From contig OY751490.1 of NCBI GenBank assembly GCA_963565915.1, forward strand, positions 4,092,001 to 4,156,000: a stretch of 64,000 nucleotides of DNA. The letters are read 5' to 3'. Of this stretch, positions 1 through 64,000 are shown piece by piece. Each line of letters opens with the position of its first letter. The first letter of the stretch is position 1. The notes beneath the pieces are model-generated. The model did not search any database, had not been told where the DNA came from, and was given only the letters and a program-made list of their open reading frames with translations. Source of the stretch: Entoloma clypeatum. Its lineage: Eukaryota; Basidiomycota; Agaricomycetes; Agaricales; Entolomataceae. The position numbers were made by a program, and so were the translations under genes.

Positions 1-2752
1 CTTTTAATTTACCGGCTAGCGGTTGAGGCACGTTTTTTGATCGTTGACATCTGTCGCAGCCCTCGACGTATGCTTTGACCATGTTTGTAATACTAGGCCA
101 CCAATAATTACGTGTAACCAATTCCAGGGTCTTCCACTGCCCTGGGTGTCCTGCAACTGGGTTGTCGTGGTGTAATTTAATTATTTCCTCCCTGAGTTCC
201 TGACTTTTCGGAACATAAACCTTTCCTCTATGTAACCAGAGTCCCTGCTCTTCATGCCATTCATCTGCGCGCAATGTTTTGGTATTTGTTTTCTTTAACT
301 CTTCCACTGCTTTCAACACTTGTTCGTCAAACTCTTTGGCATCCCTGATGCGTTTTAATAGTTTACTTTCTTCTCCATCAATAAGTATGTGACCTCGATC
401 CATTGCTCGCAAGTGGAAGTATTCCGGTTTTAATAATGTTACGTCTTCGTTGTCATTTTCCACCCCCTTTCTATGATCGACCCTTCTCGAAAGAGCGTCC
501 GCCTTTCCCATTGAGGTGCCAGCTTTGTGTAGTAATTTAAAGTTGAAGCGTGTTAGATACAACGCCCAGCGTGCTTGTCTGCGATTAAGCTTTCGTCCCT
601 GCATGAAGTATTCGAGGTTTTTATGATCGGTCCAGATCTCGACCTCATGTTTGGCTCCTTCAAGGTGGTGTCTCCATGCTTCCAGCGCTCGAATTATGCC
701 CAGTATTTCTTTATCGTGTACGTCATAATTTCGTTCCACATCGTTTAATCCTTTAGATAGAAAGGCACATGGCCTCCATTTCTCATCCTCGCATTCCATA
801 GATAGAATTGCTCCTGTAGCAAAGTCCGATGCGTCTGATTCTACTCTCAACTTCCGATCCGGATCGGGAGATACTAATATAGGTGCCTCCGTAAATAATT
901 TCTTTAGCATATCAAATGCTTCCTCCTGTTCCTCTTTCCAATTCCAGATTGTTTCTTTCCTTGTTAATTTATGTAGTGGCCCTGCCACTTTAGAGAAGTC
1001 CTTGACAAATCTTCGATAGAAATTGGCCAATCCTAGAAACGACTGGACTTCTTTGACTTTTGTTGGTTTCGGCCATTGTTTGATGGCGTCTACTTTTGAA
1101 GGATCCATTCGAATTCCGTCTTTCCCAATAATTAACCCTAAGAACTCTATTTCGTCTCGGTCAAAGAAACATTTTCCTGGTTTTAAGAATAAGTCGTTTT
1201 CTCGCAATCTTTTTAGAATTTCCTCCACAATTTCACTGTGTCCTTTTTCTCCTTCAGTTGCTACCAATATATCATCGATATAGATAACTACGTCTCCTTG
1301 ATCAATCAAGTCTCTAAATATGTCGTTCATCATAGTTTGAAACGTGCTTGGGGAATTATTTAATCCGAAGAACATAACGGTTGGTTCGAAAGCTCCATCT
1401 GGGGTTGTGAATGCCGCTTTCCACTCGTCTCCTTTTTTGATGCGTACATTGTTATACCCCCATCTGAGGTCCATTTTGGTAAACCTTTTCTTTCCCTTTA
1501 ATTTATCGATCAATTCCGGAATTAACGGGAGTGGATAATTATTGCGAACGGTCCAGCTGTTAATGTGTCGGTAATCCTGTACCATTCGTTTCTTTCCGTC
1601 TTTTTTGGGTATAAAGAATACTGGCGAAGTTTGTGGTGACTTGGTAGGTCGAATATATCCTTTGCGTAATTGATCGTTTACAAATTCGGATACTTCTTTC
1701 CTTTCATCCGGTGACAGGGGATAGACTTTGGCCTTCTTTGGTATGAAATCCGGTTTTAAGTCTATAGCGTGGTCCCATGGTTTCCTGACTGGTAATCTCT
1801 CCGATGCTTTCTTTTCAAAGACTGATAGATATTTGTGATATTTCCGGGGGACAACCTGTTCTGCCGGTACTTCATCTGAGGGTTCTCCTTTAGCTGCCCT
1901 GAGCGTGTGGATTACTTCCTCCTCCATTTCTTCCTCATTTCCTTCTACTACTTCTTCCATTCTTCCGCCCCATCTGGTTCTTGCAGTTTTATTTAAATAA
2001 CGTGTTCGATGCATGCCACATTCTTCTGGACATCTTGATAGTTTAATTTCCGCCTTTTCCCAATCGATTTCTGGATTATGGCGTTTCAGCCAGGTATGTC
2101 CAACAATAATTTTAGCTTTCCCTAGGTTGCATGCCTCAAACACGGCTATCTCCACATGTCCTTTATACCGCATAGCCATGACTGCTTCATGCGTGATCGA
2201 ACCTCCTTGGTTAAGCGTGCCATCAACGTTGTAGACCCGAATGGGGAAAGGTAGTTCCCTTAATTTAATGTTGTTCCTTTTGGCGAAGTCCAGATCTATG
2301 AACATCCCTGTCGCCCCTGAGTCTAATAATGCTTCAACATCAAATGTGCGTTTGTCCTGCAACGTTTCCAGCGTGATTTTCATCATAAGCTCCTTTTCCA
2401 AAGAAGCGGATCGAATAAAAGATGGTTCCCCCATAGAGTCCGTTTGCCTAGTTAAGTTATCTGATTCTTTGCAACAGGGAATTAAGCATTCATCCGTAGG
2501 GGACGAACCAAGCCTCGTTTCTGAGGGCTCCCCAATGATATAGTTTACAAGTGTATCTAAGTCCGATTCATCTTTTTTTGGTTTTTCTTTCCTACTAGGT
2601 TTATCTAATAGTATTTTATTGTACGTAACTGCAGCATCCGTAAGTTTCTGAAACCAAGATTTTACAATGTCCTTATGTACGTAAGAGTCTATAGGCAAAC
2701 ATTCATATCGATTTGTCAGAGCCAGCGGGGGATTTACTGGTTGACGTTCACA
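1..2752 (-). CDS. pol: Pol polyprotein of element A (truncated by window edge)
   Basis: One uninterrupted minus-strand frame of about 917 codons that continues beyond base 1. I checked frame identity at three landmarks. The retropepsin motif DSGATG is near 2323. The RT motif YIDD is near 1271-1282, preceded by MFFGLNNSPSTFQ. The zinc-binding start of integrase (GHPGQW, then CDRCQR) lies at 40-170. RNase H (TDHKNLEYF near 640) lies between RT and integrase. The integrase catalytic core and any chromodomain are outside the window. The frame is -1 relative to gag. The catalytic motifs visible are intact, so the element may be young. Confidence 0.9.
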
Positions 2753-3822
2753 AAACCCTGCTGCCCAGCAGCTTGTCCATTGTTCTGACCATTGGGATTC
2801 GGCGCAGGCGCGCCAATCACACCCCTTGGTCCATTTGCGGCTTGTCGTGCTTGACGCCTTGCCGTGATTTGTCGTAAGATTTCTTCTTCCTCATGTTCGT
2901 CGATTTGTTCAATCACAGCCGCTCGCACCTTGCGTTGTGGCCGTCTGCATTCCCGGGCGAAATGCCCCTGTCCTCCGCAATTGTAACAATTACCAGGCGC
3001 TCGGCGCTGGTTTCTATCGACCTCCATAGCATTGGGATCTCGGCGTCCCTGACCTTGCTGTCCGTTTTGCTGCGGGGCTCGGTACCCCCCGTACTGTTGT
3101 TGTCCGAATGGTCGCTGCTGATTCTGCTGGTTTGCGGGCCGATTGCCCCAACCGGTTCTCTGCTGTCCAAAGTTGTTGCCGGTCCTCATGCCCGGTCTTG
3201 CCGCATAAGTTTCCTCTGCTCTTCCGATTGCTAAAATTTCCTCACACGTGTCTTGCACGGTGGTCTGTCGTCTTCCCTGCTGAAACATTTGTTGTATGAT
3301 CGAATCCTTGGTGTTCCTTTCTAGCAGAGATATCCCGTGCATTTCCTCAATTTGGCCTTTGATGACCAACGTTCCAAATTGTGTAATAAAATCGTCCACC
3401 CGCATGTTTCCTTGTTTAAAGGTTTCGATTTTGGCACGTGCCCATTCTATTTCTGTTGCTGATTGGAATCTTGATGTCACCTCTCTCATTAATTGCTGGA
3501 ACGTGGGCCATTGTTCTGATTCCATGCACTGCCTCAAGCGTGTTTCCCCATAGGTGCCGGCGGTAGCGCCTTCCAGGCGAGACCATACTGCAATGCAAAT
3601 TTCTTCCTGTCCCTGGAACAGGTCCCGATTGACCCTGATCCATGCCAGCATCTTTGTCCACCATACTCCGAACGTTGCCTTGGCCCCATTGTACCTGCCG
3701 GGGTCTGCAGCGATTTCTAGTCGTCTTCCATTGGGACGCGGGGCGGCGGGATTATGAGCGGGAGGAGGGAGAGGGGGATTGGGAAGGGGATTGTCGAACT
3801 CGTCGTCGTTGTTGTCGGCCAT
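2734..3822 (-). CDS. gag: Gag polyprotein of element A
   Basis: A 362-codon open frame starting with ATG (MADNNDDEF). The central third is a capsid-like retrotransposon Gag region (tryptophan-rich, with WWTKMLAWIRVN near residue 50 and a helical stretch to about residue 190). A Gln/Asn/Gly-rich linker follows, then one CCHC zinc knuckle (CYNCGGQGHFAREC, about residue 280), which packages the RNA. The frame ends at TAA 2734-2736. Pol is open in the -1 frame and overlaps the end of gag, so Gag-Pol is probably made by frameshifting. No internal stops were seen. Confidence 0.92.
   Translation of the reverse strand: MADNNDDEFDNPLPNPPLPPPAHNPAAPRPNGRRLEIAADPGRYNGAKATFGVWWTKMLAWIRVNRDLFQGQEEICIAVWSRLEGATAGTYGETRLRQCMESEQWPTFQQLMREVTSRFQSATEIEWARAKIETFKQGNMRVDDFITQFGTLVIKGQIEEMHGISLLERNTKDSIIQQMFQQGRRQTTVQDTCEEILAIGRAEETYAARPGMRTGNNFGQQRTGWGNRPANQQNQQRPFGQQQYGGYRAPQQNGQQGQGRRDPNAMEVDRNQRRAPGNCYNCGGQGHFARECRRPQRKVRAAVIEQIDEHEEEEILRQITARRQARQAANGPRGVIGAPAPNPNGQNNGQAAGQQGFVNVNQ
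2752..2758 (-). promoter_or_regulatory. Putative -1 ribosomal frameshift heptamer (G GGT TTT)
   Basis: In the gag frame the minus strand reads CAG GGT TTT GTG, which contains G GGT TTT, a perfect X XXY YYZ slippery heptamer, five codons before the gag stop codon. After a -1 slip the next codons (TGT GAA CGT) enter the frame that stays open through the whole of pol. The position and frame are exactly as needed. No downstream pseudoknot was modelled, so function is inferred. Confidence 0.6.
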
Positions 3823-3862
3823 GTTGTGTGAGCAATAGTGCTTTGTAGCGGGCGCGCGACCC

Positions 3863-4666
3863 TGTTCTGCTACTTAAGCGAAAAAGAAAACCTAAAAAAA
3901 GAAAACCCAAAGAACGATCTGTTTACCCAGGCAGCCGAAATGCCCGAATGAAGGAAGATCTGGGAAAAATGAAAACCACGCGGTCAACACCCCTACGCGC
4001 GCTGGTTCTGTCGAATCCGGGAAAAGATCGGGGGTTGGAACACCTTTTGAGAACTAAACGTGCGCGACCTTCTTTTCCAAGTCGCCACACGCGCCAGCAG
4101 CTTTCCCGAAGGTCAGTTGCGTCGGCCTTTGGTCACCTCGACACGGGACGGGCTCAACGTTTCCCTGTGTGTCTCGAACGGCAACGCTAGTTATAGTGGG
4201 TGCACCAAGCGTTTCTCTTCTTATCCCTGAAGTCCGGGAGGTCCCCCTTAACGCTAGGGTCCGCGTGTAATGGCGAGGTGTGACTTTTAACGCAAAAGCA
4301 CGAAACGGCGGGGATAGTGATGGTGATGTGGGGAGTGTGTGTGTTTGGGCGGGCGATGATGATAAGAGCTTGTTCTTCTGTTGAGGCGACGCTAAGTCAA
4401 ACGACGTCGCGAGCCCAAACTTAAGAACGAAGTGGAAGATGTGAAGTGAACTGAATTGCCCAGAGACCCAGCGGGAATCTCAAGAGAACAAGCTATCGAA
4501 TACAAGTGAAAGTACTCTACTTATATATGTAAATTCCATGAGGCTGCGTTGTGGCAGCGTCATGCTGCGTGATAATAATAAGATGTCCTCATGTGCGATA
4601 TGATGTAGATAAGATAAGATTGAGATAAGATAAGATAAAGTGAAAAGTGAAAATACGATCATAACA
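3863..4666 (-). repeat. 5' LTR of element A
   Basis: An 804-bp segment between the 5' untranslated leader of gag and a foreign flank. On the minus strand it begins TGTTATGATC and ends AGAACA, the usual short inverted TG..CA ends. It carries a TATA box. The right boundary is fixed by the abrupt switch to family B pol sequence. The left boundary is inferred from the terminal CA, because the partner LTR is outside the window. No TGG-type tRNA primer site directly follows it, so the priming mode is unresolved. Confidence 0.75.
4521..4527 (-). promoter_or_regulatory. TATA box of the element A LTR
   Basis: The minus strand reads TATATAAG inside the LTR, about 140 nt from the LTR start, in the right orientation to transcribe gag-pol. 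It is the only clear TATA-like word in this LTR. Confidence 0.5.
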
Positions 4667-6213
4667 CTATTCTTGAAACGGTTGGAATCAGAAGATGTGG
4701 TACAAATGCAGATGTTCACGGAGGAACAATTCTTTGAAGGGGGTGAAATATCTGATTCCATCAAAATTGGAAATGTCACGACCATCGAAAATCCGTGGAT
4801 CACATGCATCAAGGGTTCAAACCACATGGAGACAGAAGTAGCCCAGGGTCTAAAGAAGAATCCTCATTGGTATCAGCAGGAGAATGGGATCACCTATGCA
4901 GGAGAATGGGATCACCTATGCAGGAGAATGGGATCACCTATGCAGGAGAACGAGTCTATGTCCCGCCAGATCCACAATTATGACAAGAATTGATGTTTGA
5001 GTCACACGATGCACCAGTGGCTGGACATCCAGGACAGTACTGGACACATGAACTCCTCACTCACACCTACTGGTGGCCTACTATCCTGCATGACATGAAG
5101 AAGTATGTAAAGGGTTGTGACACCTGTCAATGCAACAAGATCAACAGACAGAAACGACACGCTCTGCTACATCCCCATGCAGCACCAAGTCATCCATGGG
5201 AAGACATAGGGATTGACGCCGCGGGACCAATACCAGAGTCCGATGGAAAGAATGCGATTCTGGTCATCACAGATAGACATTCGAAGATGCTCCATCTCAT
5301 TCCGACAATTGTGGAATTATCAGCTGAGGGATTAGCCAAGATCTATCGGGATCAGATATGGAAGCTTCACGGGATCCCCAAGAAGATCATCAGTGATAGG
5401 GGACCACAGTTCACTGTGAAGTTCATGGAGATACTCTGCCGCATGTTAGGGATCAAGAGGAACCTGTCCACTGCATACCACCCACAGACTGATGGACAGG
5501 CCGAGCGATCACATCAGGAAACGGAAGCATTCTTACGAAACTTTGTCAACCATCTACAGGATGATTGGGCTGAATGGATCACAATCGCAGAGTTCCAGTA
5601 CAATGACAAAGAACATCAGGCGATGAAGCACACCCCATTCTACCTCAACTACGGTTTACATCTGTGGAAGGGAGAACTTGTGTTAGAAGATACCAATCCG
5701 GCTGCCAACAACTTCTTGAAAAAACTCAAACAGGCACGAGAAGAAGCCAATGCTGCGCTGAAACAAGCACAGGATCAGATGAAGAAGACAGTTGACACAC
5801 GGCAAAGCCCGTCTTGGGACTACCGCATCGGAGACAAGGTGTGGCTGGAAGGGACTAACATCAGGACCGATCGACCCTCAAAGAAACTTGATGCACTCCG
5901 ACATGGACCATTCAAAGTCCTAGAGAAGAAAGGAGCTAGCGCGTACCTTCTTGATCTTCCGAAGACTTGGAAGATGATTCACCCTGTGTTCAACGAGACC
6001 CTGTTGTCACCATATGAAACTCCGAAGTACGCCATCCAGAAAAAGAAACCAGCCACTGATCCAATCATTGTTGAAGGACGAGAAGAGTACCATGTGTCTA
6101 CGATCCTGGACTCTCGAAAGTTCCGCGGAAAGATCCAGTACCTCGTCCAGTGGGAAGGATATGGCCCAGTTCAGAACACTCAAGATTTGATCCGTGATTT
6201 CCATCGGCAGAAG
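4667..6213 (+). mobile_element. B1: 3'-truncated fragment of family B element
   Basis: This stretch matches B3 pol from its 24447 region to its 25975 region (end of RNase H linker, integrase, most of the chromodomain). It is interrupted on the left by element A. On the right it switches abruptly, within a few bases of 6212, to family B sequence on the other strand (B2). Compared with B3 it has lost about 30 bp in the chromodomain near 6168 and has gained a 22-bp triplication near 4880. Confidence 0.85.
4667..6213 (+). pseudogene. Integrase/chromodomain part of B1 pol (broken)
   Basis: The frame LFLKRLESEDVV.. runs from 4667 and is shifted by the 22-bp repeats near 4877. The integrase part is open again from 4990 to about 6220. 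Visible parts are the HHCC zinc finger (GHPGQY, then CDTCQ), the DDE core (GIDAAGP; SDRGPQF; GQAERSH) and a chromodomain start (VEGREEYHVSTILDSRKF). The end of the chromodomain is deleted and fused to unrelated codons from the opposite-strand fragment, so no functional product is expected. Closest relative in the window is B3 pol. Confidence 0.85.
4877..4942 (+). repeat. 22-bp unit repeated three times in B1 pol
   Basis: The unit starting caggagaatgggatcacc occurs at 4877, 4899 and 4921, followed by a partial fourth. B3 has a single copy at the same place. Two extra units add 44 nt and break the reading frame. Confidence 0.95.
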
Positions 6214-8820
6214 AATTGCATTTTTTCCATCAGATTCTGGTATCGGTCCTACGACGTCGATTCCTATGTCTTCCCATGGGTGACTTGGTGCTGCATGGGG
6301 ATGTAGCGGAGCATGTCGCTTTTGTCAGTTAATCTTGTTGCGTTGACAAGTGTCACAACCCTTCACGTACTTCTTCACATCGTGCAGTATGGTAGGCCAC
6401 CAGTAGGTGCGAGTGAGGAGTTCATGTGTCCGGTACTGTCCTGGATGTCCAGCCACTGGTGCATCGTGTGACTCAAACATCAATTCTTGTCGTAATTGTG
6501 GATCTGGCGGGACATAGACTCGTTCGCCTGCATATGTGATGCCGTTTTCCTGTTGATACCAATGAGGATTCTTCTTTAGACCCTGCGCTACTTCTGTCTC
6601 CATGCGGTTCGAAGCCTTGATGTGTGCGATCCATGGGTTTTCAATGGTTGTGATGTTTCCAATTTTGATGGAATCAGATGTTTCACCCCCTTCAAAGAAT
6701 TGTTCCTCTGTGAACATCTCCATTTGTACCACATCTTCTGATTCCAACCGTTTCAAGAATAGTCCCTCCTTGAGCATTTGGTCACTGTCCTGTGGTTCGA
6801 GTTCCGCTTCATACCAGGGTAAGCATGACAGGATGTCTGCTTTTGCATTGGTCTTGCCGGGCACATGCCGTAATTCAAAGTCATAGTCTTGTAACTTCAT
6901 TTTCCAGCGTCGCTGTCGTTGATTCAGGTCCTGAGGACGACGGAAATATTCCAGGTTCTTGTGATTGGTCAAGATTTCAAAATGTTCCCTGGCTTCGAGC
7001 AGATAGTGTCTTCAATCTTTTAATGCTTTCACGACCGCCAGGAGTTCTTTGTCATATATCTCGTAATTCTATTCGGCCGCGGACATGGTCCGCGACAAGA
7101 ACACGATGGGGTGCCATTTGTCGTCTTGCTTCTGAGAGAGTACTGCTCCAATTGCATAGCCCGATGCATCGGTTTCAACCCTGACCTGTCCCTCTGGTTT
7201 CGGTAATGCCAAGACTGGTGCCGATGTAATTGCCCGTATGAGACCTTCAAAAGCTTGCTGCTCTGTTGGTCCCCAAGTAAATGCCGTACCGCCTGTGAGG
7301 GCGGTGAGAGGTTTCGCGATGTTTGAGTACCCTTCAATAAAACGTCGATAGAAGTTAGCAAATCCAAGGAACTTCTGAACTTCCTTTTTTGATGTGCGTG
7401 CTCGCCAGTTTTGAATTGTATCCACCTTCTCAGTTTCCATCTCAACACGTCCCTCACCAACCACGTATCCCAATATAGGACATTTCGTTACTTCCCATAA
7501 ACACTTCTTCTCCTTTAGGAACAAATCATTGTCTGATAGGATCTGTAGAATTTCTTTGGTGTTTCATGCGAGTTCTTCCTTGGTTTTACCGATAACCATG
7601 ATGTCATCCATGTAGATCACGCAGATACATCGGCGGATCTGGTCCCGGAATAGACTAGCCATCATTCGAGAGAATGTTCCCGGGGAGTTGCAAAGACCGA
7701 AAAACATGACCAATGGTTCAAACAATCCTCGACTGGTGAGGAAGGCAGCTTTCCATTCATCGCCCTCCTTAATCCAGAGGTTGTTATAGCCCCACATGAT
7801 GTCCATTTTATTGAAGTAGACTGCATCTTTCAGCACATCCAAGAGATCAGATATTCGTGGGAGTGGGAACTTGTCTTTGACCATGAATTTATTGACCATG
7901 CGGTAATCTTGTACCAATTGTTTGGAGCCATCCTTCTTGTTGATGAAGAAGCAAGGGGAGGCATATGGGGATTTGGATGGGCAGATCTTTCCTGTTGCTA
8001 GACCCTCATCAATGAATGCGTCCAATTCCTCTTGTTCCTTTTGCATCATAGGATATGTATTTCCCCCTAGTTCCTTTGGTGTGTCCGGTGTAAGTTCAAT
8101 ACCATGGTCCCATTCCCTCTCCTTTGGGATCTTATCGAAGTTCTCTTTTTCAAAGAGATGAGCAAATCGTTCAACATATGAGGGTCGTTTGGTTGTGGGA
8201 GGTGGTGTGGGAGTGACAGCTTCCAAAATAGGGTCTCCAGGCTTCCATTTCTGATCCGACTTTTTGGGTGCATCTTTGTCGCGCACCTCAACCATGCGAA
8301 CCCGGTGTTTGCAACCATTAAGGTTAATTCTAAAATCCGAGTGTTTGGTTCGACATGTTGTTGGGCACCGGTTAAATGTTACCGCGCCGGTTGTCCAATT
8401 GATTGTGGGGTTGTGGTGCACCAACCAGTCATGTCCCAAGAGCATGTCCGTTCTCCCAATGTCCAGTACCATTGCTTCCATGGTTTCCTGATGTGCTCCC
8501 AAATCCAGTTTGACTTCGGCAAGTTGGCTTGCTTTCTGTTGTCAATTTGGTGATCCATCCGCATTTAGAATTGCTATGGGCGGTATTCCTCGCGTGGGGA
8601 GGTTCTGTTCGCGTACTATTCTGGGATGGATGCATGTGCATTCACATCCGCTGTCAACCTCAGGTCGGATAACCTTTGGCCCTCGTCGTGTCCTGAGCTG
8701 AGCTAACAGCCTGATTTCTCGTCTTTTCGGAGGTTTATCTCCCTTCACAATCTTAGTCGACGCAGCGGCTCGCTTGGCAGGGATGACATATTTTCTATTG
8801 TCTGCAGTCATACAAGGCAA
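6213..8820 (-). pseudogene. pol of B2 (protease, RT, RNase H, start of integrase; broken)
   Basis: Open pieces are at 8542-8820 and 7564-8502 (protease with DSGCECTCIH, then RT to the YMDD box), 7069-7524 (RT end, RNase H start) and 6325-6972 (RNase H end, integrase zinc finger). They are separated by a frameshift near 8535, an in-frame TGA just after the YMDD block (7564-7566) and two further breaks near 7010-7070. The TGA after EELA is at exactly the position where B3 also has TGA. The order and sequence follow B3 closely, so this is a decayed copy rather than a host gene. Confidence 0.87.
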
Positions 8821-8861
8821 GCAAGTCTGTTTAATAGATAAGGGTCGCGACTTAGCGTCGT

Positions 8862-10064
8862 TTAATCGGACCCTTCGGGAAAATCCTTCTCGTCAGCTTC
8901 TAAGATTGTGGTTTCATCATTCTCGGCATCTTCCTCGGACACCTTCCTAATCCTTCCGGAGTTCTTCTTTGGCTTGCGGCAGTTGCGCGCGATATGGCCT
9001 TCTTGGTCACAGTTGAAACACCTGCGACCATCTTTCTTCTTTGGAGCGCTACAGTCTTTAGCCAGATGACCGAAGCGTTGACAGTTGTAGCAACGGGCTA
9101 CTCCTGCTTTGTCAATCTCCATGGCCTTGCCCTGACCACCATAAGTGGTACCCGATCTGGTGCGCATGTCGCTGCCACCTTGGATGACCAGTGCGTGTCC
9201 TTCCATCTGTCATCCCTTGTTTCGGATCCCCTTTGGGTAATCGGTGTATGTCTTGCCATCACTAGCCACTTGTTCAGAGATTCTGCAGTTGACGTTCTTC
9301 TCTAGGATGTATTTCCCAGTTTCTTTGCCAAGATTTGACAGCTTCAAGAGTTCTTCGAATTCATCCAAGAATTCATCAACAGTGCGTTTCTCTTGTTTCA
9401 GGACTTCAAGTCTTGTTTTGGCAGCAACCGACTTGTTGGCGATGGAGAATCGTGTGGCGATGTCATCAGAAAAACCTAGCCAGGTGATGTTCTTATTGTC
9501 AACAGCAAGAGCATCTAACTTGTTACTGGCCCAGTGCCTGCCGGACCCTTCCATCATGCGGGATAGTACCGCAAGAATCTTCTGATCATCTGTGAGGCTC
9601 TTTTGGAACCTGATGTATAGTTTGGTGGCCTTTCACCACTCGTCAAAGGTGTATCTGTCCTTGAACATCCCAGGATCCTTGATGATCTTGGATGTATCCA
9701 TTGTTTGTACAGCCGGGGCTTCTGCCATGTTTAGAGTCTACGGAGGAGGAGAGGAGTCGGGTTGTTGGGATGAAGATGGGGTTCGGGATACAGATAAGGA
9801 TTGAAAATGAGTCCCTGTTCTAGGCATCTGTTCGATATCTGACTGCGCGGAGTCAAAAGTAAATTTGTCAGGGGACTTGTCAGCGGAATCGGTGGCAAAA
9901 CGTTCAGAGTATTTCCTCTGTAAATCTCTAAGGAATCTCTGTTCCTGCGCGTCTGTTGGTCTTGAGAAGGGGTCAAGTCTCTCGTTTCGTGCCCAGCGGT
10001 TGTACTCGGTCTGTTGTTCTTCGGTGGTGAAGTGGGCGTAGATCTGCTGCTTCGAGTAAGACGT
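8862..10064 (-). pseudogene. gag of B2 (broken)
   Basis: Corresponds to B3 gag. The start codon position (10062-10064) reads ACG on the minus strand, and a tryptophan codon in the capsid region has become TGA near 9638. The capsid C-terminal part is open at 9210-9557. The two zinc knuckles (CYNCQRFGHLAKDC and CFNCDQEGHIARNC) are in a different frame at 8862-9206, as in B3, with one extra base at the junction compared with B3. Confidence 0.85.
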
Positions 10065-10459
10065 GATGATGTGGCTCTGGGACGTCTCGATGTGAGCGTC
10101 CTAATCAATCTTCTGATAACGGTTGTCTGGACACCGATAAACTCTCTGATCTCTGTGATCCGACCTGTCTGAGGTCCTTCTTGAACGCGAAAGCTTTCGA
10201 GTTCATTCTGTCGGGCGTTGTAACGCGCGATCTGGTGTTGCCGAGCAAGATGGATGCTCTCTGCTATCTCGCCGTGGGGGCGATGCTCGTTGTTGTCTAG
10301 TTCTTCGTCAAGCACCTGCTGTAGGATGCAACGGATCTCCGATTCAATGTACTGCTGGATAAGCATAAAATCAATACTGTCTCGAGGACTTAGCTCCTCC
10401 TGTCGAGCTTCTGGCATGCTGAATGGGTTACTGGTGAAGTCTTCAAAGAAGCGTGACAT
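9731..10459 (-). CDS. 5' ORF of B2, upstream of and overlapping gag
   Basis: A frame of about 242 codons from ATG (MSRFFEDFTS) that starts shortly after the LTR and overlaps the start of gag in another frame. The first 115 residues are charged and probably helical. After that the protein is Ser/Thr/Arg/Pro-rich where it overlaps gag. The frame is open in B2 although gag and pol of the same copy are broken. B3 has the same ORF, with ATG at the second methionine (MPEARQEE). No domain is recognised. It may be a separate small protein or an N-terminal extension of Gag made by frameshift. Confidence 0.5.
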   Translation of the reverse strand: MSRFFEDFTSNPFSMPEARQEELSPRDSIDFMLIQQYIESEIRCILQQVLDEELDNNEHRPHGEIAESIHLARQHQIARYNARQNELESFRVQEGPQTGRITEIREFIGVQTTVIRRLIRTLTSRRPRATSSRLTRSSRSTPTSPPKNNRPSTTAGHETRDLTPSQDQQTRRNRDSLEIYRGNTLNVLPPIPLTSPLTNLLLTPRSQISNRCLEQGLIFNPYLYPEPHLHPNNPTPLLLRRL

Positions 10460-10519
10460 CTTGACTTGTCTGGTAGTTGCTTTCTTCGCTCTGGGCGAAC
10501 CTAACAAGATTTAGCAACT

Positions 10520-10920
10520 TGTTATGCTTAACAAACTGTTCCAAGGTTCGGGCAGAGTATGCAGGAAGTGGAAAGGCGAAGAGCAATGTGATCGCCAAAT
10601 CTAAGGAATCTACTACAGTACAAGAGGTTTATATAGGTACTGACTATAGGCAGTAGCGGATGAGTCAGTACTGCGGAAGGCAGTGCACATGAGTCAGGTG
10701 ACTGCGGAAGGCTATGTACAATGAGTAAGCTGACTGCGGAAAACGAGTCAGCGTGGGAGCGAAGCATACTAAAGGGGATGACGAAGTAATGTAGTGAGTC
10801 AGACTGGGAATCGAAGGTTGCGAAAGTAGACATTAGACATAGTGAGTTCATAAGAGGGCACCGAGTCGGGCTGATTAGTAAAAGATATGATGTGGTCCTC
10901 ATACCGTAGAGTCCGTAACA
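10520..10920 (-). repeat. 5' LTR of B2
   Basis: A 401-bp LTR that starts TGTTACGGAC and ends GCATAACA on the minus strand, with TATATAAA near 10631. It is clearly related to the 388-bp LTRs of B3 but much more diverged than those are from each other. The 11-nt transcript-start word that pairs with the primer site in B3 is changed at two positions here (AGATTTGGCGA). Confidence 0.85.
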
Positions 10921-11812
10921 ATCCCCAGTAATACTATTATGACAGGGTGTTCATTGGGTGTGACATGTGACACCAAGTGTCCGTTATTCTGAGGGTTCAA
11001 AACGCCTGATCTTCCCACAAACCTAGTCTTATAATACTGGTTGATCTGGTGCCTCAACCAGTTATATTAGGCTTGTTTGCTCTTATCCTTTTGTTTGGCA
11101 TCAGCCTCCACTGTGAGTGACTTGTCAACACATCACCTCAGAGAAACCCTGCCCATCAATCAATCCCCATCAACGATGCCTAGGACCCATTTCCACCATC
11201 TCTCACGGCCTCCGCGACACACCGAACGATGTCTCGGCAGACTCTCATGCCCCTCCCCGCCATCTCCCCTCATCCTCACACCTTCCCTCCACCTCCCCCT
11301 GCCCTCCTATGCCTCGGACTTCACCCCCCACCATTGTATGAGTATATACACACTAGGTAATGGCATAGGTAGTCTATAATACATATCTACATACATGTAA
11401 CATCAACACCACCCCACTCCCCTCACCTACATATCTATACTATCATCTATATACATGTATACCTACTCTAATGCATAGTATGATATACTATGACTAATTT
11501 CCAACCAACCCCCGTGGGCAGAGATGAGTGAATGAGCTAAAAAAGCGGTCAGGGACTGGGGAACATCAGCAAACCAGACATGTGCTAGGTAGCACTTGAT
11601 AGCACTCCATAGTGGTATAGCACTGTAGCATACATTATTTTGTTTGTAGCACTACATAGTCACATACTCATGTTACAAAGTGCTACAGAGTCACATACTC
11701 ATGCTACAAAGTGCTACAGAATCACATACTCATGCTATATAGCACTCCATAGCACTCCATAGCAAAGCATATCTTACATACCATTAGTATTGCTCTCTTG
11801 CTACTACTAAAC
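10921..11812. other. Intergenic stretch, no gene recognised
   Basis: AT-rich and simple-sequence DNA between B2 and the Spt5-like remnant. The only structure seen is a run of tagcac/gctac words and a short tandem array near 11658. No convincing coding frame on either strand. Confidence 0.6.
11658..11750. repeat. 31-bp tandem repeat, about three units
   Basis: Units starting agtcacatactcatg at 11658, 11689 and (variant aatcac) 11720, each followed by a gctac-type segment. The flanks contain more tagcactccatag words. Confidence 0.8.
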
Positions 11813-14090
11813 TCACAAACCATAAATCCAAAGAAAAATAATTAAACCAATTAACCAATTTATAGGGGTGGGAGCGGGCGTGTTCCCAGAGACAGGATTC
11901 TGGTCCCAGCCCTCACCCCAGCTGGACGATGGGAGGTGATGGGAGTGGTGGCTGCCCCCAAAGGGCGTGGACGATGGCAGGCTCCAGGAAACCGTGGCCA
12001 ATGATGGGTTCCAGGCAGGCGTGGACGAGGAAATCTCCCCTGGAGTGGGCATGGGTGTCCTGTCACTGCCAAAAGTTTCCAAGCCTTGTGAGGCCCCCAG
12101 AGCAATAACCTTGCGAGCACGAGGAAGAGGATGGAAAATTTTCTCCAAGGGCCACCAGTAGTCGAAGAGCTGTACCAGGCATCTGTTATGTGGTAATCAG
12201 ATGGGGACACGGAGAAAGAAAAAAATTACGGACATGGTTTCGATGACCTGATCATAGTCCAAATGCCTATGCACAAAGGAATGGCTGCCACTGTGGGTGT
12301 CAAGCTCAACATCCACTTCAAGGCCACTCAAGGTATATCTGTTTGGATGGACATCACGCACCCGGCCCGTCCTCCCTTTGAGCTCCCTATGAGCGATGAC
12401 TGTTATGGCAACGTTCCTCCAAGGGATTGAGACTGGTTTCCACCACTCGCCGGCCTCTGTCGGCTCAGGGCTGTCCTCCAACGTCGACTCCTGGTGCTGG
12501 GAGAGGTTTTGTGTGGGCTTGCTGTCCATGATGTTTGGCTTCCTGGCTGGGTGGAGGTAGGGAACGGCGACAGACTGGGCGTTGTTGACATGAACAGAAA
12601 ATTCCTGATAATTGCAAGAAGTACACGGTTAGAAATGACAGATAAAAGAGTTGTTACCTCGACCTGCAATGCTACTTCCATGTTGGAGGTCGGTGGCAAT
12701 GGGACCTCCTCAGCGCAGTGCACCTTGTCATCCAGCACGGAGACTACCCATCCCGAACGCCCTTGATGGGGGCCGTGGTGGACCTGAAGGAAGTTGCCGA
12801 TGCTGTACCATTTCCTCACGTCCTTCCAGGCAATATCAAAAAGACCTTCTCCATCAGCAAGCTCAATTTTGAGGTGTTGGGCATAGACTGTCTTGATTAC
12901 ATCCTTCTTTCTGGAATGTGAAGTGTCAACGACAGTGACCCCCTCTCCCGTGTAAAATTCCCACTCATGAGGGGGAGGAAATTCAGCCACCAAAACCATA
13001 GGATGGTCGGATTGGTACAGGACAGAGGAGAGGGAGAATGGCATAAAGATGAAACTTGGGGAGATGTTGTGACAATCAAAGTTCTTCAACAGGAGGCCGT
13101 GCTCGAAACAAAGTGTCCGGTATCAATACAAGTCATTTCCAGTGAGCGTGAGTGTGACTCCACAAGAGACCACAAACTCAATGGGATCAAAAAGGACAGG
13201 GGTGGGGGGAGGTGTGGGGGAAGGATGCTTGCGCTTGCCCAGGCTGGTCAAATCTTGCCATGCAGACTGTGGGCGTAGGCAAGGAACGACGAGGAGAATG
13301 AGTCCCCATCCATTTACCCCGGCTACAAGACCAATGTCGCCTTGATACTGCCCCCAGACAATGCGAGCCCAATTGCCTATCTTCAGCCCATCTCCCTCAC
13401 TCTGGAGTGGTAACTTGAGCATCGCCACACAATCGTCGAGGTCAATGGGGAATGCGATGGGGACACCAGGTGGGCATCTTATGATGCCGGGAATGGATAT
13501 CAGGAGGCACTGCAGAGTTGAGTTCATTGTCGCCTCCACATAGATCCACCCGCACACAGAGCGGCCATGCGTGAAGGTGGCGTGTATCTCGTGGCAGCTT
13601 TCTGCTAAAGCCATAAGAGAAAATACAGTGTCATTCTCGATACCGTGCTAGTTGTAGAAATTTATAAAAACTCCAAAAGAGACGAGACTAACTTACTTGA
13701 CACTTGATGCGCCATAAGCCCCAATCCTCGGGAGAAGGCCAGTGGACTTGGCCCTCCATGATCTCCATAGCAGTGGAAAATTCATCCAAGCCAGGAGCAG
13801 ATCCTGGGGTTCGGCGTACCACCATATGAAAGTGTTCGGCTGCAGTGGCCTCATTGTCATCTGCAGTGTCCGACAAGTAGTCTCTCCATCACAGTGGTCG
13901 ATTGGGCTGGGGGTGGTTGTTGATGAAGTCTATATATCTAGTATGAGCAGAGGTAAGAGGAATGAAAGCCAATGCATGGACTAACCCGGTCCCTCCTTCT
14001 CCTCCTCCTCCTCCTCCCTTTGCACTTCAGCCTCAAGATCGACAAACCTGCGAGCATGCTGGCGATCATATAGCTATCAAAGCAAGGATT
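11813..14090 (-). pseudogene. Spt5-like (NusG-N plus KOW) gene or gene remnant
   Basis: Minus-strand exon-like blocks in collinear order. First is an acidic N-terminus (ARRFVDLEAEV, then a Glu run, about 13990-14060). Next is a NusG-N-type block (WRIKCQ, then after a 50-nt GT..AG intron HGIENDTVFSLMALAESC, 13400-13870). Then come KOW-type blocks (NWARIVWGQYQGDIGLVAG near 13350; FLQVHHGPHQGRSGWVVSV near 12780; VAITVIAHRELKGRTGRV near 12380). A Pro/Ser-rich tail ends in WGEGWDQ near 11910. This is the layout of the Spt5 transcription elongation factor and its lineage-specific relatives in Agaricomycetes. An in-frame TGA at 13889-13891 in the N-terminal block suggests decay unless splicing avoids it. 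Exon ends are approximate. Confidence 0.6.
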
Positions 14091-14099
14091 AGCAAATAT

Positions 14100-16230
14100 T
14101 CCCAATTCTGACTGACCCAAAAATGCACCAGATGGCTCATGGTCTTGAGGTGCGAGTTAATTGGACCTATGGGTAGCTTCAGTAAGTTTTATACAATTTG
14201 GGTGTCAATAAAGTTCATATTTCATATACACTCCTGTTATACTAACCTCTGCCACACTGATGTGGCACTTAGGTGGACGGTCGCACTGGCACAGCACACC
14301 TGCCACACCTCTGGATGGGCCCCGCATTGACGCTCGTCGAGTCTATCTACGCATTCATAGCTTAAAGCTGAAGACGCATAACATGACATATTCTACTACT
14401 TACATGAATGAAAAGGACTTACTGAAGGTGGAGGTACGGAAGCAAAAGCAGAAGTGTGTGAAAGCATTGGTCAAGTTGCTGATACACACGCGTGGCAGAT
14501 GGCATTGGCAATACCTCGGACTAACAGCGGATTCGGAGTTTGCCGATACGGTGCGCCAGCAATGAGGATCAGCGCTGGTTCAGCACTTTCACATGCTGTC
14601 TCCCCTTGCTTCCGCTCCCCACCATCTCGGCTGAGTGAGTTCACTTTCTTTTATCAGTCTAGCATAATATGAGCCATTAAGAATAAAGAAGTGATTTAAA
14701 TGAGTCATTTAAGTTAGTGATTCAAGTGTATACCTTTCTACTGAGATTAAGACTGTACTACACTAGTTTGACTGGGAGACACTCAACAACGCGAGGCATT
14801 GACCCATCTCAATCTGCTCAACACCTGAAGTTGACCACCTGACAAGAAGACAACTTGCCTGCAGTACTTGTGCAGATCTATCGACTCGGCGTGGGATGGT
14901 CTCCAGTGCATACTTTTCTCTGGTATCTTACTATGCTGGATTTGCTGATGCTTCTTCTCGGTCGGTTTCTTAAAGCAGCTGGCGAATGAACACACTAGTA
15001 TTGTGCGGACTCTACTGCAGTAGCCAACACTCTACACCAGATGTCTGCCTATCTGGATTTCTTTGTCCTTCTCGGCTAGCCACCCCACCGCCAGCCAGCT
15101 CTGTCCTTTAGTGGACCCTACAGTGGACCCTACAACAAGGGCACTCCGATGCCCAGCCATGCTGTCAATATATGTATGATGCTCCTCTGTCCTTCAAAAA
15201 ACTGTCCTCAACTAGGTATACCTAGATTATTATCTAATCATTCCATCATCCCGTCCAGCATGGCAGTTCTGTGGTCCTTCCTTTGTGATGTATTGAAGAT
15301 GACCGGCCATGTCCAGCAATGGCTCATGCCGCTACTACCTACCGTTCTCCATTCTGCAAGAAAGTACTGGCCGAAAACAAGAAGGCCCAAAGACACATCA
15401 CTTTCGCTCTCTTCTGGTTGAAAGTCAGAGAAGAAGACTTTAATTAGGGTGATGATGAACGTGACAAATATAGCAACATATTGTCCTGGGTCCTCTTCAG
15501 ACCAGGGAATACGTTGAAGGAACAGATTTAATATAAATGTATCCTGCATCTGCAGTCTTTCATGTGTATACGTCAACATCTTACATTCATTGTACTACTC
15601 CCATTCGATTTATCATGAAGTAGAATATCACATTATGATGTACATACAGTAACAATATTTAATGTAGATACTTAATAACATGGTTTTGATCATTTGCCCC
15701 GGGCCTGGGTATTAAGCCCCTCCGATTTGAGACATGGAAACCAGTATCATACAGGTGTGTCATACATTAACTTTTGTCACATATTTGTCTACAATCTGAC
15801 ATTACCGCAGGATGTTTGCATTGATCGGACATGTTGTCCATGTAGCGTTCGTTGTTGAAAGAAATCACTTGAACTGTACATCAGTAACCTCATGCTTTAT
15901 AAGATGAATCCTGATGTTAGGGGAATTCTTTTCATGAGAAGGTCACAGTATCTGAATCTGGACATTCAGGGGACGATACCGAACTTGTCATTAGTACACT
16001 GATTTGATTTTCATGACGGACTTTAGCACTAAACAATGTTGAATGATTTAGTGCACATTGCCACATTAAACAGCGAAGTGATTACATCGATATCTTGTAT
16101 GTTTGTCATGAGCTCTGCATTATTTCCTTAGTAATGATTATACCGGAAAGTTTGGCTCCTTTGATTGTTTGATATCATACACTGAGTAAGTTTTCTAAAC
16201 TATATCAACGATTCCCATCATCATCCGACC
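14100..16230. other. Stretch without recognisable genes
   Basis: Only short overlapping frames with no family signature, for example 101 codons at 14260-14565. It may hold the upstream region of the Spt5-like remnant (minus) and of the gene that starts near 16249 (plus). Base composition is AT-rich near 15580-16230. Confidence 0.5.
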
Positions 16231-16248
16231 GTTAACTTGCCCACAGCA

Positions 16249-18485
16249 TTGTCTTCATCAAGCATCGCCATGTCTTTGAAGCACAGAAAAACCAGCCTCG
16301 ATCTGAACATCGACACCAAGCGTACAAAGGAGGGAGAAGACATTGTATATTCTGTTGATGAAGTTCACGGTCCCCCCAATCTGTCCCCGTCTCTCAAACT
16401 TTCACCTCTTACACCCATTGAACAACTTAACAAAGAAATGGAACACAGAATATTGTGTCAAGATCAGTCAAAATGGTGCAGAGAGGAAAAGAATGACTGG
16501 CATCTTGATAATGAGCCTGAAGATGCCCTCAAAGGGCCAGAATGGAAAGGCACGATTCATTAATTGCATTAATGCTTGATATACATGTCGTTAACTAAGT
16601 ATATTCTGGTAGATGACAACCCTCCGTTGACTTTACCACTGCTGAAAATGAGCAACAAGGTCAAGCGGGGCATCAAATGAATTATCAGTGAATTAATCAT
16701 TCCTACATGGCCCACTTCCAATGACCCCGAATCACAATTTCTCTCTCTGTGGTTAACAACACCGATCTCTTTTTATGAAAATATATTTCAGAATGCACTA
16801 TCAACACAGATCACCAGGGACAAGAACGACAATAAATCAGAAAGTGACGCAATGGGATTAGCAGAAGCACTCAAGGTAAGAAGCTGCATATCGTCAGGCT
16901 ATGAATTTTAATTCCAATACCTCAGCAGAATGATGATGATGACATGCTGAAGCAACAGATTTTGATGACTCTCAACCAATCTGATGACCTTTCAAAACGG
17001 ATCGCCTCACAACTTGGGGAGTCGAAGTTGCTTTATATGCAACTGAGGAATGCTGAGTGGTCTGGAGTGAAGTGCCATAGGCAAGCTAAATGGATCGGTA
17101 TTGAATGGTATGTTTGTAATAACTGATTACCATATTTGTAGGATCTGATTTAGGATAGGGAAAGCGACCAACAAATTGAAGAATGTCTCAAAAGGCACAT
17201 GGTCGAATCCCAAGACCAGGTAACCAAGGGCCTTAGGTCTGGAGCATTCGACGCTGATGGTTATATTCGCGTTGATCAGCGGATGCATCGACTCTGTGCA
17301 CCCAAGCACGATCCAGATGGTCCTATGCATTCGTTCATTCTCTGGACAAAGGATTCACCATCCGATACCACCGCAACATGGGACAAAGTTGTATGTCTTG
17401 ATTTCACATCCACAATCAAGCATCTTCTAATACTAAAAACATACTAGTTCGCCGGCTTTGTGCACAATCTGCACACATTGGATTCCAAGTTCTCTGAAGA
17501 TAATGATATATTGAAGACCGACATGAAAGCGCTTGTGCACACTCTTTTGTACATGAATTTGAATAACTGTATCCATCAATAATAACGTGTCTGTATCGTT
17601 TGTCTAGGAATAATACTAACATTACTCGAGACCACATAGCGGAAGGTGGTCTGATAACAAAAACACCCAGCCTACATGCTGCAAGGAATCACCCTTACGA
17701 AGCAGAGGTATGAATTATTATGTCCATTCATTGCAACCAACATCTGGCAAACATCTAGATTAAAGTGCCTGCCTCAACCTCGAAGCACCCAAATAATTGT
17801 ATAGGAAACGCAAAGCAGCTTTGTATAGAAATGAAAAAGGTGTCATCAAGTATGTCCATTCTGTTTCTTTGTTGTCAATGTATCTAATGAATGATAAGCT
17901 ATGCAGGCTCGTAGTCACACCTTTCTTTGCGGATTCTTACCCCCCCTCAGGAAAAAAGAATGAGTGTGTCATATACTCTGCTTTTGAAGGAACAATTACT
18001 CACCGATATGATCCAGGAATTATCAAAAAGGGCAAAAGGCCTGAAAAACCACCTCGGCTATCCGAACCTATCATCCTTTGGGACGTTTGCCTATTGTGCA
18101 TCATTGCATATGGATAATGATGATTCTGCAACAAGTGGGTTTGTAATGAAGCGTTCACCAAATGTGAGTTGCTGCATAGCTATGTTGATACTCTGTTAAC
18201 CGCAGACCATGACCATATATACAGATCAAACACAACAAATCCAATTTTGTCTACACATCACATGGAGTGATTGTAGAACTGAATCATCTCAGCTGGTGGT
18301 TCTGGAATGCGCCTCTGGATGCGCACGGGACCACAACAAACTCCTTGGCTTTGAAGCATCCAAACTCCTATAAAGAGTTCATCATCAACCCAGAGGCAGA
18401 TGACCATGCTCAATGGACAAGGGTGTTTGTGATGCCTCATGCTGTTGTTGGTGCTGTCACTCGCATGGAATCAAATATAGAATAA
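16249..18485 (+). CDS. Probable TET/JBP-type 2OG-Fe(II) oxygenase-like gene, multi-exon
   Basis: A chain of coding blocks separated by GT..AG introns, for example 18163-18224. The last two exons join in phase across that intron and contain SLHMDND (HxD with His at 18106), then VYTSHGVIVELNHLSWWFW, then DAHGTT (His at 18324) and WTRVFV. The order HxD..H..R is that of 2-oxoglutarate/Fe(II) dioxygenases. The wording FAYC..LH.D and HGT is what I associate with the TET/JBP relatives expanded in Agaricomycetes, which oxidise 5-methylcytosine. Upstream blocks (from ATG near 16270) are not recognised and exon borders are uncertain. It could be decayed: one block around 17830-17890 has stops. Assignment is from memory of the family, not a search. 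Confidence 0.45.
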
Positions 18486-19649
18486 TTGTCATGATAGGTC
18501 ATGTATAGCATATCTCAGTGAAAAGATTTCGACTATCTCAACCATTACCTTTCGACTACAACTCCATTGCCAATCCCCTCAGACCAGCCAGCCACCAGCT
18601 AAATAGTCTCATCCTGTCTCTACCGCTCATCAAACCATGCTATAAGTAGACATGTATAAAACGGCATCACTCCCAAACAATCCGTGGGACCTATCTCCTG
18701 CTGTTTCCAATGGGTATTGTTGAGCTGACTATGCACTGCTTGATCCTTGCAGCCCCCTAATTGTGCCCACTTGCGTTAACCGAGACCACGTAAATCACCA
18801 GTTGTCATGGCTTAATTGCAGTGTTGTCATAACAGGGGTTTTCTGCAGTGACAACACATCAGTTGCCACAGACAGGAGAGGTGGTTTGGTTGAGGAATTC
18901 AATGAATTTGTGGGCGAGGTATGAGAGGGAAATTCATTTCCAAGTGGTTGACTGAGACAGGTTAAAAAGGATAACTATAAACTCACCAAATTTTTGAAGG
19001 AACAGATTAGCAATAGATACCAGACAAAAGAAATATTGTTTCAAAGATGGTATTGTGGCACAATTCTCTTCCAAGGATTGTATGACATTTGCCTTTTTCG
19101 GGTCTGGTGATTGTTGTAGAATTCAGGTCAGGCAACAACTTCACATTTCTGGCCATTCCAACATGACAGGCAAATGGAAGTTAAACATCTTTCTAACTGT
19201 CATGTGTAAAGGGGGAAACTTCAAATATGATAAACTCATAAACTATGGAGACCCTACTTTTAATGATGACAGCATAGTGGAAACAAAAAATTCTTGAAAG
19301 CTGATTTACCATCTGGCGCGTAAAACTCGATTGAATTGAAATTTTATTCGGGAAACCAATAGTGAGGTGCTGACGAAAGACAAGGAGTTGCAGTTGTCAA
19401 CGCCAATGCAACAGCCGCCAAGTCGAAGAAGTGAATTTCGCGCTCTGAGCGAACACAGGAGAAGAGTGGGACAGTGCTGAGGAAGGAGCTGCGGTTCCAT
19501 TCTCTCCTTTCCTCTCCAACTTCCTGCTAGGAAACACCTCAATCACCGGTCCCCAACAATCTCCTCCCATTCATTAAAGGTAAGCGCTACTAGTAGATTC
19601 ATATTTATTTCCATAGATCTCAAAATTTTTTTCCCGCCAAGACGCTACA
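18486..19649. other. Stretch without recognisable genes
   Basis: Short frames only, up to 80 codons (19055-19297), with no family signature and ordinary base composition. Confidence 0.5.
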
Positions 19650-19976
19650 ATGTTCAAGTTGAAAGTAAGACCAAACACCATACTATGTTGTCACTTTTGA
19701 CCGTTTCTTCCCTTTCACAGCCAACCATCATGCTGCAATCAGTTGAAAGGACTCATTCTGACTACCCATACAAGGTATATATGCCTTACGCCCACCTTTT
19801 GTAACACCTTATCCAACGATCCACAGGAAGGCAACATTGTGAACTTCAAGGGCGGCTGGGCTCTCTTCGTAGGATACCATCACAGAAAATATAATCAGCA
19901 ATGGGTAAGAATGACCGTTATTCGTATTTTCGATTCTTACTATTTTCCTTATTCCTCCTTTAGTGATGTGTCGGTG
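19650..19976 (+). CDS. Possible tiny spliced gene, about 49 codons
   Basis: ATG at 19650 followed by exons 19650-19664, 19721-19774, 19827-19904 and a terminal TGA at 19974. All three introns have GT..AG ends and all junctions are phase 0. The product would contain NIVNFKGGWALFVGYHHRKY. No family is recognised. The regular phases are suggestive, but such short models arise by chance, and it may be the surviving start of a longer gene cut by the B3 insertion at 20298. Confidence 0.3.
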
Positions 19977-20297
19977 CTCTCATCCGGGTGCAAAAAAAAG
20001 GCAGGGCGGGGATGGTAGGGGGGAATTGGTGTTTTGAGAAAAAGATTCGCTCTGTTGATCATCGATATGATCTAGAGCTTGCCTAGGTACATCTCATTCT
20101 TGTCATATTGCGGCCCCTACTAATTCACGCCTTCAGTAATGAAGATTGAGGGAAACATTAGATCAGGAATGAATTGATAATGGATTGCATGTAAAGTTTA
20201 TCATCAACAGGCCCCTGGCCTAGCAGAATGCATGGATTGGTAGGGCAATAACTTTGTCATCCTCTATCGTCTCGAGCTGGCGAGTTTCTGAGTAAGT

Positions 20298-20685
20298 TGT
20301 TACGGACTTACGGGTTTGTATGTTACGCACTTTTCCCTTGCATTGTACCTTCGTTATTTCTTTGACTCATCAGACCGCTTATTCATTTACCTTTACTCTA
20401 CCATTCTCCTTTAGTATACTTTGCTCCCATGCTGACTCGCACTCCGCAGTAGGGATTACTCAGTCCACAGTCGTCTGACTCACTTTGCACTGCCTTTCCG
20501 CAGTTACTGACTCATCTGCACTGCCTTCCGCAGCTACTGACTCACTCGCTACCGCTCGTAGCCAGTACTATATAAACCCCATGTACCATAGCTACATTCC
20601 TTAGATTTAGCAATCACTTTGCTCTTCGCCTTTCCACTTCCTGCATACTCTGCCCGAACCTTGGAATGGTTTGTTAAGCATAACA
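20298..20685 (+). repeat. 5' LTR of B3
   Basis: 388 bp, TGTTACGGAC to GCATAACA. It carries TATATAA at 20569-20575 and the predicted transcript start near 20603. Repeated ctgactca / ccgcag words occupy its middle (20420-20560) and could be enhancer-like direct repeats. Confidence 0.95.
20569..20575 (+). promoter_or_regulatory. TATA box of B3 LTR
   Basis: TATATAA, 34 nt upstream of the word agatttagcaa at 20603. That is the normal spacing to a transcription start, and it makes this word the likely 5' end of the element RNA. Confidence 0.7.
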
Positions 20686-20687
20686 AG

Positions 20688-20698
20688 TTGCTAAATCT
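20688..20698 (+). promoter_or_regulatory. Self-complementary primer binding site of B3
   Basis: ttgctaaatct, beginning three bases after the 5' LTR, is the exact reverse complement of agatttagcaa at 20603-20613, the predicted first 11 nt of the transcript. In Tf1 of fission yeast the first 11 nt of the mRNA fold back on such a site and prime reverse transcription without tRNA. No tRNA-type TGG site is present here. Seen: the complementarity and spacing. Inferred: the mechanism. Confidence 0.7.
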
Positions 20699-20787
20699 CG
20701 TTAGGTTCGCCCAGAGCGAAGAGAGCAACTACCAGACGAGTCAAGACGTCGCGCTTCTTTGAAGACTTCACCAGTAACCCATTCAGC

Positions 20788-21474
20788 ATGCCAGAAGCCC
20801 GACAGGAGGAGCTAAGTCCTCGAGACAGTATTGATTTTACACTCATCCAGCAGTACATCGAATCGGAGATCCGTCGCATCCTACAGCACGTGCTTGACGA
20901 AGAACTAGACAACAACGAGCATCGCCCCCACGGCGAGATAGCAGAGAGCATCCATCTTGCTCGGCAACACCAGATCACGCGTTACAATGCCCGACAGAAC
21001 GAACTCGAAAGCTTTCGCGTTCAAGAAGGACCTCAGACAGGTCGGATCACAGAGATCAGAGAGTTTATCGGTGTCCAGACAACCGTTATCAGAAGATTGA
21101 TTAGGACGCTCACATCGAGACGTCCCAGAGCCACATCATCATGTCTTACTCGAAGCAGCAGATCTACGCCCACTTCACCACCGAAGAACAACAGACCGAG
21201 TACAACCGCTGGGCACGAAACGAGAGACTTGACCCCTTCTCAAGACCAACAGACGCGCAGGAACAGAGATTCCTTAGAGATTTACAGAGGAAATACTCTG
21301 AACGTTTTGCCCCCGATTCCGCCGATGAGTCCCCTGATGAATTTACTTTTGACTCCGCGCAGTCAGATATCGAACAGACGCCTAGAACAGGGACTCATTT
21401 TCAATCCTTACCTGTATCCCGAACCCCATCTTCATCCCAACAACCCGACTCCTCTTCTCCTCCGCAGACTCTAA
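20788..21474 (+). CDS. 5' ORF of B3, overlapping gag out of frame
   Basis: A 228-codon frame from ATG 20788 (MPEARQEELS) to 21474. Residues 1-110 lie upstream of gag, are charged and probably helical (IQQYIESEIRRILQH, LDEELDNNEH). From 21141 on it overlaps gag in another frame. Upstream codons in frame include MSRFFEDF in B2, but here that ATG is ACG. The same ORF is present in B2 and, partly decayed, in B4. No recognised domain. Possible roles are a separate accessory protein or an N-terminal Gag extension. Confidence 0.5.
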   Translation: MPEARQEELSPRDSIDFTLIQQYIESEIRRILQHVLDEELDNNEHRPHGEIAESIHLARQHQITRYNARQNELESFRVQEGPQTGRITEIREFIGVQTTVIRRLIRTLTSRRPRATSSCLTRSSRSTPTSPPKNNRPSTTAGHETRDLTPSQDQQTRRNRDSLEIYRGNTLNVLPPIPPMSPLMNLLLTPRSQISNRRLEQGLIFNPYLYPEPHLHPNNPTPLLLRRL

Positions 21475-22106
21475 ACATGGCAGAAGCTCCGGCTGTACAA
21501 ACAATGGATACATCCAAGATCATCAAGGATCCTGGGATGTTCAAGGACAGATACACCTTTGACGAGTGGTGGAAGGCCACCAAACTATACATCAGGTTCC
21601 AAAAGAGCCTCACAGACGATCAGAAGATTCTTGCAGTGCTATCCCGCATGATGGAAGGGTCCGGCAGACACTGGGCCAGTAACAAGTTAGACGCTCTTGC
21701 TGTTGACAACGAGAACATCACCTGGCTAGGTTTTTCCGATGATATCGCCACACGATTCTCCATCGCCAACAAGTCGGTCTCTGCCAAAGCGAGACTCGAA
21801 GTCCTGAAACAAGAGAAACGCACTGTTGATGAATTCTTGGATGAATTTGAAGAACTCTTGAAACTGTCAAACCTTGGCGAAGAAACCGGAAAATACATCC
21901 TAGAGAAGAACATCAACCGCAGAATCTCTGAACAAGTGGCCAGCGATGGCAAGACGTACACCAATTACGCAAAGGAGATCCGAAACAAGGACGACAGATG
22001 GAAGGACACGCACTGGTCATCCGAGGTGGCGGCGACATGCGCACCGGATCGGGTACCACTTATGGTGGTCAGGGCAAAGCCATGGAGATCGACAAAGCAG
22101 GAGTAG
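21141..22106 (+). CDS. gag: Gag (capsid part) of B3
   Basis: 321 codons from ATG (MSYSKQQIYAHF). Residues 1-115 are a polar N-terminal part. MAEAPAVQTMDTS at about residue 113 starts the capsid region, which has the retrotransposon Gag pattern (YTFDEWWKATKLYI; ILAVLSRMMEGSGRHWA; EKRTVDEFLDEFEELLKLS). The zinc knuckles normally at the C-terminus are in a different frame (21998-22342), so this frame runs on into unrelated codons after about residue 285. Either one base has been lost or a frameshift is used. B2 has a comparable break at the same place. Confidence 0.85.
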   Translation: MSYSKQQIYAHFTTEEQQTEYNRWARNERLDPFSRPTDAQEQRFLRDLQRKYSERFAPDSADESPDEFTFDSAQSDIEQTPRTGTHFQSLPVSRTPSSSQQPDSSSPPQTLNMAEAPAVQTMDTSKIIKDPGMFKDRYTFDEWWKATKLYIRFQKSLTDDQKILAVLSRMMEGSGRHWASNKLDALAVDNENITWLGFSDDIATRFSIANKSVSAKARLEVLKQEKRTVDEFLDEFEELLKLSNLGEETGKYILEKNINRRISEQVASDGKTYTNYAKEIRNKDDRWKDTHWSSEVAATCAPDRVPLMVVRAKPWRSTKQE

Positions 22107-22342
22107 CCCATTGCTACAACTGTCAACGCTTCGGTCATCTGGCTAAAGACTGTAGCGCTCCAAAGAAGAAAGATGGTCGCAAGTGTTTCAACTGTGACCA
22201 AGAAGGCCATATCACGTGCAACTGCCGCAAGCCGAAGAAGAACTATGGAAGGATTAGGAAGGTGTCCGAGGAAGATGCCGAGAATGATGAAACCACAATC
22301 TTAGAAGCCGACGAGAAGGATTTTCCCGAAGGGTCTGATTAA
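21998..22342 (+). CDS. Nucleocapsid (double zinc knuckle) part of B3 gag
   Basis: 114 codons in the frame -1 relative to the capsid frame. It carries CYNCQRFGHLAKDC and CFNCDQEGHITCNC, two CCHC knuckles that bind the genomic RNA, followed by a basic then acidic tail ending at TAA 22340-22342. The ATG at 21998 may be fortuitous. Pol continues in yet another frame from about 22339. Confidence 0.75.
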   Translation: MEGHALVIRGGGDMRTGSGTTYGGQGKAMEIDKAGVAHCYNCQRFGHLAKDCSAPKKKDGRKCFNCDQEGHITCNCRKPKKNYGRIRKVSEEDAENDETTILEADEKDFPEGSD

Positions 22343-22392
22343 ACGACGCTAAGTCGCGACCCTTATCTATTAAACGGACTTGCTTGCCTTGT

Positions 22393-25300
22393 ATGACTGC
22401 AGACAATAGAACCTATGTCATCCCTGCCAAGCGAGCCGCTGCGTCAACTAAGATTGTGAAGGGAGATAAACCTCTGAAGAGACAAGAAATCAGGCTGTTA
22501 GCTCAGCTCAGGACACGACGAGGGCCAAAGGTTATCCGACCTGAGGTTGACAGTGGATGTGAATGCACATGCATCCATCCCAGAATAGTACGCGAACAGA
22601 ACCTCCCCACGCGAGGAACACCACCCATAGCAATTCTAAATGCGGATGGATCACCAAATCGACAACAGAAAGCGAGCCAACTTGCCGAAGTCAAACTGGA
22701 TTTGGGAGCACATCAGGAAACCATGGAAGCAATGGTACTGGACATTGGGAGGACGGACATGCTCCTGGGACATGACTGGTTGGTACACCACAACCCCACA
22801 ATCAATTGGACAACCGGCGCAGTAACATTTAACCGGTGCCCAACAACATGTCGAACCAAACACTCGGATTTTAGAATTAACCTTAATGGTTGCAAACACC
22901 GGGTTCGCATGGTTGAGGTGCGCGACAAAGATGCACCCAAAAAGTCGGATCAGAAATGGAAGCCTGGAGACCCTATTTTGGAAGCTGTCACTCCCACACC
23001 ACCTCCCACAACCAAACGACCCTCATATGTTGAACGATTTGCTCATCTTTTCGAGAAAGAGAACTTTGACAAGATCCCAAAGGAGAGGGAATGGGACCAT
23101 GGTATCGAACTTACACTGGACGCACCAAAGGAACTAGGGGAAAATACATATCCTATGACGCAAAAGGGACAAGAAGAATTGGACGCATTCATTGACGAGG
23201 GTCTAGCAATAGGAAAGATCCGCCCGTCCAAATCCCCTTATGCCTCCCCTTGCTTCTTCATCAACAAGAAGGATGGCTCCAAACGATTGGTACAAGATTA
23301 CCGCATGGTCAATAAATTCACAGTCAAAGACAAGTTCCCACTCCCACGAATATCCGATCTCTTGGACGTACTGAAAGATGCGGTCTACTTCAATAAAATG
23401 GACATCATGTGGGGCTATAACAACCTCTGGATTAAGGAGGGCGATGAATGGAAAGCTGCCTTCCTCACCAGTCGAGGATTGTTCGAACCATTGGTCATGT
23501 TTTTTGGTCTTTGCAACTCCCCGGGAACGTTCTCTCGAATGATGGCTAGTCTATTCCGGGACCAGATCCGCCGATGTATCTGCGTGATCTACATGGATGA
23601 CATTGTGGTTATCGGTAAAACCAAGGAAGAACTCGCATGAAACACCAAAGAAATTCTACAGATCCTATCAGACAATGATTTGTTCCTAAAGGAGAAGAAG
23701 TGTTTATGGGAAGTAACGAAATGTCCTATATTGGGATATGTGGTTGGTGAGGGACGTGTTGAGATGGAAACTGAGAAGGTGGATACAATTCAAAACTGGC
23801 GAGCACCCACATCAAAAAAGGAAGTTCAGAAGTTCCTTGGATTTGCTAACTTCTATCGACGTTTTATTGAAGGGTACTCAAACATCGCAAAGCCTCTCAC
23901 CGCGCTCACAGGCGGTATGGCATTTACTTGGGGACCAACAGAGCAGCAAGCTTTTGAAGGTCTCATACGGGCAATTACATCGGCACCGGTCTTGGCATTA
24001 CCAAAACCAGAGGGACAGTTCAGGGTTGAAACCGATGCATCGGGCTATGCAATTGGAGCAGTACTCTCTCAGAAGCAAGACGACGAATGGCACCCCATCG
24101 TGTTCTTGTCGCGGACCATGTTCGCGGCCGAACAGAATTACGAGATATACGACAAGGAACTTCTGGCAGTCGTGGAAGCATTGAAAGATTGGAGACACTA
24201 TCTGCTCGAAGCCAGGGAACGTTTCGAGATCTTGACCGATCACAAGAACCTGGAATATTTCCATCATCCTCAGGACCTAAATCAACGACAGCGACACTGC
24301 AAAATGAAGTTACAAGACTATGACTTCGAATTATGGCATGTGCCCGGCAAGACCAATGCGAAAGCGGACATCCTGTCACGCTTACCCTGGTATGAAGCGG
24401 AACTCGAACCACAGGACAGTGACCAAATGCTCAAGGAGGGACTATTCTTGAAACGGTTGGAATCAGAAGATGTGGTACAAATGGAGATGTTCACGGAGGA
24501 ACAATTCTTTGAAGGGGGTGAAACATCTGATTCCATCAAAATTGGAAACATCACGACCATCGAAAATCCGTGGATTGCATGCATCAAGGGTTCAAACCGC
24601 ATGGAGACAGAAGTAGCCCAGGGTCTAAAGAAGAATCCTCATTGGTATCAACAGGAAAACGGCATCACATATGCAGGCGAACGAGTCTATGTCCCGCCAG
24701 ATCCACAATTACGACAAGAATTGATGTTTGAGTCACACGATGCACCAGTGGCTGGACATCCAGGACAGTACCGGACACATGAACTCCTCACTCGCACCTA
24801 CTGGTGGCCTACCATACTGCATGATGTGAAGAAGTACGTGAAGGGTTGCGACACTTGTCAACGCAACAAGATTAACCGACAAAAGCGACATGCTCTGCTA
24901 CATCCCCATGCAGCACCAAGTCACCCATGGGAAGACATAGGAATCGACGTTGTGGGACCGATACCAGAATCTGATGGAAAAAACGCAATTCTGGTCATCA
25001 CGGATAGACATTCAAAGATGCTTCACCTCATTCTGACAACCGTGGAACTATCAGCTGAAGGATTAGCCAAGATCTATCGGGATCAGATATGGAAGCTTCA
25101 TGGGATCCCCAAGAAGATCATCAGCGATAGGGGACCACAGTTCGCTGCGAAGTTCATGGAGATACTCTGCCGCATGTTAGGGATCAAGAGGAACCTGTCC
25201 ACCGCATACCACCCACAGACTGATGGACAGGCCGAGCGATCGCATCAGAAAACCGAAGCATTCTTACGAAACTTTGTCAACCATCTACAGGATGATTGGG

Positions 25301-25992
25301 CGGAATGGATCGCAATCGCAGAGTTCCAGTACAATGACAAAGAACATCAGGCGATGAAGCACACCCCATTCTACCTCAACTACGGTTTACATCTGTGGAA
25401 GGGAGAACTTGTGTTAGAAGATACCAATCCGGCTGCCAACAACTTCTTGAAAAAACTCAAACAGGCACGAGAAGAAGCCAATGCTGCGCTGAAACAAGCA
25501 CAGGATCAGATGAAGAAGACAGTTGACACACGGCAAAGCCCGTCTTGGGACTACCGCATCGGAGACAAGGTGTGGCTGGAAGGGACTAACATCAGGACCG
25601 ATCGACCCTCAAAGAAACTTGATGCACTCCGACATGGACCATTCAAAGTCCTAGAGAAGAAAGGAGCTAGCGCGTACCTTCTTGATCTTCCGAAGACTTG
25701 GAAGATGATTCACCCTGTGTTCAACGAGACCCTGTTGTCACCATATGAAACTCCGAAGTACGCCATCCAGAAAAAGAAACCAGCCACTGATCCGATCATC
25801 GTTGAAGGACGAGAAGAGTACCATGTGTCTACGATCCTGGACTCTCGAAAGTTCCGCGGAAAGATCCAGTACCTCGTCCAGTGGGAAGGATATGGCCCAG
25901 AAGAGAACACATGGGAACCTCAAGCTAATGTTCAGAACACTCAAGATTTGATCCGTGATTTCCATCGGCAGAACCTGTCACGTCCACGATAA
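22393..25992 (+). CDS. pol: Pol of B3 with one in-frame TGA
   Basis: A single frame of 1199 codons broken only by TGA at 23638-23640 (codon 416, right after the RT active-site block). Order: protease (DSGCECTCIH, about residue 53), RT (LVQDYRMVNKF about 300, YMDD about 400), RNase H (TDASGYAIGAV about 540, TDHKNLEYF about 615), integrase zinc finger (GHPGQY..CDTCQ, 785-825), DDE core (GIDVVGP, SDRGPQF, GQAERSH, 850-948), and a C-terminal chromodomain (YHVSTILDSRKF..VQWEGYG, about 1140-1195), which targets integration to chromatin. The TGA sits where CGA would be expected (EELA-R-NTKEIL). B2 has the same TGA. Confidence 0.92.
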
Positions 25993-26114
25993 AAGACACC
26001 TGTTGAGATCAGCAACAGCATCGACCTCATCAGTCAAAAACCCACCGAGTTCTCCGCTCCGTCTTCAATATAGCTACTCCATTCTTCCTCTATCTCTCCA
26101 ACATCCTCCGCACC

Positions 26115-26477
26115 ATGTCCACCGCCACCACCACATCCACTGAAACCAACCCCGCCATCACTGCCCTCATGGGTGAAGCCCTCTCCATGAGAGACCAGAT
26201 CCACGCGCTAGAAGCCTTGCTCACTGACATCCTGCATCGACAGATGCACATCCGCCTCCATTCTTTATCCGACCTCCCCGTCGCACCAACCCCCGAAGAA
26301 AAACAAATCCTTGGGAACTACACCCGTAGGCTGGTCATTGAAAACCGGCGCATCCGACTAGCCGTCCAAAGTCTCGAGCTCGCCGTCGCCATCAACGAAG
26401 AGCTAATAGACGATTGGAGCCTCAAGGAGAATGGCTCCTGGACAAACAACGACGATGCCGGAGGATGGGAACAATGA
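26115..26477 (+). CDS. 3' ORF of B3, small helical protein of unknown function
   Basis: 120 codons between the end of pol and the 3' LTR, same strand, with ATG in good context (caccATGtcc). Predicted mostly alpha-helical with coiled-coil character: heptad-like ALMGEALSMRDQIHALEALL, then RRLVIENRRIRLAVQSLELA. No signal peptide or membrane segment, so it is not an envelope protein. It ends 34 bp before the LTR. I do not recognise the family. B1, B2 and B4 have lost this part, so conservation cannot be judged here. Confidence 0.55.
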   Translation: MSTATTTSTETNPAITALMGEALSMRDQIHALEALLTDILHRQMHIRLHSLSDLPVAPTPEEKQILGNYTRRLVIENRRIRLAVQSLELAVAINEELIDDWSLKENGSWTNNDDAGGWEQ

Positions 26478-26511
26478 CTCTGTGAGGACACAGAGCTTGA
26501 GGAGGGGAACA
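26475..26511 (+). promoter_or_regulatory. Hairpin and polypurine tract before the B3 3' LTR
   Basis: ctctgtg agga cacagag forms a 7-bp stem with a 4-nt loop (26478-26495). It is followed by gaggaggggaaca directly at the LTR, the purine tract that primes plus-strand DNA synthesis. Confidence 0.6.
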
Positions 26512-26899
26512 TGTTACGGACTTACCGGTTTGTATGTTACGCACTTTTCCCTTGCATTGTACCTTCGTTATTTCTTTGACTCATCGGACCGCTTATTCAT
26601 TTACCTTTACTCTACCATTCTCCTTTAGTATACTTCACTCCCGCGCTGACTCGCACTCCGCAGTAGGGATTACTCAGTCCGCAGTCGTCTGACTCACTTC
26701 GCACTGCCTTTCCGCAGTTACTGACTCATCTGCACTGCCTTCCGCAGCTACTGACTCACTCGCTACCGCTCATAGCCAGTACTATATAAACCCCATGTAC
26801 CATAGCTACATTCCTTAGATTTAGCAATCACTTTGCTCTTCGCCTTTCCACTTCCTGCATACTCTGCCCGAACCTTGGAACGGTTTGTTAAGCATAACA
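26512..26899 (+). repeat. 3' LTR of B3
   Basis: 388 bp and collinear with the 5' LTR without indels. Differences are transitions at CpG sites plus one G/C change. It is directly preceded by a polypurine tract and followed by the target duplication taagt. Confidence 0.95.
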
Positions 26900-26904
26900 T
26901 AAGT

Positions 26905-28620
26905 CCTCAGTATAGGCACTCCTTCCCCCACACTGACTGGTGTCCTAGCATCACATGCGGCCAACAGCCACATCCCGCTGCGCTTTGGCACCTGACACCT
27001 GCCCATTAAACCCATCAGAACGCGCCTGCTCGTCCTCTGCCCTCCTGCATTTTCAAACGCCGGCAAAACATGATACAGAAACAAAAATCGCAAAACCGCA
27101 CGGAAACGACTTGGCAATGATGGATGGTGGGCATTTTGGTGAGGTTGCGCCGGTGAGGGGATAAATGGTAAGTAATTAGCACAAAATTTTGCTTACAACA
27201 AAAAAGGCAACTTACAAGGACTCAACAGAACGATTCGATTCACTAGGCGTCGCAACTCCTCCCCGTCCCCCACCCCCGCTGACTTGGATCAGTCCTGGTG
27301 ATGTCCCCCGCGCTTGTGCATGAGCTGTACCGCAGGTATGGCCAGTCCAGTCCACTGGGCCCCAAGAGCACTTGGGCATGCTGGCGGTCCGTCAAACACG
27401 GAGGCGTCAGCACTGGCATTGGTTTGGTGGACCCTGTATACAAAGGCACTGATGATGATGGGCGAGTTTTTGGGGATGTCGTCATGGGCGGAGGGGGTGG
27501 CTGGCCAGCACACATGGGAGAAGTGGCGTGACCCAGGTCCTTCTGCCAAGTGCGAGTGCCCAAACGGTGTTGGTGTGGAGGAATGCGTCAAGTCTGGACA
27601 AGTTGATGTTGATGGCGTTTAGCAGGCAGCTGTTGAATTGCTTTTGTACTGTATTTGAGGTAGGATGGGGTTTGGGATGGATGAGCTGGATGGAGGTGTT
27701 ATTGGGGGTGTGTGGTGTATTGTGAGAGGGTGTGAGACAGACTGGTGGTGGGGTATAATAAGGACTGTATATCATATAATATTCCCAATTCATAAGCTGT
27801 CAGACTGCAAGGCCAAGTGTCAGTGGACGATCCTTCAATCTAACTCTTTCAAATAATTCTAAGCCCTTACAATGCTCTGATATTACCAGTTCATCATTTT
27901 GTTTGATTGTTGTTCCCCTTTGCACCACCCCAAGTGTCAGTGGGCGATCATCATTCAATGGAATGTTAACAAAAGCTATTCAAAATCATACCCCATGAAT
28001 TCACGCATAGTAACAACATTCCCGAGTCTGGAGGTGTGCAGCGCTTCTCTAATCGAGTAGAAGGCGCGATGTGATGCGACCATTTTTGGTGGATTTTTCG
28101 AACCTCACCAGCCTCACCACTTTAAGGTTCCTCAGGAGTATTCTATTGCTCTAAATCTTACTACGAAAAGTCACCCACTAACTTGAAGGGCCAAACTGCA
28201 CTGCTATGTAATCATGACTCAGATAGGGACTTCCGAGTCCGTCCCTTAATATAATTAAGTACTATTCAAGTTACCTCTTGCCAGTCAAGTTGCGCATGCC
28301 ATTCATTGGCTTTCGTTGGTCAGTCATGGTCACCAGTCACCTATCTCTGGTTGTCACTGATGTTGCTTCCTGGGCTCATGGCTATCATCGCCATGTCTTG
28401 TGGGTCTACTAGTAATACCATTTCTTTGAGCGTGGATAGAGGCTGACTCGGAAGACTGACTCGGACTAGTACGTCGGAACTCCGAGTTGACCTGTTCAGA
28501 ATACTGATTCGCCTTCTGACTCTGCAAATGCCAGTTCAAAGATCGTCTTCTGACTCCGCAAATGCCGCTGCTGGGGTCCGTGCATCAGGGCCACCACTCC
28601 CATCCTATCCAACTCCCAAC
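26905..28620. other. Host-like DNA, no gene recognised
   Basis: Frames up to 106 codons on both strands around 27243-27793, without a family signature. Two copies of ccaagtgtcagtgg-type words (27810 and 27930) and several TGACTC words (28440-28560) are the only repeats noticed. Confidence 0.5.
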
Positions 28621-28625
28621 TCAAC

Positions 28626-29745
28626 ATGTTCTCCTTCAAGAGAGTTACAAAAGTGTTGAAGAACCATTTTTCTAAGAAATTGATGCTGGAACAACAACAA
28701 CTCCAGGCTCTTTACCAGAAGTTCAGAATTTTATCTCTGCTGGTCACCCTTATGACTACAATCAATTGTGATCACCCAACACTCAATGGTTCCAATAAAC
28801 GCCAGAGGCTTGTCTGAGGCGAAGGGGAACATCCCCATGTAATGGAAGCTTTACTTTCCGTCCTTGTGAGGAACACAGAGATTTTTGCCTGTATGGCGTA
28901 CAATGAGCCCGGTCTCCCAGGAGTCCCAACGCAAGTTGTGGCTGTCAAACAGACACATTCCCCCACCAACCAAGAGCCTGGTCTCAAAATTGTGGCAATC
29001 ACCAATGCCAACCCCAATGCCAACCTAGGGGACCACTATGTGCTAGTGAAGACCGGCAAGAGCCTGTGTGGTTTAGCTCTGAGGGAGATTCACAAGTGAG
29101 TTCTCAGCTATGTATCATTATGTATCAGGTCCACCGACTGCATTCAACAGTAAAATATCGACTTGGAACCACATTGCAACCATACTTGAATATCTGAACA
29201 ATTATCGGAAAGCGACCTTGCCAGGCGTTTGACAAAGAATATCTCAACAATTTATTCAATACCTCTTCCTCACCTGTTGGAGGAAGATGCGGCGTCAGAT
29301 AGGGCATTGGGCAGTGGTTGGCCTTATACATCAACTGGCTTGGATCTCGCCTGAGGCTTTGTATTATATGAATGTGCAAACATCCAGTCGCCTGGATGAG
29401 ATGCTCATGCACTACCTGTGCACCCTGATGGAGGGCGACAGGTTCCTCCTAACCAACATCCTACCGTTCTACCGATACAAAACCAAAGATGAGGACAATA
29501 TCCCGCTTTTATTATCCAGCAACCAAGGAGGCTCCTTATATACCAAGGACACTGTCATTGAGTTCCATCGTCTTTTAGTTGCGACCCTCATTGCCTATGC
29601 AACACTTCTCAAGTGTTATAAGCATGCCAACACTGATTATGAGAAGCATAAGACGAGAGGATACAGGACATCAGCGACCAACTTGAGCTCGTTGGTGGAC
29701 TCCTCCATGCTGTTGTGTTTTCCAATGCCCTCAATTGTCATATGA
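28626..29745 (+). CDS. Hypothetical gene blocks (possibly broken)
   Basis: Three coding-looking blocks on the plus strand: 28626-28817 (MFSFKRVTKVLKNHF), 28842-29099 (residues include GLKIVAITNANPNANLGDHYVL, ending at a GTGAGT donor at 29094) and 29287-29745 (starting RQIGHWAVVGLIHQL, contains LMEGDRFLLTNILPFYRYKTK). They could be exons of one gene with a first frame break near 28815, or a decayed gene. No family is recognised. It is followed directly by fragment B4. Confidence 0.35.
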
Positions 29746-29814
29746 AATCATTGGCCCACGCCCACCCCCCCCCCCCTCCTATCCGCGCCTTCAAACAGCC
29801 AGATACCTGAATAC

Positions 29815-31566
29815 AACGGTTTGTTAAGCATAACAAGTTGCTAAATCTCGTTAGGTTTGCCCAGAGCGAAGAGAGCAACTACCAGATGAGTCAAGACATC
29901 GCGCTTATTTGAAGACTTCACCAGTAACCCATTCACCATGCCAGAAGCCTGACAGGAGCAGCTAAGTCCTCAAGACAGTATCGATTTTATGCTCATCCAG
30001 CAGTACATCAAATTGGAGATCTGTTGCATCCTACAGCAGGTGCTTGACGAAGAACTAGACAATGACAAGCATCGCCCCCATGGCGAGATAGCAGAGAGTA
30101 TCCATCTTGTTTGGCAACACCAGATCACACATTACAACGCCCGACAGAATGAACTCAAAAAAAGCTTTCACGTTCAAGAAGGACATCAGACAGGTCAGAT
30201 CAGAGAGTTTATTGGTGTCCAGACAACCATTATCAGAAGATTGATTAGGATGCTCACATTGAGACGTCCCAGAGCCACATCATCATGTCTTACTCAAAGC
30301 AGCAGATCTACACCCACTTCACCACCAAAGAGCAACAGACCATGTACAACTGTTGGGCATGGAATGAGAGACTTGACCCCTTCTCGCGACCAACAGACAC
30401 ACAGGAACAGAGATTCCTTAGAGATCTACAGAGGAAATACCCCGATGAGAAGATGGGACTTGATGAGCAGCCCGCAGTGTGAAAACACCACAAAACCCCC
30501 CACAACTCCTCAACAAAATAGTTCAAGGGTGGCGGGAACTTAACCACTTATTTTGTAAGTAGTTAGACTCATTTGTCTTTTGTAGAAAGTCATCGCAAGG
30601 TCATGCATCGACAACCAAGGGTTTTGATCAAATAAAATATTAATATGAGATTGAGTTTCCTCAGGATTCACTGAGACTCCCTTTGGATGAGACTTAGAAA
30701 ATCAAACCACTCAATCAATCACTGAGAGAGAGAGAGAGGGATTGGATCTGGCTGGGGGGCCTTTCTAATCTGCAGTACATGGCAGGAAACTACATGACAA
30801 GAGATGAAATATATATATAAGGTTTATCACAAGATATGTCCATAACAAATCAGTTTCCAGGGTATCTGTTATTTGGGCATGGTCCAAATATTCACAGGGG
30901 TCTTTTAAACATATTTCCAAGGTGTTGAGAGGGCAACCAGCCCTGGCTGAGTGGAGTGACAAGAACACATTGTTTCGCAAGCATTCTAGAAGTCCGCATC
31001 AATATTGATGTTGTTGATTGATTGATCAAGTTCCTGTTGATCAAGGGTCCGAGGTGTCATGGATCAGGAACCCGTTTCCAGGGTTCGGTCTATTTCTGGT
31101 AAGTCACACGGATTGGTATCACGGCATCAGTGATCGTGGTGATGCATGGGTATAGCTCTGCGCGCATTTGAGAACACAAGTCCCCGAGGCCCTCGATAAG
31201 TCCATATATAGCAATAGTTAGTGTATGGGGTGATGGGTCATAGAATATGTTAATATTGGTCCCCTCAATGGTCTTATCCATTGATAGATAGAATGGTGTG
31301 TCAAGTCTATGGTTAAGCCTTCAGGGAGACTGTTCCCATGATCATGAGCAAAGGGGGTCCAGTGGTATTTAGGCACTCATAGGTAGCCATTAGTACCATC
31401 AGTTCCAATAGAATATATTGTAAATGGGCCAACATCAGATTCTTTATATTGACAAAACCATGAGAAATGTGCCATTTCGAGCACAGCCGCTCAACGGTCA
31501 TATCACCGAGCATTTTGCCACCAATTCCGCCGACGAGTCCCCTGACGAATTTACTTTTGACTCCAC
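29815..31566 (+). mobile_element. B4: split 5' fragment of family B
   Basis: 29815-30440 matches the last 15 bp of the B LTR, the self-complementary primer site, the 5' ORF and the start of gag (MSYSKQQIYTHF at 30285). About 1.07 kb of unrelated sequence follows, then 31508-31566 resumes gag at the next B3 position (ADESPDEFTFDS). So B4 was interrupted by an insertion at about 30440. It ends where the C1 LTR begins at 31567. Many CpG-type transitions make it an old copy. Confidence 0.8.
30441..31507. other. About 1.07-kb sequence inserted in B4 gag
   Basis: Unrelated to B. Contains a GA-repeat (30724-30738), no long frame, no clear inverted terminal repeats and no obvious target duplication. 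It may be a non-autonomous element or replaced DNA. Confidence 0.5.
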
Positions 31567-32102
31567 TGTCACGTAGCGTTTTTCTCAATGTCGGAAAATG
31601 TCGGACGAGTCAGAGCGGAGTAGCGGAGGAGTGGAATGTGGTAAGTGCGACGTTGGCAGAAAGGACCTGGCTTCAACTTGTGCGTTGTGCCCCACTCTTT
31701 GACATGGTCCTCAATTTTGGATTGGCGGATGTCGGATGAGCGGATGAACGGAGGTGACGAAGAGAATGCTCAAAAGCAAGTAGAGACAGATGCGAATGAG
31801 GTGTAATGTATGATATTTGAACTGAGGTTCTATGACAGGTTTGTACACTATTTATAGTAGACTAGAATGATCAGCATTACTATAAGTGATGGGCAGATAT
31901 CGGAGTTGACCATCGGAACATTCGGAGTACGGAGAGTAGCAAATGAAAAGTGAACAACATATGTCTACTTGTAAGTATGGTTGAGATGTCGCGTAGTAGA
32001 AGTATAATCAGATATAAATAGAATGTTGTTGGAGCGGATGTCAGAGGAGATGAATTGTCGGAGTCATCGGATAAGTCGGATGTGAATCGTATGGTTATGA
32101 CA
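31567..32102 (-). repeat. 3' LTR of C1
   Basis: 536 bp with inverted ends TGTCA..TGACA. The minus strand carries TATAAATAG near 31850, matching transcription of gag-pol. On the internal side it is preceded on the minus strand by the purine tract AAGAGGGAAATAC. Many CGGA words are present. The outer flank is B4 gag. Confidence 0.85.
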
Positions 32103-32393
32103 GTATTTCCCTCTTAGGGTCGAACCCTGAGGCCCAGATGAGGTAATCCACATGACCATTGGTTGAAGTCACCAAACCACAACATCTATCCCGTCGCCTA
32201 TCCGCTATGTCCGCTGAGACCTCACCCCTTGCCGCTCTTCGTGCTGAAAGGGAGCGCCAGAAGAAGGTCACCAAAGAGTTGGAGAGGAAGCTGCAGGAGG
32301 CAGAGGAGTGCGCGGAGGCAAAAAGGGCGGCGAAAGAGCAGAGACGAGCAGAGAGGAAGGCAGAGAAAGCGAAGGCGAAGGAACCGGTTATGA
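32103..32393 (+). repeat. Extra partial copy of antisense-gene leader and start in C1
   Basis: Leader plus first 63 codons (ATG 32207, MSAETSPLAALRAERERQ to stop at 32396) are present before the full gene at 32486. The two copies differ, for example the second has an extra segment before caccaaccac, and here CGA is intact where the full copy has TGA. C2 has only one copy, so this is a tandem duplication or recombination with another family member. Confidence 0.75.
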
Positions 32394-32485
32394 GGTAATC
32401 CACGTGACCGTTGGTTGAAAAGCTTTGCGTGTGATTTTTCTCTCTTGTCACCCAACCACAACATCTATCCCGTCGCCTATCCGTT

Positions 32486-33471
32486 ATGTCCGCTGAGAAC
32501 TCACCCCTCGCCGCTCTCCGTGCTGAAAGGGAGTGCCAGAAGAAGGTCACCGAGGAGTTGGAGAGGAAGCTGCAGGGGGCAGAGGAGCGCGCGAAGGAAG
32601 ATGCAGAGCGCACAGAGGCAAAAAGGGCGGCAAAAGAGTGGAGATGAGCAGAGAGGAAAGCAGAGAAAGCAAAGGCGAAGGAGCCAGTTCCGGGTGCGGG
32701 TGCAGATGCAGATGCAGATGCGGCAAATGCGGAGGTGAAGAAGATCCAGCTGCAGGGGGCTTTCAAGGATATGCCTGCGAGTTACGAGCAGGGGAAGCAG
32801 GATTGCACCTCCTGCTTGAAAGTGGGGGACTTGTGTTTTTTGCCATCAGAGTGAGTTTTTTCTATTTCTTTATACGCTTCGTTATTAACTTGTTCTTTAG
32901 GAATGACAACACTTCGTCGTGCTGGCAGTGCCAGCGTTTAAAACGAAGCTGCAGAACGGGAGCGGAAGCGGAGTCAGAGGTGAAGCGGAGGATGACCAAG
33001 GCAGTGAGGGTCGGAAAGGCTAAGGTGGCAGGTGGTGCGACGAAGAATGCGAAGACGGGATCGTCCAAGGGAGAGGGGACCACAGAGGGATCATGGATAG
33101 CCGCAGCGTTGGAGGAGCCAGAGTTCATGCCAGAGGGGTTTGGTCCGCCGGAGGTGGTCATAGGCACAGAGGTGGTGAGAGGGCTTAGGAGCATGATAAG
33201 GGAGATGGGCTGATAAAGGCGGAGTTGAAGGAACTGCGGGAGATCAAGGAGCTTTTGACGGTTATCGTGTGGAGGGAGGATTCGGAGGCTTCGGAGGAGG
33301 GATCCGACGAGGACGAGGATGTGGAGGAGTATGATAGGGTATTGGAGGAGTTGGCAAAGGAGGTAGAAGAAGAAGAAGAAAAGAAGAAGAAACAAAGAAG
33401 CGGAAGAGGAATCCGGATCGGAGTGGAATGAGGAGACGGAGGGGGTATCTAACAAAAAACAGCGAAAGTAG
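32486..33471 (+). pseudogene. Antisense Zn2Cys6-like gene of C1 (broken)
   Basis: Located between pol and the 3' LTR, opposite strand to gag-pol, converging with pol (pol stop at 33517). Exon 1 is 32486-32850, the 50-nt intron gtgagt..ctttag is 32851-32900, exon 2 is 32901 to TAG 33469-33471. The product starts MSAENSPLAAL, has a long charged coiled coil, then CTSCLKVGDLC - 11 residues - CWQCQRLKRSC, which fits CX2CX6CX5-12CX2CX6-8C, the fungal Zn(II)2Cys6 DNA-binding signature. The intron lies in the loop. An acidic region and the tail SNKKQRK follow. It is inactivated by TGA at 32645 (codon 54, CGA expected), a one-base loss near 33211 and another shift near 33410. The same lesions are in C2. 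Confidence 0.75.
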
Positions 33472-33516
33472 TTTTTTTGTTAGTATAAAATATTAATAGA
33501 TTTTCTTTTCTTCTTG

Positions 33517-36500
33517 TTACAAGCATGATAAAGGGCCTGGCTTGGTTGGTTGAGCGGAGTGGAAGTCCGCTACCGTATCCGCTGCGTGTTCAAGAGGATG
33601 CGGGTAACCAAGAAAACTCTTCACTGGTGTCTTCATAACCTAACCAGCGGACGAGGTAAAGGAGTTTGCATCGTTGTCTTTTATCGATCTTTGAGTCGAC
33701 AATTTCTGCAATTTCATATTCGGTTTCTCCTTCGATCTCGAGCGGAGGCGGAGGAGATTGTATCTGATTTGGAATCTTGTTAGGAGTTGCTGGTTCGAGC
33801 ATGGATATGTGGAAGACGAGGTGTATAGCATGCATAGTAAGGAGTGCGTGCCAGGTTGGGCTATGATTTCAAATGGGCCAGCATATTTGTCGGATAACTT
33901 TTGGGTGGGTCATGTGGTGCGGAAGAACTTGGCTTTAACAAAGACTTCTTGTCCGACGCGGAGAACATTGGACGTCCGCAGGGCCTTGATAACGTTGTTG
34001 TGCCTCTGCGACAGCAGTCTTTAGTCCTTGATGTAATTCATCTAAGTCAACGATGTATTGTCGAGCTTTATCGGATGCTAGATCACGTTCCGGATGGAGT
34101 GTAATGTCGGGATGATAACCTTTGTTGGCGAAGAATGGTGATACACCAGTAGTGGCACTCAGAGTGTTGTTGTAAGTGAACTCTGCAAGCGGAAGCAAAG
34201 CGGACCAGTTGTCTTGCTGGTAGTTGCAGAAGATGCAGAGGTATTGTTCAAGTGTTTGGTTGGTGCGTTCGGTTTGACCATCGCCTTCAGGGTGATATCC
34301 AGAAGTGAAGTGAAGTCTCATGTCGAGGGCTTTTGCAAGAGAGCGGAAAAAGCTGGAGACAAATTCAGGTCCGCGATTGGATGTGACATTTTGCGGAACT
34401 CCATGCTTGGAAAAGACATGAAGCACGAAAAGGTTTGCTAGGTCTTCGGATGTGCAATTAATGGTGGTAGGGATGAAGATGCCTTGTTTAGTGAGGCGGT
34501 CTACAATGACCAGAATCACATCGGAGCCAGTGGATGTTGGAAGGGGTTCAATGAAGTCAATGGAAATAGAATGCCAGGGATGTTCAGGAATAGGGAGTTG
34601 TTTAAGCAGACCGTAGGGTTTATGACGTTGGGGTTTGGCGCGCATACAAGTGGTACATGACTTGCAATACTTTTTGATGAAGTCGCGCATTCCAGGCCAA
34701 GTGTATTCTTGTTGGATAAGACTAATAGTCTTTATTCTGACCAGGGTGTCCAGCGAGGATATGGTCGTGCTTATTGCGGAGGATGCAGAGACAGAGGTTG
34801 GATGAGTTGGGAACATAGATACGTCCATTGTGGAGTAGATAACCTGCTTCATTCACAATCCAGCATGGATTAGGATTGTCAAGGAAAGAGGTGTAAATGG
34901 GATCGGTCGGAAGAGCGGAGAGGATGTCGGAGCGGAGCTGATCCGTATCCATAATGATTGTGGCACAGAGGACGGGCATATATAACTCTGTTGCGTGAAG
35001 TGAAGTGGTGAGCTGTTCTTGTGTGAAGATGGGTTTGAAGTTGCTTGGATTGATGGATGAATAGTCGCTATTTCCCTCTTTAGGGTAGACATCCCATCGT
35101 CTACTTAAAAGATTGGGCTTCGTACCTAAACGGCCAGGGCGGAAGCGGATGACGAGATTGAACTGGCAGAGGTATTCGGACCAACGAGCTTGTCGATGTG
35201 ATAAAATCTTGGTAGTAGAAAAGTACTCAAGATTTTTGTGGTCCATTATGACATCGATCGGAGCAGCGGAGCCTTCAAGGTAGTGACGCCAAACCTTGAA
35301 TGCATCATGGATCGCTAATAGTTCTTTGTCGTGGGTGTCATAGTTTAACTCGGGAGGTGTAAAGGTGCGGGAGTGGAAAGAGACCGGATGGATTCCGTCG
35401 TCGGAGGTGCAGATGGAGAGGATCACACCCAAAGCATAGTCGGAGGCATCGGTTTCGACAATAATAGGGCTGTCAGGAATCCAATGCGTAAGAACAGGTG
35501 CCGTGGTAAAGGCTTTCTTCAAAGTTTTGAAAGATTTGCGAGCAGAATCGGAGAAGTGCCATTGTGTGTTTTTGCAGGTGAGTTGGGTGAGCGGAACAGT
35601 GATTTTGGAGTAGTAAGGAATGAATCGACAATAAAAATTGGCAAAACCTAAGAAAGATTGAATATCTTTGACCTTCCTTGGTTCAGGCCAATCTTGAATA
35701 ATTTTGACTTTCTTATCCGACATGCAGAGGCCTGTCGTGTCGGAGAGAGGATAAAGCCAAGGTATTCAACAGTATCTGTAGAAAACTCGCATTTGTCTGC
35801 GCGCACGTATAAGCCATGTTGTCGGAGACATCGGAGGACTTTGCGGACATGCTTCCAATGCTCGGAGGGAGAGTCGGAGTAGATGAGGATGTCGTCAAGA
35901 TATATGGTAACATACTTATTGAGCAGGTCGTGGAAGATGTCATTCATGAAGCGTTGAAAAACAGCTGGGGAGTTGGTGAGTCCAAATGGCATGACAAGCC
36001 ATTCAAAAGACCCGTAGCGCATGCGGAAGGCGGTTTTCCATTCATCTCCTTCTGCTATGCGGACGAGGTGCTAGGCATGTCGGAGGTCGAGAGCCGTATA
36101 AACACTGGCTTTTCCAGCGGTCTGGAGAAGGTCGGATATGAGCGGAAGCGGATATCGGTCCTTCTTTGAGATTTTATTAAGACCACAGAAATCGACGCAA
36201 AGACGAAGGGAGCCATCCTTTTTATGAATGAAAAGGACGGGAGCACTGTGTGGAGAGGAAGAGGGTCGGATGAATCCAATGGTGAGGTGTTCGTCAATGA
36301 ATTCACGGAGGGCATTGAGTTCGGTTTGTGAAAGGGAGTAGATCGGACTGAACGGAGGAGCGGAGCCCTCTTCAAGTTCAATCTTGAGGTCATAGGGACA
36401 GTGTGGTGGAAGAGTGTCTGCTTTTCCTTTACTGAAGATGTCAGCATAGTCGTGGTATTCCTTGGGTACATTTGTCAAGTTGGGGGTGTCGGAAGCGGAT

Positions 36501-37150
36501 GCGGAGTGAGCAGAAACGGAGGGAGTCAAAAGGTGAAGTCAAAAGGATTGTGTACCAGGCAATTTGCATGCCCTCATAAATGCAGCTGCATTAATGAGTG
36601 AAATCTGTGGAGGTACGATCGGAGGTTCCAGAGGAGGAAGCGTAGCTGTCCTACCTTGGGAGGAGGTCGACGTCAATGTCGGAAACAGCTCTTTTTGCAT
36701 CTGTGGACAGAAAGTGATACTGCCCAATACCCAGTCAATCATAGGATTGTGGCGGGTGAGCCAGTTGTATCCAAGAACCACAGAAGAAGCGGAGTCGAGC
36801 GGAGTAACATAAAAATCCTGTTCAAAAGATTCACCTGAAGGAAAACATATAGGTATTGTTACAACTTGAGTGATAAACACGTTAGAAGAACCATAAAAAA
36901 AACGAAAAGCTTTAGTTCTAAAGGTGGAATAGCAGAGGTCAGAAGATCATAAGCGGAAGAAAAGTTATTGTCAATAAAACAGTGGGTAGATCCTGAATCA
37001 ATAAGTGCTGGGACAGAATCTGAAGAGAAAAAAGAGGATGAGATATTGATACATAAAGAGTTTGGATCGGAGAGAGCAGATGTGTTAAGTCGGATGGGAG
37101 CAGAGGCACGGAGAGAGTCAACGCAGTCCTCAGACCATGCTTCATGAGGA
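33517..37150 (-). pseudogene. pol of C1 (broken)
   Basis: Protease with LIDSGSTHCFID near 36975-37010 and 36539-36880, RT at 36071-36529 and 35648-36022 (YLDD), RT end and RNase H at 34722-35723 (ETDASDYALGV, DHKNLEYF), integrase at 33935-34852 (C..C zinc finger, SIDFIEPLP, GQTERTNQ), chromodomain at 33590-33835 (YEIAEIVDSKID..LVRWLGYEDTSEEF). The second catalytic Asp of integrase is Asn (TSNRGPEF). Frame breaks occur near 36070, 35735, 34725, 33930 and at the C-terminus near 33590. Pol is -1 relative to gag. Confidence 0.87.
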
Positions 37151-37157
37151 CCACTGC

Positions 37158-37215
37158 CTATTTTTTTGACTCAATCTCCTTATCTTTTTCCTTGGCTTGA
37201 GTGCCGACTTGGGCA
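37158..37215 (-). pseudogene. Last codons of C1 gag
   Basis: The minus strand reads TAQVGTQAKEKDKEIESKK then TAG at 37158-37160, matching the C-terminus of D1 gag (ESKK stop). Everything upstream is lost at the fusion with C2. Confidence 0.6.
37161..37167 (-). promoter_or_regulatory. Putative -1 frameshift heptamer A AAA AAA (family C)
   Basis: In the gag frame: TCA AAA AAA TAG. A slip of -1 on A AAA AAA gives ATA GGC AGT and enters the pol frame, which is open into the protease. The same arrangement, base for base around the heptamer, is found in D1. Confidence 0.6.
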
Positions 37216-37539
37216 GTACTATGCGTGCTATACACCCCGTCTTCCACATATCCATGCTCGAACCAGCAACTCCTAACAAGATTCCAAATCAGATACAATC
37301 TCCTCCGCCTCCGCTCGAGATCGAAGGAGAAACCGAATATGAAATTGCAGAAATTGTCGACTCAAAGATCGATAAAAGACAACGATGCAAACTCCTTTAC
37401 CTCGTCCGCTGGTTAGGTTATGAAGACACCAGTGAAGAGTTTTCTTGGTTACCCGCATCCTCTTGAACACGCAGCGGATACGGTAGCGGACTTCCACTCC
37501 GCTCAACCAACCAAGCCAGGCCCTTTATCATGCTTGTAA
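37216..37539 (+). pseudogene. Chromodomain end of C2 pol
   Basis: HPVFHISMLEPATPNKI, then YEIAEIVDSKIDKRQRC and LVRWLGYEDTSEEF, a chromodomain. A one-base shift near 37460 puts the last 24 codons (EHAADTVADFHSAQP) out of frame, as in C1. The upstream pol is missing. Confidence 0.75.
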
Positions 37540-37584
37540 CAAGAAGAAAAGAAAATCTATTAATATTTTATACTAACAAAAAAA

Positions 37585-38570
37585 CTACTTTCGCTGTTTT
37601 TTGTTAGATACCCCCTCCGTCTCCTCGTTCCACTCCGATCCGGATTCCTCTTCCGCTTCTTTGTTTCTTCTTCTTTTCTTCTTCTTCTTCTACCTCCTTT
37701 GCCAACTCCTCCAATACCCTATCATACTCCTCCACATCCTCGTCCTCGTCGGATCCCTCCTCCGAAGCCTCCGAATCCTCCCTCCACACGATAACCGTCA
37801 AAAGCTCCTTGATCTCCCGCAGTTCCTTCAACTCCGCCTTTATCAGCCCATCTCCCTTATCATGCTCCTAAGCCCTCTCACCACCTCTGTGCCTATGACC
37901 ACCTCCGGCGGACCAAACCCCTCTGGCATGAACTCTGGCTCCTCCAACGCTGCGGCTATCCATGATCCCTCTGTGGTCCCCTCTCCCTTGGACGATCCCG
38001 TCTTCGCATTCTTCGTCGCACCACCTGCCACCTTAGCCTTTCCGACCCTCACTGCCTTGGTCATCCTCCGCTTCACCTCTGACTCCGCTTCCGCTCCCGT
38101 TCTGCAGCTTCGTTTTAAACGCTGGCACTGCCAGCACGACGAAGTGTTGTCATTCTTAAAGAACAAGTTAATAACGAAGCGTATAAAGAAATAGAAAAAA
38201 CTCACTCTGATGGCAAAAAACACAAGTCCCCCACTTTCAAGCAGGAGGTGCAATCCTGCTTCCCCTGCTCGTAACTCGCAGGCATATCCTTGAAAGCCCC
38301 CTGCAGCTGGACCTTCTTCACCTCCGCATTTGCCGCATCTGCATCTGCATCTGCACCCGCACCCGGAACTGGCTCCTTCGCCTTTGCTTTCTCTGCTTTC
38401 CTCTCTGCTCATCTCCACTCTTTCGCCGCCCTTTTTGCCTCTGTGCGCTCTGCATCTTCCTTCGCGCGCTCCTCTGCCCCCTGCAGCTTCCTCTCCAACT
38501 CCTCGGTGACCTTCTTCTGGCACTCCCTTTCAGCACGGAGAGCGGCGAGGGGTGAGTTCTCAGCGGACAT
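37585..38570 (-). pseudogene. Antisense Zn2Cys6-like gene of C2 (broken)
   Basis: Mirror copy of the gene at 32486-33471: ATG 38568-38570, TGA at 38409-38411 in the coiled coil, intron with GTGAGT donor, cysteine cluster CX2CX6CX11CX2CX6C, tail KKQRK with TAG at 37585-37587. It shares the premature TGA and the exon 2 frameshifts with C1, so the lesions came before the inverted duplication. The intron acceptor reads ttaag here instead of ttag. Confidence 0.72.
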
Positions 38571-38705
38571 AACGGATAGGCGACGGGATAGATGTTGTGG
38601 TTGGGTGACAAGAGAGAAAAATCACACGCAAAGCTTTTCAACCAACGGTCATGTGGATTACCTCATCTGGGCCTCAGGGTTCGGCCCTAAGAGGGAAATA
38701 CTGTC

Positions 38706-38859
38706 ATAACCATACGATTCACATCTGACTTATCCAACGACTCCGATGATTCATCCACTCCAACATCCACATACGATTCACATCTGACTTATCCAACGAC
38801 TCCGATGATTCATCCACTCCAACATCCGCTCCAACAACATTCTATTTATATTGATTATA
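38706..38859 (+). repeat. Truncated 3' LTR of C2
   Basis: Starts TGTCATAACC after the purine tract and contains a duplicated segment of about 58 bp (catacgattcacatctgac words twice). It ends at gattaTA, where the Tc1/mariner-like end begins. Confidence 0.8.
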
Positions 38860-39076
38860 CAGTGCCTCACAAAACTGATTTAATGTTTGTTGCTTTTTGA
38901 ATACCTTCAAGATAACTCTGCAAAGAATACCAATTGAATTAAACCTTTGGTATATAATTGAAAGCCCTACTTCAGGGCTTTCAGAATATAAAGGAATCAT
39001 ATGATTTAGATCAGAATCCATGGAGATATGATTAAATTCAATCAGCAACTCATTGAATCAGTTTTGTGAGTACCTA
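38860..39076. repeat. Tc1/mariner-like palindromic terminal region
   Basis: CAGTGCCTCACAAAACTGAT directly after a TA, mirrored by aatcagttttgtgagtacc at 39055-39073. Between them is a long imperfect palindrome centred on gaaagccct..agggctttc. Tc1/mariner elements insert at TA and often begin CAGT. It could be the left terminal repeat of the element that carries the transposase just to the right, or a MITE of its own. Confidence 0.6.
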
Positions 39077-39215
39077 TGGCAATTATCAGAATCAAATGCT
39101 TCACTGGTTGTATGGTAACCAGTTGTCATGACTTACTGATGGAACTTGAATAGAACCCTGATGGGTTGTCAAGGAAAGTTGTATAAGAAGAATCCAACCT
39201 CAACAGCCTCCATAA

Positions 39216-40043
39216 TTAATCATGGCCCTATCTCCTCTTTCCACAAGGAAAACATTCTTCTCTGGCCTCCAATGGTCACTCCACTCGTCATATTGCCTCT
39301 AACCTGGGTGTCAGCCAACCAACTGTCTCCAGAGTGCTTCAGAATCTTCTTCCTCATCGCAATCTCTCTTCTGGTGGTCGTCCATCCAAGCTTTCTCCCA
39401 CCAACACACGAAACATACTTTCACAAATCACCTCAGGGAGAGCCTCCAATGCTGTGCAGGCTACCAAACACATCAACACTGTCATCTCCAATCCTGTCTC
39501 CCCAGAAACTGTGAGAAGGGTTCTCAGAAAACATGAATTCAAGGCTGTAACAAAGAAGAAAAGACCTTTCTTAAAGGCCATACATTGGAAGAGGCGGTTG
39601 GCATTTGCTATGAAGCACAGGGAATGGACAGTGGAGGACTGGAAGAGGGTCATTTGGTCAGATGAGACCAAAATCAACAGGTTTGGATCAGATGGCAAGG
39701 AATGGGTCTGGAAAAAGAAGGGTGAGGGGCTTATTGAAAGAGAGGTTCAGGGCACAGTCAAGTTTGGGGGAGGAAATATTATGGTTTGGGGTTGTATGGG
39801 TTGGGAAGGTGTGGGGAGACTTGCAGAGGTTGAGAAGAGGATGGATGCTGATCAGTATGTGTCCATTTTGGAGGACAATTTGCTGCCCAGCATGGAAGAG
39901 AGTGGAATCTCTGAAGAGGAGATCATTTTTCAGCAGGACAATGACCCCAAGCACACCTCCAAGAAGGCCAAAAAATGGATGGACAGCAAGAATATTGCTC
40001 TGCTGGATTGGCCTGCACAGTCTGGATCAGTTCTGGCTAGCTG
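39216..40043 (+). pseudogene. Tc1/mariner transposase remnant
   Basis: An open frame without ATG from 39216 (after TAA 39213) to TGA 40041-40043. Helix-turn-helix part: STRHIASNLGVSQPTVSRVL. Linker: PETVRRVLRKHEFKA. Catalytic part: VIWSDETKINRFGSDG with the first Asp, IIFQQDNDPKHTSKKAK with the second Asp, then LLDWPAQS, after which Tc1 transposases continue DLNPIEN with the third acidic residue. Here the frame turns to GSVLAS and stops, so the third catalytic residue is missing. The N-terminus is also incomplete. A cut-and-paste enzyme that is no longer functional. Confidence 0.85.
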
Positions 40044-40177
40044 ACTGAAATGATGTCTGTGTTACCTTCCCATCCTGTTTTATGGGGGAAGTAATGAGAT
40101 TTAATTTGAGAAATATAAGACTCAAGGTGTTCACAGTTGGTTAGCGAAACATGCAGATCAGAGAGAGTTGGAGAACA

Positions 40178-40713
40178 GTTGGGCACAAGAGGCGGCCGTT
40201 GGGCTTGAAGGAAGAGTGTTGCACACAAAGGGAGGGTGTTGCATGCAAAAGGAGGGCATTGGCGCAAGTTGGAGGGCAGTACACATGAAGGAAGGGCGTT
40301 GGGCGCCAGTGGACGCTGTTGGGCGCTAGAGGGGGCCGTTGGGCGTGGGGGCAGTTGGGCATAAAAGGGGGCCGTTGGGCACCGGTCGCGGCAGTTGGGC
40401 ACAAGAGGCGGCCGTTGGGCTTGAAGAAAGGGTGTTGCATATGAAAGGAGGGTGTTGCACACGAAGGAAGGGTGTTGGATGCCAGTGGATGCCGTTGGGC
40501 GCTAGAGGGGCCATTGGGCACGAAGGGATGCTGTTGGCGTGAAATGGGGTGTCAGACACAGGTCATGGCAGTTGGGCACGAGGGGGGACAGCTGTTGGGC
40601 TCAAATGGAGGGCATTGGGCGCGACTGGATGCCGGTCAGCACGAAAGAGGGCCGTTGGGTGCTAGAGGGGCCCATTGAGCATGAATGGTGGCTGTTGGGC
40701 GGAAGTGGTGGCC
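40178..40713. repeat. 20-bp minisatellite, about 27 units
   Basis: Degenerate units of mostly exactly 20 bp that begin gttgggc or attgggc. A block of units (gttgggcacaagaggcggcc, then gttgggcttgaag.., gttgcac.., gttgcat..) recurs about 11 units later, so there is higher-order structure. G-rich on this strand. Long frames on either strand here are by-products of the periodicity. Confidence 0.9.
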
Positions 40714-43391
40714 AGATGGAGTGGAGGGGGGGATAAAAGAAGTGTGGGAATGTTTCGTTGGCTATTTGTCGAATTATGGTTCGACTTTTGGTGATTGCCA
40801 AAAGTGCTCGGCAGTCAATGCTGAGCAATGAGCATTGTTGAAACATGAGGCCTCAATGCCCAAACCATGGCACCACAAGCCCTAAAAACAGATCTTAACT
40901 TATATAGAGATATTTAGAAACCTATATCAAGTATATATGAAGTTAAATACATCAGCTATATATAATAGAAAGTCTGTATTCTAAAATGATGCATCAAAAC
41001 ATACTGTAAATTGTGATGAACAGTGCATCATCATGGGTTTTCTCAAACACAAAAACAACATTTTCTTACTTCCTCCCTTTCACAACCACTAGTCTATATG
41101 CACTGTATATATACCATTGTAACATTGTATGTAATCCTACTCAGACCATTCAAATCAAGCACAAGAACTTAATAAGATGAATATGAGCAAAATAGGGCAA
41201 AAATTTATGTACTGATGAGTTCTATCACTTTAAACTATTATTAGATCACGAGAAAGGCACTGCGCGATGCATTTTGTGCATTGTTTACTATTATTTGGTG
41301 TAAAGCGTTGCATCGCTATATGTTCAAATCCATGGCAAAATTTCATGAAATAAATACATATTGAGTGACATATAATGCCAACCTATCTAATTAATATAGT
41401 AGAAACCCTTACTTGTTACTGGGTAGACAAAATAAGCACATGTGCCATGTTTTTGGAGATTTGTTTACATGTATTTGACATGTTTGATGCGCGCATCGTG
41501 CGTCATCCAACATCAAACTGATGCATCCATTGCTGACTCAGCAATGAGAGATATAAGAAAAACACTGTAATAATAGTACAGATACAACAAAAATAGCACT
41601 GTAAACACAGATACAAAAAAATTACACTGTAATCATGTATGTTGTAGTGTTTCCACCATGTTTCACTCAATTCTTAATCTTTATGACTCTGAGCAAGACT
41701 TTATATACAAGCTAGAAATGTATTCCACTCAGTTGTAGCTTCAAAACAAGCCTTAGACCAATGAAATTGGACTATAAATATCTAGAATATTATGCAGAAT
41801 TCTGAAAAATCTCCACAAATTGTAGAATATTAGGGGGGGGGGGGGGTTGGAGGTGTATCCCAAAGGGCAAAAGACCGGTCTAGACCTGTTTAGACCAGTC
41901 TTTTTGCGGTCTAAGTCAAAAAAAGTCTAGACTGAACTGCAGTCTAAATTTTCTAAAACAGATAGACCTTAGACTGCAGTTTAGTCCGGTTCAGGTCTAT
42001 GTAGACTGAACCTTCAAACACTATTTTTGCATAGGTAGGCCTTCACGAGTGGATGCGGAGGAAACGGTGAGAAGTCAGGTTGGCCAGGTCTAAATCTAGC
42101 CATTCTAGGATTGAAGAATTTCATTGTGAATTGCTGGTGGCATCTTTCAAGGGAGCAGAATAGGGTGTGTATGTTTGCCGTGCGAGGAGACAAATATGTA
42201 TGGGCATGAGGCCCTGGCTTCTTCAATGGGCTCATAAATTTGGAAGACTACATAGCATGGCAGGTGGACCATTTCGAGCTGAGAAAGGTTTCCATCCAAA
42301 GAACAGTGGTCGCATGCTAGGGTTTGATTTATAGGCTAAGCCTTTAAGTAATAACAACATTGAGACATAAGGAATACTCATGGCAATGCACCCTCTACAA
42401 TGAATAGTTAGCGATGGTATCACACCTGAGAAGTGGCCCATATCCCATCTCTAAAGCATCTACCTCAATTTGATCTAATGCATCAGCGTCTTCATAGAAA
42501 TAAGCCTCAATATATCGAGATCATAGGATTCATCAAGCCACTGCATAAAATGGTCTCAACTACTTGGACAGTAGTGTTCACATCTAATATGATATCGTTT
42601 GAAAAGAGACAGAAGTAAATGGGAAGGAGGTTTGCACCTCAAAACCATTTTCAAAGAGCCATGGCCACCCTGATGATATTCAAGGCTTATTCTTCCTTGA
42701 CATTGATCTTGGGGCTCTTTATATCCTCTTTGAGACTTTGAGAGCCACTCGGATCTTTGCATGTGTTCCACCATTTCGCTCACAGGTATTACAGTCTCTT
42801 CATAGTGTGGGCCCCTACATCCAGCCCGGCATGGAGCAGTCATGAAGGCGGTGGTTTTGCGAAAAATGTGAGCTTTGGGTGAAAAAGCCCAGAGCTTTCT
42901 ATTTAAATCACATTTTAATCGCCTTGCAATATCATCACGACTTGCTGAGAGGTGCGGCTTCATTTAGTATTTTGAAGTCACAGTACTTAACTGCAAGTTA
43001 ATGTTAACTTAACATGACTAAACTCAAATTAACTTAACCCTATGGTTAAGGTTAACAACTTTGGTGTAGCATTAACTGAAGTTTAAGACAGCAAAATGAT
43101 GGATCAAATCACACTGTAAATTATGATGAACAGTGTATCATGGGTTTCCTCAAGCACCAAAAAACAACATCTTCTTACTTCCTCCCTTTCACAAAATTAG
43201 AACTCTATATATACTGTATGTATTTAAACCTATTGAGAGTATTCAAATGAAGCTCAAAGTCTGAATAAGATGAATATGAGTAAAATAAGTTGATAATTTG
43301 TCCAAAATTTTCAATTTCAGCTTTGGATTCTCCACATTCAGGGGATCTCAGGACACCTTTATTTTTCTAATTTGGATCAATTTTGAGGTCA
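40714..43391. other. Long AT-rich stretch without recognisable genes
   Basis: Contains a G-run of about 15 (41832-41846), the inverted-repeat-rich tract 41878-42010 built from tagacc / ggtcta words, and two related segments near 41010-41210 and 43085-43280 (gatgaacagtg.atcatgggtt.., then aacaaca..cttacttcctccctttcaca.., then ataagatgaatatgag) that form a diverged direct repeat. No coding signature on either strand; the 135-codon frame at 42556-42963 has none. Confidence 0.6.
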
Positions 43392-44153
43392 TTAATTTGA
43401 CTTAATGTGACTTTGAAACACTAGCTTCATTAGTTCATTGATGTCAGCTTGTGGGCAGACTTTTGAACCCTGGCCTGTATAGGAGAGATCAGCCATGGAA
43501 GAGGGTGGGAAGTAATGGTGTCGCACAAGTGAAATGATACTGTATACTTGACAAACAACCTTGCTTCCATCCTTGTCAACCAATATATAGCAAATTTGTC
43601 CTTTGACCTTCCCATTCGGAGCACCAAGAGAATAGCTGAGGTTTAGCTGGGGCTTCTGCCAATTCTCGGGATCACAAAGAAAAAGATGCCCCACAGGATG
43701 ATTGTCTCCACTCTCCAGATATTCTTTGAAGGCGAAGGGGTCGTCGTAAGTAAACATTGTTAAAAATTCTACTTGGCGGTTTAGTTTGACAGGAGTTCGG
43801 ACAGTTGGTGCAGAGGGGCCGGGACTCGTTGGTCTTGAAGGGCAGCTGGCTGGCGAAAACATTGTGATAGGATGCAAGGGAGAGGCAGAGGGATAGTCAC
43901 ACCAGAGAGCCAAAGGTGTATGTGGTTGTTCCATTCCTCTGGTGCGTTGCAGCGTCGTCGGCATGGATAGAGCTGGAATAAATGTTGCAGCCATCAAGCA
44001 ATTCGCAGCTTGCTCCAGCAGCCGGGCAACATCAGCGGGTATTTCAGCCTCGTCAATAGTGCCGGCCAGGGCTGCAATTTGTCGAAGATGCTGGCCAGTC
44101 CTCTGGGGATGGCCGATGGCATCATCAGGATTGAGGAGGGAGTTGATATTCAT
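43392..44153 (-). CDS. Hypothetical protein, 253 codons
   Basis: A single open frame on the minus strand. I chose ATG at 44153 (MNINSLLNPDDAIGHPQ); the frame is open six codons further. N-terminal third: a helical, Ala-rich segment (LRQIAALAGTIDEAEIPADV). Middle: Pro/Ser-rich linker. C-terminal third: NLSYSLGAPNGKVKGQICYI, then VDKDGSKVVCQVYSIISLV, beta-rich. No family recognised, no membrane segment or signal peptide. It may be intronless or only the last exon of a gene, or an accessory gene of a mobile element, given its transposon-rich surroundings. Confidence 0.45.
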   Translation of the reverse strand: MNINSLLNPDDAIGHPQRTGQHLRQIAALAGTIDEAEIPADVARLLEQAANCLMAATFIPALSMPTTLQRTRGMEQPHTPLALWCDYPSASPLHPITMFSPASCPSRPTSPGPSAPTVRTPVKLNRQVEFLTMFTYDDPFAFKEYLESGDNHPVGHLFLCDPENWQKPQLNLSYSLGAPNGKVKGQICYILVDKDGSKVVCQVYSIISLVRHHYFPPSSMADLSYTGQGSKVCPQADINELMKLVFQSHIKSN

Positions 44154-44171
44154 AACACAGCATTGAGACAC

Positions 44172-45239
44172 AAAACGAGCCCACAGATTGAAAATGGAAC
44201 AGCTGGATATATTTCATATTGAGATCAACTAACTACATAGGCTGAGAAGCTGTGAGTTCATGGTTGTAACGAAGACGTGGAAGTAACTTACAGCATTGGT
44301 GGATCAACAAGTCATAAAGCTGAACTGTTCAAGCAGAGGCATTCAAACACTAAACACCCTTGAATCCACATACCAGAGACTTTTATCAACGTATGGGATC
44401 TCTCAAAACATGTTCTACATACTACACCAAATGGTGGCAATGGAGGGCTCATGATGTGTGCTATACTCTCGAGACAGAGAGAAGCCAGTAACAGCAGGAA
44501 AGGCCAGTCAAACAAACTTACCATTTTCACACAAGAATGGATGGATACCAATGCAAGGGTTGAGGAAGTGGGCAGATATGACAGGCTGAGACACCCGCAT
44601 CGGGGCTGGTTGGACAGTTGGGAACAGACGTCAGCTCAATATTTTACTCAGGTTTTACTTAAGAGTCGAATAGCTGGCATTAGTAATATTCATTGATTGT
44701 TTGGCTACACCCTCTCCCGATCCCCATCACACCGGACATGACGGACAGGAAGTTGGACTGGCGGAAATGAATCTTCTGCTTCCTTTGATGGGATCGAGTT
44801 ATAACAATTGACGGTGGACTCTGCCGCGGTGACAGACATTCAGATCTCAATCAGGTAGGACCCTTGTCACATCAACCCTTGAACAAAGGTTCCCAAACAA
44901 GATTTGAGAAATTGTGATTGGCAGTTTTTTATGCAAGGCACTGTATATCAATCCCTCACATTTTCTGACAGAGCTCCTGCTACAAACTACCGAGAGTGAA
45001 AGTGTGTTTTTTTTTGTTTTGTTGTGAGTTTACATATTTACAATTGGAATGATACATGAACAAGAAGAGGTCGAGGCGGAAGCAGTGATGATACATGTAC
45101 ACAGATAAATGAGAAAAAGGGATAGCACAAGAAAATACCAGGACGGACGACAGAAACGAGAGGATACACACACACAAAAAAACCCAAGAAAACAATCAAG
45201 ACCGGAAGAGAAGAACAAGCAACGACAAGAAAAGCCCAC
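44172..45239. other. Stretch without recognisable genes
   Basis: Short frames only. Near 44936 the sequence atgcaaggcactgta resembles the end of a Tc1/mariner-like element (CAGTGCCTTGCAT in reverse), but no partner was found. The last about 250 bp are the downstream flank of the phosphatase gene on the minus strand. Confidence 0.5.
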
Positions 45240-48200
45240 TCAACGAAGGTACTTTTCATTGAGCCCATGCACCTCCTTCGAAAGGAACGGCCAGCTCAAC
45301 GTCCTCGCCAGCTCGCTCTTCAGCTTCTCCTCATCCTCACCAGCCCTCACCTTCGCAAGTTTGATCTCCCACCCACACAGATTATACAACAGCCTCATAT
45401 TCGGCTGTATAAGCACCGACAGCCTCCTCGACCGCACGATCAGATACGCATCCACCAGCGGCAGACCAAGATGTTTCATCACATATGCAATCTATAGCGA
45501 CACCGTCAATGAAAATAAAGAGAATCGCAAAAAAAGGAACGGAAAACAAAAAAAAAACTCACAGTAACAGTCGCGCTCCTCGACACCCCAACTCTACAGT
45601 GCACAAGCACTTGCCCACCCTCTATCCGTGCCTGATCAATCCAATCACATATCGGCTCCAACTGCGGCTCCAGGGTGTCAATCCCATCATCGCACACCCC
45701 CTTGATATCCAGCACCTTGATCCTCCCCTCGCGCTCCTCCAGCCACAGCGACCCCTGCCCCAAACCCTTCCCCGGCACATAATGCGCACCGGACGGAGAC
45801 CCATGCCTCCCAAACGGCAACGACGAGGACGTAAAATACCCTTGCTGCTGCTGGTGCTGGCCTCCTCCTCCCACATGGTGCGGAGGCGGGACAAGCGCAC
45901 ATTCACCTACCGACACCACATGCGTAATCCCGAGCGCATGCAGCATGTACGCGTTCGCCGCGTGATTCCTACCAAAAAAGGAGAAAACATCAGACCCAAC
46001 CAATCCACGAAATAAAAATAAAAAAACACACAAATTCCCAAGATACAAAAACGGCAACACCCTGCTCGGGAAACTCCCATCGAACCTCGGGTCATTGAAC
46101 CACGACTGATGATCCCCGCTGAACAAGCTCGGCAGCCAAGGGCTCGTGTTCGCCCTCGGACGCCCAACAAAACTGGGCTCCCTCTGCATGGATGGGATGA
46201 TCATCGACGCTGATTTTTCAGGCTGCTTCATCGACGACGGCGACGGTGAAATCTTTGGTAGCTGGCTGAACGAAACGGACTTGGCGGCGGGACGGCCCAT
46301 GGGCGGCTGCTGCTGTGGCGACGGCGAAGAGGATATGTTCGGGGCCGGGGGCGACAGCTTAGTCTGAGTCTGACCCTCTCCTTGCGTCTGAGCCTGTGCC
46401 TGCGAATGGGAATGCCTCCACCCAGTCATACTCCACCCACCCAACGACACCCGCTTCCCATTCGCATTCAAACCTCCTCCCTCCTCCTTCTCCCTCTCCA
46501 CCCTCTCTCTTTCTTTCTCCACCCTCTCCCTCTCCTTCTCCCTCTCCCTCTCCTTCTCAACCCTCTCTCGTTCTTTCTCAACCCTTTCCCTCTCCCTCTC
46601 CTCCCTCAACCTCCCCTCCACCCTCCTTAAAATCCCCAAATCCCCCTGATACACAAAAAAGCTCCGCCGCTTCACAACCTGCAACTCCAAATACGCCTCA
46701 GGCAGCCCTAGTCGCCCCATCCACATCAGCAGGCACAGCGCCAGCACGCTCGACTCCGTGTACCCATCCGCAGAGTATATCAGCACCTTCAGCGGGCGCG
46801 TCCGCGTGTTTGCCGGGACCACAACCGCCACAGACCCAGATACGTTTGAAGAAGAGGGGGAGGAAGGGTTGTTGTTATTGTTGTTATTGCTGTCGTTGCT
46901 GTTGCTGTTGCTGTTGTTACTGTTGTTACTGTTGTTATTGCTACTATTAGTATTGTTGTTGTTCGAATGAGGCGGGGGCGTGGACGACGGCGACCGTACA
47001 GCAGGCGCCGTAAACGATCTCAAGCGCAACGACGCATTCGGCGGACCCGCACTCTCCGCCGCCGCCGCCGTCGCAGACGGTATAAACCCCGTACCCGCAC
47101 CCGCACTCGCCGTCGACACCGGGAACGGCCGCATAAAGGACCATCTCCTCGGGCTTTCTCTCCCCGGAACACTACCCGCAGTCGCACTTTCCGAAGAAGG
47201 GGGGGAGGATGCCGCAGACGACGACGATGAAGACGACGAAGGCGGGGACTCAACAAGCGGCCCGGCCCCTTCCACCAAACACGATGTCGCAGCAGGAGTC
47301 GGAGAAGGTTGTGGTCCTGCCGAGGGCGGTGGTGGTGGCGTAGGGACCGGAAAACGCGGCCGATCCTCCAAGGGCCTCAACCACTTTTCCAAAAACCGGA
47401 TCACAGGCATCACACTCGCAACCGACACATGCGTGTTCGTCGGCGAGCTCGGGAACGGAAGGTGGATCACCGAATTCGCGTTGGGCGGGGGTCGGGGCGG
47501 GAGTGGCATGCTTCCATCTTGCCTTTCTCCTCTTTCACCAGCACTCAACACCCTCCCCACCCACTCCCGGTCCAGCATCGCAAGGTGCTCCTCCGCCGCC
47601 CTCAGATGCGCCAAACTCGGGAACGGCGCAAGGTCATGACACTCGATGCACACGTCGAACCCCTGCCCGCGCGCGGGGTCGTTTGTCGGGCGGTACGTGA
47701 ACGCGTCCGCCGGGTCTTCTTCGTGTTCGTGTGTCTTCTGCCCTTTCCCTTCTCCGTGTGCCTCCTCCCCTCCCCCTCCCCCTCGGTGGTGCCCCCGCGC
47801 ACGCTGCCGACTAACCCCACCCACCACCGGAACATCGTCCGCATTCCCCAAAAACACCTGCCCCACCTCTGGGACCCATGCCGTCGGGGACAGCGATCGT
47901 TCCAGCGCATCCCCCTTCTTCCTGCCATTCCCGTCCTGCCTCCCACTATGCTTAATCCCACCCTTCCGCTCCTCCTCCTCCCCACCCAAAAAAAGAGCCA
48001 CAATCTCCGAAGCCTTCGTCAAATCCCGCATCTCCTCCTTCTCCCTCTGTGCAAAATCGACCGTGTTCGGCGCCAACACCACTCCGTCGTCGTCGTCCTC
48101 ATCATCATCATCCCGATCGTGTTTTCTTTCCACCTTATCCACGTCAACATCCATCCCCTCACCACCACCCACAACATCCACACGAGCAACATCCACATCC

Positions 48201-50552
48201 ATATCAACCAAATGCCCATCCGACCGATCCGTATGCGCACGTGTCACCCCACCGCCCCCATTCCCGCCCGGAACACCGCTGCACACCCGAACAAGAAGAT
48301 GAGGGACTCCACCTCCACCACCTGCCTTCATCTTTCTTCTGGTCTTCACAGCACCGATACCTCCCTCAAACCCAGACCCAGCAGACCCAGACCCAGCAGA
48401 ACCAGAAGACGACGACAAGGACAACCCCCTCATCCCTTCCTCATCCGCATCCAACAAAAACACATTATACCTCACCAGATCCAGATCCAGATCCTCCCCC
48501 TCCCCCTCCCCCTGCTCCCCAAGCGGCCCATGTTGCAACAACCTCTCCGCCCTCTCCCTCCACTTCCGCCTCACAGCCTCTCTCACCCTCTTCGCAAGAC
48601 GCTGGGCGGCGGGCGACGGCCCGCGCGGGGAGTAGACGACAATGTCGCACAGTGTTGCGTATATCGGCTGTTTGAAGGGGAAGGGGCAAAAAAAAAAGGG
48701 GGGGGAGGAGAGGGTTCAGCATTGAATTTTTTTTTCTTTTCAAGAAGGCAAAGGAAGGAGAAAAGAGAAGCGGTGACAGAAATAATGGGGGGTATCAAGA
48801 AAAATCGAGAACGAAAAAAAAAAAAATTGACCTGAACAAAGGGGCAAAAAAAAAGGAAAAAAGGCAGGCAGGCCGGGAGGAAAGAAACGGGGGTCACCGC
48901 TCCAGCAAAAAGGTGACGATAGGAAACGGAAGGATATTGAAAACAGAGGGAGGTAGAAAAAGATGAAAGGAGAGGGGAGAGCAGAAGAAGGAAGGTGCGA
49001 CACCAAAAGAAAGTCGGTGGAGCGAAACGCATGAATAAAGGATAGAAAATAGAGACGGAGGAGGAATACAAAGACCGAAGGCAGAAAGATCAACCGGAAA
49101 AAGGATGAGTGAAGGGGGGAAAGACGAGTGGAGACCATTCAAGGAAGAGAACAAGGAAGGAAGGAAGGAAGGAAGGAAGGACAGAAACGAGGGATATAAG
49201 GGTTGGAAAGGGGGTGTATAATATAGTGACGAAAGAACGGGGAAAGGGTAAGAACGAAGGCGGCGAAGAGAGGGGGGGAAAAGGAACGCAGGAATAAGAA
49301 TGACGAAAAATGTTGTCGGAGGACAGACGAGGAAGGCAAGAAATGGGCACGACGGAAAGAAATGGTAAAGAAAAAGGAGGCCCCGAAGAAAGAATAAAAA
49401 CAAAAAAATCACGATACTCACAACTTGAATCCCAAAATTCCTCAACGAGATGCCTTCAGGCACACGGGCGGGCACGAACTCCCATCCCTCGTCTCCGTCC
49501 TCTCGATCTTGTCCCTTGTGTCCCGCGCCACGCCGAACGATCTCGCATGGGCGGAACGTGGACGTGAGGAGGGCCAGGGAGGGGTCGACCTGCTGCTGCT
49601 GTTGGTGTTGGTTTTGGTGTTTCGGCGTGGGTCGTTGTTGTCGTTGTGCTTGTTGTGGTTGATGTTGCGGGGCGGCAGGACTTGAAGAGGTCAGTCGATA
49701 CTTTTCGGAACGTGTAGAACTTGACACGTACCTTGTATTCGGGGGAAGGACGGATTCGCTGCGAACGAGAAACCATAAGCGCGGGTAGTAGTATAAAATG
49801 TAATAGAAGACACACCTTATAGGACGCTGAACAACCGGATGCATATGCGCGTCTTGTGCCGCTTGAGATTTCTTCTCCCCGTCCTCCGCAGGGACCACGA
49901 CGTCCGCCTCTCCATCTACATCCATGCTCACCAGGGCCTCCCCCTCCTGCGCAACAACACACACACCACACCCGTCCTCTCTCTCACTTACAACTTCCTC
50001 GTCCGACTCTGAATCGTCTTCCTCCTCATCCTCATCATCGTACTCGCTCCCCTCCGACAAGGCTTCATACTCCCGCCCGCCGCTCTCAACCTCCCCGAAC
50101 CCACCGTCCTTTTTCCGCCGGAGCACAGCGAGCTCGCGCGCATAGCGCAGCGGGTCGGCCTCGAGGTCCTCCTCGCACACGACCCAGATGAGCCCGCGGA
50201 AGCGGGGCGGCCGCGCTTTGTGCTTGCCGCGGGAGGTGGCGGAGGCGGGTGTCCAGCCTGGGATACATCATGAGTTTCGGGTCAGTTGGGAAGTCAACGT
50301 TGGGGGGGACATACCAGACCCGGTGGCAAAGAACATGTTCTGGCTCTCGTTGTCGGCCTCCAGGCCGTGGAGGAAGGGGAAGAGGACGCCGTCCGGGGGG
50401 TGGGAGAGGGTGTGCTTGAGGTGGAGGTCGGCAAAGGTGTGGAGCGGGAGGAGGCGCACGGGGTCCATTGTGTGGATGTGGTTGTTGGTTGGGGTGGGAA
50501 GGGAGTGGGGGAAGTCGGGGGGGTAGACGAGGCCGTACGTTGTCGTGGCCAT
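45240..50552 (-). CDS. PPS1: Pps1-like dual-specificity protein phosphatase
   Basis: Seven exons on the minus strand: 50315-50552, 49816-50257, 49732-49758, 49422-49680, 46032-48667, 45563-45968, 45240-45491. All introns are GT..AG, phases match, and the sum is 4260 nt (1419 residues). The C-terminal domain is a dual-specificity phosphatase: FLYLGNLNHAANAYMLHALG about residues 1194-1213, then VHCRVGVSRSATV with nucleophile Cys about 1325 and Arg about 1331. The remainder matches the fungal Pps1 type in wording (YATLCDIVVYSPRG; VLIYSADGYTESSVLAL). It also has an acidic stretch near 145-165, an Asn tract (about 890-925) and an Arg/Glu repeat (about 1005-1050). Yeast Pps1 removes phosphate from Tyr/Ser/Thr and affects S phase. 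The 27-nt third exon may instead be part of one longer intron; the frame is kept either way. Confidence 0.88.
46862..46965. repeat. Trinucleotide tract coding for poly-Asn
   Basis: Runs of gtt/att on the plus strand, that is AAC/AAT codons in the Pps1-like gene, giving about 34 mostly Asn and Ser residues. Likely length-variable. Confidence 0.85.
48668..49421 (-). other. Unusually long (754 bp) intron of the Pps1-like gene
   Basis: Donor GTGAGT, acceptor AAACAG, phase 0. On the gene strand it is almost purely pyrimidine-rich (C/T runs, a ccttccttccttccttcc tract near 49153-49178). All other introns of this gene are 50-75 nt. Frames in it encode only Phe/Leu/Pro/Ser-rich strings. Confidence 0.75.
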
Positions 50553-51262
50553 GCAGTGGTAGTGGTTGGTTGGTAGGTAGGGAGGAGGTGGTAGTGGTGG
50601 TGGTTGTAGTAGTAACCTCTAACCCCGCCAGTCTCAGATAACATTCAACGCCAGATCACGCGATCATGCACCCCAAAAATCTAAATTATTTATGACCCAA
50701 CGTTGATGTCCCGTTGACAGACGCGTCTTGTGCGCAAATCCCATGACTCTCCCGCCACAGCCCACGTCAAGCCCCCTCCACAATGGGGCAACGTCGACTC
50801 ACGAGCCTCGGTCACGCACACGACGTACATAGAAATGTACGGCATAAGTAATCGATTCAATTATGATCATGATCATCTCAATTCAATCCCCCACTTCCTT
50901 GGCACGTCACCCCTTCCCCGGAACTCACTTGACCCACACAGCCTAACCTCATCCTATCATCCTATTTATTTACTTCCAGCCGTCCCAAAATCGAAACAAC
51001 AATATGTATATGTATGATCACCACCGCCGCCACCACCACCACCCGGAAAATCGAAGTCAGCCCGCAGAACAAAAAAAGGTCGATTTGACTCCAACTCTGG
51101 CTGGACACCGCCGAGCCTGACGCGCTGACGGCACGATCCCCATCCGTCACTTCCGAGACCGCCGCCAAAATCGTGATTGAAGCAACATCAGCATTTCGGC
51201 ACTTTCAGCTTATAGCATCTTACAGCTTATGAAAGCAACCTTTACAGCTAATCGCAAAACTA
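50553..51262. other. Upstream region of the phosphatase gene
   Basis: No gene recognised. Holds the presumed promoter of the minus-strand phosphatase gene: a ccaccactaccacc-type tract (minus) next to the start codon, and cacc/gccacc repeats near 51020-51042. No TATA box was evident close to the start. Confidence 0.5.
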
Positions 51263-51978
51263 TGGCAACAGAACCTGGACTGCCCCCTTTTTGATTAGCG
51301 GCAGGGTCCATATTGATTGATGAAGGATCAGCCGACAAACATGCCGGCTGACTAATAACAAACAACGCGTCGTCTCCATCAATTGGCCTCATTGACCACA
51401 AAATCATGTATCTCGGGCCATCCAATGGGTGGATTGCTTTCATATTTTGTATCCTCAATCTCAATTAAATAATACATTATATGCATTTTACAAAAGAGCA
51501 ATGTTTATTTCAACTCATGTAGGTATATATCCTGCAACTGCCAAAAAGTGAAAAAAGCGCACCTTATATTGCACTACAACCAGAAGGCCTATACCTAATA
51601 TCTTTGTAGTCCTTATTTGAAACATAAATGAGGTGTGTCTTTTGTGAAAGGAATATGGCAGAAAATGTTTAGATGAACTGATCCAGCTATGTCTTCTGAT
51701 TGCCCCAAAAATAATGATGCACACTTCATATCATCAGAACTGTGGAACCATTGCCTCTCATATTCTGCCACTGTAGATAATATATATAGAAGATGTATTT
51801 CGCTGAAGGAATAAGTGAGAAAATGCCTAGATCTATTTCTAGAGGTATATGCTTTCAACCACCTGTATTTCCAAATATGCACCATATTCCAGCAAAGGCA
51901 TGGAGAATATCCCTCTGACCTTTAGACCCTCTTAGATTTGAAGTATATGAGATAATATTGACCAAAGGAATAAGGTGG
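51263..51978 (+). repeat. Left inverted-repeat arm
   Basis: About 716 bp, near-identical to the reverse complement of 52884-53420 where that is sequenced. Confidence 0.8.
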
Positions 51979-52883
51979 AGTATATATGTAGACTATTTTA
52001 TGAGAATTCTGTCCAGTCAAGTATTCTCCATCTACAATACACATCATGAAAGTGTTGGAAAGGGGCAAGAGAACAAATCTACCTCATATAAAAGACTCAT
52101 ATCAATCTTATGGAGTGAGAGAGGCTGGATGTTTGTGAATGATACAGGTGCCAACATGAGACAGTTTGCAAGTACCCATAGGCTAATACCTCAACTAATG
52201 TGTCCAACATCATATCTTGCAGTCAGCTGTCCACCCTCCACATAATTATGTGGAATCTTCTGTATATGCTAGATATGTGATCTCTCACCTCTTTCCAGCA
52301 ATCTGGTTATATGTATATAGTCCAATTCTGATAGATGGAGAGTACTTGTCTTGAGGAGAGCATCAGCAAATCTACACAAATCTTGTGACCTTGTCAGCTT
52401 GTCAAAGTGGCCAATGGACAGAACTCTGCAAAGGTGTTGTATAAGACACAGAATAATTTTGAGCTTTTAAATCTCATTCTATGAGTTGTCTTTTATAATG
52501 AAAAATGAAAAGTGAAGGGGATTTTACCAGATTTGCTTCACACGAGATCAGCACAACAATTTAGCCCTTGTGAGTCATCCAAAAGGTAATCCCTTATTCT
52601 GTGCATCAAATGGGATGTATTTGTGGCCTATCCAATAGCCCTGACCACATAGCATCCAAAACTGACTATAAGGAAGTTGTGGAAGCTGCCTTCTCTATAA
52701 TTGACAGTTTTACTCATGGGAGTTGGTGGCCAATCTTGTGGGGCTCATTGGATCGCAACTCAGATGCACTCGTTTTGGCTCGTTGATGCTCATATGAGCT
52801 CCCAGGAGTAAAATGTAGGTTCGCTGATGGATATGTAAGGACATACACTCATAAAGTAGTTTGCAGACATTATCCTCATTCCT

Positions 52884-53420
52884 TTGGTCAATATTATATA
52901 CTTCAAATCTAAGAGGGTCTAAAGGTCAGAGGGATATTCTCCATGCCTTTGCTGGAATATGTGCATATTTGGAAATACAGGTGGTTGAAAGCATATACCT
53001 CTAGAATAGATCTAGGCATTTTCTCACTTATTCCTTCAGTGAAATACATCNNNNNNNNNNNNNNNNNNNNNNNNNNNNNNNNNNNNNNNNNNNNNNNNNN
53101 NNNNNNNNNNNNNNNNNNNNNNNNNNNNNNNNNNNNNNNNNNNNNNNNNNNNNNNNNNNNNNNNNNNNNNNNNNNNNNNNNNNNNNNNNNNNNNNNNNNN
53201 NNNNNNNNNNNNNNNNNNNNNNNNNNNNNNNNNNNNNNNNNNNNNNNNNNCCACCCATTGGATGGCCCGAGATACATGATTTTGTGGTCAATGAGGCCAA
53301 TTGATGGAGACGACGCGTTGTTTGTTATTAGTCAGCCGGCATGTTTGTCGGCTGATCCTTCATCAATCAATATGGACCCTGCCGCTAATCAAAAAGGGGG
53401 CAGTCCAGGTTCTGTTGCCA
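52884..53420 (-). repeat. Right inverted-repeat arm with assembly gap
   Basis: Complement of the left arm. 537 positions including 200 N. From the left arm about 350 bp should fill the gap, more than the placeholder length. Confidence 0.75.
53051..53250. other. Assembly gap (200 N)
   Basis: Exactly 200 undetermined bases, a fixed-size placeholder, located inside the inverted repeat. Confidence 0.99.
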
Positions 53421-54084
53421 TACAAAATGATAGACCCAATTTCACTTTTTCGGTGCACAGGGACCGTGTTTAGTTGTGGAGCCGGGACAAATAAGGTATC
53501 CGCATTTGGCTGCCAGCGGAGTCAGGGTGTTGTGAGAGCACCTCGACATCACGATATGATGGTACCATAGACCTGCCAAACAGGTGTGGTATGGCAGCTC
53601 CATAGGCCTGGATTTGGCTCTAACCCACACACTGCCAATAATAACTCAAATAATCCTAGATTTAACTTATTAAGAAAACCCCCAAGATCATAAGCTCCCC
53701 ATCAGTTCTCTTTGCTCCGTTTGGAATGCGGCTGCCAGCCATCAGCGCTCTCTGCAATAAGTCCCCAGCCCATCATCCCGACCCATCTAATGCTCACCCG
53801 TCATTGAAGTGTTGCCAACTTCGCTCCCATGCCGCTCCCATCCATCAATCCCTTCTGAACGGCTCCTCCCCTCGTTAGATGGCCCTCCTGTTATATCCAT
53901 CTCCAAATCTCTGATCCACTCCGATATTCCTCTGACATTCCGGACATCCATTACCTCCGCATCTCCGCACATTGCCATCGTGCATTTCATATTCATAACT
54001 CCATGCCTTTATGCATTTCATATTCATATTCCCGTTTACTTATGCATCACCTTTTCCACATGGTCCATTGACTGACATCTCCGA

Positions 54085-54601
54085 TGTTCGTTACAGTCGC
54101 TGGCAACTTACGCCACAACTCCGGACCTACTCTGACCATCTCCGTAAAGTAATCTCACTTAGGTATTTAAGCTCGTACCATACCTGTAGTTCCTCAGTTC
54201 GAATATCAACAAAGTTCACTCCTCTACTCCCCATTCATGCCAGAGATCCTCGCTGTGGTACAATACGCCGACGACATCCTCATCTACTGCTCTTCCTCCA
54301 TCGTTACCCTTCAACGAGCTCAGTACTGTGTCCGAGTCACAACTCCGACGTCATCCGACCATTTCCACGTCAACATGTCTCTCACCGAGATCTTTCCGAG
54401 AGCCTCCGCACCTCTGACCTCTCCTCCGACCTCCTGAAATTGGGACACCTTATCCAACAAACGGCGGTGCAACACATACATTGAAGCCACGTCCCTCCCC
54501 TTCGTCATTTCTCTGCATTTCCGGAGTTCCGCTCCGGTCTCAGTCCTACGTCCAACCTCCGACGGACTCCGACGAATCTCCGACGTTTCACCTACTTAAC
54601 A
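54085..54601. repeat. Possible relic solo LTR related to family D
   Basis: Starts tgttcgttacagtcg and ends cctacttaaca. Its reverse complement begins TGTTAAGTAGG, followed by aacgtcggag as in the D LTR. It has tatttaag near 54163 and many CCGA words. No target duplication was found. The remainder of 53423-54651 holds no gene I recognise. Confidence 0.35.
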
Positions 54602-54651
54602 CCTCCAGTCCACTCCCACACCCTCCCCCCATCAAACCTGTCCATTGAACC

Positions 54652-55133
54652 TGTTAAGAACTGATCGACAAAAACGTCGGAGCTACGTCGGACGCGTCAG
54701 AGGGTCGGAGCGTGGTCGGAGCATGTGCGACGTAGGGGCAAGGACTTGGCTTCAACTTGTGTGTTGCGCCCTTGCCAATACATTGGTGTCCTTATTTCAG
54801 AGGATCAGAGGTCAGACTCAAGTTAAGAGTTGGAAAGAGGACGGGAGGTAAGATGTCGAATCTAAGTTGATATTCAAACTGAAGCTAATACATGATTCTA
54901 CATAAGTTTAAATACTATGTCGGAGGACGTGTGGCTTCGTCAGAGTCAGATAACAAGTGGCTGTTGGAGATTCTTAACATAAGTAAAATGGTTGGATGTA
55001 AGTAATGTACATAGTAACGAGATTCATAACAGTAAGTATGCATAATAAGTATTAGTCAAAATGTCAGAGGTGTCGGAGGTGTCGGAGGTGTCGGGATTGG
55101 TCGGAAATCATTGGAATTGATCGGAATGTAACA
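54652..55133 (-). repeat. 3' LTR of D1
   Basis: 482 bp with ends tgttaagaac and gaatgtaaca (plus strand). Contains three to four 9-bp gtgtcggag units near its internal end (55063-55096). Differences from the other LTR are almost all C/T or G/A changes at CpG. Confidence 0.9.
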
Positions 55134-55298
55134 GTATTTCCCCCTTAGGGCCGAACCCATGAGGCCTAAGGACCTAGGTGGTCGGTGTGCGTGAACTGCA
55201 TCATGTGATGCATTGGTTGAAAATACCGTCTGAGTGGTTCTTTCTTCTTGTTCCCCCATTCTCTTTCCGTTTCAAAACTCTTCCGAAAAAACCTCAAT

Positions 55299-56252
55299 AT
55301 GTCAGCAACCGATTTTCAAAAGGAGATGGAGGCGCTGCAGGCTAAGCTCGCGGAGGTGGAGGCGAAGAAGCGAGCAGTGGAGGAGGAGGCTGCAAGGAAG
55401 GCTGAGGAGGAGCGGAGAGCGGAGGAAGAGAGGGCTGCGGAGGCAGTGCAGTTAGCGGAGGAGATGCGGGTAGCGGAGGAGATGCGTCAGGCGTCAGAGC
55501 TGGCGGCTCAGAAGAGGGCCAATGAAGTGGCCGCTGCGCAAGGCGCGTTGAGCAAGGGGTTGGGGGGGCCGCAGGCGGAGAAGGTGATGAAGAAAAGGAA
55601 GGTAGAGGAGGTGACGGCGACGGTTGGAGAGGGGTCGGGAGTCGGGGTCGGGTTCAGCACCTGTGATAGGTGCATTGTGAAGGGTGTTGAGTGCAAACAC
55701 GATGAGTGAGTTCTTCTTTGGTTCGTCTCTTCTGTTTTAACCTTTTGTTTTAGGAATAAGTCGTCCTGCAAGGGTTATGTAAAAGACAAGAAGAAGTGCG
55801 AGGTCGGAGCATCAGAGGGAAAGTCGGAGGTGACAGAGGTGAAGAAAACGGTGAAAGTGAATAAGGGGAAGAAAAAGGCGTCAGAGATGCCGCCAGAGAG
55901 TGGGTCAGAGGACACCGTCTTGAGTGTCCTCAAGATGATTTTGGCGGAGACCAGGCAGGTGAGGCGACTGCTAACAGCAGTTGAAGGCTCGGTGAACACC
56001 GAGTATCAACCCAAGTTGCCGGAGGTGTCGGAGGAAGGGTCGGAGTTGGAGATGGATATGAGGGAGGAGATGCATGAGTTCAGACTGGAGAAGAGCATCA
56101 CAAGGAGGATTAGGAAGGATATAGTGAATAGGAAAAGGTTGGAGTTGCCGGAGCTGTCGGACGATTCTGACATGTCAATTTTGGAGCTGTCGGAGAAGGC
56201 GGAGTCAGACAAGGAGGAGGGTCCTTCAAACAAGAAACAACGTACTAAGTAG
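55299..56252 (+). CDS. Antisense Zn2Cys6-like coiled-coil protein of D1
   Basis: Intact two-exon gene on the strand opposite gag-pol: exon 1 55299-55705, intron 55706-55753 (GTGAGT..TTTTAG, 48 nt), exon 2 55754-56252; 906 nt, 301 residues. Residues 1-75: Ala/Glu/Lys/Arg coiled coil (MSATDFQKEMEALQAKLAEV). Around 125-155: CDRCIVKGVEC, 8 residues, then CKGYVKDKKKC, a Zn(II)2Cys6-type cluster with the fifth Cys replaced by Tyr, split by the intron. Then Lys-rich and acidic segments, and the tail SNKKQRTK, a possible nuclear signal. A C/T-rich tract (55225-55275) precedes ATG, as at many fungal starts. Its 3' end overlaps the pol end by 27 bp. No stop, in contrast to gag-pol. Suggested role, DNA binding or element regulation, is inferred. 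Confidence 0.78.
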
Positions 56253-59200
56253 ATAGCAATAGTATTTGTTTGAGAGCAACGTGAGCGGACCCAGTTTGTT
56301 GGGATAAGCGGAATGAAAGTCGGAGACAAGCTCGGGGGTGTTTTCCAGTTCATTGGCTGGTAGCCAAGAGAATTCTTCATCAGTGTTTTCATATCCTAAC
56401 CAATGGACAAAATATAGTAGCTTGCAGCTACGTCGTCGGTCGACCTTTGAGTCGACAATTTCAGCAATCTCATACTCAAGTTCTCTGTTGATGTCAATCA
56501 GAGGAGGCGGAGGTTGGGTCCGATTCGGAATGGTGTTCGGAGTTGTGGGTTCAAGCATGGAGACATGGTAGACGGGGTGAACTCCGCGGAATGTGTCGGG
56601 GAGTTGGAGGGTAAAGGAGTGTGTGCCAGGTTGTGCAATGATCTCATATGGTCCCAAGTACTTTTCTGAGAGTTTCTTAGATGAGTGTATTGTGCGGAAG
56701 AACTGTGCTTTAACAAAAACCTGTTGTCCGACAGAGAACATCGGAGCTGTGATCTGATTGTTGTCGGAGGACTTTTGGTAACGTCGTTGAGCGTCGGAGA
56801 TGGTGGATTTCAGTTCTTGGTGAAGTTCGTCTAAGTCGGTCACGAAGAATCAGGCTCGGGAAGAGGCAAGGTCTCGTTCTGGGTGAACAGTAATGTTCGG
56901 ATGGTAACCCTTGTTATCAAAGAAGGGAGATATGCCAGTGGTAGCACTAGGTGCGTTGTTGTATGCGAACTCCGCAATTGGAAGGAGAGCAGACCAGTTA
57001 TCCTGTTGGTAGTTGCAGAATATCCGCAAGTACTGTTCGAGGGTCTGGTTAGTGCATTCAGTTTGGCCATTGCCTTCTGGGTGGTAACCAGAGATGAAGT
57101 GGAGGGTACATGTTCAGAGCCTTTCTGAGAGATCGGACGAATTGGGAGACAAATTCGGGGCCGCGGTCGGAGGTGACATGTTTGGGAACGCCATGTTTAG
57201 AGAAGATGTGTAATACAAAGAGTACAGCAAGGTCTTCGGAGGTGCAGTGAATGGTTGTCGGAATGAAGATACTTTGCTTCATCAATCGGTCAATGATAAC
57301 GAGGATGGAGTCAAAGTTGTCGGAGGTCGGAAGGGTCTCGATGAAATCCATTGAGATAGAATTCCAAGGATGTTCGGGGATCAGGAGCTGTTTGAGTAGG
57401 CTGTAAGGCTTGTGTCTTTGTGGCTTTGATCGCATGCAAGTGGTACATGACTTGCAATAGTGTTTGATGAAATCTCGTATTCCGGGCCAGGTGTAATCAC
57501 GCTGAATGAGACTGAGTGTCTTGTTCTGACCTGGGTGTCCAGCAAGCATATGATCGTGCTTGTGCTGTAGGACTTGGAGTCGGAGGTTGTTGGAGTCAGG
57601 AACATATATCCGATTGTCATGTCGGAGGAAACCATTGGGGTCGAGAGACCAGTGGGGTTTAGGATCTCTAGAAAGAGTGTCGTAAAGAGTGTCGGAAGGG
57701 AGTGCTGTGAGTACGTCATGGTGAAGCTTTTCTGTGTCCATGATAATGGTTGCATGGAGGACGGGCTCAAGGAGTTGAGTCACGCGAACTGAAGCGGAGA
57801 GCTGTTCTTGCGAAAAGACTGGTCGGAGGTTGGTCGGATTGATGTCGACGTAGTCGCTATTTCCCCCTTTAGGGTAGACATCCCAACGTCTAGTTAGAGA
57901 GTCAGGTTTAGTTCCCAATCGGCCGGGGCGGAATCAGATGACGAGGTTGAACTGAGAAAGGTATTCCGACCATCGGACTTGTCGGCATGAAAGAACTTTG
58001 GTGGTGGCAAAATACTTGAGATTTTTGTGGTCGGTAACGACATCAATTGGAGTACCGGAGCCTTCGAGGTAATGGCGCCAAATTTTAAATGCTTCATAGA
58101 TGGCAAGAAGTTCCTTATTGTGGGTGTCATAGTTTACTTTGGGGGCCGTGAAGGTGCGGGAATGGAATGCGATGGGGTGGACTTCATTGTCGGAGGTGAC
58201 TATCGACAGAATAGCCGCTAGGGCATAGTCGGATGTGTCAGTTTCGACAATTATCGGAGAGTCGGGGATCCAGTGTGTCAGGATCGGAGCGGTGGTAAAT
58301 GCCTTTTTCAGGTCATTAAAAGCGGTTCGAGCGTCGTCGGAGAACAGCCAAGTGGCATGTTTCCTGGTTAAATGAGTGAGTGGAATAGTGATGTTGGAAT
58401 AGAATGGAATGAAACGTCGGTAAAAGTTTGCAAAACCTAAAAAGGACTGGACGTCCTTCACTCTGCACGGTTCAGGCCAATCCTGAATAATCTTGACTTT
58501 CGCTTCCGACATTTTGAGTCCGTTGGGAGAAAGGATAAATCCAAGATATTCTACAGTTTCGGCAGAGAAGTCACACTTGTCAGTGCGGGCGTAAAGACCA
58601 TGTTGTTGGAGTTGTTGGAGGACTTCTCAGACATGTTTTTTGTGTTCCTCAGGGTTGTCAGAGTAGATCAGGATGTTGTTGAGGTAAACAGTAATGCAGT
58701 TGTCCAGAAGGGCAGAGAAGATGTCGTTCATGAAATGTTGGAAGGCTGCAGGTGTGTTAGACAATCTGAATGGCATTACTAACCATTCAAATGATCCATA
58801 GCGAGTGCGGAATGCAGTTTTCCATTCATCACCTTCAGCAATGCGGACTAGGTGGTATGCATGTCGGAGGTCTATGGTGGTATAAACACATGCTTTTCCA
58901 GCAGTGGCTAAGAGGTCGGAGATGAGTGGAAGTGGGTATCGGTCCTTCTTTGTGATTTTGTTCAGGCCTCGGTAGTCGACGCATAGTCGGAGTGATCCAT
59001 CTTTCTTTCAGACAAAGAGGATTGGAGCGCCGTGAGGTGAACTAGAAGGTTTGATGAAACCGATATTGAGATGCTCGTTGATGAAGTCTCGGAGGGATCC
59101 AAGTTTGGATTGTGAGAGTGAGTACATTGGACCAATCAGAGGGGAAGTACCTTCCTCCAAATTGATCTTGAGGTCGTACAGTCGGTGGGGTGCAAGGGTG

Positions 59201-59860
59201 TTGGCTTTTTTCTTACTGAATACATCAGCAAAATCGTGGTATTTTTCGGGTATGCCAGAGAGATCAGGAGCATTGTCGGAGACAGACGCGGAATTGGCGG
59301 AGATGTCGGAGAGGTGAACACGGAAAGTGTATGCCCCAGGAGCTTTACATATGCGGCTGGATTGACCATGGTAATATGTGGTGGGTCGGAGGTGTTCAGA
59401 GTGAGTGGATCGGAGGTGCCCATTGGAGAGGGCGGACACTGCAGAGGTGGTGGAGCTGCCTCAGCAGTCGACGTTGGACTCGGACTCAGAGTGTCAGGTA
59501 ACGTAGAATGGAATAAGATACTGCCCAATACCCAGTCAATAAATGGATTGTAGCGGGTGAGCCAGTTGTGTCCTAGAACCAAATTACAAGACAAATCGAG
59601 GGTTGTCACATAAAATGTGACGGTCAGAAGTTCACCGGAAGGGAATCGGAGAGGAAGATCAATAGATTGTGTGATATAAGTATTTGAAGAACCGTCAAAA
59701 AGTTTCAAAACCATAGGTGAAGGAGTCGGAGTCGGAGATAAGTTTAAAGAAGAAATAAATCTGGTATCTGCGAAGCAATGTGTAGAACCAGAATCAATAA
59801 GAATCTTTATTGGAAGATGGTCAGAGATATCAAATCAATACATAGAGAGTTCGGATTTGA
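56226..59860 (-). pseudogene. pol of D1 (broken)
   Basis: Pieces: protease 59136-59830 (LIDSGSTHCFAD), RT 59008-59439 and 58520-59000 with stops, RT end and RNase H 57934-58512 (ETDTSDYALAA; DHKNLKYF), integrase 57058-57918 (GHPGQNKT, CKSCTTC, SMDFIETLP, SDRGPEF), integrase end and chromodomain 56226-56843 (YEIAEIVDSKVDRRRSC; FVHWLGYENTDEEF). Frame breaks near 59010, 58620, 57930, 57110 and 56849. The frame is -1 relative to gag. Same family type as C1 pol. Confidence 0.87.
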
Positions 59861-59952
59861 GAGAGCGGACACATTGAGTCAGAGGATTTCCAAAGGTGCA
59901 TGAAAGGAGTCAACACAATCCCCAGTACGTGCTGGAATCTGAGGACTGCTTA

Positions 59953-61166
59953 CTATTTTTTTGACTCGGTCGTCTTCTCCAATTTGTCCTCAGCTTGGGC
60001 CACGCGGGCCTTTGCTTTGGCATTAGAAGACAATTTCTTCGAGCAGTCAGAAGCCCAATGACCAACGTTGCTGCAAAACATGCATAAATTATTGTCAAAT
60101 TGTTGTTGGCATTCTTGGGGAGTCAATTTCCCATCTTTGCCAAGTTTGTTGGAGAGGGCGGATTTCAGAGAGGTGGATGATGATTTTTGTTGTTGTTGCG
60201 AGTTGGGTTTAGATGACGAGTTGTTATTGGAGGATGATGAAGCAGGGGTCTGTTTCTTGTCAGATTTGTTGGATTTTGGAGTAGATTTGTCAGAGGAGCG
60301 TGATTTCTCGCGTTGACGTTCCCAGTAGCGAGCATCAATGTTATGGGCCATTATCTTCAACTCGGCCAGAGTCTTAGGTTTGGGGTAGGTCTCTAAAACA
60401 TCTTTGATATGTTCCGCTAAACCGGTATAGTACCAATATTGGAGTGCGCCCCATCCCACTGCATGTGAGCGGAAAGACATTTGAAGTCCACGTTGTAATG
60501 TAGAATCTTCTGATTGTCGCACATCCAAAGGTGATCCAGACTATCCTCTGCTTCTCCAGTCAGATCGATAGGTCCAAATTTGGATCAGAGGATGTGCACA
60601 AAGGCGGACCAGTTGTCCAACCAGACAGAGTCATTGTCGGACTCTCCCAAGAGGGTGGGCTCAAACCATTCGAGCACAGTTCCTCGGAGGTATGACAGAG
60701 CAAAACTGACTTTGTTATCATCGTCGCCAAAGGCGGGGTTGTTTCGGAAATATAGTGTGCATTGTGCGAGGAAACTGGTGAGTTTCTGAGAGTCAGAACC
60801 GTCAAAAGTGTCAGGTTCCTTCAACTTCTTTTTTGGAGTCTTTGGAGTCTCTCTACGTCGGAGCTCCTGTGTCATAAGCATGATTGCTTCGGCGAGGTTT
60901 GGAGTTTGCTCGCGACGGAAAGGATTGTTATCGTCAAAAGGAGAGGTCGGAGATTTAAAAGGACGGGATTCTTCAGGAATCGGAGGTCCTTGTGTCTGAG
61001 GTGTTCAAAGACGAGGTGTCAAAGATGTGGGGTCAGGTTTGGGTGCAGATTCTTCTGCAGGAAAATCTTGGAACATATGTAGAAATGTCACCCTGGTGTC
61101 CTGCAGGTTTGATGCTTCCGCTGCGGCTGCTGCTGCATGGGAGTTCTGAGTGTTGCAGGCTGCCAT
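59953..61166 (-). pseudogene. gag of D1 (broken)
   Basis: ATG 61164-61166 (MAACNTQNSHAAAA), an in-frame TGA near 61005, the retrotransposon Gag capsid region at 60585-60881 (DGSDSQKLTSFLAQCTLYF), a break near 60560, then 59953-60528 with capsid end, Ser/Asn/Lys-rich linker and one zinc knuckle CMFCSNVGHWASDC. Ends ESKK, TAG 59953-59955. Confidence 0.85.
59956..59962 (-). promoter_or_regulatory. Putative -1 frameshift heptamer A AAA AAA (family D)
   Basis: Gag frame TCA AAA AAA TAG, with the slip site abutting the stop codon. The -1 frame continues ATA GTA AGC AGT into the protease region. Same context as in family C (37161-37167). Confidence 0.6.
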
Positions 61167-61212
61167 AACTGGAATTTGAAATACGGATAAGTGGGTGGCA
61201 GTTTGGATATAC

Positions 61213-61673
61213 TGTTAAGAACTGATCGACAAAAATGTCGGAGCTATGTCGGACACATTGGAGGGTCGTCGGGTCAGAGTGTGTGCAACGTAGGGGCAAG
61301 GACTTGGCTTCAACTTGTGTGTTGCGCCCTCGCCAATACGTTGGTGTCCTTATTTCGGAGGATCAGAGGTCGGACTCAAGTTAAGAGTCGGAAAGAGGAC
61401 AGGAGGTAAGATGTCGAATCTAAGTTGATATTCAAACTGAAGCTAATACACGATTCTACATAAGTTTAAATACTATGTCGGAGGACGTGTGGCTTCGTTG
61501 GAGTCGGATAACGAGTGGCTGTTGGAGATGCTTAACATAAGTAAAATGGTTGGATGTAAGTAATGTACATAGTAACGAGATTCATAACAGTAAGTATGCA
61601 TAATAAGTATTAGTCAAAATGTCGGAGGTGTCGGAATTGGTCGGAAATCGTCGGAATTGATCGGAATGTAACA
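61213..61673 (-). repeat. 5' LTR of D1
   Basis: 461 bp, same orientation as 54652-55133, shorter mainly because it has fewer 9-bp units. TATTTAAAC on the minus strand near 61470 is the best TATA-like word. Confidence 0.9.
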
Positions 61674-62229
61674 CAGATGTCGGATGTGATCATGAATCAA
61701 TGTCATTGCAGAGGTGCGGACGTGATTAATGCGTCAGGATACAGCTTTGGAATGGCCCTTGGCCATTGAAGAAAGACTGAAGCAATGTAAATATCAGCAC
61801 AAGGGCACAGAATGAGTGCACATCAAGACAGGAACAACATCCAGCCAGAGAAATGGGGAGACAGGCACAGATAACTGCGTGAGAGATCTTTGGGAACAGC
61901 ATTGTGACATGTGGGGATAGGGTGGACACATGGCAAGGGTTTGATGCAGTGTGGGAGTAGGGTGGTTGACAAGGTGTGGTATTAGACCTGAATTCACCAA
62001 ATGATGGGAGGGGTTGATGAGAGATTGTTAGGGCGACACATTGTTGCACGTGATGATGTGACATGGGGCCGCCGAAGGCGTTGAGAGGGCGGCATGGGAG
62101 TGGACTGGATGGTCGCCAAATGACAGGAGTCGACAAGAGAGCACGAGAGAGGCTAGCGCGACACGTTGTTGCACATGATTATATGACATGGGAGTGGACT
62201 GGAGGGCTGCCTAACAAGGGGAGGTGGCA
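61674..62229. other. Spacer between D1 and D2
   Basis: No gene. Contains two diverged copies, about 125 bp apart, of gcgacacattgttgcac followed by gtgacatggg (62032 and 62158). The join to D2 is at about 62230 (attgcacaacctggcac). Confidence 0.6.
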
Positions 62230-62645
62230 TGATTGCACAACCTGGCACACACTCCTTTACCCTCCAACTCCCCGACACATTCCGCGGAGTTCACCCCGTC
62301 TACCATGTCTCCATGCTTGAACCCACAACTCCGAACACCATTCCGAATCGGACCCAACCTCCGCCTCCTCTGATTGACATCAACAGAGAACTTGAGTATG
62401 AGATTGCTGAAATTGTCGACTCAAAGGTCGACCGACGACGTAGCTGCAAGCTACTATATTTTGTCCATTGGTTAGGATATGAAAACACTGATGAAGAATT
62501 CTCTTGGCTACCAGCCAATGAACTGGAAAACACCCCCGAGCTTGTCTCCGACTTTCATTCCGCTTATCCCAACAAACTGGGTCCGCTCACGTTGCTCTCA
62601 AACAAATACTATTGCTATCTACTTAGTACGTTGTTTCTTGTTTGA
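62230..62645 (+). pseudogene. Chromodomain end of D2 pol
   Basis: An open frame of 138 codons: VHPVYHVSMLEPTTPN, YEIAEIVDSKVDRRRSC, FVHWLGYENTDEEF, ending LGPLTLLSN..FLV. Corresponds to the last part of pol. Upstream pol is missing, so it has no start of its own. Confidence 0.75.
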
Positions 62646-63599
62646 AGGACCCTCCTCCTTGTCCGACTCCTCCTTGTCTGACTCCGCCTTCTCCGACAGC
62701 TCCAAAATTGACATGTCAGAATCGTCCGACAGCTCCGGCAACTCCAACCTTTTCCTATTCACTATATCCTTCCTAATCCTCCTTGTGATGCTCTTCTCCA
62801 GTCTGAACTCATGCATCTCCTCCCTCATATCCATCTCCAACTCCGACCCTTCCTCCGACACCTCCGGCAACTTGGGTTGATACTCGGTGTTCACCGAGCC
62901 TTCAACTGCTGTTAGCAGTCGCCTCACCTGCCTGGTCTCCGCCAAAATCATCTTGAGGACACTCAAGACGGTGTCCTCTGACCCACTCTCTGGCGGCATC
63001 TCTGACGCCTTTTTCTTCCCCTTATTCACTTTCACCGTTTTCTTCACCTCTGTCACCTCCGACTTTCCCTCTGATGCTCCGACCTCGCACTTCTTCTTGT
63101 CTTTTACATAACCCTTGCAGGACGACTTATTCCTAAAACAAAAGGTTAAAACAGAAGAGACGAACCAAAGAAGAACTCACTCATCGTGTTTGCACTCAAC
63201 ACCCTTCACAATGCACCTATCGCAGGCGCCGACCCCGACTCCCGACCCCTCTCCAACCATTGCCGTCACCTCCTCTACCTTCCTCTTCTTTGTCACCTTC
63301 TTCTTCCTCTCTGCCTGCAGCCCCCCCGACCCCTTGCTCAACACACCTTGCGCAGCAGCCACTTCATTGGCCCTCTTCTGAGCCGTCAGCTCTGATGCCC
63401 AATGCATCTCCTCCGCTAACCGCACCGCCTCCGCAGCCCTCTCTTCCTCCGCTCTCCGCTCCTCCTCAGCCTTCCTCACAGCCTCCTCCTCCTCAGCCTT
63501 CCTCGCAGCCTCCTCCTCCGCTGCTCGCTTCTTTGCCTCCACCTCCGCAAGCTTAGCCTGCAGCGCCTCCATCTCCTTTTGAAAATCGGTTGCTGACAT
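62619..63599 (-). CDS. Antisense Zn2Cys6-like coiled-coil protein of D2
   Basis: Intact second copy: exon 1 63181-63599, intron 63133-63180 (48 nt, same site as D1), exon 2 62619-63132; 933 nt, 310 residues. Compared with D1 it has extra AEEEEAVRK-type and DKEES repeats and lacks a few residues before ASEL and around the Gly-Val linker; every length change is a multiple of three. Cluster CDRCIVKGVEC / CKGYVKDKKKC is identical, including the Tyr. It overlaps the pol end by 27 bp in antisense. The two copies with open frames next to decayed gag-pol suggest that the protein is maintained. Confidence 0.78.
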
Positions 63600-63769
63600 A
63601 TTGAAGTTTTTTTGGAAGAGTTTTGAAGCGGAAAGATAATGGGAGGAACAAGAAGAAAGAACCACTCAGACGGTATTTTCAACCAATGCATCACATGACA
63701 CAGTTCACGTGCACTGACCACCTAGGTCCTTAGGCCTCATGGGATCGGCCCTAAGGGGGAAATACTGTT

Positions 63770-64000
63770 ACATTCCGATCAATTCTGACAATTTCCAACC
63801 AATTCTGACACCTCCAAAACCTCCAACACCTCCAACACCTCCAACACCTCCAACACCTCCAACACCTCCAACACCTCCAACACCTCCAACACCTCCAACA
63901 TTTTGACTAATACTTATTATGCATACTTACTGTTATGAATCTCGTTACTATGTACATTACTTACATCCGACCATTTTACTTATGTTAAGAATCTCCAACA
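63770..64000 (+). repeat. 3' LTR of D2, cut by window edge
   Basis: Begins TGTTACATTCCGATCAATTC, the reverse complement of the D1 LTR end, and continues to base 64000 (about 231 bp). Confidence 0.88.
63808..63900. repeat. 9-bp tandem repeat in D2 LTR, about ten units
   Basis: Units acctccaac (gttggaggt on the other strand). In D1 the same place has one to four units of gtgtcggag. Here the array is expanded and every CGG has become TGG. Confidence 0.9.

Follow-up and report, generated by a model that had tools for sequence, protein, structure and literature searches.

Ty3/gypsy chromoviruses of the basidiomycete Entoloma clypeatum carry an intron-containing gene which lies on the strand opposite gag-pol, between the end of pol and the 3′ LTR, and encodes a protein with a charged N-terminus and a cluster of six cysteines. 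Such genes are present in three families (C, D and E), are under purifying selection in two of them (D and C), and within D have exchanged their C-terminal module between lineages. They were followed from a window of 64,000 nt, the whole stretch of DNA analysed, into the 60.08-Mb host assembly that contains it and on which the searches were run. The initial annotation, which described the gene in families C and D, was borne out and a third chromovirus family, E, also has one. Selection appears to keep the gene intact, suggesting that these elements encode a regulator of their own.

In the window, the gene at 55299–56252 (+) belongs to D1, a D element read on the minus strand. The element runs from a 5′ LTR (61213–61673, −) through a broken gag (59953–61004, −), in which Pfam recognises DUF4939 (capsid-like) and, below cut-off, a CCHC knuckle, and a broken pol (56226–59834, −) with reverse transcriptase (RT), RNase H, integrase, a Tf2-1-like SH3 domain and a chromodomain, to a 3′ LTR (54652–55133, −) matching the LTR of the full-length element L049 at 91%. 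The integrase zinc domain scores above the Pfam cut-off and the integrase core (rve) below it. The succession of RT, RNase H, integrase and then chromodomain, together with the LTRs and polypurine tract, identifies the D elements as Ty3/gypsy chromoviruses. D1 is an old copy, since its gag and pol are split into several frames; no matching target-site repeat was found at D1. A pattern scan located its polypurine tract, AAGGGGGAAATA, at 55135–55146 (−), adjoining the 3′ LTR, and the antisense gene therefore sits inside the element, as had been claimed on the same grounds. The same tract adjoins the LTR in L049 and in a second full-length element, L050. Coordinates and LTRs likewise agree with the proposed position, antisense to gag-pol and flanked by pol and the 3′ LTR; the D1 pol frame passes its usual stop, giving a tail-to-tail overlap of 27 nt with the antisense gene. 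Copies of these tracts also occur inside pol: AAGGGGGAAATA is found a second time at window position 57867 (−) and at sense positions 4589 of L049 and 4613 of L050, while the C-family pol at 35078 (−) contains AAGAGGGAAATA, the C 3′ polypurine tract. These internal tracts are possibly central polypurine tracts which change between families together with the 3′ tract.

The leader of the antisense gene (55147–55298, +) is a putative promoter region and includes CATGTG at 55202–55207. CATGTG or CACATG occurs in the 180 nt before the antisense start codon in all 17 D leaders compared (the kept D copies other than L043, 17 of 18) and also in the single aligned leaders of C (L056) and E (L059). It is a possible promoter or binding site.

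The D1 gene extends from an ATG at 55299 to a stop at 56252 and encodes 301 aa. Exon 1 (55299–55705) includes the charged N-terminus, coiled-coil-like by eye, a KKRKV basic stretch and Cys1–Cys3; the 48-nt phase 2 intron (55706–55753, GTGAGT...TTTAG) falls in the Cys3–Cys4 loop; and exon 2 (55754–56252) includes Cys4–Cys6, the C-terminal part, an acidic tail and the terminal SNKKQRTK. Length, MSA start, intron and tail are as initially annotated. D proteins share this order (charged N-terminus, KKRKV, cluster, C-terminal part, acidic tail, SNKKQRTK), and their N-terminus probably forms a coiled coil, judging from the sequence by eye. The D1 cluster, intron included, spans 55662–55799 (+) and has a tyrosine in place of Cys5. 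A second D gene in the window, D2 (62619–63599, −; intron 63133–63180), is open after splicing for 310 aa and has the same replacement. The cluster is reduced to five cysteines in both window D copies, while all six cysteines are present in 16 of the 18 intact D copies, the window copies being the two exceptions. These 18 were kept from gene models at 42 loci (L009–L048 and the two window copies), the other 24 being excluded for a broken frame, a wrong locus, the lack of a model (L041, L044) or an uncertain start (L018, L037).

The D cluster has the form CX2CX6CX8CX2CX6C, with x10 in some divergent copies. That of C is CX2CX6CX11CX2CX6C; it was seen in the window, with its 50-nt intron at the same place as in D, at 32207 and 32486 (+) and at 38570 (−), in agreement with the initial annotation. 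The C gene is otherwise as claimed, but its window copies are broken and intact ones lie elsewhere in the genome: the gene at 32486–33471 (+; intron 32851–32900) carries an in-frame stop and a frameshift, has its start partly duplicated at 32207 (+), and has an inverted near-identical copy at 37585–38570 (−). Four of eight C loci were kept, L055, L057 and L058 being mis-spliced or broken and L052 near-identical to L051. In E, the loop is x10 with a 51-nt intron, or x13 if an alternative 42-nt intron is used. The intron is in phase 2 in all cases computed (directly for D and E, from exon-1 lengths for C) and measures 48–56 nt (48, 49, 50, 52 or 56) in the kept D copies and 50–51 nt in intact C copies. 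A charged N-terminus, a six-cysteine cluster and an intron in the Cys3–Cys4 loop are common to C, D and E. Other repeats in the window include a 172-nt inverted repeat, 100% identical, with a middle of about 1.8 kb (51261–53422; 200 N at 53051–53250) and an array of GTTGGGC-like units with 20-nt spacing (40176–40678).

Searches of the assembly gave at least 158 matches for D exon 1, 152 for D exon 2, 154 for the C protein and 151 for E exon 2. Each search scored 150 candidates, making the counts of places lower bounds, and one gene may match repeatedly, the C query spanning both exons. Among the listed exon-1 matches, 134 of 150 contain no stop. Among the best 150 of 2279 candidate pol 3′ ends, a convergent gene exon lies within 1.6 kb downstream of pol in 139 (127 of 138 D-type and 12 of 12 E-type), the count registering an exon match on the opposite strand and not gene intactness. 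Two faulty entries in the short exon-1 list leave this count unchanged, one being unreadable and skipped, the other a region start at a position represented by an exon-2 entry too. Where the pol frame is at least 900 aa long, a gene exon is found alongside in 31 of 32 cases among the same best 150 of 2279. Eleven of the 150 pol ends are without a listed gene exon; the one inspected, C10:935057, is the 32nd long-pol element, and there the gene is present but has lost approximately residues 50–250. Near-intact elements have the gene; its consistent absence from them, named in the initial annotation as the observation that would overturn the claim, was not encountered. The deletion at this locus (L061, C10:935600-936799) leaves a short in-frame protein beside a pol frame of 1303 aa, perhaps an altered form of the gene or else simply decay.

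The same arrangement is seen in L049, a young full-length element with 476-nt LTRs that are 100% identical, a target-site duplication CCGAT, a gag frame of 424 aa, an overlapping pol frame of 1245 aa (stop to stop) and then an intact antisense gene whose end is separated from the pol stop by a 27-nt gap. Family E was traced via pol copies just 68–69% identical to D1, and its gene structure is that of one copy, L059, in which a pol 3′ end is accompanied by an antisense gene of the same plan that starts with MPQ, not MSA. This gene is probably frameshifted near its 3′ end, because another frame (minus strand, frame 1) ends in KKAKTQ.

Purifying selection acts on the gene in D and C. Calculated by NG86 between intact D copies, its dN/dS is 0.17–0.55 over the pairs printed. 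In nine D pairs it is 0.21–0.44, with none of 1000 bootstraps reaching 1 in any pair; the two shifted frames give 0.71–2.01, two frames of the opposite strand 0.76–2.33 and the third 0.27–0.54, low values which probably stem from shared third positions. The gene frame has the lowest value of all frames in each of the nine pairs. Six C pairs, computed for the gene frame alone, give 0.24–0.28. Choosing copies by their open frames, which retained 18 of 42 D loci and 4 of 8 C loci, biases the sample towards intact ones; this alone would not produce a low dN/dS. Between L049 and D1, pol has a dN/dS of 0.28–0.30, and gag one of 1.07, D1 gag being broken, a value that goes against the reading adopted here. 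Two features of antisense accessory genes in this position (aORF-3R), presence in most copies and conservation like that of gag-pol, are both seen here, with 139 of 150 pol ends accompanied by the gene and a dN/dS like that of pol. A chance open reading frame was rejected given the 134 of 150 exon-1 matches without a stop and a dN/dS well below 1 and lowest in the gene frame. The gene dS between the window copy WD1 and L030 (0.243) is about twice the pol dS between WD1 and L049 (0.10–0.13), and the histories of gene and pol are therefore partly separate.

The C-terminal module has been exchanged between lineages. Over gag and pol, L049 and L050, both full-length, are 96.5–100% identical in 200-nt steps, and they are at least 95.9% identical elsewhere, against 68–91% over sense positions 6138–6737, which correspond to the C-terminal part of the antisense gene. 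Two gene loci, L029 and L031, are the same genomic copies as L049 and L050, respectively, fetched twice. The gene of L050 (L031) is 98.9% identical to L030, of the first type, over the N-terminal part and cluster, and 68.4% over the C-terminal part; compared with L042, the corresponding values are 89.2% and 97.1%. Since its C-terminal part is near L042 and the rest near L030, the module derives from an L042-like lineage; the pol C-terminus of that lineage shares 78% identity with the D1 one. The second type, defined as exon 2 at most 67% identical to D1 and checked in sequence for a few copies, numbers 32 copies, 30 of them with a listed pol: 24 at 85–88% and 6 at 76–81% pol identity.

Whether the cluster is of the Zn(II)2Cys6 type, for which the consensus is CX2CX6CX5-12CX2CX6-8C, was addressed in several ways. 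The spacing agrees in C (x11), D (x8/x10) and E in its 51-nt intron form (x10), and departs from the consensus in the two window D copies, where Cys5 is a tyrosine. The Pfam profile Zn_clus never reached its cut-off of 21 bits, scoring 13.6, 9.5, 13.0, 16.0 and 10.5 bits, mostly with excised pieces; the best of these, 16.0, is that of the excised C cluster. Pfam did not list Zn_clus for the full-length D1 protein, two other D proteins, the E protein or P0001, a homologue from Trametes gibbosa considered below. For the excised E cluster, ADD_DNMT3 was the better-scoring profile (15.9 bits against a cut-off of 26; Zn_clus 10.5), and Pfam scans of the proteins found no fungal transcription-factor domain above cut-off. 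A PDB search with a natural six-cysteine D cluster returned five sequences, four of GAL4 and one of PPR1, at non-significant E values of 1.2–5.1; in the three alignments displayed the cysteines line up. Three cysteine-preserving shuffles also returned five sequences, none of the GAL4/PPR1 type, one of them an unrelated protein at E 0.27. The C cluster matched one unrelated PDB chain and the E cluster none. GAL4-type domains have characteristic basic residues; here basic residues occur mainly in the second half-unit of the cluster. The protein was initially called Zn2Cys6-like, which agrees with its spacing, but with the profile below cut-off and the PDB similarity not significant we speak of a six-cysteine cluster of Zn2Cys6 spacing and treat it as a candidate member of that family. 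The suggestion that it derives from a host transcription factor gene is not supported so far; the genome search with Zn_clus, with 29 matches, was read exon by exon, a procedure that misses intron-split clusters. A different repeated gene, with a Zn_clus domain above cut-off (CAPCKGAKVRCDFP...), lies beside a rearranged D fragment (L060, C12:77500-79099) and is one of a type found at four places with nearly equal scores, including C13:87257, C12:198951 and C2:3074309.

On the best reading, the antisense protein is more likely than not a nuclear DNA-binding regulator of the chromovirus lineage. Transcription would start from the gene's own promoter in the leader of about 150 nt beside the 3′ LTR, and the antisense mRNA would be spliced in vivo. 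As the gene is antisense, its intron would present no splice signal in the genomic RNA and would for this reason survive reverse transcription. The product would enter the nucleus, oligomerise through a coiled coil at its N-terminus, most likely bind DNA through a six-cysteine zinc cluster and contact a partner through a C-terminal module. It would act in trans on the LTR or leader DNA of its own element, or on host chromatin there, and so set element transcription.

A zinc-, nucleic acid- or protein-binding factor could also serve the replication cycle, through nuclear import, RNA packaging or the choice of integration site together with the chromodomain integrase, and not transcription. The KKRKV-type stretch and the charged, coiled-coil-like N-terminus suit any nuclear role, and the plant antisense proteins are known at most as nuclear in the passages that describe them (PMC7264820). 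The D cluster is, however, nearer to GAL4 and PPR1 than its shuffles are, a weak argument, and antisense expression would uncouple the dose of the protein from that of gag-pol, more in keeping with a regulator than with a structural component. A replication role is accordingly possible but rather unlikely. It is very unlikely that the RNA is what matters (as dsRNA, as a source of small RNAs against the element or through an antisense promoter) and that the protein is a by-product. Functions of this kind are discussed for antisense transcripts in the relevant passages (PMC7264820), but purifying selection in D is strongest in the gene frame and is present in the C gene frame, the cysteines are conserved, and splice sites and tail are conserved in both C and D.

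Two explanations that do without an antisense gene of the element were rejected. The constrained frame could in principle be an env-like frame on the sense strand opposite the gene: L049 has a sense frame of 364 aa, the run over the gene span in L029 is 313 aa with a single stop, and one opposite frame has the dN/dS of 0.27–0.54 given above. Yet each of the 18 copies has one or more stops across the gene span in all three opposite frames, the longest runs being 313 aa (L029), 255 aa (L033) and at most 209 aa in the other 16; the differing D intron lengths shift these frames; and the gene frame has the lower dN/dS in nine of nine pairs. We regard this reading as highly improbable. A host gene trapped by nested insertion might be suspected in a window full of nested and inverted repeats, but polypurine tract and LTR lie outside the gene, which recurs in three families and at 139 of 150 pol ends, and the young L049, with identical LTRs and a target-site repeat, carries it. 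This can hardly be the explanation.

It is conceivable, albeit doubtful, that the antisense protein is a trans-acting specificity factor whose cluster reads element DNA and whose C-terminal module, swapped as a cassette between co-resident lineages, sets recruitment or cross-regulation. A young subfamily would thereby escape control by its relatives or take over their helpers, in a retroelement counterpart of the swapping of phage immunity modules. These elements offer a test system for the regulation of retroelements by themselves or by one another, set in a fungal genome of 60 Mb as opposed to a large plant genome, with three families, hundreds of matches, selection in two families, a candidate DNA-binding motif, an intron that would be able to persist via the antisense strand and a naturally occurring swap of domains between two young elements.

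The one homologue found outside this genome is P0001, hypothetical protein BC628DRAFT_1420029 of Trametes gibbosa, which matched the family profile (a 7-row alignment) at E 2.2e-7. A search with D1 alone scored 7993 candidates and one with C residues 95–275 scored 970, neither yielding a homologue. P0001 has the MSA start, charged N-terminal helix, cysteine cluster, C-terminal helix and acidic tail in the same order; its cysteine units are CX2CX6C and CX2CX7C. It differs by one extra cysteine in the loop and is only 24% identical over 34% of the query. A single-sequence model predicts helices at 13–82 and 217–279, each confident over most of its length and one on either side of the cluster, most of which has a pLDDT of about 50 or below.

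A comparable zinc-cluster gene in basidiomycete elements was not found in the open-licence PMC literature. Zhao (2011) is said to have worked on brtn of Boty-like elements. This gene lies antisense, after pol and before the 3′ LTR, in elements of Botrytis cinerea and Sclerotinia (PMC7264820, PMC8365987, PMC4227169, PMC5987419), whose gag-pol includes a chromodomain (PMC4227169). As described in the relevant passages, and by description rather than by sequence, brtn resembles the gene reported here in belonging to a fungal chromodomain LTR element and in its strand and position, and differs in its ascomycete host. Given brtn of Botrytis, the initial view that no such fungal gene had been described holds, as far as these passages go, at most for the Zn2Cys6 cluster. 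In plants, antisense ORFs include gene23 of Grande, that of RIRE2 and TRP28 of Retand; a promoter of its own and a nuclear protein are reported for Grande, and DNA binding is predicted for TRP28 (PMC11963269, PMC7264820). What the antisense accessory genes of LTR elements do is given as unknown in the passages dealing with them. The plant genes are alike in position, strand and presence in most copies. They are unlike in having TRP28 or SMC domains and no six-cysteine cluster, those passages mentioning no conserved intron, and Retand is of a non-chromovirus lineage. Antisense accessory genes were thus already known; these passages describe no six-cysteine cluster, no conserved intron and no exchange of modules.

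Two better-known systems complete the comparison. GAL4/PPR1-type factors share the CX2CX6CX(8-11)CX2CX6C spacing and provide all five PDB matches of the D cluster; the antisense proteins differ in that no match is significant, in their basic residues mainly in the second half-unit and in the long charged N-terminus before the cluster. HBZ of HTLV-1 is an antisense, spliced, coiled-coil bZIP regulator encoded near the 3′ LTR of a deltaretrovirus. It is nuclear (PMC11963269). The likeness, an analogy only, lies in the antisense strand, the splicing, the coiled coil and the proximity to the 3′ LTR, with HBZ having a bZIP and no zinc cluster.
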